Shown here: in pieces, positions 1 through 45,171 of the stretch
Position numbering within the stretch: position 1 is the stretch's first letter
Layout of the letters: the number at the start of each line of letters is the position of its first letter
Assembly (NCBI GenBank): GCA_947173945.1
Contig: CAMWGV010000019.1
Location: forward strand, 1-45,171
Direction: 5' to 3'
DNA length: 45,171 nt
Origin: an uncultured Lachnospiraceae bacterium
GTDB taxonomy: Bacteria; Bacillota; Clostridia; Lachnospirales; Lachnospiraceae
Position numbers and translations under genes: made by a program
The notes under the pieces: model-generated
Told to the model about the DNA's origin: nothing
The model's database searches: none
What the model saw: only the letters and a program-made list of their open reading frames with translations

Positions 1-3
1 ACA

Positions 4-47
4 GCCCCTTATAGGGGCAGAACAAACTACCGGCTAAGCCGGTAGTT
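4..47. terminator. Two adjacent hairpins at the window edge
   Basis: Positions 4-18 form a GCCCC/GGGGC stem with loop TTATA. Positions 25-47 are a perfect palindrome with 11-nt arms around A36. There is no clear T-run on the plus strand, so this may be the end of an upstream transcript cut by the window edge or a repeated palindrome. The core ACTACCGG-YTAAG-CCGGTAGT recurs at 14317-14351. Confidence 0.5.
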
Positions 48-158
48 ATGATTATAATTATAATAAGAATGGAAATGTTTTGGAGGAGCTACTTCAGAGC
101 ATGCTATTATAGAAATTGAATTTTAAGATAAAATAAATGAAAAAAGGACAGGTGTAAT

Positions 159-1163
159 ATGGGTCGGGTAAGTATCGGTGGTCAGGCTGTACTGGAAGGA
201 ATCATGATGAAAAATGATGACAAGTATGCGATAGCCATAAGAAAGCCGGATAAGGAAATTGAATTAAAAATAGAGACCTATAATCCGGCAGGGAAGAAAA
301 GTGCTGTTTTAAGACTTCCAATTATCAGAGGTGTTATTAATTTTGTCGAATCAATGGTGATAGGTGTGAAAACACTGACATACTCTGCGGATTTTCTTGA
401 AGAGGAAGAGGATGGCGGTAACGATAGTGAAAAGACGATTGAGTCAGAAAATGATACAAAAAAGGTCAAGCCAGAAAAGAATGTGAAAAACGAAAAAAAT
501 TTGAAAGTAGAAAAAGCAGATAAGAGCAAATCTGACGATTTGCTTATGTTTGGAACCGTTGCATTTGCTATCGTTCTTGCGATAGGACTTTTTATGCTGC
601 TTCCTGCTTTTTTAGTAAGTCTGATTGACGGAGTCGTAAAAAATCATTTTTTACTTGGTCTGATTGAGGGAGTTGTAAGACTTGCTATTTTCATGGCATA
701 TGTTCTTATTATTTCCAAAATGGAGGAGATAAATAGGACGTATATGTATCATGGGGCTGAGCATAAGTGTATAAATTGTTTGGAGCATGGTGATGATTTA
801 ACGGTGGAAAATGTGCTTAAGCACTCAAGATTTCATAAGAGATGTGGAACAAGCTTTTTGATTATTGTAATGATAGTCAGTATTTTGGTATTTATGTGCA
901 TCAGGACAGATACAATCTGGTTGAGGCTTTTGTATCGTGTGCTCCTTGTTCCTGTGATTGCAGGTCTTTCCTACGAATTTATTAAGTTTGCAGGAAGAAG
1001 TGAGTCTGCGTTTGCAAATGTGTTAAGTAAGCCGGGATTGTGGGTCCAGCGTTTTACCACAAAGGAGCCGGATGCAGATATGGTAGAGGTTGCAATCACT
1101 GCGGTTGAAGGTGTTCTGGACTGGCGTAAATATTTGGAGGAACAAAGAGAAATACAATCGTAG
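159..1163 (+). CDS. DUF1385 family membrane protein (YqhQ-like)
   Basis: A 334-residue member of the DUF1385/YqhQ family, whose molecular role is not established. The N-terminus carries the family opening GGQAVLEGIMM (residues 7-17). Four likely membrane segments lie near residues 131-155, 165-187, 230-249 and 254-275. The conserved motif YHGAEHKCINCLE (197-209) sits between the second and third. Residues 79-127 are a highly charged Glu/Lys stretch that looks like a lineage-specific linker. The start has AAAGGACAGG just upstream. It lies 22 bp before prmC, and the order DUF1385-prmC-prfA is common in Clostridia, so co-transcription is likely. Confidence 0.9.
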   Translation: MGRVSIGGQAVLEGIMMKNDDKYAIAIRKPDKEIELKIETYNPAGKKSAVLRLPIIRGVINFVESMVIGVKTLTYSADFLEEEEDGGNDSEKTIESENDTKKVKPEKNVKNEKNLKVEKADKSKSDDLLMFGTVAFAIVLAIGLFMLLPAFLVSLIDGVVKNHFLLGLIEGVVRLAIFMAYVLIISKMEEINRTYMYHGAEHKCINCLEHGDDLTVENVLKHSRFHKRCGTSFLIIVMIVSILVFMCIRTDTIWLRLLYRVLLVPVIAGLSYEFIKFAGRSESAFANVLSKPGLWVQRFTTKEPDADMVEVAITAVEGVLDWRKYLEEQREIQS

Positions 1164-1185
1164 AGTATAATGATAGAGGATTTAT

Positions 1186-2052
1186 ATGCGATTAAAGGAT
1201 ATGCTGAAAAATGGAATAAACAGGCTCAGTAGCTGTAATATAGAAAACGGTGAGCAGGATGCAAAGCTTATTGCTATGCATGTTTTAAAAATGGATTATA
1301 CAAAACTGTTTATGAGGCTGGACAGCGAGGTGGATGACGGTCTGATAGATATGTATGATGCACTGATAGAGAAAAGAGCAACGCATTATCCATGCCAGTA
1401 TATTATTGGTACAACAGAGTTTATGGGTTATGAGTTTCATGTGGAGCCAAATGTGCTTATCCCTCGTCCTGAGACCGAGCTCCTTGTGGAGAGAGCGTTA
1501 GAGCTTACTGATGAGACTGATTCCTGTAATGTTCTTGACATGTGCTGCGGAACGGGATGCATAGGAATAAGTTATATTTTAAGCAGAAGAAAAGCAGGGC
1601 ACTTACGTGACAGGCTTACTATGGTGGATATTTCTGATTATGCATTGGGCTTATCCAAAAAGAACAGCTTTTGTCAGAATGTGGAATGTGATATAATAAA
1701 GAGCAATCTGTTTGAATTCAGAAAAGCATCTGAGGAAGATTATGGCTTTTATGATGTGATTATGACAAATCCGCCCTACATAAGAAGTAAAGACATTGAT
1801 GAGCTTATGGAGGAGGTAAGGGATTTTGAGCCGAGGCTCGCTTTGGATGGAAGTGAGGATGGGCTGTATTTTTACAGGGAAATTATTGGGGAAGCGAGGA
1901 ATTATCTGCGAGATGGTGGGTATTTACTGTGTGAAATCGGATATGATCAGTACGATGAAGTTCAGGGTATCCTTATAGATAAAGGGTATAGGGATATAGA
2001 GCTTACTAAGGATTATGCAGGTTTGGCAAGGATTGTGTCATGCCATAAATAG
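1186..2052 (+). CDS. prmC: Peptide chain release factor N5-glutamine methyltransferase
   Basis: PrmC (HemK) uses S-adenosylmethionine to methylate the Gln of the GGQ motif in release factors, raising termination efficiency. The 288 residues have the usual architecture: a helical N-terminal substrate-binding domain (about 1-90), then a Rossmann methyltransferase domain. SAM motif I is LDMCCGTGCIG (117-127), and the catalytic NPPY signature is at 195-198. Its substrate gene prfA follows about 70 bp downstream, a classic pairing. Family and function are secure; only the exact start was not tested against homologues. Confidence 0.96.
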   Translation: MRLKDMLKNGINRLSSCNIENGEQDAKLIAMHVLKMDYTKLFMRLDSEVDDGLIDMYDALIEKRATHYPCQYIIGTTEFMGYEFHVEPNVLIPRPETELLVERALELTDETDSCNVLDMCCGTGCIGISYILSRRKAGHLRDRLTMVDISDYALGLSKKNSFCQNVECDIIKSNLFEFRKASEEDYGFYDVIMTNPPYIRSKDIDELMEEVRDFEPRLALDGSEDGLYFYREIIGEARNYLRDGGYLLCEIGYDQYDEVQGILIDKGYRDIELTKDYAGLARIVSCHK

Positions 2053-2055
2053 ATT

Positions 2056-2113
2056 TTTCGTTGATGATAATCAGTTCATTTTTTGAATGGGCTGATGTTC
2101 AAAAGATTGGAGG
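2056..2113 (+). promoter_or_regulatory. Leader hairpin with downstream motif before prfA (family copy A)
   Basis: Positions 2070-2080 pair with 2086-2096 as an 11-bp stem that includes two G-U pairs, closing a 5-nt loop. The 3' arm continues into GATGTTCAA and then the prfA ribosome binding site GGAGG (2109-2113). Upstream lies TTTTCGTTGAT (2056-2066). Related arrangements occur at 5584-5648 and 32491-32545, with a fragment at 7819-7831, each ending close to a start codon. There is no T-run, so a terminator is unlikely. It may be a cis-regulatory RNA or a small dispersed repeat. Confidence 0.55.
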
Positions 2114-2121
2114 ATTATAAA

Positions 2122-3195
2122 ATGTTTGATAAATTAGACGATTTAGTTGCAAGATTGGAAGAACTTCAAAATCTACTCAGTGATCCGTCAGTAGTTGGAG
2201 ACCAGAACAGGTTTCGGAAGCTGATGAAAGAGCAGAGTGAGCTTGCGCCTATTGTTGAAAAGTATAATGAGTATAAGCAGGCAAAGCAGACAATAGAGGA
2301 TAGCCTGACAATGCTTGATGAGGAGAGCGATGAGGAGCTCAGGGAGCTTGCAAAGGAAGAACTCAATGATGCCAAGCAGCAGCTTGAGAAATGTGAAAAT
2401 GATTTAAAAATTCTTCTTCTGCCAAAGGACCCTAACGACGATAAGAACGTTATCGTGGAAATAAGGGCAGGTGCAGGCGGAGACGAGGCAGCTCTTTTTG
2501 CTGCTGAAATATATCGTATGTATGTACACTATGCTGAGGGAAGACGCTGGAAGGTGGAAACCCTTGAGGTGGAGGAAATCGGTATAGGAGGAATGAAGTC
2601 CGTATCATTTATGGTTACAGGTTCCGGTGCTTATTCTGTTCTGAAATATGAAAGTGGTGTACATCGTGTACAGCGTGTACCGGAAACAGAGTCAGGGGGA
2701 CGTATTCATACATCTACAATAAGTGTAGCGGTTCTTCCTGAGGCTGAAGAGGTAGATGTAACGATAGACGAGAAGGATATTCGTATAGATGTTATGCGTG
2801 CATCCGGTAATGGTGGTCAGTGTGTAAATACTACTGATTCAGCGGTAAGACTTACTCATTTTCCTACCGGAATTGTAGTGTACAGCCAGACTGAAAAGTC
2901 ACAGCTCCAAAATAAGGCAAAGGCATTTGCCCTTCTTCGTGCAAAGCTGTATGACATTGAACAGCAGAAAGCACATGATGCGGAGGCAGAGCTCCGTAAA
3001 AGTCAGGTAGGAACCGGTGACAGGTCAGAGAAGATACGTACTTATAATTTCCCACAGGGACGTGTTACAGACCATAGAATAGGCCTTACTTTATATAAGC
3101 TTGACAAAATTATGAATGGTGACATACAGGAAATAATTGATGCATGTATAGCGGCAGATCAGGCGGCAAAGCTGAGTAAGATGCAGGAAGAATAA
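2122..3195 (+). CDS. prfA: Peptide chain release factor 1
   Basis: RF1 recognises UAA and UAG stop codons and triggers hydrolysis of peptidyl-tRNA. The start at 2122 (MFDKLDD) is preferred over the in-frame upstream ATG at 2083 because GGAGG sits at 2109-2113; it gives 357 residues, normal for RF1. The GGQ motif is at 231-233 in the context [15 protein letters not shown]. The anticodon-like tripeptide appears as P187-E-T189, fitting the RF1 PxT pattern rather than the RF2 SPF pattern. The GGQ glutamine is the expected target of the neighbouring PrmC. Confidence 0.97.
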
Positions 3196-3212
3196 AAAAT
3201 TTATAAAAGTAC

Positions 3213-3241
3213 TTGCAATACAGAACAAATGTTCGTATAAT
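3213..3241 (+). promoter_or_regulatory. Sigma-A promoter with embedded LexA (SOS) box
   Basis: TTGCAA (3213-3218) and TATAAT (3236-3241) are separated by exactly 17 bp. Between them lies GAACAAATGTTC (3223-3234), which matches the Gram-positive LexA consensus GAAC-N4-GTTC perfectly. LexA bound there would block RNA polymerase directly. Transcription should begin near 3248, almost at the ATG of the next gene, so the mRNA may be leaderless. Confidence 0.85.
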
Positions 3242-3247
3242 ATATAT

Positions 3248-4684
3248 ATGAATGAGATATTGACAGGTTACACAACACAGGAAAAATTGGAGATACTGGC
3301 AGATGCAGCAAAGTATGATGTTGCATGCACATCAAGCGGTTCAGACAGGAGAGGAAAGAAAGGATTTCTCGGTAACGCAAGTGCATGCGGCATATGCCAC
3401 AGTTTTGCGGCAGATGGCAGATGTATCTCTTTGTTAAAAATTCTTATGACAAATCATTGCGTTTATGACTGTAAGTACTGTGCTAACAGAGCAAGCAATG
3501 ATATTCCAAGAGCCACATTTACTCCGGAGGAGATCTGTGAGCTCACGATAGAATTTTATAAGAGAAATTATATTGAGGGGCTTTTCTTAAGCTCCGGAGT
3601 TCTGAAAAATCCCACCTACACAATGGAAAAAATGTGTGAGACACTTTTGCTGCTCAGAAACAAGTATTGCTTTAACGGTTACATACACGTTAAAACAATT
3701 CCAGGTGCCTCAGATGAGGTTTTAGCTGCCGCAGGTTATCTGGCTGACAGAATCAGTGTCAATCTTGAGCTTCCTACTGCCGAAAGCTTATCAAAGCTTG
3801 CACCAAACAAAAGCTTTCAAACGATTCTTGACCCTATGGGAAAGGTAAGTGACACGATTGCAAGTCACAGGGCTGCCATAGGAAAGGATCCACATATGGA
3901 ACGCAGCAGTGGAAACAAGTATCTGCAAAACAGCATATTTTCAAAGGACAGGCTCGTTACAAAAAAGGAACGTGGCCAATTAAGCGTATCCGGAAAAAAT
4001 GCACTTGTTCCGTCCGGTATGGGTAAGCTTACAAGAAGTTTTGCACCGGCAGGACAAAGTACCCAGATGATTATAGGTGCAACACCTGAAAGTGATTATA
4101 CACTGATTCAAACAACCCAGAAGCTTTATCAGAGCTATGACTTAAAACGTGTATTTTATTCAGCCTATATTCCAATTAATGAAGATAACGTGCTTCCGGG
4201 GCTTGGAACACCACCGCCTCTTTTGCGCGAGCATAGGCTTTATCAGGCAGACTGGCTGCTCAGATATTATGGATTTACGGCAGATGAGCTTTTGTCAGAG
4301 GAAAAACCAAATTTTAATGAACAGCTTGATCCTAAGTGTGACTGGGCACTAAGACATTTGGATTATTTTCCTTTGGACGTTCAAAGTGCACCTTATGATT
4401 TGCTTTTAAGAGTTCCGGGTATCGGTCCTAAGTCAGCAGGAAGAATTATGTATGCAAGACGGTATGGCAGATTGGATTTTGACAGCCTGAAAAAAATGGG
4501 AGTTGTTTTGAAAAGAGCACATTACTTTATTATTTGTAACGGAAAGCAGATGTATAATACTCCGATTGAGGAGCGTTTTATAGAACGGCAGCTTACGGAC
4601 ACAAACAGACGGGAGAACTGGAAGCTTGCAAACAGTAACAGCACATATCAGCAAATGTCGCTGTTTGATTATGGAATAGGGTAG
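3248..4684 (+). CDS. Putative DNA modification/repair radical SAM protein (TIGR03916-type)
   Basis: A 478-residue radical SAM protein. The 4Fe-4S cluster ligands are C71, C75 and C78 in CVYDCKYC. The N-terminus has the family-type segment ADAAKYDVACTSSGS. Near the C-terminus VPGIGPKSA (389-397) is a helix-hairpin-helix, a non-specific DNA-binding motif. Such proteins usually pair with the family of the next gene (TIGR03915) and are predicted to act on DNA, but the reaction is unknown. No Shine-Dalgarno precedes the ATG at 3248, and the promoter places the transcript start there, so translation may be leaderless. In-frame TTG codons (for example 3260) are alternatives. The upstream LexA box supports a DNA-damage role. 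Confidence 0.88.
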   Translation: MNEILTGYTTQEKLEILADAAKYDVACTSSGSDRRGKKGFLGNASACGICHSFAADGRCISLLKILMTNHCVYDCKYCANRASNDIPRATFTPEEICELTIEFYKRNYIEGLFLSSGVLKNPTYTMEKMCETLLLLRNKYCFNGYIHVKTIPGASDEVLAAAGYLADRISVNLELPTAESLSKLAPNKSFQTILDPMGKVSDTIASHRAAIGKDPHMERSSGNKYLQNSIFSKDRLVTKKERGQLSVSGKNALVPSGMGKLTRSFAPAGQSTQMIIGATPESDYTLIQTTQKLYQSYDLKRVFYSAYIPINEDNVLPGLGTPPPLLREHRLYQADWLLRYYGFTADELLSEEKPNFNEQLDPKCDWALRHLDYFPLDVQSAPYDLLLRVPGIGPKSAGRIMYARRYGRLDFDSLKKMGVVLKRAHYFIICNGKQMYNTPIEERFIERQLTDTNRRENWKLANSNSTYQQMSLFDYGIG

Positions 4685-4688
4685 AATT

Positions 4689-5456
4689 ATGAAAGTATTT
4701 TGTTGTGAAGATAGATTTGAAGATATGTTAACATGCATATATGATGCTTGGAGCGTTGCTCTTACAGAGGGACATGAGAATGTAAGGGTTGTGAGAGAGC
4801 CTGTTTTACAGCAGACCCTTTTTGATGAATATATACATGTTGAGCCGGATCGTGATAAGCTTGAAAAGGTTATACGCTCAATCAAAAGACAGATTTCCAA
4901 TCAGGCATATATGTATGTGTTTTATGCATCCCTTTCATCGGAGGAGGATGCACTTCAGGCTATTTATAACTTCTTAAGGGTAGGCTTTGCTGTTGGCGGA
5001 CAGGTTTGTTCCATGTATACCAATCCTCATGTCATGAGAATGGTAGAGCTTAAGAGAAGAATCGGAAATGAAGGTCATTATTTCAGGGAGTTTGCCCGCT
5101 TTACATCTCTGGATAATAAGGTGTATGTATGTCATATAGAACCTAAAAACAATGTGGTTATGATGGTTGGCAATCACTTCGCTGACAGAATGCCATCCGA
5201 ACATTGGATGATTATAGATGACACGAGAAAGCTTGCAGTCGTGCATCCAAAGGATGAGGAAAACTATTTAAGGTATCTTACGGATACGGAGTTTGAGTCT
5301 CTTTCCCATTCCGAGGACTACAGCGACAAATACACAGATATGTGGAAATCTTTTTTTGATGTAATTGCCATAAAGGAAAGAAAGAATATTTCATGTCAAA
5401 GAAATATGTTCCCTATATGGATGAGAAAGCATGCGGTTGAATTTATGGATGATTGA
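4689..5456 (+). CDS. Probable DNA metabolism protein, TIGR03915/DUF4130 family
   Basis: 255 residues, beginning 4 bp after the radical SAM gene, so almost certainly co-transcribed under the same LexA-controlled promoter. The opening MKVFCCEDRFEDMLTCIYDA and the central segment RFTSLDNKVYVCHIEPKNNV are typical of this family. In other bacteria the domain can be fused to a uracil-DNA glycosylase-like domain, which hints at base repair or modification. No catalytic residues can be assigned here. The repair role is inferred from family association and the SOS box. Confidence 0.82.
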   Translation: MKVFCCEDRFEDMLTCIYDAWSVALTEGHENVRVVREPVLQQTLFDEYIHVEPDRDKLEKVIRSIKRQISNQAYMYVFYASLSSEEDALQAIYNFLRVGFAVGGQVCSMYTNPHVMRMVELKRRIGNEGHYFREFARFTSLDNKVYVCHIEPKNNVVMMVGNHFADRMPSEHWMIIDDTRKLAVVHPKDEENYLRYLTDTEFESLSHSEDYSDKYTDMWKSFFDVIAIKERKNISCQRNMFPIWMRKHAVEFMDD

Positions 5457-5508
5457 GGCATTAGCTTAGCCCGCAGGAGTGGAAAATAAAAACTGATATT
5501 TTAATAAA

Positions 5509-5536
5509 CGATAAAAATTTATCGAAAAACGATAAA
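5509..5536. promoter_or_regulatory. Probable operator with three CGATAAA half-sites
   Basis: Positions 5509-5524 read CGATAAA-AA-TTTATCG, a perfect inverted repeat with 7-bp arms. A third CGATAAA follows at 5530-5536, 21 bp from the first, so on the same DNA face. The array ends 6 bp before the -35 at 5543. It is the obvious candidate binding site for the small XRE regulator encoded at 6116-6346. This is inferred from position and symmetry. Confidence 0.6.
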
Positions 5537-5542
5537 AATATA

Positions 5543-5571
5543 TTGACTTTCAATATAATTGGTAGTATTAT
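5543..5571 (+). promoter_or_regulatory. Sigma-A promoter for the DUF2975/XRE/DUF4153 operon
   Basis: TTGACT (5543-5548) and TATTAT (5566-5571) have a 17-bp spacer. The predicted start near 5578 leaves a leader of about 75 nt that contains the hairpin at 5598-5634. Confidence 0.7.
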
Positions 5572-5583
5572 CCTTACAGAACA

Positions 5584-5648
5584 TTTTGTTGATTGTGTCA
5601 GACCATTTGCTGAAAGCAAATTTTTAATGTCTGATGCTCGAAAAGGAG
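5584..5648 (+). promoter_or_regulatory. Leader hairpin before the DUF2975 gene (family copy B)
   Basis: Outer stem TCAGAC (5598-5603) pairs with GTCTGA (5629-5634). Inside it ATTTGCT (5605-5611) and AGCAAAT (5615-5621) form a second stem with a GAA loop. It continues into TGATGCTCG and the ribosome binding site AAAAGGAGG. The inner hairpin is identical to that at 32499-32515, while the outer arms differ in a pairing-preserving way. TTTTGTTGAT at 5584-5593 matches the region upstream of copy A. Confidence 0.6.
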
Positions 5649-5654
5649 GATACT

Positions 5655-6104
5655 ATGAATAATAATAAAATCACCAGAGTTACGAAGCTTATCCTGGATA
5701 TTATGTTTTTTGTCGGCATTATTGTCACTGCTACACTTCCGGTAAGCTTTCGGTTTTATGGAAAATATAATGATTTTTTCGAAGAATATTATCTTCAGAT
5801 GGTCATTATATTTTTTATTTCAGGAGTTTTCGCAATTCTCATATTAGGTGAGCTGAGAAAAATGTTTTCAACCGTGCTTAAGGATGACTGCTTTGTTGAA
5901 GGCAATGTAAAAAGCCTTAACAGGATGAGTATATATAGCTTTGCAATTATGGCTGTATCACTTCTTCGGCTGCCTCTTTATTTCACGCCTGCAGTTTCAA
6001 TTATAGTCATTGTTTTTCTCATAGCAGGCTTGTTTTCCAGAGTGCTTGCAATTGTGTTTGCAAAGGCAGTTGAGTATAAGCAGGAAAATGATTTCACAAT
6101 ATAG
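5655..6104 (+). CDS. DUF2975 domain membrane protein
   Basis: 149 residues from the ATG at 5655, chosen because AAAAGGAGGA (5641-5650) precedes it; the in-frame ATG at 5634 lies inside the leader hairpin. Four hydrophobic segments are visible, as expected for DUF2975: near residues 10-30, 45-70, 90-105 and 110-135. In Firmicutes the family is commonly encoded next to a short XRE regulator of the YozG type, exactly as here (11 bp to the next gene). The function is unknown; the pairing suggests a membrane protein linked to its own transcription switch. Confidence 0.82.
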   Translation: MNNNKITRVTKLILDIMFFVGIIVTATLPVSFRFYGKYNDFFEEYYLQMVIIFFISGVFAILILGELRKMFSTVLKDDCFVEGNVKSLNRMSIYSFAIMAVSLLRLPLYFTPAVSIIVIVFLIAGLFSRVLAIVFAKAVEYKQENDFTI

Positions 6105-6115
6105 GAGGACAGAAT

Positions 6116-6346
6116 ATGGCAATAATTATTAATCTTGATGTTGTGATGGCGCAGAGAAAAAAAGGACTGTCTGAGCTTGCTAAGGATGTGGATATAACGC
6201 TTGCGAACCTATCTATTTTAAAAAATAATAAGGCGAAGGCAATCCGGTTTTCTACACTGGAGGCAATATGTAAAACGCTCGGCTGTCAGCCGGGAGATAT
6301 TATAACTTATGTGCCGGATGAGGAGGATAATTATGGAGAGGAATAA
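6116..6346 (+). CDS. Small XRE-family (Cro/CI-type) helix-turn-helix regulator
   Basis: A 76-residue protein that is almost entirely a helix-turn-helix domain. The helices cover SELAKDVDITLANLSILKN, then IRFSTLEAICKTLGCQPGDI, the YozG-type pattern in which GCQPGDI ends the domain. It has a good ribosome binding site (AGGAGGACAG) and its end overlaps the next gene by 14 bp, implying translational coupling. It is the likely binder of the CGATAAA repeats at 5509-5536, giving autoregulation. The environmental signal is unknown. Confidence 0.88.
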   Translation: MAIIINLDVVMAQRKKGLSELAKDVDITLANLSILKNNKAKAIRFSTLEAICKTLGCQPGDIITYVPDEEDNYGEE

Positions 6347-7808
6347 TGGGCGCATAGCTGCTACAACGTTAATTTATTCATTTATTTATAGTATATGTCT
6401 GTATAAAAATCTGACTGGTGTTATGACTCCTTTGTTTTCAGTAGCGACAGTAGTTTTTATCTGGATTATACTGCCTGAGCTTGTGAATGATAAGGAGGAG
6501 GCGAGGCTTAAGAGAAAAAGGCTGATTCCGTATTTTATCGGAGTTGTTCTGCTTGGTATTTCAATATTTATGACGGCAGATTTGCTTATCATCCTATTTA
6601 GCTATATTGGAATCATATTGCTTACCATGGCAGCACTGATACGATTTTTTTGTGATGAAGAAAGCTGGGGAGTGGGAAGATATAGTATAGCGATTATTGA
6701 AGTGTGCGCCATGCCAATTGTATATGTTGACAGATTATTCAGGGATAGAAAAAGCTTTAATGCAGCTTTAACATCAAAGAAAAATAAAAAGCTGAAATAT
6801 GTTATTATAGGTATTCTCTTTTCTATTCCTTTTCTTATAGTAGTTATAACACTGCTTGCAAGTGCGGATGCAATTTTTGGAAGCGTGGTTAATGCTGTAT
6901 TTGGCGGGATAAGCATATCAGGGGAAACTGTCGGCTTTCTGTTCCTTACCGGAGCTGTTATGATTTACTGTTACAGTTTGTTGTATAAGCTTTCAGTGCA
7001 TGGTGCCGGGAATGTCAATGTGACAGGGAATAAGCTGGAGGCGGTAATTGGTATAGCCTTTACAGGTATGCTGACGGCAGTGTATGTGCTTTTTTCCGTT
7101 ATTCAGATATTAAGCCCGTTTTTAGGCGAAAGCATGCTCCCTGACGGATATTCCTATTCAAATTATGCAAGGGAAGGCTTTTTCCAGCTTCTCTTTGTAG
7201 CGGCATTTAATCTGGTAGCTATTCTTATCTGCAATGCAATCTTTGCCAAGCATAAGGTGCTTAACATAGTGCTTACCATAATGTGTGCATGCACCTATAT
7301 TATGATTGCCTCATCGGCTGTCAGGATGGCTATGTATATAGATGCGTTTGCTTTGACCTATTTAAGGTTACTTGTATGTTTTGCACTTTTACTTATAGGA
7401 ATTTTGCTCATAGGTGTTATAATATCTATATACAATGAAAAATTTAAGCTGATGCGGTATTTTATAGCTGTTACATCTGTGTTATATATTTCACTTGCAT
7501 TTGTCCATCCGGAATATATTATTGCCAAATATAATTTGTCGCAGCCGAGGCTGGACACAAGTTTATCAGGTTTCGATTCAGGGTATTTGGCGAGATTGTC
7601 CAGTGATGCAGCACCTGCGATATATGACTACATGCAGGAACATGATGGTGCAGAGGATATTGGGACCATGACAAAGCTGCAGAATTTTGAGGGATATTTT
7701 GCCCGTGTTGACAGGCAATACGATGAGTATAATGAATATTACAGTATAAGAGGATTTAATCTTTCAAGGTACAAGGCTCATTTATGCGCAGAGAAATACA
7801 AGAATTAG
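6333..7808 (+). CDS. DUF4153/DUF4173-type polytopic membrane protein
   Basis: 491 residues from the ATG at 6333, with GAGGAGG at 6321-6327 as ribosome binding site; the more upstream in-frame ATG at 6309 lies inside the XRE gene. About ten to twelve hydrophobic segments cover residues 10-400, followed by a soluble C-terminal tail of roughly 90 residues. The pattern and the charged segment after the first helices resemble the DUF4153 family, often found with DUF2975/XRE pairs. Function unknown. It ends 39 bp before the response regulator, so transcription may continue into the two-component genes. Confidence 0.75.
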   Translation: MERNNGRIAATTLIYSFIYSICLYKNLTGVMTPLFSVATVVFIWIILPELVNDKEEARLKRKRLIPYFIGVVLLGISIFMTADLLIILFSYIGIILLTMAALIRFFCDEESWGVGRYSIAIIEVCAMPIVYVDRLFRDRKSFNAALTSKKNKKLKYVIIGILFSIPFLIVVITLLASADAIFGSVVNAVFGGISISGETVGFLFLTGAVMIYCYSLLYKLSVHGAGNVNVTGNKLEAVIGIAFTGMLTAVYVLFSVIQILSPFLGESMLPDGYSYSNYAREGFFQLLFVAAFNLVAILICNAIFAKHKVLNIVLTIMCACTYIMIASSAVRMAMYIDAFALTYLRLLVCFALLLIGILLIGVIISIYNEKFKLMRYFIAVTSVLYISLAFVHPEYIIAKYNLSQPRLDTSLSGFDSGYLARLSSDAAPAIYDYMQEHDGAEDIGTMTKLQNFEGYFARVDRQYDEYNEYYSIRGFNLSRYKAHLCAEKYKN

Positions 7809-7818
7809 TTTTCAACAG

Positions 7819-7831
7819 CTGATGTTCAAGG
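7819..7831 (+). promoter_or_regulatory. Fragment of the leader motif before the response regulator (copy C)
   Basis: CTGATGTTCAAGG (7819-7831) is identical to the 3' part of the spoIVB leader and nearly identical to the prfA one. It lies 17 nt before the ATG at 7848. Only a 4-bp stem (AACA/TGTT) can be drawn around it, so the hairpin arm seems lost. Confidence 0.4.
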
Positions 7832-7847
7832 TAAAGGGATATTTTAA

Positions 7848-8540
7848 ATGAAAAAAATGTTGATTGTGGAGGACAATAAGGATATAAGCAGCATGCTTGA
7901 GGGCTTTTTGAGCCAGCATGACTATGAAATAGAGTGTGCTTATGAGGGACGCAGTGCTGCACGGCTTTTGCAGAATCATGCGTATGATATTATTCTCATG
8001 GATTTGATGCTGCCATACAAAAGTGGGGATTCGATTATTAAGGATCTCAGGGAGCATTCTGATACACCTGTTATTTGTCTGTCTGCCAAATCGGGAATGG
8101 AAACAAAGCTTGAAGTTTTGCGTATGGGGGCTGACGATTACATTTTAAAGCCCTTTGATTTAAATGAAGTGCTTGTAAGGCTTGAGGTTGTGTTAAGGAG
8201 AAGCAGTGCCAATACTAAGCAGGCTTCGGATGACGCTTCTGATGTGCTTACTGTCGGAGGGGTTACCTTTGTTCCAAAGGAGAACAGGGTAGAGTATGAG
8301 GGAAAAAATATTCCGCTTACCTCCAAGGAGCTTCAAATATTAAAGCTTCTTATGGAACAACCAACCAAAACATTTACCAAAGCAAATCTGTATGAGTCAG
8401 TGTGGAATGATGTGTACTACTATGAGGATAACACAATCAACGTACATGTCAGTAATTTAAGAAGCAAGCTGAAAAAAGTTACGGGAAATGATTATATCGA
8501 AACTGTGTGGGGGATAGGCTACCGCATTCGGGAGAATTAA
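7848..8540 (+). CDS. OmpR/PhoB-family response regulator
   Basis: 230 residues: a receiver domain with acidic pair E8-D9, phosphoacceptor D52 (ILMDLMLP), S79 and K101 (ILKPFD), all present. A winged-helix DNA-binding domain covers about 130-228, with ETVWGIGYRIR at the end. The histidine kinase gene starts one base after the stop codon, so the two form a unit. Downstream lie an ABC transporter and permeases, which it probably controls in the manner of peptide-antibiotic resistance modules. The inducing signal cannot be read from sequence. Confidence 0.94.
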   Translation: MKKMLIVEDNKDISSMLEGFLSQHDYEIECAYEGRSAARLLQNHAYDIILMDLMLPYKSGDSIIKDLREHSDTPVICLSAKSGMETKLEVLRMGADDYILKPFDLNEVLVRLEVVLRRSSANTKQASDDASDVLTVGGVTFVPKENRVEYEGKNIPLTSKELQILKLLMEQPTKTFTKANLYESVWNDVYYYEDNTINVHVSNLRSKLKKVTGNDYIETVWGIGYRIREN

Positions 8541-8541
8541 T

Positions 8542-9459
8542 ATGAATATATGGATAATTATAAGTATTTTCCTGTTTGTAATTTGTGTTCTGCTTTTTGT
8601 ATACCTGACAGCATTAAAGAGGCAGATAAGGAAAATAAAAGAAGAACTTACACCTACAAGAGAAAAGGAATACAACAAGCAGCTTTCCATTTCCCTTTTT
8701 GACAAAGATTTGACGGCACTTTCAACCGAAATAAATTATAATCTTGATTATCAGAAGCAGCTAAAGCATGAGGCACGGCTGTCGGAGATAAGGCTCAGGC
8801 AGTCAGTTTCAGATATAGCCCATGACCTTCGTACACCGCTTACAGTCATAAAGGGAAATTTACAGATGCTTGTTCAGGATGGTGAATATTCCTCAAAGGA
8901 CAAAGCATATTTAAACACCTGCAGGGAAAAGGCTGATGTATTAAAAAATATGGTGGATGATTTTTTTGAGATGTCTGTGCTTGAAAGTGACAGTACGAAT
9001 GTAATCCTGCATGAAATAAATGCAACGAAGCTTCTTATGCAGTTTGTTGTTGACCATGAGGCTGTTATACGGGAGCATGACCTTGTACCGGATATAAGGC
9101 TGCCGGAAAAAGCAGTTTATATTCAGGCAGATGAGCAAATGCTGACACGTATGCTTGGTAACATGCTTGGCAATGTATTAAAGTATGCGAGAGACAGCTT
9201 CCGCATATCAATGAATGTAAAGAACGACAGCTCCTGCGATATTATATTTGAAAATGCGGTTTATGACATGGAAGAAATAGATGTGGGTAATTTGTTTGAG
9301 CGGACCTACAGGGGCAATCGGGCAAGGACCGGACAGGGTGCAGGTCTCGGACTTTATATTGTAAGGCTGCTTGCCCAAAAGCAGAACGCAGATGTATATG
9401 CAGAAATAAACGACGGAAAACTTGTAACGCATATGGTGTTTACTGCAATAGAAAAGTGA
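8542..9459 (+). CDS. Sensor histidine kinase
   Basis: 305 residues. A single hydrophobic segment at about 3-25 anchors it, with no obvious extracytoplasmic sensor domain. The H-box is SDIAHDLRTPLTV with phosphoacceptor H94. The ATP-binding domain has an N-box LGNMLGNVLKYA and a G-box GAGLGLYIV (266-274). The minimal membrane part suggests that it senses through a partner, perhaps the adjacent ABC permeases, rather than directly; this is inferred. A terminator follows the gene. Confidence 0.93.
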   Translation: MNIWIIISIFLFVICVLLFVYLTALKRQIRKIKEELTPTREKEYNKQLSISLFDKDLTALSTEINYNLDYQKQLKHEARLSEIRLRQSVSDIAHDLRTPLTVIKGNLQMLVQDGEYSSKDKAYLNTCREKADVLKNMVDDFFEMSVLESDSTNVILHEINATKLLMQFVVDHEAVIREHDLVPDIRLPEKAVYIQADEQMLTRMLGNMLGNVLKYARDSFRISMNVKNDSSCDIIFENAVYDMEEIDVGNLFERTYRGNRARTGQGAGLGLYIVRLLAQKQNADVYAEINDGKLVTHMVFTAIEK

Positions 9460-9463
9460 TAAG

Positions 9464-9510
9464 AAACATAAAGAATTTTGTCAATTTAAGAAATTCTTTA
9501 TGTTTTTTAT
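9464..9510 (+). terminator. Rho-independent terminator after the histidine kinase
   Basis: Positions 9464-9478 pair perfectly with 9491-9505 (15-bp AT-rich stem), followed by a T-rich run. The ABC genes downstream therefore probably have their own promoter, perhaps with a -10 TACAAT at 9521-9526, although no good -35 is visible. Confidence 0.75.
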
Positions 9511-9567
9511 TTATTATGGGTACAATACATAAATTTCATGTTGATTCAACAAAGAGGGAGGATAAGA

Positions 9568-10518
9568 ATGTCACAGAACATTATCGATGTTAAACATCTA
9601 AGTAAACAATATATGAAGCAAAAGGCAGTTAATGATGCCTCCTTTCAGATTAAGGAGGGCATGATTTGCGGTCTTATAGGTCCTAACGGTGCAGGAAAGA
9701 CCACAATAATGAAAATGCTCGGTGGGCTTGTAATTCCCACAAATGGAAGTATTTCCATATATGGAGGCTGTACGGAGGCTGGGCTTGCAAAGGCAAGAGG
9801 CCGTATGAGCTTTATGATTGAAACTCCATATGCAAAGGAAAAGATGAGTGCGCGGGAAAATCTTGAAAAGCAAAGATTGCAAAAGGGAATTCCTGACAAA
9901 AAAAGGGTGGATGAGGTATTAAAGATAGTAGGGCTGGAAAACACAGGGAAAAAGCATGTGAGAAATTTTTCACTCGGTATGAGACAGAGGCTTGGAATAG
10001 CCATAGCACTGTTGTCAAAGCCTGAAATTATGGTAATGGATGAGCCAATAAACGGACTTGACCCTGAGGGTATTGTTGAGATAAGGGAACTGCTTCTTAA
10101 GCTGAACAGAGAAGAGCATATTACAATCGTTATTTCGTCACACATTTTAAGTGAGCTTTCCCTTCTTTGTACAGATTATATTTTTATTCATCATGGAGAG
10201 CTTATACAGGCTGTGTCCTCGGATGAGTTAAAGAAGCTGTGTAAGGAATTTTATCATATTCACACTGACAATGACGAAAAGGCATTGGTGATATTGGAAG
10301 AAAAGCTCGGTATAACGGATTATGATTTGGATGAGGATGGAAGTATCCGCCTGTATGAGAAGATGGATAAACTTACTGAAGTTTCACGGACACTGTATGA
10401 GGGTGGTGTAATTCCGATAACACTTGGAATAAATGAGGCAAATCTGGAAAAATATTATATGAATATGGTAGGTGAGCAGAATGTGGAACATAATGAAGGC
10501 ACAAAGGCATCAGATTAA
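9568..10518 (+). CDS. ABC transporter ATP-binding protein
   Basis: 316 residues from the ATG at 9568 (ribosome binding site GAGGGAGGAT); an in-frame ATG at 9538 lacks one. Walker A is GPNGAGKTT (38-46), the signature is SLGMRQ (135-140) and Walker B is MVMDEP (155-160). The BcrA/NatA-like form with a C-terminal extension is typical of ABC-2 exporters for peptide antibiotics or lantibiotic immunity. It overlaps the first permease by 38 bp, indicating coupled translation. Substrate unknown. Confidence 0.92.
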   Translation: MSQNIIDVKHLSKQYMKQKAVNDASFQIKEGMICGLIGPNGAGKTTIMKMLGGLVIPTNGSISIYGGCTEAGLAKARGRMSFMIETPYAKEKMSARENLEKQRLQKGIPDKKRVDEVLKIVGLENTGKKHVRNFSLGMRQRLGIAIALLSKPEIMVMDEPINGLDPEGIVEIRELLLKLNREEHITIVISSHILSELSLLCTDYIFIHHGELIQAVSSDELKKLCKEFYHIHTDNDEKALVILEEKLGITDYDLDEDGSIRLYEKMDKLTEVSRTLYEGGVIPITLGINEANLEKYYMNMVGEQNVEHNEGTKASD

Positions 10519-11263
10519 GGGTGACAATTTCATAATATACGGATTTTTGGCAGCAATTATTATGCAAGTCCTACCTATATTTTTTGATCAAATGGATATG
10601 GAGAGTATGAATGGAGGACTGTTTGCTGTTTCCACGTTTGGCATGATTCCGGTTTCACTTGTGATTGTTTCCCTTGTTTTAGTTGCAAGAATTTGCGGAT
10701 GGGATATGGATGACAAAACGATTAACTATGAACTTTTGTCAGGGCATTCGAGAAGCCAGATATATTTTGGCAGAGTGGTTATGAGCTTAGTGTATGCACT
10801 TGTTGCAGGGTTAATGATAACAGTGTTACCTACATTCATTGTTTTCATTATAAAGGGCTGGGGTAATAATGCTGCTTTTAAAGAAGTGTTTGTCAGAATT
10901 GCTGTTATGATGTGCCCCTATATAAGATGGATATGTGAGCTTGTTCTTGTTGCATTTATTGTAAAAAGCAGTAATGCAACACTTGTGTTAGGATTTCTCA
11001 TGTGTGAAGCAGTTGTACTTGCACAGACGATATTTGAGGATGCAACAGGCATTTTAATAAATGTTCAGTTTGCAATGACAAATATGATTGAGTTATCCCA
11101 AATTACAAACTCAAAAATGGAGCTGGTAAATGGTGAGCTTATATCCGTGTTTGATGCATCATTGAAATCATCAGATATCACAAGCTCAATTGTTGTTTCG
11201 TTCGTTGTGGCGGTTTTATGTGTTATGGCAGGATATGCCATATTTAAAAAAAGAGATATGTAA
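10481..11263 (+). CDS. ABC-2 type permease subunit 1
   Basis: 260 residues with about six hydrophobic segments. The ATG at 10481 is preferred because AGGTGAG precedes it; a GTG at 10472 is also possible. The motif NYELLSGHSRSQIYFGR follows the second helix and recurs almost unchanged in the next gene, so the two permeases are paralogues. With the ATPase upstream they would form a heteromeric exporter in the cytoplasmic membrane. Its substrate is probably a peptide or antibiotic, inferred from the two-component neighbours. Confidence 0.85.
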   Translation: MWNIMKAQRHQIKGDNFIIYGFLAAIIMQVLPIFFDQMDMESMNGGLFAVSTFGMIPVSLVIVSLVLVARICGWDMDDKTINYELLSGHSRSQIYFGRVVMSLVYALVAGLMITVLPTFIVFIIKGWGNNAAFKEVFVRIAVMMCPYIRWICELVLVAFIVKSSNATLVLGFLMCEAVVLAQTIFEDATGILINVQFAMTNMIELSQITNSKMELVNGELISVFDASLKSSDITSSIVVSFVVAVLCVMAGYAIFKKRDM

Positions 11264-11312
11264 ACAATAATTAGGGGAAAGCTTCCAATTAAACAGAAAA
11301 GAGGGCGGTAAA

Positions 11313-12095
11313 TTGAAGGATTTAATAAAAGCACAGTTATATCAGCTGCGAAAGAGCAGGCTTATTATTATAGTGTTTATTGCAGTATTGCTTCTGCAGT
11401 TTACGAATCTGATAGGAGAAATCTCTTATAGCGGAAATGGACTTTACGCAAGTACATATATTGCCGGTATGAGCCAGGATATGATTTTCTTTTCCTTATT
11501 TTTTCCTATTGTCTTTACAGGATTGGTTTGCGGTGGGGATTTTTTGGATAGGACGGCAAACTATGAGCTTATGTCAGGCCATACAAGAAGGCAGATTTAT
11601 TTTTGCAGGGCGATTATAAGTCTTGTGGGTGGAGCGGTTGGAACCCTTATTATTATTACGGCACCTGTCGTTGTGCTGAGTGTTGTATATGGGTGGGGAA
11701 CGGATATTTCGGTGAAGGAAGCAGTAATAAGATATGCACTTATGATATTGCCGATATTAAGAATTATATGTGAGTGTGTGTTTTTCACTTATGTAGTTAA
11801 AAATCCGTATCTGACAATGGCAAGTTCGTACATTGTATATGTATTAAGCTTATCATACGGTGAACTATTTTCAAAAAATGCGTCTGTATTTTTGGGAATT
11901 ACAACTATTATGAAGCTTACAAAATACGAATCATGGAGTACATATACGCTGGATAATACGGTTGACATGATAAAGGTGTATGAGGCAACCTTGAGTGCAG
12001 GAGATATTCTGTCAGTTATTTTCGCCTCTGTAATGATTGGTGGATTATTTCTCTTTACAGGGTACAGATATTTTCACGAGGATGATTTGAATTAG
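11313..12095 (+). CDS. ABC-2 type permease subunit 2
   Basis: 260 residues from a TTG start at 11313, with GAGGGCGG about 8 nt upstream. There are about six membrane segments and the shared motif NYELMSGHTRRQIYFCR, making it a duplicate of the preceding permease. It ends 21 bp before the S41 protease gene. Two diverged permeases with one ATPase suggest a heterodimeric membrane part. Confidence 0.85.
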   Translation: MKDLIKAQLYQLRKSRLIIIVFIAVLLLQFTNLIGEISYSGNGLYASTYIAGMSQDMIFFSLFFPIVFTGLVCGGDFLDRTANYELMSGHTRRQIYFCRAIISLVGGAVGTLIIITAPVVVLSVVYGWGTDISVKEAVIRYALMILPILRIICECVFFTYVVKNPYLTMASSYIVYVLSLSYGELFSKNASVFLGITTIMKLTKYESWSTYTLDNTVDMIKVYEATLSAGDILSVIFASVMIGGLFLFTGYRYFHEDDLN

Positions 12096-12116
12096 AAAGG
12101 GTCAGGAGGTGAAAGA

Positions 12117-13763
12117 ATGCTTTACAGCGATTTAATTTTAATACTAGTAACGATTGGATTTTCACTTGGGCTTTATTTTCTGGCTGGTTATGCTGCGAAG
12201 GCGCTAAGCTCAAAATGGAAGCTTTGTTATGTTGTTCCTTTCATTGTATGTATTTTGTTTGCTGAACTTTCGGGAACTGAAATTTCTCTTTTGGGAGTAT
12301 ATATAGGTGTGGCTTTGTTATTTGTGGGATTTATTAAGGAGGATGTAAGGATAAGACGTATGGTGTCTGTTGGCACCATTGTTTTAACATTCGTATCAAT
12401 CCTCATATGTCTGTTTTATCCGGGATATCGCATGCCCAACTTTGTAAGTGATTTTAAAACAGGATTTACATCAATGAAAGAACATTACTGTATGACGGAA
12501 CATAAGAATATTGATTGGGATGCCATGTATGAGGAGTATCTGCCTAAGTTTAAGGAGGCACAAAAAAATCATGATGAGGTAGAAAATTATATTCTTTGGA
12601 TAGAGCTGTGTAACAGTATGCATGATGGTCATGTTGCATATTCCGCTGATAAAAAAATTGCAGATAAGGCAATTGATAAAATGTATGGAAATGACTATGG
12701 TCTTTCACTGATTACTTTGTCTGACGGAAATACGGTTGCAATAAATGTTCAGGAGAACAGTGAGGTATATTCTGCCGGAATACGAAACGGAACTGTCATA
12801 ACGTCATGGGATGGAAAATCTGTAGATGAGCTTAAATCCAATGACATTCCAATTGAATGGCTGCCTTACAATCCGGTTAAGGAGAATGACGATTTTAACA
12901 GTGCAATGCTTGTTGCAGGAATGGGTGGGGATATCGTTTCCATAGGATTTATTGATGAAAATGGAAAAGAAAAAAGTGTAAGTGCACCTAAGCTTGGGAC
13001 ATATTCAAAACGGCTTGAGGACACAGTGGATATTTTATATTCGGGAATAAAAGCATCTAATCTTACATGGCATGACTTGAATGAAAATACGGCAGTGCTC
13101 AGGCTTACACAGATGATGTATGATACAGATTCTTCTGCAAACAGTAATTTCAGCCGTATGAAGGAAGAGCTGAAGGCAAATATACTGGAGCAGAAGGAGA
13201 AGGGGATTGAAAACCTTATTATTGATCTTCGCTGCAATGGAGGAGGAGACCCTGGATTTATTATTGCAATTGCTGAGCTTCTTTCACCCGAAACAGAGTT
13301 TTCATATGCGTGCAGTGCTCTTTGGGATGCAAATGCAAAGGAGTTTTCATATGATTCCGAGTCTGGAACGTATGTTGTTGGAAATAAAGTTACATATACC
13401 GGTGAAAATGTGTGGGGAGACGGACAGATTGTCATTTTGGTAAATATGGCTACAATCAGTGCAGGAGATCATTTCACACAGCTTATGAGTGCACTTGACA
13501 ATGTGACGATAATGGGATTTACAAGCTCAAACTGTTCCGGACAGGCAATCAGGGGCGTTAGCTTTGAGAGTGGAGTATTGCAGTTTTCTTCCGTACCGAC
13601 CGTTCATGAGGACGGAACAATATATATAGACCCTGATGCATCAAGAAAAGCAACTGTACCGTTGGATATAAAGATTCCGTTTGATGAGAGGGCAGTAAAG
13701 GCGATATTTGATGATGGGGAAGACTATGAGCTTCAGTATGCAGAGGAATATTTGAGAAAGTAG
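12117..13763 (+). CDS. Membrane-anchored S41 (C-terminal processing) peptidase
   Basis: 548 residues with an excellent ribosome binding site (AGGAGGTGA). Residues 1-101 contain about four hydrophobic segments, unusual for a family that normally has one signal anchor. A PDZ-like region lies near 180-260. The peptidase core includes ENLIIDLRCNGGGDPG and MATISAGDHFTQL with likely nucleophile S448. It would cleave extracytoplasmic substrates. Its place at the end of a regulator-kinase-ABC group suggests that it processes an exported peptide or degrades a hostile one; this is inference. No terminator is evident after it. Confidence 0.87.
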   Translation: MLYSDLILILVTIGFSLGLYFLAGYAAKALSSKWKLCYVVPFIVCILFAELSGTEISLLGVYIGVALLFVGFIKEDVRIRRMVSVGTIVLTFVSILICLFYPGYRMPNFVSDFKTGFTSMKEHYCMTEHKNIDWDAMYEEYLPKFKEAQKNHDEVENYILWIELCNSMHDGHVAYSADKKIADKAIDKMYGNDYGLSLITLSDGNTVAINVQENSEVYSAGIRNGTVITSWDGKSVDELKSNDIPIEWLPYNPVKENDDFNSAMLVAGMGGDIVSIGFIDENGKEKSVSAPKLGTYSKRLEDTVDILYSGIKASNLTWHDLNENTAVLRLTQMMYDTDSSANSNFSRMKEELKANILEQKEKGIENLIIDLRCNGGGDPGFIIAIAELLSPETEFSYACSALWDANAKEFSYDSESGTYVVGNKVTYTGENVWGDGQIVILVNMATISAGDHFTQLMSALDNVTIMGFTSSNCSGQAIRGVSFESGVLQFSSVPTVHEDGTIYIDPDASRKATVPLDIKIPFDERAVKAIFDDGEDYELQYAEEYLRK

Positions 13764-13843
13764 ATTTTTTGTTGAAATAGTGAAACTGATATAATAATTA
13801 TAGAAATATGTAAGTCGCAAATTCAACCGACAGAATATTCTTA

Positions 13844-13872
13844 TTGTAAAAAATGTCCATTGCGTTTATAAT
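13844..13872 (+). promoter_or_regulatory. Sigma-A promoter for the ComFB gene
   Basis: TTGTAA (13844-13849) and TATAAT (13867-13872), 17-bp spacer, give a predicted leader of about 95 nt before the ATG at 13975. Confidence 0.6.
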
Positions 13873-13974
13873 GCATGTAGGTACCTGTTACATATGAGTA
13901 TTATTTTAAATAGTCAGAAAACATTGGTATTTATATTTGGGATAAAACAGTTATTTGGAGAATGGGGAACAATT

Positions 13975-14256
13975 ATGACGCAATTAGTTAATTTGATGGA
14001 AGAAACAGTATTCAACAAGATTGATGAGTTATGGCCCAATACAGAATACTGCAAATGTGAAGAATGCCGTATGGATATAGCGACCTATGCATTAAACCGC
14101 CTTCCGGCACAGTATGTACAATCATTGAAGGGAAAAGTGATGTACCGTTTTGAAGCGTGCCAGACACAAAGTGATGTGGATGTCACGGTAATTGTTGGAA
14201 CGGCAATCGGGGTTGTAGGTAATGCTCCACATAGAAATACAGTCCAGTCAGAATAA
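13975..14256 (+). CDS. ComFB-domain protein
   Basis: 93 residues from the ATG at 13975 (preceded by GGAGAATGGGGA); the ORF could extend to an ATG at 13894, but that has no ribosome binding site. The ComFB signature is clear: NLMEETVFNKIDEL, then C26-K-C28-EE-C31-R, then ALNRLPAQYV. The cysteines could bind a metal. The family was named for the late-competence operon of Bacillus, where its role is obscure; ComFB-domain proteins in cyanobacteria have been reported to bind cyclic dinucleotides. No competence genes are adjacent. It stands alone between its promoter and a terminator. Confidence 0.85.
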   Translation: MTQLVNLMEETVFNKIDELWPNTEYCKCEECRMDIATYALNRLPAQYVQSLKGKVMYRFEACQTQSDVDVTVIVGTAIGVVGNAPHRNTVQSE

Positions 14257-14258
14257 AC

Positions 14259-14303
14259 AAGAGGCTGCCGCACTATATGCTTAGTGTGGCGGCCTCTTAT
14301 TTT
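14259..14303 (+). terminator. Terminator after the ComFB gene
   Basis: A 17-bp stem (14259-14275 with 14282-14298), including two G-U pairs, with a 6-nt loop, is followed by TTATTTTG. It is GC-rich and strong. Confidence 0.85.
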
Positions 14304-14316
14304 GTGTCACAGTAAA

Positions 14317-14351
14317 AGTCAGGACTACCGGTTAAGCCGGTAGTCCTGACT
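14317..14351. terminator. 15-bp palindrome, probable terminator of the minus-strand aminotransferase
   Basis: Positions 14317-14331 pair perfectly with 14337-14351 around loop TTAAG. On the minus strand it is followed by TTTTAC, consistent with termination of the gene ending at 14358. The central 21 bp match the palindrome at 25-47 at all but one base. Confidence 0.65.
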
Positions 14352-14357
14352 GAAAAT

Positions 14358-15602
14358 CTAGCCAATCACTTCATCTACAGCTTCCTTTATAATTTCAAGT
14401 CCCTTCAGAAGTGTTTCATCAGGTATGGTAAGTGCAGGCATAGGCTTAACGACACAGTTGTCTCTGCCTGCAAGCTCTATTATAAGTCCTCTCTTAAAGC
14501 AGGCATGGGATATGGCAGATGCTTTTTCGCCGCTTCCCACGTCAATTCCGAATATACATCCGATACCACGGATTTCAATGCCGTCCCTTGCGACATTTTT
14601 TTCAAGATAATCACGTATGATTTGTTCCTTGCGCTTTGCTTCCGCCTCAATATTATTTTCAAGCATGAACTCCAAGCCTGCTTTGGCAGCAACAACTGCT
14701 AACTGGTTTCCACGGAATGTTCCGTTGTGCTCTCCAGGAAGCCATATATCAAGCTCAGGAGAAAACAGAGTGAGAGCAAAAGGAAGACCGTATCCACCGA
14801 TTGATTTGGACATTATAAGCATATCCGGCTTTATGCCTGCTCTCTCAAATGAGAAGAAGGTTCCGGTGCGGGCACAGCCAACCTGTATATCATCAATAAT
14901 CAAAAGAATGTCGTGTCTATCACATAATTTTCTGACATCCTGAAGCCATTTATCATCAAATACGTAAACACCACCCTCAGCCTGTACTGTCTCTATAATC
15001 AGGGCAGCAGGCTTGTCAATACCTGAGTGGTCATCCGTTAAAAGAGTTTCCATGTAGTTGATTGTATCAAAATTTTCGAACATGTATGGTGCAGGAATAT
15101 GGGTTACATAGTCTAATGGAACACCTGCACCGTTGCGGTCCGTCCTGTCGGTTGTAAGTGAAAGAGCACCGAGAGTCATACCGTGGAAGCATCCCATAAG
15201 AGCCCAGACATTGGTTCTCTTTTTCACTTTTCTTGCAAGCTTTAAAGCGGCTTCGATTGCGTTTGTGCCTGTAGGAGCCGGAAACATTATTTTGTAGTCC
15301 AGTCCGCGGGGCTTTAATACTTTTTCTTCGAAATATTCTATAAAATCGGCTTTTACATTTGTCATCATGTCAAGAGAGTGGAGTATGCCATCATTTGAAA
15401 GGTAGTCAATCAGCTTTGCTTTGATGTAGTCGTTGTTGTGTCCATAGTTTACTGCTCCAGCTCCGCAGAAAAAGTCTATATATTCGTTTCCGTCAACGTC
15501 CGTTATAATGGAGCCCTTTGCCTTTGCAAACACAGATGGAAAGCTTCTGCAATAAGAGCGCACATTTGATTCATATGTTTCAAAAACTTCTTTCATTTCC
15601 AT
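14358..15602 (-). CDS. Diaminobutyrate--2-oxoglutarate aminotransferase-like (EctB-type) class III aminotransferase
   Basis: 414 residues. The PLP lysine is K266 in MSKSIGGYGLPFAL, with D237 in IDDIQVG. The segment PGEHNGTFRGN is characteristic of EctB, which converts aspartate semialdehyde and glutamate to L-2,4-diaminobutyrate. No ectA or ectC lies nearby, so ectoine synthesis is not indicated. It follows murT and the GatD-like gene on the same strand, about 80 bp downstream, suggesting a cell-wall or peptide use for diaminobutyrate; this is inference. Ribosome binding site GAGGAATG precedes the ATG. Confidence 0.85.
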   Translation of the reverse strand: MEMKEVFETYESNVRSYCRSFPSVFAKAKGSIITDVDGNEYIDFFCGAGAVNYGHNNDYIKAKLIDYLSNDGILHSLDMMTNVKADFIEYFEEKVLKPRGLDYKIMFPAPTGTNAIEAALKLARKVKKRTNVWALMGCFHGMTLGALSLTTDRTDRNGAGVPLDYVTHIPAPYMFENFDTINYMETLLTDDHSGIDKPAALIIETVQAEGGVYVFDDKWLQDVRKLCDRHDILLIIDDIQVGCARTGTFFSFERAGIKPDMLIMSKSIGGYGLPFALTLFSPELDIWLPGEHNGTFRGNQLAVVAAKAGLEFMLENNIEAEAKRKEQIIRDYLEKNVARDGIEIRGIGCIFGIDVGSGEKASAISHACFKRGLIIELAGRDNCVVKPMPALTIPDETLLKGLEIIKEAVDEVIG

Positions 15603-15658
15603 GATTCATTCCTCTTTTCTTGGTGAAATTTAAATGTTTATATTTTGTATGCGTTAGG

Positions 15659-15687
15659 ATTACCCTTACATAAATTATAAGTGTCAA
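15659..15687 (-). promoter_or_regulatory. Possible promoter before the aminotransferase gene
   Basis: On the minus strand TTGACA overlaps the stop codon of the GatD-like gene, and GGTAAT follows after 17 bp. The -10 is weak, so the aminotransferase may have its own promoter or rely on read-through. Confidence 0.35.
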
Positions 15688-16403
15688 TGGGATGGCTTAA
15701 AATTTTCGAACTGCAACAGCCTGCTGTTATAGGCACTCATAATCGTATCTTCAAATGCCAGCTCCGGATGTTCAATGCCCATAATGGACAAAAGATATTT
15801 TACAAACGGCGGGTTGGATATCAAAAAAGGACCGATTGTATATGTGCCATAAAAATGGTTTCTTCGGATACCCTCAAGGTCTGACTCAGGATTGATACCA
15901 CATCCCTTTGTTACCTTATAAAAATAGCAGTCTGAGTTGTCGCCATAGGAGTGACTGAATTGGGATTTGAAACCAAGAAGCTTCATGCCCTCAAATTCTC
16001 CTAAAATATATGAGTTGTGCCGGTTAAACATATACCGTTTGGCATATGTATCAAACAGACCGAGACATTTAAACCGGCTGTTATCCTCATTTTCAATATA
16101 TTGTCCGAATATTTCCATTGCATTTCCTGTCATAAGAAATATGCAACCCTTGTCAATAAGCTCTATGATACGCTCCTTGTGGGGGGTGAGAGCAGATACG
16201 ACAAGCTCCTGCTGTTTTTCAGACATTGCACCCATGAAAACCATGGAAACATCCTGACTGACAAATGCAGGCTCATCAAAAAGATGAGTATCTGTAAACA
16301 CTGCATCAGGAATACATTTTTTCAAATAACCGGTATTCATTAAATCCCCAAACAGGTTGGCAAATTCAGGATACAGAGTTTCTATTATTATGTTATTTTC
16401 CAT
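15684..16403 (-). CDS. GatD-like amidotransferase homologue lacking catalytic residues
   Basis: 239 residues, encoded directly after MurT (51-bp gap) exactly as gatD follows murT elsewhere. GatD normally hydrolyses glutamine to give ammonia for amidation of lipid II D-glutamate. Here the nucleophile-elbow segment reads MTGNAMEIFG (91-100), where active enzymes have G-I-C-G-G-Y-Q, so Cys aligns with G93. The terminal motif reads GTYTIGPFLISNP where GatD has GTYLHGPLLPKNP, so the catalytic His aligns with I190. Glutaminase activity is therefore unlikely. It could serve as a structural partner of MurT or have a new role. Alignment is by eye. Confidence 0.75.
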   Translation of the reverse strand: MENNIIIETLYPEFANLFGDLMNTGYLKKCIPDAVFTDTHLFDEPAFVSQDVSMVFMGAMSEKQQELVVSALTPHKERIIELIDKGCIFLMTGNAMEIFGQYIENEDNSRFKCLGLFDTYAKRYMFNRHNSYILGEFEGMKLLGFKSQFSHSYGDNSDCYFYKVTKGCGINPESDLEGIRRNHFYGTYTIGPFLISNPPFVKYLLSIMGIEHPELAFEDTIMSAYNSRLLQFENFKPSH

Positions 16404-16454
16404 ACCTTATTACCTCCTTAGCGGGTGTCCGGTTATAATAGTGATTGCAGTATA

Positions 16455-17816
16455 TCATGTAAGTGATTCTATTATTTTATTTCGTGCAATTTTTGCTGCT
16501 GAAGTTGCGTATACCTGATGAAGTATAAATACTTTTTCCGTTTTGTCAAGCCTTAAATATTCATGTGCTTTTTTTTCATCCGGAACACAGCTTATTTTCT
16601 CCTCGGGAACGTTGGCAAGTAACAGTCTTAGCTTGTAGTCCTCACAACGTTCACCGCAAACAATCAAGTGGCTGATGTCAGGCTGATTCAGGTACTCAAA
16701 ATCAGCATCATACATCCATGTTACGATTTCAGGAGAGTGTGAGTGACCGTAAATGTCCCCCAACATAAGTATGATCTCCTTGTTGCCTTGTTGTTTGCTC
16801 ACAAATTCAAAAACACACGAACAGGCGATAGGGTTAAAGCCTTTAGCCAGGTGGGTAATGACTTCAACATTTCCTGCCTTGGCACTGGAATATCTGGATT
16901 CAAGTACATTTACCTTGCTGAATGATTTTTGTATTTCATCGGGAGAAAGTCCAAGCTCACGCAGCACCGCAATAGCAGTAACCTGATTATATGTGTTGAA
17001 AATACTATCCGTTATAAGAGGATATACTTCCTTATCATTACCATCATTTATGGTAAGTGTCTTAGCCTCAAAATCAGGGAGTGCACTGTAGTCGCTTTCC
17101 GGGGAGGTGAATCCACAGTTCGGGCAGGAAGCATGTCCGATATGATGATATCGTAAGTAATCATATTTAAGAAGATGATAGCATTTTGGACATATTCGTG
17201 CATCATTTATTATATTTAAGTCCTCCTCATGGTCAGTGTCCATGGGGGCAATGGAATAATATGTTCTGTCATTTGATGGTGCAAGTCCTGAGCTTATGGC
17301 ATCATCAGCGTTAAGTATCATATGTGTGTCCTTTGGAATATGGTCGGATATAAGGTTAAATATATATTCCGTATGTGCGTTTCTTTGCAGGGAATCCCTG
17401 AAAAGATTGGTGCAGACAGCAAAGTCCGGATGGATGAATGGATAAATGAGCTTTGAGCTTCGTTCATCCACTTCAAAAAGTGCAAGCTTTTTATGAACCT
17501 TGCCGCCCATTGTGGAGTTGGAAAGGAGAGCAGTTGCTATACCGGCATTTAAATTGGAGCCAGCTCTGTTATTTAAAACATCATATCCGCAGTCCTTAAG
17601 TACATCCAACATCATGTTGCAGGCCGTAGTTTTTCCGTTTGTGCCGGTAACACAGACTATTTTTTCCGGCTTGTCAATACGCCCGAGAAAATCAGGACAT
17701 ATATTGATGGCAAGTCGGCCTGGAAAATGGCTTGCGTTCATGCGTAGAAGCTTTTGGGTTCTGTATGCAGTTTTACCCACCAGAAGGGCAAGTCGAAACC
17801 TAAAATTTTTTTTCAT
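16455..17816 (-). CDS. murT: MurT-type Mur ligase (lipid II isoglutaminyl synthase subunit)
   Basis: 453 residues of the Mur ligase superfamily. The P-loop is GTNGKTT (58-64), followed by NRAGSNLNAGI, a MurT-type signature. A Cys4 zinc ribbon is inserted at C209, C212, C231 and C234, as in Staphylococcus MurT, and a DUF1727-type C-terminal domain follows. With GatD, MurT amidates the alpha-carboxyl of D-Glu in peptidoglycan precursors. The partner encoded next lacks glutaminase residues, so the ammonia or amine source here is an open question. The upstream efp gene is separated by a terminator. Confidence 0.9.
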   Translation of the reverse strand: MKKNFRFRLALLVGKTAYRTQKLLRMNASHFPGRLAINICPDFLGRIDKPEKIVCVTGTNGKTTACNMMLDVLKDCGYDVLNNRAGSNLNAGIATALLSNSTMGGKVHKKLALFEVDERSSKLIYPFIHPDFAVCTNLFRDSLQRNAHTEYIFNLISDHIPKDTHMILNADDAISSGLAPSNDRTYYSIAPMDTDHEEDLNIINDARICPKCYHLLKYDYLRYHHIGHASCPNCGFTSPESDYSALPDFEAKTLTINDGNDKEVYPLITDSIFNTYNQVTAIAVLRELGLSPDEIQKSFSKVNVLESRYSSAKAGNVEVITHLAKGFNPIACSCVFEFVSKQQGNKEIILMLGDIYGHSHSPEIVTWMYDADFEYLNQPDISHLIVCGERCEDYKLRLLLANVPEEKISCVPDEKKAHEYLRLDKTEKVFILHQVYATSAAKIARNKIIESLT

Positions 17817-17925
17817 GTTACAGACCTTTCAACAGCTTTTCTCTCATAAAAAATTACCACAGATTACTTTACCACAAAATGTAATATTTATCCATAAAAA
17901 AATACAAAATATAGTGGATAAAATA

Positions 17926-17960
17926 AAAAAAGCTGTGGTTTATGAAGCCACAGCTTTTTT
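17926..17960. terminator. Terminator after efp
   Basis: AAAAAAGCTGTGG and CCACAGCTTTTTT pair over 13 bp with a 9-nt loop. On the minus strand it is followed by a T-run, placing it just after the efp stop codon and ahead of murT. Confidence 0.88.
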
Positions 17961-17966
17961 GTTCTT

Positions 17967-18524
17967 TTATACTCTTGACAGATATTCACCTGTTCTTGTA
18001 TCGATTTTTATTGTATCACCCTGATTAACGAAAAGAGGTACGTTTAATGTTGCACCTGTCTCTACTGTACATGGCTTTGTTGCACCGGTAGCAGTATCAC
18101 CCTTAACGCCCGGCTCACATTCCGTAACGAGAAGCTCTACGAACAAAGGAGGCTCAACTGCAAATACATTACCATTATGTGAGTTGATTTTACACATTTC
18201 GTTTTCTTTTACAAATTTGAGAGAATCTCCAATTACATCTGCATTTAATGCTATCTGGTCGTATGTCTCAACATCCATGAAATTGTAAAGCTCACCATCA
18301 GAATATAAGTACTGCATATCTTTTCTGTCGATGTGTGCCTTAGGGCACTTTTCTGTAGGACGGAAAGTTTTTTCAACTACACCACCGTTCTTTATATTTT
18401 TAAGCTTTGTTCTTACAAAAGCAGCACCTTTGCCAGGTTTTACATGCTGAAATTCAATTATCTGATATACGTTACCATCAAGCTCAATTGTAACGCCATT
18501 TCTAAAATCTCCTGCTGATATCAT
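17967..18524 (-). CDS. efp: Elongation factor P
   Basis: EF-P enters the ribosomal E site and relieves stalling at polyproline stretches. 185 residues, the standard length, with all three beta-barrel domains. The tip loop reads [10 protein letters not shown] with K32 at the site that is modified in many bacteria. The C-terminus has the family motif [16 protein letters not shown]. The ATG at 18524 has AAGGAGGAT upstream. It is transcribed alone from the promoter at 18556-18584 and ends at a strong terminator. Confidence 0.98.
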
Positions 18525-18555
18525 AATTATCCTCCTTAAAAATCACATATGCTCT

Positions 18556-18584
18556 ATTTTATTATATATGGTGTCATTTTTCAA
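18556..18584 (-). promoter_or_regulatory. Sigma-A promoter for efp
   Basis: On the minus strand TTGAAA (18584-18579) and TAAAAT (18561-18556) are separated by 17 bp. Confidence 0.6.
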
Positions 18585-18635
18585 CCATTTTTTCATTGAG
18601 TTATAAAAACTCAAGAACTTCAGTTATATATTGTA

Positions 18636-18665
18636 ATCATATTTTACTCCGTCAGGCATATAAAT
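18636..18665 (+). promoter_or_regulatory. Sigma-E-like sporulation promoter of the spoIIIA operon
   Basis: ATCATATT (18636-18643), 13-bp spacer, CATATAAAT (18657-18665). This resembles the mother-cell sigma-E pattern (TCATATT, 13-15 bp, CATACAnT) and lies 19 bp before the spoIIIAA start. In Bacillus the operon is sigma-E controlled, so position and sequence agree. Confidence 0.6.
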
Positions 18666-18683
18666 ATTATAAGGGGTGAAGCT

Positions 18684-19640
18684 TTGAAAAATACAATATA
18701 CAGGTTACTATCCACTGATATTCGGTGTCTCTTTGACCATATACGGTTTGACATGGAAAATTTGGTGGAGCTTCGGCTAAGGATAAATGAGCCTATGATA
18801 CTTATGTTCTCCTTTGGAGAATATTTTTTGTCTGAGGATGGCGGAGTTACGGAGGATACGGATAAAGCATATTGTGTGTCAGGAAAAGATATAAGGGCTA
18901 CCATAGATTTCGTGTCGGATTATTCTCTTTATGCATACGAGGGTGACGTCAGACAAGGCTTTATCACTGTGCGTGGAGGGCATCGAGTCGGATTGGCAGG
19001 GCAGGTTGTCTTAGATAATGGGAGAGTGAAAAACGTGAAACATATTTCTTTTATTAATATAAGAGTGTCACATCAGATAAAGGGTTGTGCTGAAACAGTT
19101 TTACCGTACATAATTAAGGATGGGAGAGTGCTGAAAACTCTTATTATATCTCCACCGGGAGGCGGAAAAACCACACTCCTGAGGGATGTAATCCGATGTA
19201 TATCAAATGGAAACAGTTACTGCAAAGGAATGAACGTAGGAGTTGTTGATGAACGTTCAGAGATAGGTGCCTGTTACATGGGGGAGCCTCAGAATGACGT
19301 AGGAATTAGGACGGATATTTTGGACGGATGCCCAAAGGCAGAGGGAATGCTTATGCTGATCAGGTCAATGAATCCCAGGGTGATTGCAGTTGATGAAATA
19401 GGAAACAGGGAGGATATTGATGCTATATCATATGTAATTAACTGCGGATGTGCAATCATAGCAACCATTCATGGAGATTCGGTGGATGAAATACGAACAA
19501 GGCCTGCACTCAGAAAGCTTATCGATGAAAAGGTATTTGACCGCTATATTGTGTTGGGAAGCAGTCTTGGCATTGTTGAGAATATATTTGATGAGAGGGG
19601 TAATGAGTTATTTATACATTCGCTGTGTATTGCAAACTGA
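18684..19640 (+). CDS. spoIIIAA: Stage III sporulation protein AA (ATPase)
   Basis: 318 residues from a TTG start at 18684 with AAGGGGTGA upstream. It is a secretion-type ATPase with Walker A PPGGGKTT (157-164), followed by VVDERSEIGA and VIAVDEIGN. It is thought to energise the channel that joins mother cell and forespore. First gene of a complete eight-gene spoIIIA operon; its end overlaps spoIIIAB by 16 bp. Confidence 0.96.
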   Translation: MKNTIYRLLSTDIRCLFDHIRFDMENLVELRLRINEPMILMFSFGEYFLSEDGGVTEDTDKAYCVSGKDIRATIDFVSDYSLYAYEGDVRQGFITVRGGHRVGLAGQVVLDNGRVKNVKHISFINIRVSHQIKGCAETVLPYIIKDGRVLKTLIISPPGGGKTTLLRDVIRCISNGNSYCKGMNVGVVDERSEIGACYMGEPQNDVGIRTDILDGCPKAEGMLMLIRSMNPRVIAVDEIGNREDIDAISYVINCGCAIIATIHGDSVDEIRTRPALRKLIDEKVFDRYIVLGSSLGIVENIFDERGNELFIHSLCIAN

Positions 19641-20158
19641 CAGCCTGTGTTCTCATTATATCATGCAGTGGGGCACTGGGTGTCCTATATGCACTCTCAA
19701 TGAAAAAGAGAATCGACCATTTAAAGGAGCTTCAAAGAGTAATAAATTATATGGAGGGACAAATAACATACCGCCATGCTGTTCTCGGTGAGGTGTTTTT
19801 AAATGCTGCTTCAAAATGTGAGGCACCATTTGACACATGGCTTGGCGATTTGGGGGACAAGCTTATATGCGGTGAACCGGAAATAATGCCTGAGTCGTTT
19901 GTAAGCATATGGCAAAAGTCACTGGATTACATAAGGGATAATACAAAACTGAAGGAAAAGGATATAAATATTATAGAGGCACTTGGACAGGCCCTGGGTT
20001 ATCTGGATATAAATACGCAGCAGATGTCATTAAAGCTGGAGCAGGATAATTTACACAACACAATAAGACAAGCTGAGGTGGAAGTATCAAACAAAATGAA
20101 AATTTCTGTTGTTATGGGTATGCTTGGGGGGATGATGATTGTCATTTTACTCATTTAA
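19625..20158 (+). CDS. spoIIIAB: Stage III sporulation protein AB
   Basis: 177 residues from a GTG start inside the end of spoIIIAA. A hydrophobic N-terminus (about 5-25) and a hydrophobic C-terminus (about 160-177) flank a helical domain with LQRVINYMEGQITY. The family resembles GspF-like platform proteins. Translational coupling with spoIIIAA is likely from the 16-bp overlap. Confidence 0.92.
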   Translation: MYCKLTACVLIISCSGALGVLYALSMKKRIDHLKELQRVINYMEGQITYRHAVLGEVFLNAASKCEAPFDTWLGDLGDKLICGEPEIMPESFVSIWQKSLDYIRDNTKLKEKDINIIEALGQALGYLDINTQQMSLKLEQDNLHNTIRQAEVEVSNKMKISVVMGMLGGMMIVILLI

Positions 20159-20172
20159 GGAGGACAGACGAT

Positions 20173-20367
20173 ATGACCATACAAATCATATTTAAGATAG
20201 GTGCCGTAGGAATAATAGTGTCTTTGTTAAATCAGGTTCTTAAGCATTCCGGCAGAGACGATCAGGCATATCTTGTAAGTCTTGCAGGACTGATTATCGT
20301 ACTTTCATGGATTATACCATACGTGTATCAGCTTTTTTCAGATATTAACAGTCTGTTTGATTTTTAA
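20173..20367 (+). CDS. spoIIIAC: Stage III sporulation protein AC
   Basis: 64 residues with two membrane segments (about 5-23 and 35-57), the normal size for this small channel component. Ribosome binding site AAGGAGGACAG precedes the ATG at 20173. Contains LNQVLKHSGRDDQAYLVSLAG, typical of the family in its spacing of Gly and Asp. Confidence 0.93.
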   Translation: MTIQIIFKIGAVGIIVSLLNQVLKHSGRDDQAYLVSLAGLIIVLSWIIPYVYQLFSDINSLFDF

Positions 20368-20395
20368 ATGTATAAGAGTAAATGGGGTGTATTAT

Positions 20396-20776
20396 ATGAA
20401 TCTTGGTTCTATTATGGCACTTGTTATTATAGCAGTTATTCTTTCACTCAGCCTTAAAACGAGAAATCCGGAAATAAGCAGCGTAGTATCCCTTGCAGTA
20501 TGTGTTGCCATAATTGCATTAAGTATAGGAAGAATCGGACTTATTGTGGACACGCTTAAGCAGCTTGCGTCACATATAAAGATTGAATATGCGTATCTTA
20601 TCATTTTGCTTAAACTTGTAGGTATAGCGTACATATGTGAATTTGCTTCCGGAATAAGCAGGGACGCAGGGTATAGCGCCGTGTCCTCCCAAATTGAGCT
20701 GCTTGGTAAGCTTACAATGCTTATGGTAGCACTTCCGGTTCTTATACAGGTGATTGAGACAATATTAGCTTTGTAG
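20396..20776 (+). CDS. spoIIIAD: Stage III sporulation protein AD
   Basis: 126 residues from the ATG at 20396 (GGGGTG upstream); the reading frame also opens at 20357 inside spoIIIAC but without a ribosome binding site. There are three to four membrane segments. The sequence CEFASGISRDAGYSAVSSQ (about residues 82-100) is the conserved loop of SpoIIIAD. Part of the mother-cell export complex. Confidence 0.93.
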   Translation: MNLGSIMALVIIAVILSLSLKTRNPEISSVVSLAVCVAIIALSIGRIGLIVDTLKQLASHIKIEYAYLIILLKLVGIAYICEFASGISRDAGYSAVSSQIELLGKLTMLMVALPVLIQVIETILAL

Positions 20777-20788
20777 GAGGGAAAGGAT

Positions 20789-21997
20789 ATGTGTGGTTAT
20801 AAGGTTAAGAGTGTTATTTTTCTGTTCCTTGTAATAGCATGTATTCTTTGCAGTGGAAGAAGATGCTATGCAGCACCTGCAGAGGACGTACAGGAAAATG
20901 CCGATGACGGGACAACGGATTACAGTAATTATAATTATGACATTCCCGATGAGACATACAATGAAATATACAATTCCATTAATTTATACAAGGCAGACGG
21001 TCTCCTGAAACAGACAGGAATAAGTAACGTAAGTCTTGTAGATGTATTTAATGGAATAAAAAATGGTGATATGTCTTATGTGAAACAGTGTGTTTTTCAA
21101 ATAATAAGGAATATTACCATTGAGGATATACTTTTAAATAAAGAGTTTTTATTACAGCTTATTATAATAGTTTTACTTGGCTCAATATTTGTCAGGCTTA
21201 CCGGCACATTTGGAAACGGTTTTGTAGGAGAACAGGGCTTTTACGTTACATATCTTATGATTACAGCACTGTTGCTTTCATCATTTCTTACAAGTCTCGA
21301 TACAGTCAGCAATGCAATTGACCGCATTATTGATTTTGTCAGCATTATAGTTCCCGTATATGCATTGTCAATGAATTTTATAGGCAGCAATGCAACCTCA
21401 ATAGGCATGTATGAGTTGATTATGTTGGGAATTTGGATTGTCCAGATTGTTATTTCCGGTGTTATACTGCCGCTCATTAAATTTTATGTAATTATTGCAC
21501 TGATAAATAACATAAACAAGGAGGACAGCTTTTCAAAGCTGTGCCAGCTGATTCGAAATCTTGTAGGGTGGATGCTCAAGACAATTGTTGTGTTTATAGC
21601 AGGGCTGAGCCTTATTAAAAGTCTTCTTGAGCCTCAGATGGACATACTCGGAAAACATAGCCTTGGCAAATTTATTTCTGCAATTCCGGGAGGTGGTATG
21701 GGTGCAGTTATTACGGGAACGTTCTTAAAGGCAGGAATGGTAATTAAAAACAGTATCGGTGTCGCGGGAATTTTGATAATAGGAATTGTCACACTTGCAC
21801 CGGTTATAAAAACATTTCTCGTCATGTTTATGATAAGAATTACTGCAGCAATGCTTCAGCCGATAGGTGAAAAACGGTATGTGAACGGTATAGAATCACT
21901 GGCACAGGGGATGGCACTTCTGCTTCAGGCAGTGGGAAGCTCAGCAGCGCTTTTTATGCTGACAATTGCCATTATGGCATTTGCCAGCAATGGGTAG
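20789..21997 (+). CDS. spoIIIAE: Stage III sporulation protein AE
   Basis: 402 residues with an N-terminal signal segment (about 7-29, ending near CYAAPA), an extracytoplasmic domain to about residue 110, then six to eight membrane segments, the normal SpoIIIAE layout. It is the largest membrane component of the channel. Ribosome binding site GGAGGGAAAGG. Confidence 0.93.
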   Translation: MCGYKVKSVIFLFLVIACILCSGRRCYAAPAEDVQENADDGTTDYSNYNYDIPDETYNEIYNSINLYKADGLLKQTGISNVSLVDVFNGIKNGDMSYVKQCVFQIIRNITIEDILLNKEFLLQLIIIVLLGSIFVRLTGTFGNGFVGEQGFYVTYLMITALLLSSFLTSLDTVSNAIDRIIDFVSIIVPVYALSMNFIGSNATSIGMYELIMLGIWIVQIVISGVILPLIKFYVIIALINNINKEDSFSKLCQLIRNLVGWMLKTIVVFIAGLSLIKSLLEPQMDILGKHSLGKFISAIPGGGMGAVITGTFLKAGMVIKNSIGVAGILIIGIVTLAPVIKTFLVMFMIRITAAMLQPIGEKRYVNGIESLAQGMALLLQAVGSSAALFMLTIAIMAFASNG

Positions 21998-22007
21998 GAG
22001 GGTTTAA

Positions 22008-22481
22008 ATGCTATATGGGTGGATGAAAAGTCTTATTATATATCTTGTGATTTCAGGAATGGTCCTGAATATGACACCATCAGGTAACTACAAAAAATAT
22101 ATATCATTCTTTACGGGATTACTTGTAGTTATCATACTGGCAAAGCCGCTTACTTTGATTTTCAGGTTTAGTGTGGGAGATTTGGAAAAAATAACATACA
22201 GCATGGAAAGCTATTTTGAAAACCGTAAAATTCTTTCGGACGGGGATGATATGTATGATTATTATGACATGGGGATACGGGATTCAATAAGAGTGTCGGT
22301 AGAGGAGCTTGGATATAAGGTGTTGGATGTTAGTGTCACGACGGATGAAGATAAAAATTTACTTAATGTTAAAATTATTTTGAACGAGGATAGTAAAAAT
22401 GTGGATGAAGATGCAATAAAAAATCACTTAATTGACGTCTATTATTTGGAAAAGAGTAGTATAAATATAGTAAAACGGTGA
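22008..22481 (+). CDS. spoIIIAF: Stage III sporulation protein AF
   Basis: 157 residues: two N-terminal membrane segments (about 5-22 and 30-50), then a soluble domain of about 100 residues. GNYKKYISFFTGLLVV is typical of the family. It starts 10 bp after spoIIIAE with a GGAGGG site. Confidence 0.9.
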   Translation: MLYGWMKSLIIYLVISGMVLNMTPSGNYKKYISFFTGLLVVIILAKPLTLIFRFSVGDLEKITYSMESYFENRKILSDGDDMYDYYDMGIRDSIRVSVEELGYKVLDVSVTTDEDKNLLNVKIILNEDSKNVDEDAIKNHLIDVYYLEKSSINIVKR

Positions 22482-22486
22482 TGTAA

Positions 22487-22906
22487 ATGGGGATTGATTT
22501 AAAAAAATTAAAAGGTCTTAAGGCAGATAAGTTTATAACAATTATTCTGATTGGCATACTGGTACTGGTTGTGCTTGCACCTGAGAAGAATATGTCGGTA
22601 GGCAAAGGGAACGTCACCGATAAGACGGAGCAGGAGAGCAGTCAGGTTTCGGAGTATTATGAGAGTAAGCTGGATGCCATACTTGAAAAGTCCTATGGTG
22701 AGGGTACTATGGAGGTAATGGTACATTTATCTGAGGAGGGAAGCTCTGATGGATTGTATGGTCAGTCAGATGGGAGAGTTGTTGTAGACGGAGTACTTAT
22801 TGTGGCCGATGTAAAAAATGAAAAGGCAGTGTCTGATATAACATATGCCGTATCGGCTCTTTTTGGTTTGCCGACACACAAGGTGGCGGTGATGATTAAA
22901 AAATAG
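22487..22906 (+). CDS. spoIIIAG: Stage III sporulation protein AG
   Basis: 139 residues: an N-terminal membrane segment (about 15-32), then a ring-building-motif domain ending ADVKNEKAVSDITYAVSALF and PTHKVAVM. SpoIIIAG forms a large ring in the intermembrane space. At 139 residues it is much shorter than the Bacillus protein of over 200; the linker and the insertion within the domain appear reduced. Confidence 0.88.
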   Translation: MGIDLKKLKGLKADKFITIILIGILVLVVLAPEKNMSVGKGNVTDKTEQESSQVSEYYESKLDAILEKSYGEGTMEVMVHLSEEGSSDGLYGQSDGRVVVDGVLIVADVKNEKAVSDITYAVSALFGLPTHKVAVMIKK

Positions 22907-22914
22907 GAGGTTGT

Positions 22915-23529
22915 ATGAAGAAGCATATTAAAAAGAATCAGATAATTATTGCCGCCCTGACGTTATTGCTTGGAGTGGCCGGATACATTAATTTTTCGGG
23001 AAATACACTGGATTTGGCAAATGATGCCGGTGACAAGGAGAAGACGGAGTCTGCATTTGCGGAAACCCAGCTGGATGGGGAAATAACAACATATGATATG
23101 GAAGCAGGTGAGAATATTGAGTTGAACTCTGACGAGGATGATATTGGTGAGGCAGTATTTACCTCAGCAGATACCGTTTCAAACAGTCTTGTAAATTCTA
23201 AGCTTAACAGGGAGCAGGTAAGATCAAAGGCAAAGGAATATTATCTTGATATTATAAATAATGATGGCATGGACGAAGCTGCCGTTGCCTCCGCAACAGA
23301 TGCTTATATCAAGCTTACGGGAGACATGGAAAAGGAGGCCGAAGCCGAAACCCTGCTGGAGGTAAATGGTTTTAAAAATTCAATTGTTTCCATATCAGAT
23401 AACAGTGTTGATGTAATCGTGTGTACTGCAGCACTGACCGATACCGATAAGGCAAAAATAGAAGATATATTAGTAAGAAAAACAGGCTGTAAGGTAAGTG
23501 ATATAATAATTACGACAGTCAGTGAATAA
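22915..23529 (+). CDS. spoIIIAH: Stage III sporulation protein AH
   Basis: 204 residues: a membrane anchor at about 9-25, an acidic linker to about 85, then the SpoIIIAH ring domain with NREQVRSKAKEYYLDIINN and a C-terminal beta region. In Bacillus it bridges to forespore SpoIIQ. Last gene of the operon; the next gene has its own promoter. Confidence 0.92.
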   Translation: MKKHIKKNQIIIAALTLLLGVAGYINFSGNTLDLANDAGDKEKTESAFAETQLDGEITTYDMEAGENIELNSDEDDIGEAVFTSADTVSNSLVNSKLNREQVRSKAKEYYLDIINNDGMDEAAVASATDAYIKLTGDMEKEAEAETLLEVNGFKNSIVSISDNSVDVIVCTAALTDTDKAKIEDILVRKTGCKVSDIIITTVSE

Positions 23530-23553
23530 GGTGTTAAGAAAAATCCCTAAGTG

Positions 23554-23582
23554 TTGCATTATCATAAAATATTGGGTATAAT
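23554..23582 (+). promoter_or_regulatory. Sigma-A promoter for the Asp23-to-recN operon
   Basis: TTGCAT (23554-23559) and TATAAT (23577-23582), 17-bp spacer. No other clear promoter or terminator is visible until after recN, so this may drive about 9 kb. Confidence 0.68.
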
Positions 23583-23616
23583 TACACCATATATTTTATG
23601 AATGGAGGCATGTTTT

Positions 23617-23991
23617 GTGGGAGAGATAGCAGAAGAAATTATTGAGGAAACAGAAAATAAGATAGGTAAAATAAGCATTGCTGATGATGTTGTTGCTTCT
23701 ATTGCAGGAATAGCAGCGATTGAAGTGAAAGGAGTATCAAAGCTTACAGGAAATATTTCAAACGAGCTTGTTGCAAAACTTGGCAAGAAAAATTTGTCAA
23801 AGGGTGTTAAGGTTGAAATAGCGGATGGAAGCGTTACCGTTGACTTATCGTTAGAGCTTGAATATGGAAACAGCATCAAAAAGGTATCAGAGGAAGTCCA
23901 GGTTAAGGTTAAACAGGCGATAGAAAACATGACGGGACTTGGTGTCCGTATGGTTAATGTGGTCATATCGGGTATTAAGCTGGAAAAATAA
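23617..23991 (+). CDS. Asp23/Gls24 family protein (YqhY-like)
   Basis: 124 residues from a GTG at 23617, chosen because GGAGG lies 8 nt upstream; an in-frame ATG at 23602 overlaps that site. The Asp23 domain is clear: ISIADDVVASIAGIAAIEVKG and QVKVKQAIENMTGLGVRMVN. In Bacillus the homologue YqhY lies in the accBC-yqhY-nusB region and is linked to control of acetyl-CoA carboxylase. Here it precedes nusB, but accBC are absent. Confidence 0.9.
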   Translation: MGEIAEEIIEETENKIGKISIADDVVASIAGIAAIEVKGVSKLTGNISNELVAKLGKKNLSKGVKVEIADGSVTVDLSLELEYGNSIKKVSEEVQVKVKQAIENMTGLGVRMVNVVISGIKLEK

Positions 23992-24008
23992 TAGAAGTAG
24001 GTTAACAT

Positions 24009-24407
24009 ATGACTAGGAGAGAGCAGAGAAACAATATATTTCGTATTTTATTTAAGGTTGAGTTTAATTCCATTGATGAGATGGATGAGCAGATAGGATA
24101 TTCGATGGATTTACTGATCGGAGTGAACGATGAGGACAGAACCTATATTGTTAACAAAACAAAAAAGATTATTGAATTAATAAACGACATAGATAGCATT
24201 ATATCATCTATCTCATCAGGCTGGAATATTGACAGAATAGGGAAGGCAGAGCTTACAATACTCAGACTTGCAATTTACGAAATGAAATACGATGAGGAAA
24301 TACCATATAAGGTGGCAATCAACGAAGCGGTGGAGCTTGCCAAAACGTATTGCAATGATGATGCAAAGAGCTTTGTAAATGCACTGCTTGCAAAGGTGGA
24401 AAAATAA
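24009..24407 (+). CDS. nusB: Transcription antitermination factor NusB
   Basis: 132 residues, all-helical NusB fold: opening RREQRNNIFRILFKVEF, then DRIGKAELTILRLAIYEM and VAINEAVELAKTYCNDDAKSFVNALL. NusB binds boxA RNA with NusE for rRNA antitermination. It sits 17 bp after the Asp23 gene and abuts xseA. Confidence 0.96.
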   Translation: MTRREQRNNIFRILFKVEFNSIDEMDEQIGYSMDLLIGVNDEDRTYIVNKTKKIIELINDIDSIISSISSGWNIDRIGKAELTILRLAIYEMKYDEEIPYKVAINEAVELAKTYCNDDAKSFVNALLAKVEK

Positions 24408-24408
24408 C

Positions 24409-25605
24409 TTGAAGATATTTAGTGTCGGACAGGTAAACAAGTATATAAAGAACATAATAACCCAGGACTATATGCTTAAGAGTATCTCTATAAAAGGTGA
24501 GGTATCAAATTGCAAGTATCATAGCCTGGGACACATTTATTTTTCCCTGAAGGATGAAACGGGCGCACTTCCGGCTGTGATGTTTAAGAAAAGCACTGTA
24601 GATGGGCTTGACTTCAGGCTTGAGGATGGACAGGAAGTAATTGTGTCCGGCAGTATGAGTGTTTATGAGCGTGACGGAAAGTATCAGCTATATGCGAATA
24701 AAATAACGCTTGATGGTGTGGGAAAGCTTTATGAAGAGTTTGAAAGACTCAAAATGAAGCTTAACGATGAGGGCTTATTTGACTGCGATTTAAAAAAGCC
24801 AATTCCCAAATATCCAAAAAAAATCGGGATTGTTACGGCAAAAACAGGAGCTGCCATACAGGATATAATGAATATTGCAAGGCGACGAAATCCGTACGTC
24901 CAGCTTGTTCTTTGTCCGGCAAAGGTTCAGGGTGAAGGAGCAGCAGACACGATTGTATCAGGTATTAAGAGGCTGGATGTTATGGGACTTGATACTATAA
25001 TAATCGGAAGAGGTGGCGGTTCCATAGAGGATTTATGGCCATTTAATGAGGAAAAGGTCGTAAGAGCCATATATGAGGCAAAAACTCCTATTATATCAGG
25101 TACAGGACATGAAGTTGACATAACATTGGCTGATTATGCAGCTGATTTAAGGGCACCTACGCCATCGGCAGCATGTGAACTGGCAATTCCTGATGTTATG
25201 ACCGCAGTCAATGAGCTTAGGCGGCTGGCGCAGAGTATACAGTCACATATGATGAAGCATTTAAGTATTGTATCTCTTAAGCTTGAGACAATGTCCACAA
25301 GGCTTACGGCATTAAATCCTGCTGCAAAACTGGAACAGCAAAATCAGTATCTGTCTGAGTTGTACGATAAAATGAAACTCGCTATTAATAAAAAAATAAA
25401 TGATAAAAAACATATGCTTGATGTGTATACGGCAAAGCTTCATGGACTTTCTCCGACAGCAAAGCTTGTTGGAGGGTTTGGATATATTGAGAGCGGAGGA
25501 AATGCTGTTTTAAGTGCACAAAGTTTAAAAACGGGGCAGGAGCTTAAAATAACATTGCATGACGGTACAATCAATACAAGAGTTACGGATGTTCCAGGAA
25601 AATAA
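24409..25605 (+). CDS. xseA: Exodeoxyribonuclease VII large subunit
   Basis: 398 residues from a TTG start at 24409, overlapping nothing but lying one base after the nusB stop; AGGTGGAAA at the end of nusB serves as ribosome binding site. An N-terminal OB fold covers about 1-100 (FSVGQVNKYIKNI, ISIKGEVSN). The catalytic domain carries IGIVTAKTGAAIQDI, IIIGRGGGSIEDLWPFN and GTGHEVDITLADY. With XseB it degrades single-stranded DNA. Confidence 0.96.
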   Translation: MKIFSVGQVNKYIKNIITQDYMLKSISIKGEVSNCKYHSLGHIYFSLKDETGALPAVMFKKSTVDGLDFRLEDGQEVIVSGSMSVYERDGKYQLYANKITLDGVGKLYEEFERLKMKLNDEGLFDCDLKKPIPKYPKKIGIVTAKTGAAIQDIMNIARRRNPYVQLVLCPAKVQGEGAADTIVSGIKRLDVMGLDTIIIGRGGGSIEDLWPFNEEKVVRAIYEAKTPIISGTGHEVDITLADYAADLRAPTPSAACELAIPDVMTAVNELRRLAQSIQSHMMKHLSIVSLKLETMSTRLTALNPAAKLEQQNQYLSELYDKMKLAINKKINDKKHMLDVYTAKLHGLSPTAKLVGGFGYIESGGNAVLSAQSLKTGQELKITLHDGTINTRVTDVPGK

Positions 25606-25618
25606 TAGGGAGAAAATT

Positions 25619-25810
25619 ATGAGTGAAGAAAAATTTGTAATAGAAGATGCATTTGAAAGACTTGCGGAGATTAACAAAAGTCTTGAGTCCGGTGAAACAA
25701 GTCTTAAGGATGCCCTTGATTTGTATGGTGAGGGTGTTAAGCTTGTAGCCGCCTGCAAGGAAAATCTTGAAGGTGTAGAAAAGGAGATACAGATTTTAAA
25801 TGAAATATAA
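25619..25810 (+). CDS. xseB: Exodeoxyribonuclease VII small subunit
   Basis: 63 residues from the ATG at 25619 (ribosome binding site AGGGAGA). The sequence has the XseB pattern AFERLAEINKSLESGETSL followed by LYGEGVKL. It multimerises on XseA. Its end overlaps ispA by 11 bp, an arrangement seen in many bacteria. Confidence 0.95.
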   Translation: MSEEKFVIEDAFERLAEINKSLESGETSLKDALDLYGEGVKLVAACKENLEGVEKEIQILNEI

Positions 25811-26684
25811 TGCTAAGGATATAGAGGATATTATTTATAAATATCTTCCGGAATGTAACGGATATCAGGAAGATGTGATAGCTGCGATGAATTATGCTGT
25901 ACGGGCAGGCGGAAAACGGTTAAGACCTCTTATGATGAAGCTTTGTTATGACATGTTTAATATAGATGATGACAAAGCGTTAGAAGTGTTTATGGCAGCA
26001 ATTGAAATGATTCATACCTATTCACTTATTCACGATGACCTTCCGGCGTTGGACAATGATTCATTGAGGAGAGGACTTCCTACGGTTCATGTTAAATATG
26101 GAGAGGACATTGCAATACTTGCAGGAGATGGATTGCTAAATTATGCCTATGAGACAGCGGCAAAGGCATTTTCCGAACGACCGGCAGATTTGGCGGTAGA
26201 GCAGGCATATAGTTATCTTACAAAAAAACCAGGTATATATGGTATGATAGGAGGGCAGACCCTGGACGTTGTAATGTCAGGGAAATCCCTTGATGAGAAA
26301 CAGATTCAGTACATCTATGAAAATAAAACGTCAGCACTGATTGAGTGTGCAATGATGATAGGTGCCACCTTAGGCGGAGCGGATGAAAAATCAGTACAAC
26401 AACTTGAGGAGGCAGGACGGGCTGTAGGCCTGGCTTTTCAGGTTCAGGATGATATACTGGATATTACAGGTGACGAGGCAACGCTTGGTAAGCCTGTTCT
26501 GAGTGATGAAAAAAACAATAAGACAACATATGTATCTGTTTATGGTATGGAAAATGCGGTTGCGTATGTGAAAGAGATGTCGGACAAAGCAAATAGTATA
26601 CTTGGTGAGATTCAGGTTTCAAATGAGAATGCAAGAAATGAACTGATCAAACTGGTAAACATGTTAATTAATAGGGACAAATAA
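25800..26684 (+). CDS. ispA: Polyprenyl (farnesyl) diphosphate synthase
   Basis: 294 residues. The first Asp-rich motif is DDLPALDND (79-87) and the second is DDILD (217-221); GGKRLRP and GGQTLDV are also present. It condenses IPP and DMAPP to geranyl and farnesyl diphosphate. Its place immediately before dxs links supply and use in the MEP isoprenoid pathway. The exact chain length is not proven by sequence. Confidence 0.93.
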   Translation: MKYNAKDIEDIIYKYLPECNGYQEDVIAAMNYAVRAGGKRLRPLMMKLCYDMFNIDDDKALEVFMAAIEMIHTYSLIHDDLPALDNDSLRRGLPTVHVKYGEDIAILAGDGLLNYAYETAAKAFSERPADLAVEQAYSYLTKKPGIYGMIGGQTLDVVMSGKSLDEKQIQYIYENKTSALIECAMMIGATLGGADEKSVQQLEEAGRAVGLAFQVQDDILDITGDEATLGKPVLSDEKNNKTTYVSVYGMENAVAYVKEMSDKANSILGEIQVSNENARNELIKLVNMLINRDK

Positions 26685-28553
26685 ATGGCATTACTGGATA
26701 GAATAGTAAAGAAAAATGATATAAAGAATATTGATAAGAGCGATTATGAAAGGCTTGCCTATGAAATAAGGCAGTTTCTTGTTGATAAGGTCAGCAGGCA
26801 GGGTGGACATCTTGCCTCTAATTTAGGTTGTGTTGAGCTTACAATGGCACTTCATATTGTGATGAATTTTCCAGAGGACAAGCTGATTTTCGACGTGGGA
26901 CATCAGGCTTATACCCATAAGCTGCTTACTGGCAGGAAAGATGATTTTAATACATTAAGAGCATATGGTGGGATGAGTGGTTTTCCAAAGACAAGGGAAA
27001 GTGAATGTGATGTGTTTAACACAGGTCACAGCTCTACAAGTATATCAGCAGCGATGGGATTTGCTGTAGCACGTGATTTAAAAGGTGGAAACGAAAAGGT
27101 TGCGGCTGTTATCGGGGATGGTTCCCTGACAGGTGGTATGGCATACGAAGCTTTAAATTGCCTTGCTCAGGCAAAAACAGGCTGTGTAATCGTATTAAAT
27201 GACAATGAGATGTCAATCGATAAAAATGTAGGCGGACTTTCTAAATATTTAAACAGTATCAGAGTCGGAACTGCATACAATGAGCTTAAGGTCGGAGTTG
27301 AAAATAGTCTGCTTGGCACAAAGGCAGGAGAGAAGGTTGCAAAAACAATAAAACGTTCAAAGGATACAATAAAGCAGTTTTTTGTTCCGGGAATGTTTTT
27401 TGAGGAGCTGGGCATAACCTATGTAGGTCCTGTTGACGGGCACAATATAAACGAAATGGTATACACCTTCAAAAAAGCGTTTAAATTAAACAAGCCCATT
27501 ATTATACATGTTAAAACGAAAAAGGGGATGGGATACAGACACGCTGAGAGACATCCGGATTATTTTCATGGTATAGCAGCATTTGACTCATTGACTGGAA
27601 GACTACTTGTAAAAAAGGAATGTAAATCATATACTGATATATTTGCAAAGCACATGGTAACAATGGGGGAACAATATGATAACCTTGTTGCTGTTACGGC
27701 GGCAATGTCAATCGGAACAGGTTTGAATAAATTTCAAGAACAATTTCCGAACAGAATGTTTGATGTTGGCATAGCGGAGCAACATGCAGTTACGTTTGCT
27801 GCGGGACTTGCTGCTGCCGGAATGATTCCGTTTGTTGCAATTTATTCATCATTTTTACAGAGGGCATATGATCAGATTTTACATGATGTATGTCTTCAGA
27901 AACTTCATGTCATATTTGCAGTAGACCGTTCGGGACTTGTCGGTCAGGACGGGGAAACCCATCAGGGTATTTATGACATCTCATATTTGTCACATATGCC
28001 GGGAATGACCGTAATGGCGCCAAAAAACAGATATGAGCTTGAGAGCATGATGGAGTTTGCAGTTGCTTATGATGGACCTGTTGCCATAAAATATCCGAGA
28101 GGTGATGCATACAAGGGACTTAAGGAATATGCTTTACCAATTGAGTATGGTAAAAGTGAGGTTATTTTTGAGGGTAGTCAAGTGGCAATATTTGCTTGTG
28201 GAAATATGGTCGAGGAGGCAGTTAAGCTTACGGATATGCTAAAGGAGGAGGGAGTGAAACCAACTCTTGTAAACGTAAGGTTTGTATCACAGGTAGACCA
28301 TGAATTGCTTGAAGATATATGTAGTAAGCACTCCATTATTGTTACGATGGAGGAAAATATAATTAAGGGTGGATATGGTGAGCTTGTAGATGCCTGTATT
28401 TCAGATAAAGGGATAAAGAAAGCGAAAGATTTTGTCCATATAAACTGCGGAATTGACAAGGGATATGTTGAACAGGGCTCTATCAAAAGATTGAGAGAAG
28501 AACTCGGCATAGATGCAAAGTCAGTGTTTGAAAAAATAAAGAAACAGCTTTAA
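26685..28553 (+). CDS. dxs: 1-deoxy-D-xylulose-5-phosphate synthase
   Basis: 622 residues. Dxs condenses pyruvate and glyceraldehyde-3-phosphate using thiamine diphosphate, the first step of the MEP pathway. The thiamine-binding motif begins GDGSLTGG (144-151), with GGHLASNLG near residue 41 and FDVGIAEQHAVTFAAGLA in the pyrimidine-binding domain. It starts directly at the ispA stop codon. Confidence 0.97.
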   Translation: MALLDRIVKKNDIKNIDKSDYERLAYEIRQFLVDKVSRQGGHLASNLGCVELTMALHIVMNFPEDKLIFDVGHQAYTHKLLTGRKDDFNTLRAYGGMSGFPKTRESECDVFNTGHSSTSISAAMGFAVARDLKGGNEKVAAVIGDGSLTGGMAYEALNCLAQAKTGCVIVLNDNEMSIDKNVGGLSKYLNSIRVGTAYNELKVGVENSLLGTKAGEKVAKTIKRSKDTIKQFFVPGMFFEELGITYVGPVDGHNINEMVYTFKKAFKLNKPIIIHVKTKKGMGYRHAERHPDYFHGIAAFDSLTGRLLVKKECKSYTDIFAKHMVTMGEQYDNLVAVTAAMSIGTGLNKFQEQFPNRMFDVGIAEQHAVTFAAGLAAAGMIPFVAIYSSFLQRAYDQILHDVCLQKLHVIFAVDRSGLVGQDGETHQGIYDISYLSHMPGMTVMAPKNRYELESMMEFAVAYDGPVAIKYPRGDAYKGLKEYALPIEYGKSEVIFEGSQVAIFACGNMVEEAVKLTDMLKEEGVKPTLVNVRFVSQVDHELLEDICSKHSIIVTMEENIIKGGYGELVDACISDKGIKKAKDFVHINCGIDKGYVEQGSIKRLREELGIDAKSVFEKIKKQL

Positions 28554-28601
28554 TTAAAATACATAAGATTTCCCACGGGAAAGATAAAGAGGATATCAGG
28601 T

Positions 28602-29438
28602 ATGCAGGAAAAAGTAAAAAAGGAAAGACTGGATGTACTGCTTGTTAACAGAGGTCTTGCCGCATCGAGAGAGAAGGCTAAGGCAGTTATTATGTCGGGC
28701 ATAGTATATGTAGACAATGTCAAAGAAGATAAAGCGGGAACAACTTTTCCGGATAATGTCCAAATTGAGGTTCGTGGAAATACATTAAGGTATGTGAGCC
28801 GAGGAGGCCTGAAGCTTGAGAAGGCTGTGAATGAATTTGGACTTACATTAAAAGAAAAGGTTTGTATGGATGTGGGGTCATCCACAGGCGGTTTTACAGA
28901 CTGTATGCTGCAAAATGGGGCATCGAAGGTTTTCTCTGTTGATGTGGGACATGGTCAACTGGATTGGAAGCTTAGAAATGACGACAGGGTTGTCTGTATG
29001 GAGAAGACAAACATAAGATACGTGACACCGGAGGATATCGGCGAGGAAGTAGACTTTGCATCTATTGATGTTTCATTTATATCATTGACAAAGGTTCTGT
29101 TACCTGTAAAAAATATTTTGGGTCCGGAGGGAAAAATAGTATGCCTTATAAAGCCTCAGTTTGAGGCTGGCAGGGATAAAGTTGGAAAAAAGGGTGTAGT
29201 CAGAGACAGGAAGGTCCATAGTCAGGTTATAGATATGGTTGTAGGCTATGCGGAGTCTATTGATTTATATCCTCTTATGCTTGACTTTTCACCGGTGAAG
29301 GGACCAGAGGGAAACATAGAGTACTTGCTTTATCTTTCTAAATGCAGAGAGGAAAAAGCAAAAGATGCATCAATTTCTGTTGAGGAAGTTGTAGCTGCAT
29401 CACACACAGCATTGGATAAGGAACAAACACATGAATAA
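28602..29438 (+). CDS. tlyA: TlyA family rRNA 2'-O-methyltransferase
   Basis: 278 residues: an N-terminal S4 RNA-binding domain (about 9-70, KERLDVLLVNRGLAASREKA) and a FtsJ-like SAM domain with DVGSSTGGFTD (90-100). Homologues methylate ribosomal RNA; Bacillus YqxC sits in the same dxs-yqxC-argR-recN order. It overlaps nadK by 8 bp. A short TTTCCC/GGGAAA hairpin lies in the gap after dxs. Confidence 0.92.
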   Translation: MQEKVKKERLDVLLVNRGLAASREKAKAVIMSGIVYVDNVKEDKAGTTFPDNVQIEVRGNTLRYVSRGGLKLEKAVNEFGLTLKEKVCMDVGSSTGGFTDCMLQNGASKVFSVDVGHGQLDWKLRNDDRVVCMEKTNIRYVTPEDIGEEVDFASIDVSFISLTKVLLPVKNILGPEGKIVCLIKPQFEAGRDKVGKKGVVRDRKVHSQVIDMVVGYAESIDLYPLMLDFSPVKGPEGNIEYLLYLSKCREEKAKDASISVEEVVAASHTALDKEQTHE

Positions 29439-30261
29439 TTTTCTTATTTTTACAAATACAGATAAGGATTTAGGTCTTGAACTTAGCAATAAAATAACAG
29501 AATATTTAATAAGCAAAGGTGGGACAGCCACAATTGTAAGAGATTGTATTGAGGACAGTGACAGTGAAAAAAACAGCTTTTTAGATGGTGTTCAGGCCGT
29601 TATTGTGCTTGGTGGTGATGGCACCATGCTTCGGGCTGCCAGAGCAATAGGCGAATATGACATACCGCTGATTGGAATTAACTTAGGTACGCTTGGCTTT
29701 CTTACAGAGGTTGAGGAGTCGAATGTGTTTCAGGCATTGGACAGATTGCTCAATGACAGCTATATAATTGAAAACCGTATTATGATTGAGGGAATTATTG
29801 ATGGAAAGTCATTTCATTCACTGAATGATATCGTAATTACAAGAGCAGGTTTTTCACGTGTTATAGGTCTTAATGTATATGTAAACGGACAGCTTCTTGA
29901 TACATATGAGGCAGATGGTGTTATAGTTGCAACGCCTACCGGTTCCACGGGTTACAATTTATCAGCAGGTGGACCAATTATAAGCCCTAAATCAAAGGTT
30001 ATAGTAGTCACTCCTATATCCCCACACTCACTTACATCAAAAAGCGTTGTCTTTGACAGCCTTGATGAAATTAAAATAGAGATAATCAAAAAGCGTAAAA
30101 CGCAGGATACGGAGGCAATCGTATCCTTTGACGGTGAAAACAGCATTGGTCTTGGCGCCGGTGATATAGTTACAGCACGAACATCCTCACGGACACTCAG
30201 ACTGATTAAGATGTATGATGTGAATTTTTACAGTGTTCTTCGTGATAAAATAGGAGGTTGA
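29431..30261 (+). CDS. nadK: NAD kinase
   Basis: 276 residues. The kinase signature GGDGTMLRAAR (61-71) and PTGSTGYNLSAGGPI identify NAD kinase, which makes NADP from NAD and ATP or polyphosphate. It overlaps tlyA by 8 bp; argR begins 4 bp after its stop. Confidence 0.96.
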   Translation: MNNFLIFTNTDKDLGLELSNKITEYLISKGGTATIVRDCIEDSDSEKNSFLDGVQAVIVLGGDGTMLRAARAIGEYDIPLIGINLGTLGFLTEVEESNVFQALDRLLNDSYIIENRIMIEGIIDGKSFHSLNDIVITRAGFSRVIGLNVYVNGQLLDTYEADGVIVATPTGSTGYNLSAGGPIISPKSKVIVVTPISPHSLTSKSVVFDSLDEIKIEIIKKRKTQDTEAIVSFDGENSIGLGAGDIVTARTSSRTLRLIKMYDVNFYSVLRDKIGG

Positions 30262-30265
30262 CATT

Positions 30266-30712
30266 TTGAAGGAAAAACGACAAAGTGCAATTATCAGGAT
30301 TATAAGTGAAAATAACATAGATACACAGGAAATGCTGTTGAAATATCTAAATGACAGTGGCTTTGATACTACGCAGGCAACTGTGTCAAGAGATATAAGG
30401 GAGTTGAATATAACAAAGCTTTCCTATGAGGGAAACAAACATAAATATGTTGTGGGCTCAGTAAATGCCAAGCAGTCCGATTTATCCTATAAGCATGTAA
30501 TTGAAAATTATATATTGTCAATCGATCATGCTGGAAATCTTATTGTTATCAGAACTGTAGCAGGATATGCAATGGCAGTTGCGACAGCAATTGACAGCCT
30601 TAAGGAGGAAGATATAATGGGGTGCATCGCAGGTGATGACACACTATTTATAGCAATTAAGGAACCTGACAGAGCGGATGAAATAATTGGGAGTATAAAA
30701 AAATGCTATTAA
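30266..30712 (+). CDS. argR: Arginine repressor
   Basis: 148 residues from a TTG start at 30266 with TAGGAGG upstream. An N-terminal winged helix (QEMLLKYLNDSGFDTTQATV, SRDIRELNITK) is followed by a C-terminal arginine-binding hexamerisation domain ending GCIAGDDTLFIAI. ArgR in Firmicutes represses synthesis and activates catabolism of arginine; no arginine genes are in the window. It overlaps recN by 10 bp. Confidence 0.95.
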   Translation: MKEKRQSAIIRIISENNIDTQEMLLKYLNDSGFDTTQATVSRDIRELNITKLSYEGNKHKYVVGSVNAKQSDLSYKHVIENYILSIDHAGNLIVIRTVAGYAMAVATAIDSLKEEDIMGCIAGDDTLFIAIKEPDRADEIIGSIKKCY

Positions 30713-32391
30713 ATATGCACATAAAAAATATCGTTTTGATAGATGATATAGATATAAGCTTTGATGATAATTTAAACATTTTGACAGGAGAGACGGGAGC
30801 GGGTAAGTCAATTATAATCGGTTCTCTTGGAATATGTCTTGGAGGAAGATTTCAAAAGGAGATTCTTCGTGATGATACAATGGATGGAATTGTTGAGCTT
30901 ACATTTTCCATTGATAGGGAATGTATCAGGCAGCAGCTTGAGAACATGGATGTTTATGGGGATGAAAATGATGAGCTGCTTATTGTCAGAAGGCTTAATA
31001 AAAACGGAAGAACGATAAATAGGATAAATGATAATACGGTAACAACGGCAAAGCTTAAGGAAGTTGCTGCTGTGTTGATTGATTTGCATGCACAGCATGA
31101 ACAACAGACCCTGCTAAAGCCATCCATGCACATGGAAATTCTTGACAGGTTTGGCGGTGGGGATATAGCAAAGATAAAAGGTGCGGTAAAGGATTTATAT
31201 GATACATATGTAAAGCTGAAAAAAGACATAGAAGAAAGTTCTATGGATGATAACGAAAAAAACAGACAGATGGATTTTCTAAAATTTCAAATTAATGAAA
31301 TAAGCTCTGCAAAGCTTGTTTCCGGAGAGGATGAAGAATTGGAAACAGCTTATAAAAAAGCTGTGAATTCAAAGGAAATTCTTTCCACTGCTTCTGAGGT
31401 ATATAGTGTTACAGGATACGGAAGGAAGGATTCTTCCGCAGATTTAATCGGTCGTGCTTTAGTACAGATGAAGCAGCTTTCCACCTTGGATTCAGATTTG
31501 GATGCTCTTTGCAGCAGTCTTATTGATATAGATTCCATGTTAAATGATTTTAATCGTGAGCTTTCTGATTATATGCAGTCTATGGAGTTTGATGATGCAC
31601 AGTTTGCATCAATAGAGAGCCGGTTAGATGTAATTAATTCTTTAAAAGCAAAATATGGCAGAAGCATTTCTGATATTTCATTGGCACTTGAAAAGTTTGA
31701 AAGTGAGTATGACAGCCTTGTATTATATGATGAGCAAATGGAAAAGCTAAATAGTGAACTGAAAAATGTTGAGAAAGCACTTGCAATAGAGTGTGACAGG
31801 CTTACGGAAGCTCGTAAAAATACTGCGAAAAAGCTGTGCACCATGATAAAAGAAGCACTTATTGAGCTTAATTTTACATCGGTAGAGTTTGAAATGAGTT
31901 TTACAAAGCTTGACAAATTTACCCAAAATGGAAATGATCAGGCATATTTTATGATATCTACAAACGTTGGTGAAAAAGTAAGACCTCTTTTTGAGGTTGC
32001 ATCCGGTGGTGAACTGTCAAGGGTTATGCTTGCACTTAAGTCGTGTATCGCATATGAGGATGATACTCCAACACTCATATTTGATGAAATTGATGTTGGA
32101 ATAAGTGGTAAAACTGCACAGAGTGTTGCAAAAAAGCTTTCCATAATAGGCAGGAACCATCAGGTAATATGTATAACACATCTTCCTCAGATTGCTTCCA
32201 TGGCAGATTCGCATTTTATCATAGAAAAAATTGTGGAAAATAATAAAACCACAACCAATATAAGGAAGCTGGATAATGAGTCACAGATTGATGAAATATC
32301 AAGACTTTTAGGCGGTGAAACCGTCACAGAAGCAACACGTACAAATGCAAGAGAAATGAAGGAATTGGCAAATCAAACAAAAATATACTGA
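30703..32391 (+). CDS. recN: DNA repair protein RecN
   Basis: 562 residues of SMC-like architecture. Walker A is GETGAGKS (29-36); coiled-coil arms span about 150-370; the signature VASGGELSRVMLALK and Walker B LIFDEIDVGISG are near the C-terminus. RecN acts in double-strand break repair. No LexA-type GAAC-N4-GTTC box precedes this operon, unlike the module at 3213. A terminator follows. Confidence 0.97.
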   Translation: MLLNMHIKNIVLIDDIDISFDDNLNILTGETGAGKSIIIGSLGICLGGRFQKEILRDDTMDGIVELTFSIDRECIRQQLENMDVYGDENDELLIVRRLNKNGRTINRINDNTVTTAKLKEVAAVLIDLHAQHEQQTLLKPSMHMEILDRFGGGDIAKIKGAVKDLYDTYVKLKKDIEESSMDDNEKNRQMDFLKFQINEISSAKLVSGEDEELETAYKKAVNSKEILSTASEVYSVTGYGRKDSSADLIGRALVQMKQLSTLDSDLDALCSSLIDIDSMLNDFNRELSDYMQSMEFDDAQFASIESRLDVINSLKAKYGRSISDISLALEKFESEYDSLVLYDEQMEKLNSELKNVEKALAIECDRLTEARKNTAKKLCTMIKEALIELNFTSVEFEMSFTKLDKFTQNGNDQAYFMISTNVGEKVRPLFEVASGGELSRVMLALKSCIAYEDDTPTLIFDEIDVGISGKTAQSVAKKLSIIGRNHQVICITHLPQIASMADSHFIIEKIVENNKTTTNIRKLDNESQIDEISRLLGGETVTEATRTNAREMKELANQTKIY

Positions 32392-32418
32392 TTATATAAA
32401 ACGTTTTTTTTTGATACT

Positions 32419-32450
32419 AAGAGTACATGCAAATTGTGTACTCTTTTTTT
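32419..32450 (+). terminator. Terminator after recN
   Basis: AAGAGTACA (32419-32427) pairs with TGTACTCTT (32437-32445), 9-nt loop, ending in a run of seven T. Confidence 0.82.
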
Positions 32451-32457
32451 ATGGTTG

Positions 32458-32484
32458 TGTCAAGTTTTTATAGAAAACTTGACA
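32458..32484 (+). promoter_or_regulatory. Hairpin upstream of the spoIVB leader
   Basis: TGTCAAGTTTT (32458-32468) pairs with AAAACTTGACA (32474-32484), an 11-bp perfect stem with a 5-nt loop. There is no T-run after it. Its role, as a protein-binding dyad or an RNA hairpin, is unknown. Confidence 0.5.
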
Positions 32485-32490
32485 TGTAGC

Positions 32491-32545
32491 ATCTGCCCAT
32501 TTGCTGAAAGCAAATTTGGAATGGGCTGATGTTCAAGGTCAGGAG
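32491..32545 (+). promoter_or_regulatory. Leader hairpin before spoIVB (family copy D)
   Basis: Outer arms 32491-32500 and 32521-32530 pair at 9 of 10 positions; inner ATTTGCT/AGCAAAT (32499-32505 with 32509-32515) has a GAA loop. It then runs GATGTTCAAGGTCAGGAGG into the ribosome binding site. The inner hairpin is identical to that at 5605-5621 and the 3' part is shared with 2091-2102 and 7819-7831. Confidence 0.6.
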
Positions 32546-32553
32546 GTATATAT

Positions 32554-33708
32554 ATGAGCGTTAAATATTATAGAAATATTTTATTTGCAATGCTGTTTTC
32601 AATATGCAGTTTAATATATGTTTCAGTATATAACGATGTGAGTTCCATTTATGGTAATACGGCAGTAAGTGGTAATGGGAGTATTTCCATAAATGAAGGC
32701 GGTTCGGATATGAATCCGATTATCGCAGCTGAGTCTACGGAAGGTGTCAGTGAAGAAAACACTGATGAGAAGGATAATACTGTCCATATGGTTATGCCAT
32801 CGGGAAAACCGATTGGAATATATGTGAAAACAAAGGGCGTTATGGTAATAGGAACAGGAGAAATACAGACGCTGCAGGGTAATAATGTCTCACCATGCCG
32901 TAATCTTATTGAAACCGGTGATTATATCATGGAAATAAATGGTACAGAGGTAAACGACAAAGAAGGACTTATAAATGCCATAGAGGAATGCCGGGATGAG
33001 GAGATTATAATGAAGGTAAACAGAAAGGGAAGCGAAATAGATATTGCAGTCACACCGATTCTGTCATCAAACAAAAAATATATGTTAGGGTTATGGGTAA
33101 AGGATGATATAGCAGGAATAGGAACATTGACATATATTGATGAAAATGGATTTGGGGCATTAGGACACAGTATAAATGATAATGATACAGGCGAACTTTT
33201 TGATATTTCAGACGGAGCAATTTATGAGACGGAGCTTGTTAATATCGTAAAATCGGATGGTGAACATCCGGGACGGCTAGAGGGTATCATAGATTATTCT
33301 TCATCTAACGTAATAGGTAGAGTAAAAAATAATACCCTGTATGGCATAAAGGGTTATATGACAAAAAATGCTTATGAGAATCTTGCATCGGGAGAATGGA
33401 TGCCGATTGCGCAGAAGGAGGAGGCACATTTAGGTGATGCACTCATTTTGTCATCGGTTTCCGGAAAGCCAGAGTATTACGAAATTGAAATAACAGGTGT
33501 GGATGTAAGTGACAGCAGCGGTAATAAAGGTCTGGAAATAGTAATTAATGATTCAAGGCTGTTACAGCTTACAAGTGGAATTGTACAGGGTATGAGTGGA
33601 ACGCCAATTATACAGGATGGAAAGCTGTTAGGGGCGGTAACACATGTATTTTTGAGGGATTCCGCAAGGGGGTATGGAACCTTTGTTGAAAACATTATGA
33701 GTAACTGA
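32554..33708 (+). CDS. spoIVB: SpoIVB serine peptidase (S55)
   Basis: 384 residues: an N-terminal membrane anchor (about 8-26), a linker, a PDZ domain (about 80-165) and the S55 peptidase domain with H205 in GALGHSI and S348 in GMSGTPI. In Bacillus SpoIVB is made in the forespore and cleaves SpoIVFA to trigger sigma-K activation. Position after recN is the usual one. No convincing sigma-G promoter was found by eye. Confidence 0.95.
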   Translation: MSVKYYRNILFAMLFSICSLIYVSVYNDVSSIYGNTAVSGNGSISINEGGSDMNPIIAAESTEGVSEENTDEKDNTVHMVMPSGKPIGIYVKTKGVMVIGTGEIQTLQGNNVSPCRNLIETGDYIMEINGTEVNDKEGLINAIEECRDEEIIMKVNRKGSEIDIAVTPILSSNKKYMLGLWVKDDIAGIGTLTYIDENGFGALGHSINDNDTGELFDISDGAIYETELVNIVKSDGEHPGRLEGIIDYSSSNVIGRVKNNTLYGIKGYMTKNAYENLASGEWMPIAQKEEAHLGDALILSSVSGKPEYYEIEITGVDVSDSSGNKGLEIVINDSRLLQLTSGIVQGMSGTPIIQDGKLLGAVTHVFLRDSARGYGTFVENIMSN

Positions 33709-33729
33709 CCATATAAAAAATAAATAAAA

Positions 33730-33750
33730 TGGCAATTTATTATATTGCCA
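33730..33750. other. Small hairpin between spoIVB and the pyridoxal kinase-like gene
   Basis: TGGCAAT (33730-33736) and ATTGCCA (33744-33750) form a 7-bp stem. The plus strand has no T-run after it, so it is a doubtful terminator for spoIVB. Confidence 0.35.
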
Positions 33751-33808
33751 AAAAGAGGTAAGGTATAAAAGCGTTTTAGGCTATAATAATTTTAAGGAGG
33801 ATGCTTGT

Positions 33809-34639
33809 ATGGCATACAAAAGAATTTTAACGATACAGGATATATCATGCTTGGGACAATGTTCACTTACCGTGGCGCTACCTATCCTTTCCGCTTGTGG
33901 AATTGAAACATGTGTACTTCCATCTGCTGTTTTATCAACACATACAGGAGGATTTACAGGTTATACATTCCGGGATTTAACAGATGATATGCCTGAAATT
34001 TTACTACACTGGGAAAAAGAAAAATTAAGCTTTGACGGCTTTTATACCGGATATCTTGGAAGCAAAACTCAGATTGACTATGTCAAAAAAATTATGAATA
34101 GTGTGGGCAATGCTGGAAATGTTAAGATAGTTGATCCTGCAATGGCAGATGGTGGAAAGCTTTATCCGGGATTTGATGAATCCTTTGCTGCGGCAATGGG
34201 AAGCTTGTGCGATGAGGCGGATATCATACTTCCGAATATTACAGAAGCATGTCTGATTACCAAGACGGATTACAAAGAAAAGTATGATGAGGAATACATT
34301 GATTCCCTTCTGAAAAGGCTTACAGAAAAATCAGAAAAAACAGTGATACTTACAGGTGTTTCTTTTGAAGAAAACAGCACCGGTGTTATGGTTTATGAAA
34401 ACGGAAATAAAAAGTATTATAAACATGAAAAAATAAGCAAAGGCTGTCATGGTACAGGAGATATATTTGCATCAGCTTTTGCAGGTTCCTTTTTGAAAGG
34501 AAAGGATGCATATACTTCAGCGGTTATTGCAGCTGATTACGTAGTTGACTGTATTAAGGAAACCATTCATGATGAAGCTCATTGGTATGGTGCAAAATTT
34601 GAGCCTGTACTTGGAAAGCTTATTGGAAGGCTGGCATAA
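33809..34639 (+). CDS. Pyridoxal/pyridoxamine kinase-like PfkB-family kinase
   Basis: 276 residues. The start ILTIQDISCLGQCSLTVALP and the glycine-rich GCHGTGDIFASAFAG (anion hole and catalytic Asp) identify the PdxY/PdxK-type ribokinase family, which phosphorylates vitamin B6 vitamers in salvage. It has a strong ribosome binding site (AAGGAGG). It sits between spoIVB and spo0A, which are normally adjacent. Substrate within the B6 group is not certain. Confidence 0.87.
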   Translation: MAYKRILTIQDISCLGQCSLTVALPILSACGIETCVLPSAVLSTHTGGFTGYTFRDLTDDMPEILLHWEKEKLSFDGFYTGYLGSKTQIDYVKKIMNSVGNAGNVKIVDPAMADGGKLYPGFDESFAAAMGSLCDEADIILPNITEACLITKTDYKEKYDEEYIDSLLKRLTEKSEKTVILTGVSFEENSTGVMVYENGNKKYYKHEKISKGCHGTGDIFASAFAGSFLKGKDAYTSAVIAADYVVDCIKETIHDEAHWYGAKFEPVLGKLIGRLA

Positions 34640-34644
34640 AAAAC

Positions 34645-34674
34645 TTGCACATATAAGGGATAATAGATTAAAAT
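34645..34674 (+). promoter_or_regulatory. Possible promoter before the DUF6472 gene
   Basis: TTGCAC (34645-34650) and TAAAAT (34669-34674) with an 18-bp spacer. The predicted start near 34681 falls inside the 5' arm of the structured element that follows. Confidence 0.4.
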
Positions 34675-34748
34675 AAAGCTGTTACACTGAGAAACTATCA
34701 CTATATATTAGTAGTCAGGTTTCCCGACGTTACAGCTTTATTATTTTA
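34669..34748 (+). other. Structured intergenic element of unknown function
   Basis: AATAAAGCTGT (34672-34682) pairs perfectly with ACAGCTTTATT (34732-34742) around 49 nt that can form further pairs, for example GAAAC with GTTTC and ACTA with TAGT. A T/A-rich tail follows. It may be a terminator for the upstream gene with an unusually elaborate apex or an RNA regulator of the next gene. It matches no riboswitch class I know. Confidence 0.45.
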
Positions 34749-34787
34749 TATGGAAATGAATCCTGTTGTTCTTGAGAGGGTAATAAA

Positions 34788-34991
34788 ATGGCAGATAAAA
34801 GAAAGAAAAAAGAAAGACAGACCTGCTGTGAGTCATGTGCATATTTCATGTACGATGATGATTATGAGTGCTATGTATGTGATGTGAATCTTGACGAGGA
34901 TGAAATGTCACGATTTATGTCGGATACATTTTATAATTGTCCATACTATAAGTATGGAGATGAGTACAGTGTTGTTAAAAAGCAGATGTAG
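34788..34991 (+). CDS. Small Cys-rich protein, DUF6472-like
   Basis: 67 residues. After a Lys/Arg-rich start, it has CCESCAYFMYDDD, C-Y-V-C and a final NCPYY, giving five or more cysteines spaced like a metal-binding or zinc-ribbon fold, plus many Asp and Tyr. I associate this pattern with DUF6472 of Lachnospiraceae; function unknown. It ends 21 bp before shikimate kinase and has GAGAGGG upstream, so it is a real gene and probably co-transcribed with aroK. Confidence 0.75.
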   Translation: MADKRKKKERQTCCESCAYFMYDDDYECYVCDVNLDEDEMSRFMSDTFYNCPYYKYGDEYSVVKKQM

Positions 34992-35012
34992 TGGTTGGAG
35001 GTTATGGGTAAA

Positions 35013-35510
35013 ATGAGCAATATAATTCTTATTGGTATGCCGGGAGCAGGAAAAAGTACAATAGGAGTTCTTCTTGCAAAGGCACTTAATTATGCTTTTA
35101 TTGATACAGACTTGATTATACAAAATAAAACAGGAAAGCGTCTTTATGAAATAATAGAGGAACAGGGAATAAATGAATTTTTAAATATTGAAAACGAAAC
35201 ATTAAAAAATGTTGAAGTGGATAAAACCGTGATTGCTACAGGTGGAAGTGCAGTATTTGGAAAGGAAGCAATGGAGCATCTGAAGAAGAACGCAAGGGTG
35301 GTTTATCTAAAGCTTGGATGTGAAGAAGTGGTTAGGAGAGTAAAGAATATTACCACAAGAGGCATTGCCATGCAAAAGGGTGAATCCTTGCAGGATATTT
35401 ATGAGGAAAGGGCTCCTTTATATGATAAATATGCGGATATTACAGTGGAATGTGAGGGAACAACAATAGAGGAGTGTGTCGAGAAAATTGTAAAATTACT
35501 GTATATTTAA
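35013..35510 (+). CDS. aroK: Shikimate kinase
   Basis: 165 residues from the ATG at 35013; GGAGG at 34997-35001 is well spaced for it and too close to the ATG at 35004. P-loop GMPGAGKS (8-15), shikimate-binding FIDTD, and TGGSAVF are present. It phosphorylates shikimate in the chorismate pathway. No other aro gene is in the window. Confidence 0.92.
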   Translation: MSNIILIGMPGAGKSTIGVLLAKALNYAFIDTDLIIQNKTGKRLYEIIEEQGINEFLNIENETLKNVEVDKTVIATGGSAVFGKEAMEHLKKNARVVYLKLGCEEVVRRVKNITTRGIAMQKGESLQDIYEERAPLYDKYADITVECEGTTIEECVEKIVKLLYI

Positions 35511-35559
35511 AGAGGAAATTGCTGATAGAAAATGACTGAAAATGTTGTCATATACTAGT

Positions 35560-35574
35560 GTCGCAACTTGCGAC
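35560..35574. promoter_or_regulatory. Inverted repeat upstream of the first spo0A promoter
   Basis: GTCGCAA-C-TTGCGAC, a perfect 7+1+7 dyad located 11 bp before the -35. Each arm with its flanking T (TGTCGCA) differs by one base from the 0A box TGTCGAA. It could bind a Spo0A dimer or another activator. Confidence 0.5.
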
Positions 35575-35584
35575 CTCTTTGGTC

Positions 35585-35613
35585 TTGTTCCTCAAATATT
35601 GCAATTATATAAT
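35585..35613 (+). promoter_or_regulatory. Sigma-A promoter for the first spo0A paralogue
   Basis: TTGTTC (35585-35590) and TATAAT (35608-35613), 17-bp spacer; predicted start near 35620. Confidence 0.6.
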
Positions 35614-35654
35614 GACAAGGAACAACAAAAAGATTTAGAAAGAGGGAAGGTATT

Positions 35655-36443
35655 ATGAGGATAAAGGTTCTTGTCATTAAGCATGATTTGAGAAGTGCGA
35701 ATGAATTAAAAAGAATACTTGAGACCAAAAGCGAGTTTTGTGTATGCGGTTGTATGACAGATGGACAGGAGGGCATGAAAGCGATTGCTAAAAACAATCC
35801 TGATGTTGTTATCATTGATTTACTTCTTCCAAATATGGATGGAATTGCAATTATGGATGAGTTAAATAAAGATGGTGACAGAGGATTGAAATTTATTGTA
35901 AAAGCAAATGCAAATCAGATTAAATTTGTTGAAAGGGCATATAAAGGACAGCTAAATAATGTATACATAAGTATTATAGATGAATCGGCAAATGATATTG
36001 ATATATGTCAGGAGGTGGTAAATACAAGTAAGACAAAGCTCAAGGGAATATATGTTTATGAATCATCCGATGAGGCATATGAAAGTGCTCTTGAGTTAAA
36101 TGTAACGGAAATAATACACGAGATAGGAGTTCCTGCTCATATTAAGGGGTACCAGTATTTAAGAAGTTCAATTATTATGGCTGTAAAGGATATGGATGTA
36201 CTTAATTCAATTACAAAGCAGCTTTATCCATCAATAGCAAAGGAACATGGGACAACCTCATCAAGAGTGGAAAGAGCGATACGCCATGCAATAGAAGTCG
36301 CATGGGGCAGAGGAAAGACAGATACTATAAATGAGCTGTTTGGATATACGATGAGTCAGGGGAAGCTTAAGCCTACAAACTCAGAATTTATAGCACTTAT
36401 TGCGGATAAAATAAGATTGGACAATAAGATGAAAAGTGCATAA
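35655..36443 (+). CDS. Spo0A paralogue 1, degenerate receiver
   Basis: 262 residues. The C-terminal half (from about 150) is a full Spo0A DNA-binding domain, including [12 protein letters not shown], the recognition helix [18 protein letters not shown] and [14 protein letters not shown]. The receiver keeps the phosphoacceptor-position Asp (D55 in [12 protein letters not shown]) but the metal-binding acidic pair reads K9-H10, the switch Thr position is K83 and the conserved Lys position is I107. It is therefore unlikely to be phosphorylated normally. It may act constitutively, heterodimerise with the second Spo0A, or compete for 0A boxes. It has its own promoter and an AGAGGGAAGG site. Confidence 0.9.
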
Positions 36444-36489
36444 GTCGAAGGCTGTCGAACTCTTGTTGCAAAATCATTGGAATTCGACT
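36443..36489. promoter_or_regulatory. Cluster of 0A boxes before the second spo0A
   Basis: A perfect 0A box TGTCGAA is at 36453-36459, a near match AGTCGAA at 36443-36449, and an inverted near match TTCGACT at 36483-36489 that touches the -35. This suggests Spo0A autoregulation, as known for spo0A in Bacillus. Confidence 0.65.
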
Positions 36490-36517
36490 TGACAATACAA
36501 AAATGAAATTATATTAT
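36489..36517 (+). promoter_or_regulatory. Sigma-A promoter for the second spo0A
   Basis: A consensus -35 TTGACA (36489-36494) and -10 TATTAT (36512-36517) with a 17-bp spacer; predicted start near 36524, 46 nt before the ATG. Confidence 0.78.
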
Positions 36518-36569
36518 CTCCATATGGTTATCTTGATTGGTATGGAGAAATAGCTAAAGGGGAGATTAT

Positions 36570-37361
36570 ATGACTGAACAAAAGGTTCGGGTTGTAATTG
36601 CAGATGCAGGCTATGAAATCCTATCAAGGCAGTTACAAGTTCAAAATGGTGATGCAATCGATGTTGTAAAAACGACTGAAGATGGCGCAGAGGTTTATGA
36701 TATTGTTTCCAATTTTAAACCTGATGTGTTGCTGATAGATGTCTTTATAGCAAACATAGATGGCTTAGAGGTCGTTGAACAAATTCGTGCGAATGAAGAA
36801 CTTGCAGGAACAAGTATTATTTTTATAACCAACGTAGGCTCTCCAAGAATTATAAGTATGGCTTTTAATCTTGGTGCAGACTATTATATCATGAAACCAT
36901 GCAATCCTGATATTTTATGCAAGAGAATAATGCAGATAGCGGGCCTTGCAAAAAGCTCCGGAACTGAGGATGTCGAGGAGGAAATAAAGGGAGGGCATGA
37001 GATAAGTACAATAGAAAACGATGTTACAGAAATCATAAGAGAAATAGGCATACCGGCACATATAAAAGGATATCAGTACATACGTGAAGGTATAATAATG
37101 TCTATAAATGACATGAACATGCTCAATTATATTACAAAGCTTCTATATCCAAGCATTGCAAAGAAGTATAAAACCACATCAAGCAGTGTGGAACGAGCAA
37201 TAAGACATGCTATAGAGGTAGCTTGGAGTAGGGGAAAGATTGAGGTTATAGAAGAAATGTTTGGCTATACAGTTAGTGCGGGAAAGGGAAAACCAACAAA
37301 TTCCGAATTTATAGCACTGATAGCTGATAAGCTACGCATAGAATACAAAATGCACGCGTGA
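36570..37361 (+). CDS. spo0A: Spo0A, stage 0 sporulation master regulator (paralogue 2)
   Basis: 263 residues. The receiver has phosphoacceptor D57, T87 (FITNVG) and K109 (IMKPCN). The acidic pair is D12-A13, so one metal-binding Asp is missing, and the usual Pro after the phosphoacceptor (MPxxDG) is Ala (IANIDG). The output domain is complete: [32 protein letters not shown] and [16 protein letters not shown]. It is roughly 70% identical to paralogue 1 in the output domain by eye but little alike in the receiver. It is the better candidate for the phosphorelay-responsive Spo0A. The next gene's likely start lies 18 bp after its stop. Confidence 0.93.
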
Positions 37362-37378
37362 TGAAAGGAGATACGAAA

Positions 37379-37813
37379 GTGGTAACGCAAGGGACAAATG
37401 ATGGAGGTTCCGGCATGAACAGAGCAAAAGGGAAAACGCATAGTTCAAGAAATGCCGGGACAAGAAATGCATTTGAGGCAAAGAACGGTGGATATTCTAA
37501 CCGAAAACCAAAGCAGGGAAATTCAAAATACCAGCCGAGGTATTCAGGTAAGGATGAAGATGACGACGAAAATGATAACATCAGGAGAAGCAGACCGTCC
37601 AAGCCTAAGGAAAACAAAACCGGCGTAACGCTGCCGGACAAAAATAAGACAATGCTTCGTCTTGAAAAGGAACAAAAGTCAATAAGAAAGAAGCAGAGTC
37701 GGAAAAAGGAAAGCAGCCGACCACAACCTAAGGTTAAGAGGGCGAATAATGTAAATTATACGCGTTCATATGCAAATGGAGATTACGACGATTATGAGGA
37801 ATTTTATGATTAA
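37379..37813 (+). CDS. Uncharacterised hydrophilic, strongly basic protein
   Basis: 144 residues from a GTG at 37379 (AAAGGAG 8 nt upstream); an ATG at 37361 that shares a base with the spo0A stop is an alternative. Composition is dominated by Lys, Arg, Asn, Ser and Gly with an acidic patch DEDDDEND and an acidic Tyr-rich tail. I see no domain, signal or membrane segment, and it is probably disordered. Its location right behind spo0A with no terminator between implies co-transcription. I do not recognise a family. Confidence 0.65.
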   Translation: MVTQGTNDGGSGMNRAKGKTHSSRNAGTRNAFEAKNGGYSNRKPKQGNSKYQPRYSGKDEDDDENDNIRRSRPSKPKENKTGVTLPDKNKTMLRLEKEQKSIRKKQSRKKESSRPQPKVKRANNVNYTRSYANGDYDDYEEFYD

Positions 37814-37873
37814 TTTTCCCCGAAATAAAAAACCAGTCTTTTGACTGGTTTTTTATTTCGGGGAAAATTAATC
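37808..37873. terminator. 66-bp perfect inverted repeat, bidirectional terminator
   Basis: Arms 37808-37838 and 37843-37873 are perfectly complementary over 31 bp around a TTTT loop. The stem includes A/T tracts that serve as T-runs in both directions and contains the GAT-TAA ends of both convergent genes. Confidence 0.92.
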
Positions 37874-38071
37874 TTCAATCACAAAGCTTCCTGATTCATC
37901 GTCGTTAAAAACATAGTAAACTGCGTTTTCTTCCGGTTTTACGTAAAGGCTTAAGGTCTTTAAATCAGCAACCTTTTTTCCGCTTTTTGTCCATATATCT
38001 TTTGCAGTTTTCACTAATGATGCTTCATCAATTTGTTTTCCATAAAATTCAATATAGAAAGATGACTTCAT
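37868..38071 (-). CDS. DUF6465-like small protein
   Basis: 67 residues. FYIEFYGKQIDEASLVKTAK, then LKTLSLYVKPEENAVYYVFND, resembles DUF6465, a small family of unknown function common in Lachnospiraceae. The stop codon lies within the terminator stem. GGAGGTATAATAC precedes the ATG on the minus strand. It is convergent with the basic protein gene and divergent from the 537-residue protein. Confidence 0.78.
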   Translation of the reverse strand: MKSSFYIEFYGKQIDEASLVKTAKDIWTKSGKKVADLKTLSLYVKPEENAVYYVFNDDESGSFVIED

Positions 38072-38150
38072 GTATTATACCTCCTTGCATACTTTTTCTA
38101 TAACACTACTATGATATAACAATATGGTAAAAAAAGCAATAATAAGCTTT

Positions 38151-38157
38151 TGTCGAA
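38151..38157 (+). promoter_or_regulatory. Perfect 0A box in a divergent intergenic region
   Basis: TGTCGAA, between the DUF6465-like gene and the gene at 38307. It lies 62 bp before the -35 at 38213, a little far for direct activation of that promoter. Confidence 0.45.
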
Positions 38158-38212
38158 TGATGTGTAGTTTTTGTTGACAAAATATAGTGATATCAGTAAA
38201 TGCTAAAAAATC

Positions 38213-38241
38213 TTGTTAATTAAAATGTTATATGATATTAT
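38213..38241 (+). promoter_or_regulatory. Sigma-A promoter for the 537-residue protein gene
   Basis: TTGTTA (38213-38218) and TATTAT (38236-38241), 17-bp spacer. Confidence 0.6.
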
Positions 38242-38306
38242 TATGGGAAGTGGCAGTAACATGCCTAGTCATATAACAAAAGCTGCCGGTACTGCGGAGG
38301 TACAAA

Positions 38307-39920
38307 ATGGACGAGAATTATCTTGACAATCTTTTAAATGATTTATCAACGGATGAACAAAAAAATATAGATGAAACCATATCAGAAGACTCAGGAGTGA
38401 ATTTGGATTTGTCAGATCTTGGAGATATATCACTGGATGAGTTGGATGAGCTTGACGATATAGATTTATCTTCACTTGAGCTTGATGACATAGATTTTGA
38501 TGATGTTGATGTCACTAAGCTTGATGGAGGAGCTATTTCTTCTTCTTCTTCTGGTAATTCATTTGATGAGGCAGAGGATTTTGATATGGCAACTCTCCTT
38601 GAGGATGAGGATGAGATGCAGGATATGTTTTCTGAAAGCATAGAAGATATCGCTGATATGATGCTGGCTGAAGATGAGTATTCTGATTCGGGTGCTGATA
38701 TGGATGTTAATATGGGTGCTGATATGAATGCTGCTGAGGAATACACCGAAATGAACAATGGTGTTTTTGAGGAAGCCGATACAGCACAACAGCTTGACGA
38801 GAATTTTATGGATATGGTTATGGGTGAAGAAGAAGGTGCTGAAGGAGAAAGTGCTGAAGCAGGTACTTCACAGGATTCGTCTGTGGTTGCGGATGACACG
38901 ACACCGAAAACTGCTGAGGAAATAGATCAAATGGATTTGGACGACTTGTTTTCTGCACTTGGAATAGATGATGACAAGCCGAATGATGAAGAAAATTATA
39001 CAGCAAATCAGGATAAGCTTGATGATTTGATTAATTCATCTTCCGAATTTGACTTTGAGGATGGAGATATTTCTGATATCGAAGATATAGAGGATAAAAC
39101 GCCTGGAGCTGATGGAAAGAAATCTAAGAAGCGAGGAAAAAAAGAAAAGGGCGAAAAGAAGTCATTATCTACCATTTTATTTGGTGAGCCTGATGAGGAT
39201 GACGAGGAAGAAGAAAGACTCTTTGAGGAAAAGAAGGCAAAAAAGGCAGAAGATAAGGTACAAAAACAGGCGGTAAAGGAAGAAAAGAAAGCCAAGAAAC
39301 AGGAAAAGAAGGCATTAAAGCAGAGGGCTAATGCCGATAAGAAGCAGGAAAAGGAGAAAATAAAGCAGGAAAAGCTTGCGGAGATTAATGCTGAGTTAGA
39401 GCTTGAAAAGGATGAAAAGAAACTCCCGGTTGCAGTGGTTGCTATTGTCTTTTCTTTATTTGCAGTGCTTGGAGTTCTTGTGGTATTTGGCTCTAAGGCA
39501 TTTCATTATTCACAGGTTATAAATAAGGCATCCGATTATTATGACAGACAAAGATACAGACTTGCATACGATGAAGTGTCAGGTGTTGAAATCAAAGATA
39601 ATGATATGGTGCTTAAGGATAAAATATATACAGTTATGTATGTAGAACGGTTTTATGAATCATATGAAAACAACATTTCGTTAGGACGTCCTGACAAGGC
39701 TTTGGATGCACTTATTCGTGGTCTGGAGAAATATGAATTGCATTATCAAGAGGCAGTTGCTCTTAATATTGTCAGTGATTTTGATTCATGTAAGACAAAG
39801 CTGGTAATTGCACTTGATGAAATATATGGACTTTCAGAGGAGGAGGCACACCAGATTATGTCTCTTGCCGGACCGGAGTATTCTTCAAAGCTTATGGAGA
39901 TTGTCTCCAAGATGAAATAA
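38307..39920 (+). CDS. Uncharacterised single-pass protein with acidic and Lys-rich cytoplasmic region
   Basis: 537 residues that I cannot assign to a family. Residues 1-265 are very acidic with repeated short Leu/Asp units such as LDELDELDDIDL. Residues 268-290 and 308-365 are Lys/Glu-rich and likely coiled coil. A single membrane segment lies at about 373-396, followed by an outside domain of about 140 residues with helical TPR-like character. The acidic part would face the cytoplasm. GCGGAGG precedes the ATG. An 0A box lies upstream, next to the spo0A region, so sporulation-linked expression is possible but unproven. Confidence 0.8.
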   Translation: MDENYLDNLLNDLSTDEQKNIDETISEDSGVNLDLSDLGDISLDELDELDDIDLSSLELDDIDFDDVDVTKLDGGAISSSSSGNSFDEAEDFDMATLLEDEDEMQDMFSESIEDIADMMLAEDEYSDSGADMDVNMGADMNAAEEYTEMNNGVFEEADTAQQLDENFMDMVMGEEEGAEGESAEAGTSQDSSVVADDTTPKTAEEIDQMDLDDLFSALGIDDDKPNDEENYTANQDKLDDLINSSSEFDFEDGDISDIEDIEDKTPGADGKKSKKRGKKEKGEKKSLSTILFGEPDEDDEEEERLFEEKKAKKAEDKVQKQAVKEEKKAKKQEKKALKQRANADKKQEKEKIKQEKLAEINAELELEKDEKKLPVAVVAIVFSLFAVLGVLVVFGSKAFHYSQVINKASDYYDRQRYRLAYDEVSGVEIKDNDMVLKDKIYTVMYVERFYESYENNISLGRPDKALDALIRGLEKYELHYQEAVALNIVSDFDSCKTKLVIALDEIYGLSEEEAHQIMSLAGPEYSSKLMEIVSKMK

Positions 39921-39952
39921 TAACGGTTTGCAAACATACGAATGGAGTTATT

Positions 39953-40558
39953 ATGGTAGCTATTATAGATTATGATGCAGGAAATATAAAAAGTGTTGAA
40001 AAAGCTGTAGAGTATCTTGGAGAAACAGCAGTTATAACAAGGGACAGGGATCGTATCATTTCCGCAGATAAGGTTATTCTTCCGGGCGTGGGAAATTTTA
40101 AAGATGCAATGGAGAAGCTTCGCGGATATGGTCTGGACAAGGTTATATATGATGTTTGTGATTTGAAAAAACCATTTCTGGGCATCTGTCTCGGATTACA
40201 GCTTTTGTATAAGACAAGTGAGGAGAGCAGGGGCGTTACCGGTCTTGGAATACTTGATGGTGAAATACTGAGAATACCGGATGCATCAGATATTAAAATA
40301 CCCCAGATTGGCTGGAATTCTCTTGATATCAAAGCGGGAGCAAAGTTATTTAGAGGAATAGAAAATAATTCTTATGTATATTTTGTACATTCTTATTATC
40401 TTAAATCTGCAAATGATGAGGATGTGGCTGCAAGTACAAGGTATGGTGTTGAAATTCACGCTTCTGTGGAAAAGGATAACATATTTGCATGTCAGTTCCA
40501 TCCGGAGAAAAGCTCCACGACAGGACTTGCAATTTTAAAGAATTTTTTAGAACTGTAG
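39953..40558 (+). CDS. hisH: Imidazole glycerol phosphate synthase subunit HisH
   Basis: 201 residues, class I glutamine amidotransferase. Nucleophile C79 is in LGICLGLQLL; the catalytic His-Glu pair is in CQFHPEKSS. It supplies ammonia to HisF for imidazole ring formation in histidine synthesis. hisF follows after 31 bp. No other his gene is in the window. Confidence 0.96.
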   Translation: MVAIIDYDAGNIKSVEKAVEYLGETAVITRDRDRIISADKVILPGVGNFKDAMEKLRGYGLDKVIYDVCDLKKPFLGICLGLQLLYKTSEESRGVTGLGILDGEILRIPDASDIKIPQIGWNSLDIKAGAKLFRGIENNSYVYFVHSYYLKSANDEDVAASTRYGVEIHASVEKDNIFACQFHPEKSSTTGLAILKNFLEL

Positions 40559-40589
40559 CTTTAAGATTGCTACATAAAAGGAGAGCTTT

Positions 40590-41351
40590 ATGCACACGAA
40601 AAGAATTATTCCATGTTTAGATGTAAATAATGGCAGAGTTGTCAAGGGTATAAATTTTGTAAACCTTAAGGATGCAGGAGACCCTGTAAGTGTAGGGGCT
40701 GCATATGACAAGGCTGGAGCTGATGAACTTGTTTTTCTGGATATCACTGCGTCCGTTGATGCTAGAAATATAGTTGTTGATATGGTCAGAAGAGTTGCTG
40801 AAACTGTATTTATTCCCTTCACGGTAGGTGGTGGAATCAGAACTATTGATGATTTCAGGGAAATATTGCGTGAAGGTGCTGATAAGGTGTCCGTAAACTC
40901 TGCTGCAATAGATAATCCGAGACTTATAAGTGATGCCGCTGATAAATTTGGCAGTCAGTGTGTTGTAGTTGCAATCGATGCAAGGAAAAGGCAGGATGGT
41001 TCGGGTTGGAATATATTTAAGCATGGTGGCAGAATAGACACAGGCATTGATGCTGTCTGGTGGGCTATGGAGGCTGACAGGCTTGGAGCAGGTGAGATAC
41101 TTCTTACAAGCATGGATTGCGATGGCACCAAGGCAGGATATGATAATGATCTTACAAGACTTGTAGCGGAAAATGTATCTGTTCCGGTTATTGCTTCAGG
41201 AGGAGCCGGTACAAAGGAGCATTTCTACGATGCACTCACATATGGAAAAGCGGATGCGGCACTTGCAGCATCACTGTTTCATTATAAGGAACTTGAGATT
41301 ATGGATTTGAAGAAATATCTTGCTGATAGAGGGATTCCTGTGAGATATTAA
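40590..41351 (+). CDS. hisF: Imidazole glycerol phosphate synthase subunit HisF
   Basis: 253 residues, a TIM barrel with catalytic D11 ([15 protein letters not shown]) and D130 (VVVAIDARK), plus phosphate-binding loops VGGGIRT and ASGGAGT. It forms the heterodimer with HisH, giving IGP and AICAR. Ribosome binding site AAAGGAGAG. Standard length. Confidence 0.97.
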
Positions 41352-41371
41352 ATGCGATTGGAAATATATTT

Positions 41372-41791
41372 ATGATACATTTAGTTGAAAATGCGTTAAC
41401 GGTAGATGAACAATTATATCTTAGACAAAAGGTTGGCTGGAAGCCTATTTCAAGGAGACAGTCGAAGCTTTCCCTGGAAAATTGCCTGTTTAACGTAAAG
41501 GCAGTGGATGACATGGGAAATGTGGTTGGTATGGGAAGAATCGTCGGTGATGGTGCGGTTATATCCTATATTCAGGATCTGATTGTAATTCCTGAGGTTC
41601 AAAAACAGGGTGTAGGCTCAATGATAATAGAAAGGCTTATACAGTATGTGGAATCAATAAGAGAGAAAGATACTACAATGATGCTTTGTCTTATGTGTGC
41701 AAAGGGTCGTGAGAAATTTTATATCAATCATGGCTTTATACCAAGACCAACAGATGGTTTGGGACCGGGGATGATACAGTACATGGAATAA
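41372..41791 (+). CDS. GNAT family N-acetyltransferase
   Basis: 139 residues. The acetyl-CoA site is VIPEVQKQGVGSMII, following AVISYIQDLIV; the C-terminal KFYINHGFIPRPTDGLGPGM is typical of a small GNAT subgroup in Clostridia. Substrate unknown. It starts 20 bp after hisF, so it is probably co-transcribed, and ends at a convergent terminator. Confidence 0.9.
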   Translation: MIHLVENALTVDEQLYLRQKVGWKPISRRQSKLSLENCLFNVKAVDDMGNVVGMGRIVGDGAVISYIQDLIVIPEVQKQGVGSMIIERLIQYVESIREKDTTMMLCLMCAKGREKFYINHGFIPRPTDGLGPGMIQYME

Positions 41792-41795
41792 CAAA

Positions 41796-41835
41796 AAGGC
41801 TGATACATAAAAATGTATCAGCCTTATATTTTTTT
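41796..41835. terminator. Bidirectional terminator between the GNAT and HPr-like genes
   Basis: A perfect 13-bp stem (41796-41808 with 41813-41825) and AAAA loop, followed by TATATTTTTTTTA on the plus strand. Confidence 0.85.
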
Positions 41836-41841
41836 TATCAA

Positions 41842-42075
41842 CTAGTCTGCTAAATATGGTTTAATAGCAGCCATAATGTCTTCGTCATTATCTTCAGTGT
41901 GTATATTAAGATCGATTGGCTTGGATATGTCCAGACTGAATATTCCCATGATGGACTTTGCATCTATAACATATCTGCCGGAAACTAAGTCAAACTCAGC
42001 ATTGAATGCGCTTATATCATTTACAAAGCTCTTTACCTTTTCAATTGAATTAAGTGATACCCTGACTTCTATCAT
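41842..42075 (-). CDS. HPr-like protein without the phosphocarrier histidine
   Basis: 77 residues with the HPr fold pattern. The segment that should hold GIHARPA reads SLNSIEKVKSFV with no His, so it cannot carry phosphate from Enzyme I. The regulatory serine region is kept: DAKSIMGIFSLD, with S41 equivalent to Ser46. This matches the Crh idea in Bacillus, an HPr paralogue used only for Ser-phosphate signalling with CcpA. GGAGGTTC lies upstream of the ATG on the minus strand. The Crh-like role is inferred. Confidence 0.82.
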   Translation of the reverse strand: MIEVRVSLNSIEKVKSFVNDISAFNAEFDLVSGRYVIDAKSIMGIFSLDISKPIDLNIHTEDNDEDIMAAIKPYLAD

Positions 42076-42174
42076 TTCTAGAACCTCCTTGTTTACATTT
42101 CTTAAATATGTATGTTACTATAATATAAGCTATATACACAAAAGTCAATAATCGTTGGGAGAATTTTTAGTAAA

Positions 42175-43467
42175 ATGTTTGTAAATATAAAAGATAAGAG
42201 GATTGCCATATATACACTTGGGTGTAAAGTGAATCAGTATGAATCGGACAGCATGATGAACATGCTTGAGGAGGAGGGGGCTTGTATTGTTCCCTTTGAT
42301 GATGTGGCAGATATATATATTATAAATACATGCTCTGTTACTAATATTGCAGAAAGAAAATCAAGACAGATTATTCATAGGGCAAAGAAAAAGAACGAAA
42401 ACGCAGTAATCGTAGCAGCAGGGTGTTATGTGCAGGCCGCCGAGGAGCAGCTCCGGCAGGATGAATATATAGATATTATTGTCGGGAACAGCAGAAAGGG
42501 CAGCATAGCCAGAATTCTTGATGAATTTATCGAAAATAACTGTGTCAGCGATGCTGTTGTTGATATAAATAACACCAGTGAATATGAAAGTATGACTCTT
42601 ACAAGGCCAAATGAGCATTGCCGTGCATATGTGAAAATACAGGATGGATGTAATAATTTCTGCTCCTATTGCATTATCCCATATACCAGGGGAAGAATAA
42701 GGAGCAGACAGATGGAGGAGGTTGTTTCCGAGGTTAAACGTGTCGTTATGTCGGGAGTAAAGGAAATTGTTCTTACGGGAATTAACTTATCTTCATATGT
42801 TGATGAAAATGGAAATACTCTTTTAGAATTGCTTATGGAACTAGGCAACGTATCCGGACTATATAGAATAAGAATGGGTTCCCTGGAGCCAAGGGTTATT
42901 ACGGAACGATTTCTGGAAAAAATAAGTAAAATAGATAAAATATGTCCGCACTTTCATCTGTCCCTGCAAAGTGCCTGTAATGAGACCTTAAAAAGAATGA
43001 ATAGAAAATATACCATTGAAGAATATGAGGATAAGTGCAGGCTTATAAGAAGTTATTATGACAGACCTGCAATAACAACAGATATTATTGTTGGCTTTCC
43101 GGGAGAGACATGGGAGGAATTTTATATAACGAAGGATAACCTTGAACGGATTAATCTTTACGAAATGCATGTGTTCAAGTATTCGAAAAGAAAGGGTACG
43201 GTGGCATGCTCCATGCCAAATCAGGTGACGGATATGGATAAGGATGAGCGTAGCAGTATCCTTATAAATATGTCCCAAAAACATAAGGCGGAATATGAAG
43301 GCTTATTTAAAGGAGAAAAGCTTAAGGTGCTCGTTGAGGAATATGTTGAGGAAAATGGAATATATTATATGAAAGGGCATACGGAACGTTACATGCTTGT
43401 TAAAATAGAAGCAGATGAGTGTACATGCAGAAGCAGTATAAATAATATTTTGGAAATCACTTATTAA
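42175..43467 (+). CDS. mtaB: tRNA (t6A37) methylthiotransferase MtaB
   Basis: 430 residues. N-terminal UPF0004 cysteines C17, C53 and C84 bind one 4Fe-4S cluster; radical SAM cysteines C159, C163 and C166 (CNNFCSYC) bind the other; a C-terminal TRAM-like domain follows. MtaB converts t6A37 to ms2t6A in ANN-decoding tRNAs. TLGCKVNQYESD at the start is diagnostic of MtaB rather than MiaB or RimO. It lies alone, with the tRNA-Glu gene convergent behind it. Confidence 0.95.
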   Translation: MFVNIKDKRIAIYTLGCKVNQYESDSMMNMLEEEGACIVPFDDVADIYIINTCSVTNIAERKSRQIIHRAKKKNENAVIVAAGCYVQAAEEQLRQDEYIDIIVGNSRKGSIARILDEFIENNCVSDAVVDINNTSEYESMTLTRPNEHCRAYVKIQDGCNNFCSYCIIPYTRGRIRSRQMEEVVSEVKRVVMSGVKEIVLTGINLSSYVDENGNTLLELLMELGNVSGLYRIRMGSLEPRVITERFLEKISKIDKICPHFHLSLQSACNETLKRMNRKYTIEEYEDKCRLIRSYYDRPAITTDIIVGFPGETWEEFYITKDNLERINLYEMHVFKYSKRKGTVACSMPNQVTDMDKDERSSILINMSQKHKAEYEGLFKGEKLKVLVEEYVEENGIYYMKGHTERYMLVKIEADECTCRSSINNILEITY

Positions 43468-43491
43468 ACAGCTCAAAAATGCTTAATGAAA

Positions 43492-43518
43492 AAGCTCAGA
43501 AGAAAATCTTCTGAGCTT
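43492..43518. terminator. Terminator of the tRNA-Glu gene
   Basis: A perfect 12-bp stem (43492-43503 with 43507-43518), AAA loop. On the minus strand it ends in TTTTT, just past the tRNA; on the plus strand it also follows mtaB. Confidence 0.85.
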
Positions 43519-43524
43519 AAAAAG

Positions 43525-43596
43525 CAGTTCGTAGGGGAATCGAACCCCTGTTTTCGCCGTGAGAGGGCGACGTCTTAGCCGCTTGACCAACGAACC
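43525..43596 (-). tRNA. tRNA-Glu, anticodon CTC
   Basis: Read on the minus strand, the 72-nt cloverleaf has acceptor GGTTCGT/ACGAACT (one G-U pair), anticodon stem TCGCC/GGCGA with loop CTCTCAC, and T arm AGGGG-TTCGATT-CCCCT. The anticodon CTC reads GAG. CCA is not encoded. Confidence 0.95.
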
Positions 43597-43613
43597 ACGT
43601 TTGAACCTTTGTC

Positions 43614-43642
43614 AGTATAACAGAGGTGAATAATAATTGCAA
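43614..43642 (-). promoter_or_regulatory. Promoter of the tRNA-Glu gene
   Basis: On the minus strand TTGCAA (43642-43637) and TATACT (43619-43614) with a 17-bp spacer, ending 17 bp before the tRNA. Confidence 0.75.
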
Positions 43643-43785
43643 GCCTTTTTTATATTTTTTTTTATTCTTGTTATATTAAATGAACTTACATATAAAAATA
43701 ATGCCTTATATATTAGAAACTACGTCAAAAACAACTATATTTTGTAGTATAACATTAAAATAATACTAAAAATTGTTATTTTTTA
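43643..43785. other. AT-rich spacer without a recognised feature
   Basis: Very AT-rich sequence between the tRNA promoter and the next plus-strand promoter. I see no ORF, RNA gene or repeat in it. Confidence 0.5.
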
Positions 43786-43814
43786 TTGAAAAAAAAAAGT
43801 GACTATTGTATAAT
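43786..43814 (+). promoter_or_regulatory. Sigma-A promoter for the PH-domain-like gene
   Basis: TTGAAA (43786-43791) and TATAAT (43809-43814), 17-bp spacer; predicted start near 43821. Confidence 0.72.
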
Positions 43815-43846
43815 AATCGTAATTTTATATACTGTTGGAGGATATT

Positions 43847-44245
43847 ATGGTTGATGTAGTTTGGAGAGACAGAAAGAGAATACTGTTCGGTCTTCCTTGG
43901 ACGTTTACGAAGTATGGTTTGTCAGAGGATCGGATTTTTATTGAGACAGGCTTTTTAAATCTGAATGAGAACGAAGTCAGACTCTACAGAATCATGGATG
44001 TTTCACTGGAGAGAAGGTTTTGGCAACGTTTATTTGGATTAGGAACTATTACTTGTCATTCTTCCGACAAAACTATGGGTATATTTAAGATTTCAAATAT
44101 TAAAAAACCAAGTGAAGTGAAAGAACTTATATCCTCTTATGTTGAGGAGGAGCGTTCGCGCAAAAGAGTAACAAGCAAGGAGTTTATTGTCGATGACAGT
44201 ATGTCGGGAGACGGTGCAGAGGATGACAGTATTGATGAGCTATAA
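43847..44245 (+). CDS. Bacterial PH-domain-like protein
   Basis: 132 residues from the ATG at 43847 (GGAGG at 43837-43841). The pattern TKYGLSEDRIFIETGFLNLNENEVRLYRIMDVSLERRF, read here in parts such as LYRIMDVSLERRFWQRLFG followed by GTITCHSSD, matches the bPH_2 (YdbS-like) fold. No membrane segment is evident. The last 30 residues are acidic and likely disordered. Function unknown; possibly co-transcribed with the next gene (60-bp gap). Confidence 0.78.
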   Translation: MVDVVWRDRKRILFGLPWTFTKYGLSEDRIFIETGFLNLNENEVRLYRIMDVSLERRFWQRLFGLGTITCHSSDKTMGIFKISNIKKPSEVKELISSYVEEERSRKRVTSKEFIVDDSMSGDGAEDDSIDEL

Positions 44246-44305
44246 AAGCTTCTTAAGGTAAATTACAAGTTCTTAATAAATTAAAATTGGAAGGAGATTT
44301 TGTTT

Positions 44306-45133
44306 ATGAAAACATGTCATGTGTGCGGTACACAGGTTGATGACAGGGAACTGATATGTCCTGAGTGTGGGGCAACAGTTGTGGCATCGACAGGGGGATT
44401 ATCATTAAAACCGCAGGAACCACAGAAAAAGAAAAAGGGTGGTAGTCCAATTGGAACAACTGTCAGTACAGGGTCTGGTCTTACTGACCTGCTTAGAGCA
44501 GAGGACGATGATGTGGAGGTTGAGGATGATTTATCAGGAGGCTCCATACCATTATCATTTTCAAAAACTGTAATTGATGATGACTATGATTATAAAGCAA
44601 GACAGGAAAGAAAAAGAATCAAAAAGAATTTAATAAAGTTTATTGTTGTTCTTGTGATAGCAATTGGTGCTTATTTTGCTGTTACAAAAGTATTGAGTAT
44701 GGAGAAGAGGGCTCAAACTCCTGAACAGGTTCTTGATTTTTACATGGAAGCAATCAACAACAGTAATGTTGAAAAGCTTGAACTTATTATGCCTGTATAT
44801 ATTAGTGATACAAACGCACGTGCTCAAAGTATTCTTGATGATATGAAGGGAGCTCATATTGATTCCTATAACATATCGAAAAAGGAGGAGTATGGACAGG
44901 AGGAGCTTATTGAGCTTCAGGATTCCATAAAGTATCAGACGGCAAGAACCGCAAATCTGAAAGGGGCGGTCAAGCTTACGCTTGTTATGAATGGCACTGC
45001 AAACAGAATGGGTGAGAATATTCCCGTAAGGTCTGAAACAGAGATGACTATTGTTAAGCTTAAAAAGGGAATGGGAGAGTATTATTTCATACATATTGAT
45101 GCGTATGATAATACGGATTTTAATTACAAATAA
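44306..45133 (+). CDS. Zinc-ribbon membrane protein of unknown function
   Basis: 275 residues from the ATG at 44306 (GGAAGGAGA upstream). A zinc ribbon with C4, C7, C18 and C21 opens the protein. A Lys-rich then acidic linker leads to a membrane segment at about 109-129, and residues 135-275 form an outside domain resembling the NTF2-like domains found in such proteins (PEQVLDFYMEAINNSNVEKL). Zinc ribbon-TM-outside domain proteins are common in Clostridia but uncharacterised. The stop codon is inside the window, 38 bp before its end. Confidence 0.8.
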   Translation: MKTCHVCGTQVDDRELICPECGATVVASTGGLSLKPQEPQKKKKGGSPIGTTVSTGSGLTDLLRAEDDDVEVEDDLSGGSIPLSFSKTVIDDDYDYKARQERKRIKKNLIKFIVVLVIAIGAYFAVTKVLSMEKRAQTPEQVLDFYMEAINNSNVEKLELIMPVYISDTNARAQSILDDMKGAHIDSYNISKKEEYGQEELIELQDSIKYQTARTANLKGAVKLTLVMNGTANRMGENIPVRSETEMTIVKLKKGMGEYYFIHIDAYDNTDFNYK

Positions 45134-45171
45134 ATAATATGAAAAAAGGGAACTGCTATTTGTATGAAAAT

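Follow-up and report, generated by a model that had tools for sequence, protein, structure and literature searches.

The window, by which we mean the whole stretch of 45,171 nucleotides that we analyzed from an uncultured Lachnospiraceae bacterium, carries two spo0A genes on the plus strand. The first (copy 1, or A; positions 35655-36443) encodes a Spo0A of 262 amino acids with a pseudo-receiver and with Arg211 in the recognition helix. The second (copy 2, or B; 36570-37361) encodes a Spo0A paralogue of 263 amino acids with a non-acidic residue at position 11 and with Ser211. The two open reading frames are 126 bp apart. Upstream of the pair lie a RecN-like gene (a name assigned from its sequence, without a family-library search), spoIVB (32554-33708, plus strand), a pyridoxamine kinase gene, and a shikimate- or homoserine-kinase-like gene. 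The SpoIVB peptidase scored above the cutoff of PF05580 and reached 287.6 bits with TIGR02860, below the cutoff of 305.25.

An earlier note on this DNA had described two complete Spo0A-type proteins encoded back to back, with very similar output domains, and both statements held. The proteins passed the NCBIfam Spo0A equivalog TIGR02875 (cutoff, 200 bits) at 245.6 bits for copy 1 and 279.1 bits for copy 2, matched the Spo0A_C model PF08769 over its full length (149.8 and 151.6 bits; positions 1 to 104 of 104), and also matched the receiver model PF00072. The output domains are identical at 81 of 115 positions (70.4%), versus 24 of 121 (19.8%) in the receivers. No further Spo0A_C match was found in the window's own genome (2.84 Mb, 108 contigs).

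We found both copies near each other on one contig in 27 of the 37 genomes of the genus, a recurrence that neither chance nor an assembly error would explain. In one of these (G032), a contig end cuts copy 1. In G033 copy 2 lies at a contig end, the sole Spo0A_C protein of G016 is short and divergent, and the other eight genomes have none. The titled relatives are metagenome-assembled genomes, mostly labeled Lachnospiraceae, and many come from rumen or gut samples. By protein match, spoIVB lies upstream within the flank examined at 15 of 22 genus loci (L062 to L083). Six genus genomes, namely, G005, G006, G008, G011, G014, and G016, encode a third Spo0A_C protein, which is divergent and scores about 105 bits in frames of 128 to 154 codons; that of G016 (L030, G016:C203:7734-8042) has no receiver.

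Both receivers lack active-site residues

In the alignment, the copy 1 receiver of the window has Lys-His in place of the acidic pair, keeps the phosphoacceptor Asp, and lacks the conserved Lys, as the earlier note had read it. The further claim that the switch Thr is Lys stood less well: the residue at this position hinges on a one-residue gap and varies within the genus. The reading of copy 2 was borne out, with Asp-Ala as the acidic pair, IANIDG replacing MPxxDG, and Asp, Thr, and Lys present. Neither copy has the canonical five-residue receiver site. Passages from Bourret et al. (2025; PMC12632262) class any receiver as a pseudo-receiver if one or more of five active-site residues is missing; they also state that metal is bound directly by the second acidic residue. 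Under this published definition both window copies are pseudo-receivers, and the window's genome has no canonical Spo0A receiver. Both proteins are Spo0A by descent and domains and, as judged by their aligned sites, not canonical phosphoacceptors.

The same pattern recurs across the genus. The copy 1 acidic pair is Lys-His in 23 of the 25 rows covering the site and Arg-His in the other 2; in one further genome, with a longer frame (L076), it is Asn-His. Asp56 is present in all 26 copy 1 rows, and there is no Lys at 108. Among the residues invariant in 20 copy 1 rows are DG36-37, LLPNxDG, F80, N85, Q88, and F91. For wider counts of active-site residues, identical proteins were entered once. Among the 42 distinct Ser211 (copy 2) proteins, all have Asp56, 40 have the Lys, 39 have Thr/Ser, and 37 have Asp10; none has an acidic residue at position 11. 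Of 57 Arg211 proteins that have no Ser211 partner at the same locus, 53 have all five residues intact. Two of the four exceptions (L076 and L150) are copy 1 proteins, and their partner rows had been removed as duplicates or were absent from the set; the other two (L086 and L109) are distant rows labeled Bacilli.

An AlphaFold2 model of copy 1 built from 15 rows (mean pLDDT, 83.1; pTM, 0.53) has a (beta-alpha)5 receiver fold, with five strands and five helices in residues 3 to 126 (block pLDDT, 79 to 95) and a less certain additional strand at 131 to 135. With this model, Foldseek matched the output domain to 1fc3 and 1lq1 and the receiver to response-regulator receivers, including the Spo0A receiver 5wq0.

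Elsewhere in the family, the best Spo0A of eight genomes from other genera (L043, L044, L046, L047, L050, L051, L056, and L061) is short, with frames of 180 to 223 codons. These proteins have a normal output domain and a receiver remnant, and they lack the phosphoacceptor Asp region; that of L044 resembles an internal deletion. They may represent a second, independent receiver loss in the family, where other short frames were also seen. In one subclade (L027, L028, and L029), the copy 2 linker is about 50 residues longer; the two aligned linkers (L028 and L029) have a high content of Asp and Glu.

Copy 2 differs at position 211 of the recognition helix

Position 211 follows the numbering of B. 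subtilis Spo0A. The earlier note had called both recognition helices intact. This is true of copy 1, which has Arg211, but not of copy 2: Ser211 was found in 28 of 28 genus second copies (sorted by position alone) and in 17 of 17 second open reading frames of other two-copy loci (some genomes included twice). The first copies have Arg211 in 27 of 27 cases in the genus and in 17 of 17 at the other two-copy loci. Single Spo0A proteins in the set also have Arg211, apart from two distant ones (L084 and L085) with Lys. By a criterion of our own choosing, in which Arg211 is a family-defining feature of Spo0A, copy 1 has the feature and copy 2 does not. A role for Arg211 in DNA contact was not found in the Spo0A literature passages searched. 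The change to Ser211 suggests that the two copies are perhaps not identical in how they read DNA.

The two genes have distinct control regions

Before copy 1 lies a conserved element (35546-35572, plus strand) with two TGTC motifs 13 bp apart, the second followed by AACTTGCG; in the window, TGTCGCAACTTGCG occupies 35559-35572. A predicted sigma-A-like promoter read from the sequence (TTGTTC, 17 bp, TATAAT) follows at 35585-35613, plus strand. The whole arrangement of TGTC, 13 bp, TGTC with AACTTGCG, and sigma-A-like promoter is strongly conserved across 21 aligned genus loci. The motif TGTCnnAACTTGCG occurred in 15 of 15 distinct genus copy 1 upstreams counted and in 0 of 48 single spo0A upstreams, a count that leaves out sequences shorter than 150 nt (copy 1 and singles) and L084, L085, L086, L092, L099, and L109; these exclusions also took out L147 and L148, the latter of which carries AACTTGCG. 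The other tandem copy 1 genes make up 11 rows from 10 genomes, one entered twice (L116 and L150); 4 of these rows contain ACTTGCG, and 2 contain the full element.

We then scanned whole genomes of the genus for TGTCnnAACTTGCG. Of the 37 genomes, 26 have it at the spo0A promoter; in G000 it occurs only once, at spo0A. Extra sites were found in G024 (one), G027 (two), and G028 (two, in a genome without Spo0A); the reversed control pattern gave 4 sites. As the sites are almost confined to the spo0A promoter, we ruled out a regulon-wide box. The element may be the site of a different regulator. It is partly palindromic in some genomes (CGCAA-C-TTGCG; 35559-35573 in the window), and a simple palindrome search missed most copies.

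The gap between the genes has its own signals. A cluster of 0A-box-like motifs, recognized by motif only, lies at 36443-36489 (plus strand) and consists of AGTCGAA at 36443-36449 (one mismatch), an exact TGTCGAA at 36453-36459, and TTCGACT at 36483-36489 (one mismatch, on the other strand). A predicted sigma-A-like promoter (TTGACA, 17 bp, TATTAT) is at 36489-36517, plus strand. By the pattern used, a sigma-A-like promoter was present in 16 of 27 genus gaps, and copy 2 likely has its own promoter, as read from these motifs. An exact 0A core was present in 15 of the 27 gaps, the window's included, compared with a mean of 0.29 and a maximum of 4 in 500 shuffles; the gaps are related sequences, so this comparison does not count independent events. 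The core is missing from the other 12 genus gaps and from all 14 upstreams of copy 2 in other genera. It is present in 31 of 48 single spo0A upstreams. For C. difficile Spo0A, passages of PMC3485338 describe binding to the same box and possible autoregulation.

Copy 2 is a divergent paralogue within the family

We ran a profile of the copy 2 output domain over 397 family genomes from 334 genera; 254 genomes matched at 1e-30. Among the matches listed, 11 genomes scored at least 212 bits and the next score was 209. Reading of loci added G251, G390, G147, and G196 as copy 2 carriers. The copy 2 protein is thus present in at least 15 of the 334 genera, in tandem with copy 1 in 13 of them and apart from it in G374 and G196. 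When 291 genomes sampled from the class were scanned, the highest copy 2 score outside the window's own genome was 194.7 among the matches listed, lower than that of every confirmed copy 2 in the family scan; a very diverged copy 2 could escape both scans.

In a first tree of 58 rows, copy 2 formed one clade (support, 100/99), as did copy 1 (97/83), and the degenerate copy 1 proteins were nested inside copy 1 (100/99). A second tree with more genera again recovered copy 2 as one clade (100/99). In this tree the 19 tandem copy 1 rows grouped at 89/99 and 13 degenerate copy 1 rows at 93/76; copy 1 as a whole was not one clade, as two non-adjacent canonical copies sat among the single Spo0A proteins. 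L153 and L157 were excluded from the second tree, its bootstrap had not settled, and its deepest fork stayed open. Taken alone, then, these trees do not decide which copy is nearer to single Spo0A. In the second tree, each copy has a long branch leading to the window's clade (0.65 and 0.49), which fits joint remodeling without proving it.

The residues add an order of events. Copy 2 is altered in every genus seen and copy 1 in some only. All five residues are present in copy 1 of five tandem genera (L117, L119, L121, L122, and L148), which are 5 of the 37 distinct Arg211 proteins that have a Ser211 partner, and likewise in copy 1 of the two non-tandem genera. Copy 1 of L147 lacks the Thr, and the loss goes further in the rest of the tandem genera, including that of the window. 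The idea that copy 1 always lacks the acidic pair therefore holds for the genus members seen and fails for the family, where copy 1 is intact in those five tandem genera. Together, position 11 and Ser211 mark copy 2 as a divergent paralogue and a single orthologue group. Because basal genera have intact receivers, Arg211, and shorter branches in copy 1, we infer that copy 1 represents the older, canonical spo0A lineage, whose receiver would have been lost later on the branch that includes the window's genus. The two paralogues would best be explained by an ancient duplication in this family.

Both receivers are under purifying selection

We estimated dN/dS by the Nei-Gojobori method from close pairs (dS, 0.02 to 1.5) in six chosen groups, 20 genomes in total. 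The receiver values were 0.117 for copy 1 (21 pairs) and 0.095 for copy 2 (17 pairs), and those of the output domains were 0.014 (13 pairs) and 0.022 (20 pairs), respectively. Thus, both receivers are under purifying selection. The constraint on the copy 1 receiver is about equal to that on the copy 2 receiver, which argues that the former serves some use. That a two-Spo0A arrangement with a pseudo-receiver in copy 1 is conserved is supported by its presence in 27 of 37 genomes and by dN/dS values in keeping with its maintenance by selection.

Sporulation genes accompany the pair in most of the genus

SpoIVA is present in 31 of the 37 genus genomes. Two genomes that are 99 and 100% complete (G015 and G028) have neither Spo0A nor SpoIVA. 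SpoIVA occurs without the pair in G001, G017, and G034 (71 to 87% complete) and in G016, and the pair occurs without SpoIVA in G032; these five genomes are drafts of 71 to 91% completeness. Pair-bearing genomes have strong matches to SpoIIE and SpoIIAA (the latter missing in G002), those in G015 and G028 are weak, and the curated cutoff of the SpoIIE or SpoIIAA model is passed by none of the 37. An exact 0A core (TGTCGAA/TTCGACA) precedes spoIIE at 3 of 30 genus loci and spoIIAA at 1 of 30, where several spoIIAA starts are mis-set. Given how rare these cores are, the sequence gives no support to direct control of spoIIE or spoIIAA through the usual 0A box. At the spoIIAA loci (L191 to L211; 23 of 28 loci aligned), most have a terminator-like hairpin past the upstream gene, and the spoIIAA operon may therefore be controlled by read-through.

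Discussion

We tentatively favor a reading in which a phosphorylation-independent Spo0A (A) works with a modified partner (B), and we give it slightly less than an even chance. A would bind 0A boxes without phosphorylation, and its own promoter, which carries the conserved TGTCnnAACTTGCG element, would set its level. B mostly retains Asp10, Asp56, Thr/Ser, and Lys and is without the direct metal ligand, so it might give a weak or modified signal input. It would partner A on shared or shifted sites, probably through receiver-receiver contact by analogy with BldM-WhiI. Where a 0A box precedes the B promoter, as in 15 of 27 genus gaps, B would probably also be controlled by A, either alone or together with B. 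Weighing against this reading are the scarcity of 0A cores before spoIIE and spoIIAA, the copy 2 upstreams that have no 0A box, the separated copies in G374 and G196, the failure of copy 1 to form one clade in the second tree, and the genomes in which SpoIVA and the pair do not go together. Passages of PMC12632262 describe GlnR and RamR, in which the Asp serves dimer formation, not phosphorylation. By analogy, a dimer role offers one reason why copy 1 could keep its Asp. The presence of Asp56 in nearly all copy 1 proteins also leaves room for residual phosphorylation.

The earlier note had proposed a division of labor in which copy 1 would set basal occupancy, or would antagonize or heterodimerize with a regulated copy 2. 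One version has copy 1 acting as an antagonist or as a constitutive basal Spo0A, with copy 2 regulated by phosphorylation and each protein forming separate homodimers. We consider this somewhat unlikely. The retention of most active-site residues in the 42 Ser211 proteins, the reliable retention of Asp alone in genus copy 1, and the likely separate promoters all agree with it. Yet the residue that, according to the same passages of PMC12632262, binds metal directly is absent from copy 2 in 42 of 42 proteins, and Ser211 suggests that the copies may read DNA differently. The long copy 2 clade, position 11, and Ser211 rule out copy 2 as an ordinary Spo0A, so the assumption that it is the ordinary regulated one had to give way to that of a divergent paralogue.

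Alternatively, neither copy might be phosphorylated, and control might have shifted to how the two genes are transcribed or to the binding of a ligand or partner protein by the pseudo-receivers. This we regard as unlikely. It would agree with the published definition, by which both window receivers are pseudo-receivers, with the conserved promoter element of copy 1, and with the eight other family Spo0A proteins without a complete receiver. It does not fit well with Asp56 in 42 of 42 and Lys in 40 of 42 Ser211 proteins or with Asp56 in 26 of 26 genus copy 1 rows, a retention that seems to go beyond structural need alone.

It is very unlikely, in our judgment, that the pair no longer governs sporulation and serves another program such as growth phase, surface, or metabolism. 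Although exact 0A cores are scarce before spoIIE and spoIIAA and some draft genomes have SpoIVA without the pair, the two near-complete genomes that lack the pair also lack SpoIVA, and spoIVB is upstream at 15 of 22 genus loci. Finally, that copy 1 is a sporadic duplicate on its way out is scarcely credible even though its receiver evolves the fastest of the four domains and most of its active-site residues are gone, since 27 of 37 genomes keep copy 1, its receiver and output domain have dN/dS values of 0.117 and 0.014, and the degenerate state is common to several genera; conservation and dN/dS led us to reject it.

How does a phosphorylation-independent Spo0A with a modified partner compare with known systems? 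The canonical Spo0A of B. subtilis and of most family genomes that have one is the same two-domain protein, passing TIGR02875 and PF08769, and the window pair lies downstream of recN-spoIVB. The window differs in that it has two copies, neither with the five-residue site, and in that copy 2 has Ser211. A second spo0A in one genome is, as such, already in print: passages of PMC4890492 and PMC3804516 report one in Clostridium thermocellum (Clo1313_0637/Cthe_3087). Unlike those of the window, these two genes appear not to be in tandem, judging from the far-apart locus tags in those passages.

A precedent for the mechanism is BldM-WhiI of Streptomyces, two atypical response regulators in one developmental program with a homodimer regulon and a heterodimer regulon, as described in passages of PMC4125116. 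These proteins are neither Spo0A nor tandem Spo0A paralogues, and the heterodimer was demonstrated there, whereas for the Spo0A pair it is proposed. CmrR-CmrT of Clostridioides difficile are a co-encoded typical and pseudo-receiver regulator, and in CmrT, as in copy 2, the second acidic residue is replaced (PMC12548384, in part). They differ in belonging to the OmpR family and not being a sporulation master regulator, and CmrT has Glu at the Asp site. The same passages describe the would-be active site of CmrT as held by direct contacts and call the relevance of a CmrR-CmrT heterodimer unclear. The window copies resemble the pseudo-receiver class of Bourret et al. (2025; PMC12632262, in part) in missing at least one of five active-site residues; a text search of the main text of that article found no mention of Spo0A. 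Among the openly licensed articles listed by full-text searches, we recognized none on a tandem Spo0A pair or on a Spo0A with a pseudo-receiver.

Passages of Davidson et al. (2018; PMC6136694) describe Spo0 control by phosphorelay or by direct phosphorylation, with Spo0A conserved in both. Because neither copy in the window's genus has a complete phosphate-receiving site, our data suggest that sporulation entry there is governed by a mechanism that has yet to be described. One specific form would be entry without phosphorylated Spo0A through a mixed-dimer switch, in which the pseudo-receiver protein A and a B with altered DNA recognition would control each other's promoters, A via the 0A box before B and B via TGTCnnAACTTGCG before A. 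We think this improbable in its full form. If true, it would be a third Spo0 control architecture beside the phosphorelay and direct phosphorylation. Here Spo0A itself appears remodeled, and living genera show intact and degenerate stages, so the order of events is testable. The pair would also provide a natural series for asking what role a receiver domain has once usual phosphate reception is lost, and it bears on how gut bacteria may decide to form spores with only part of the usual phosphate switch in place.
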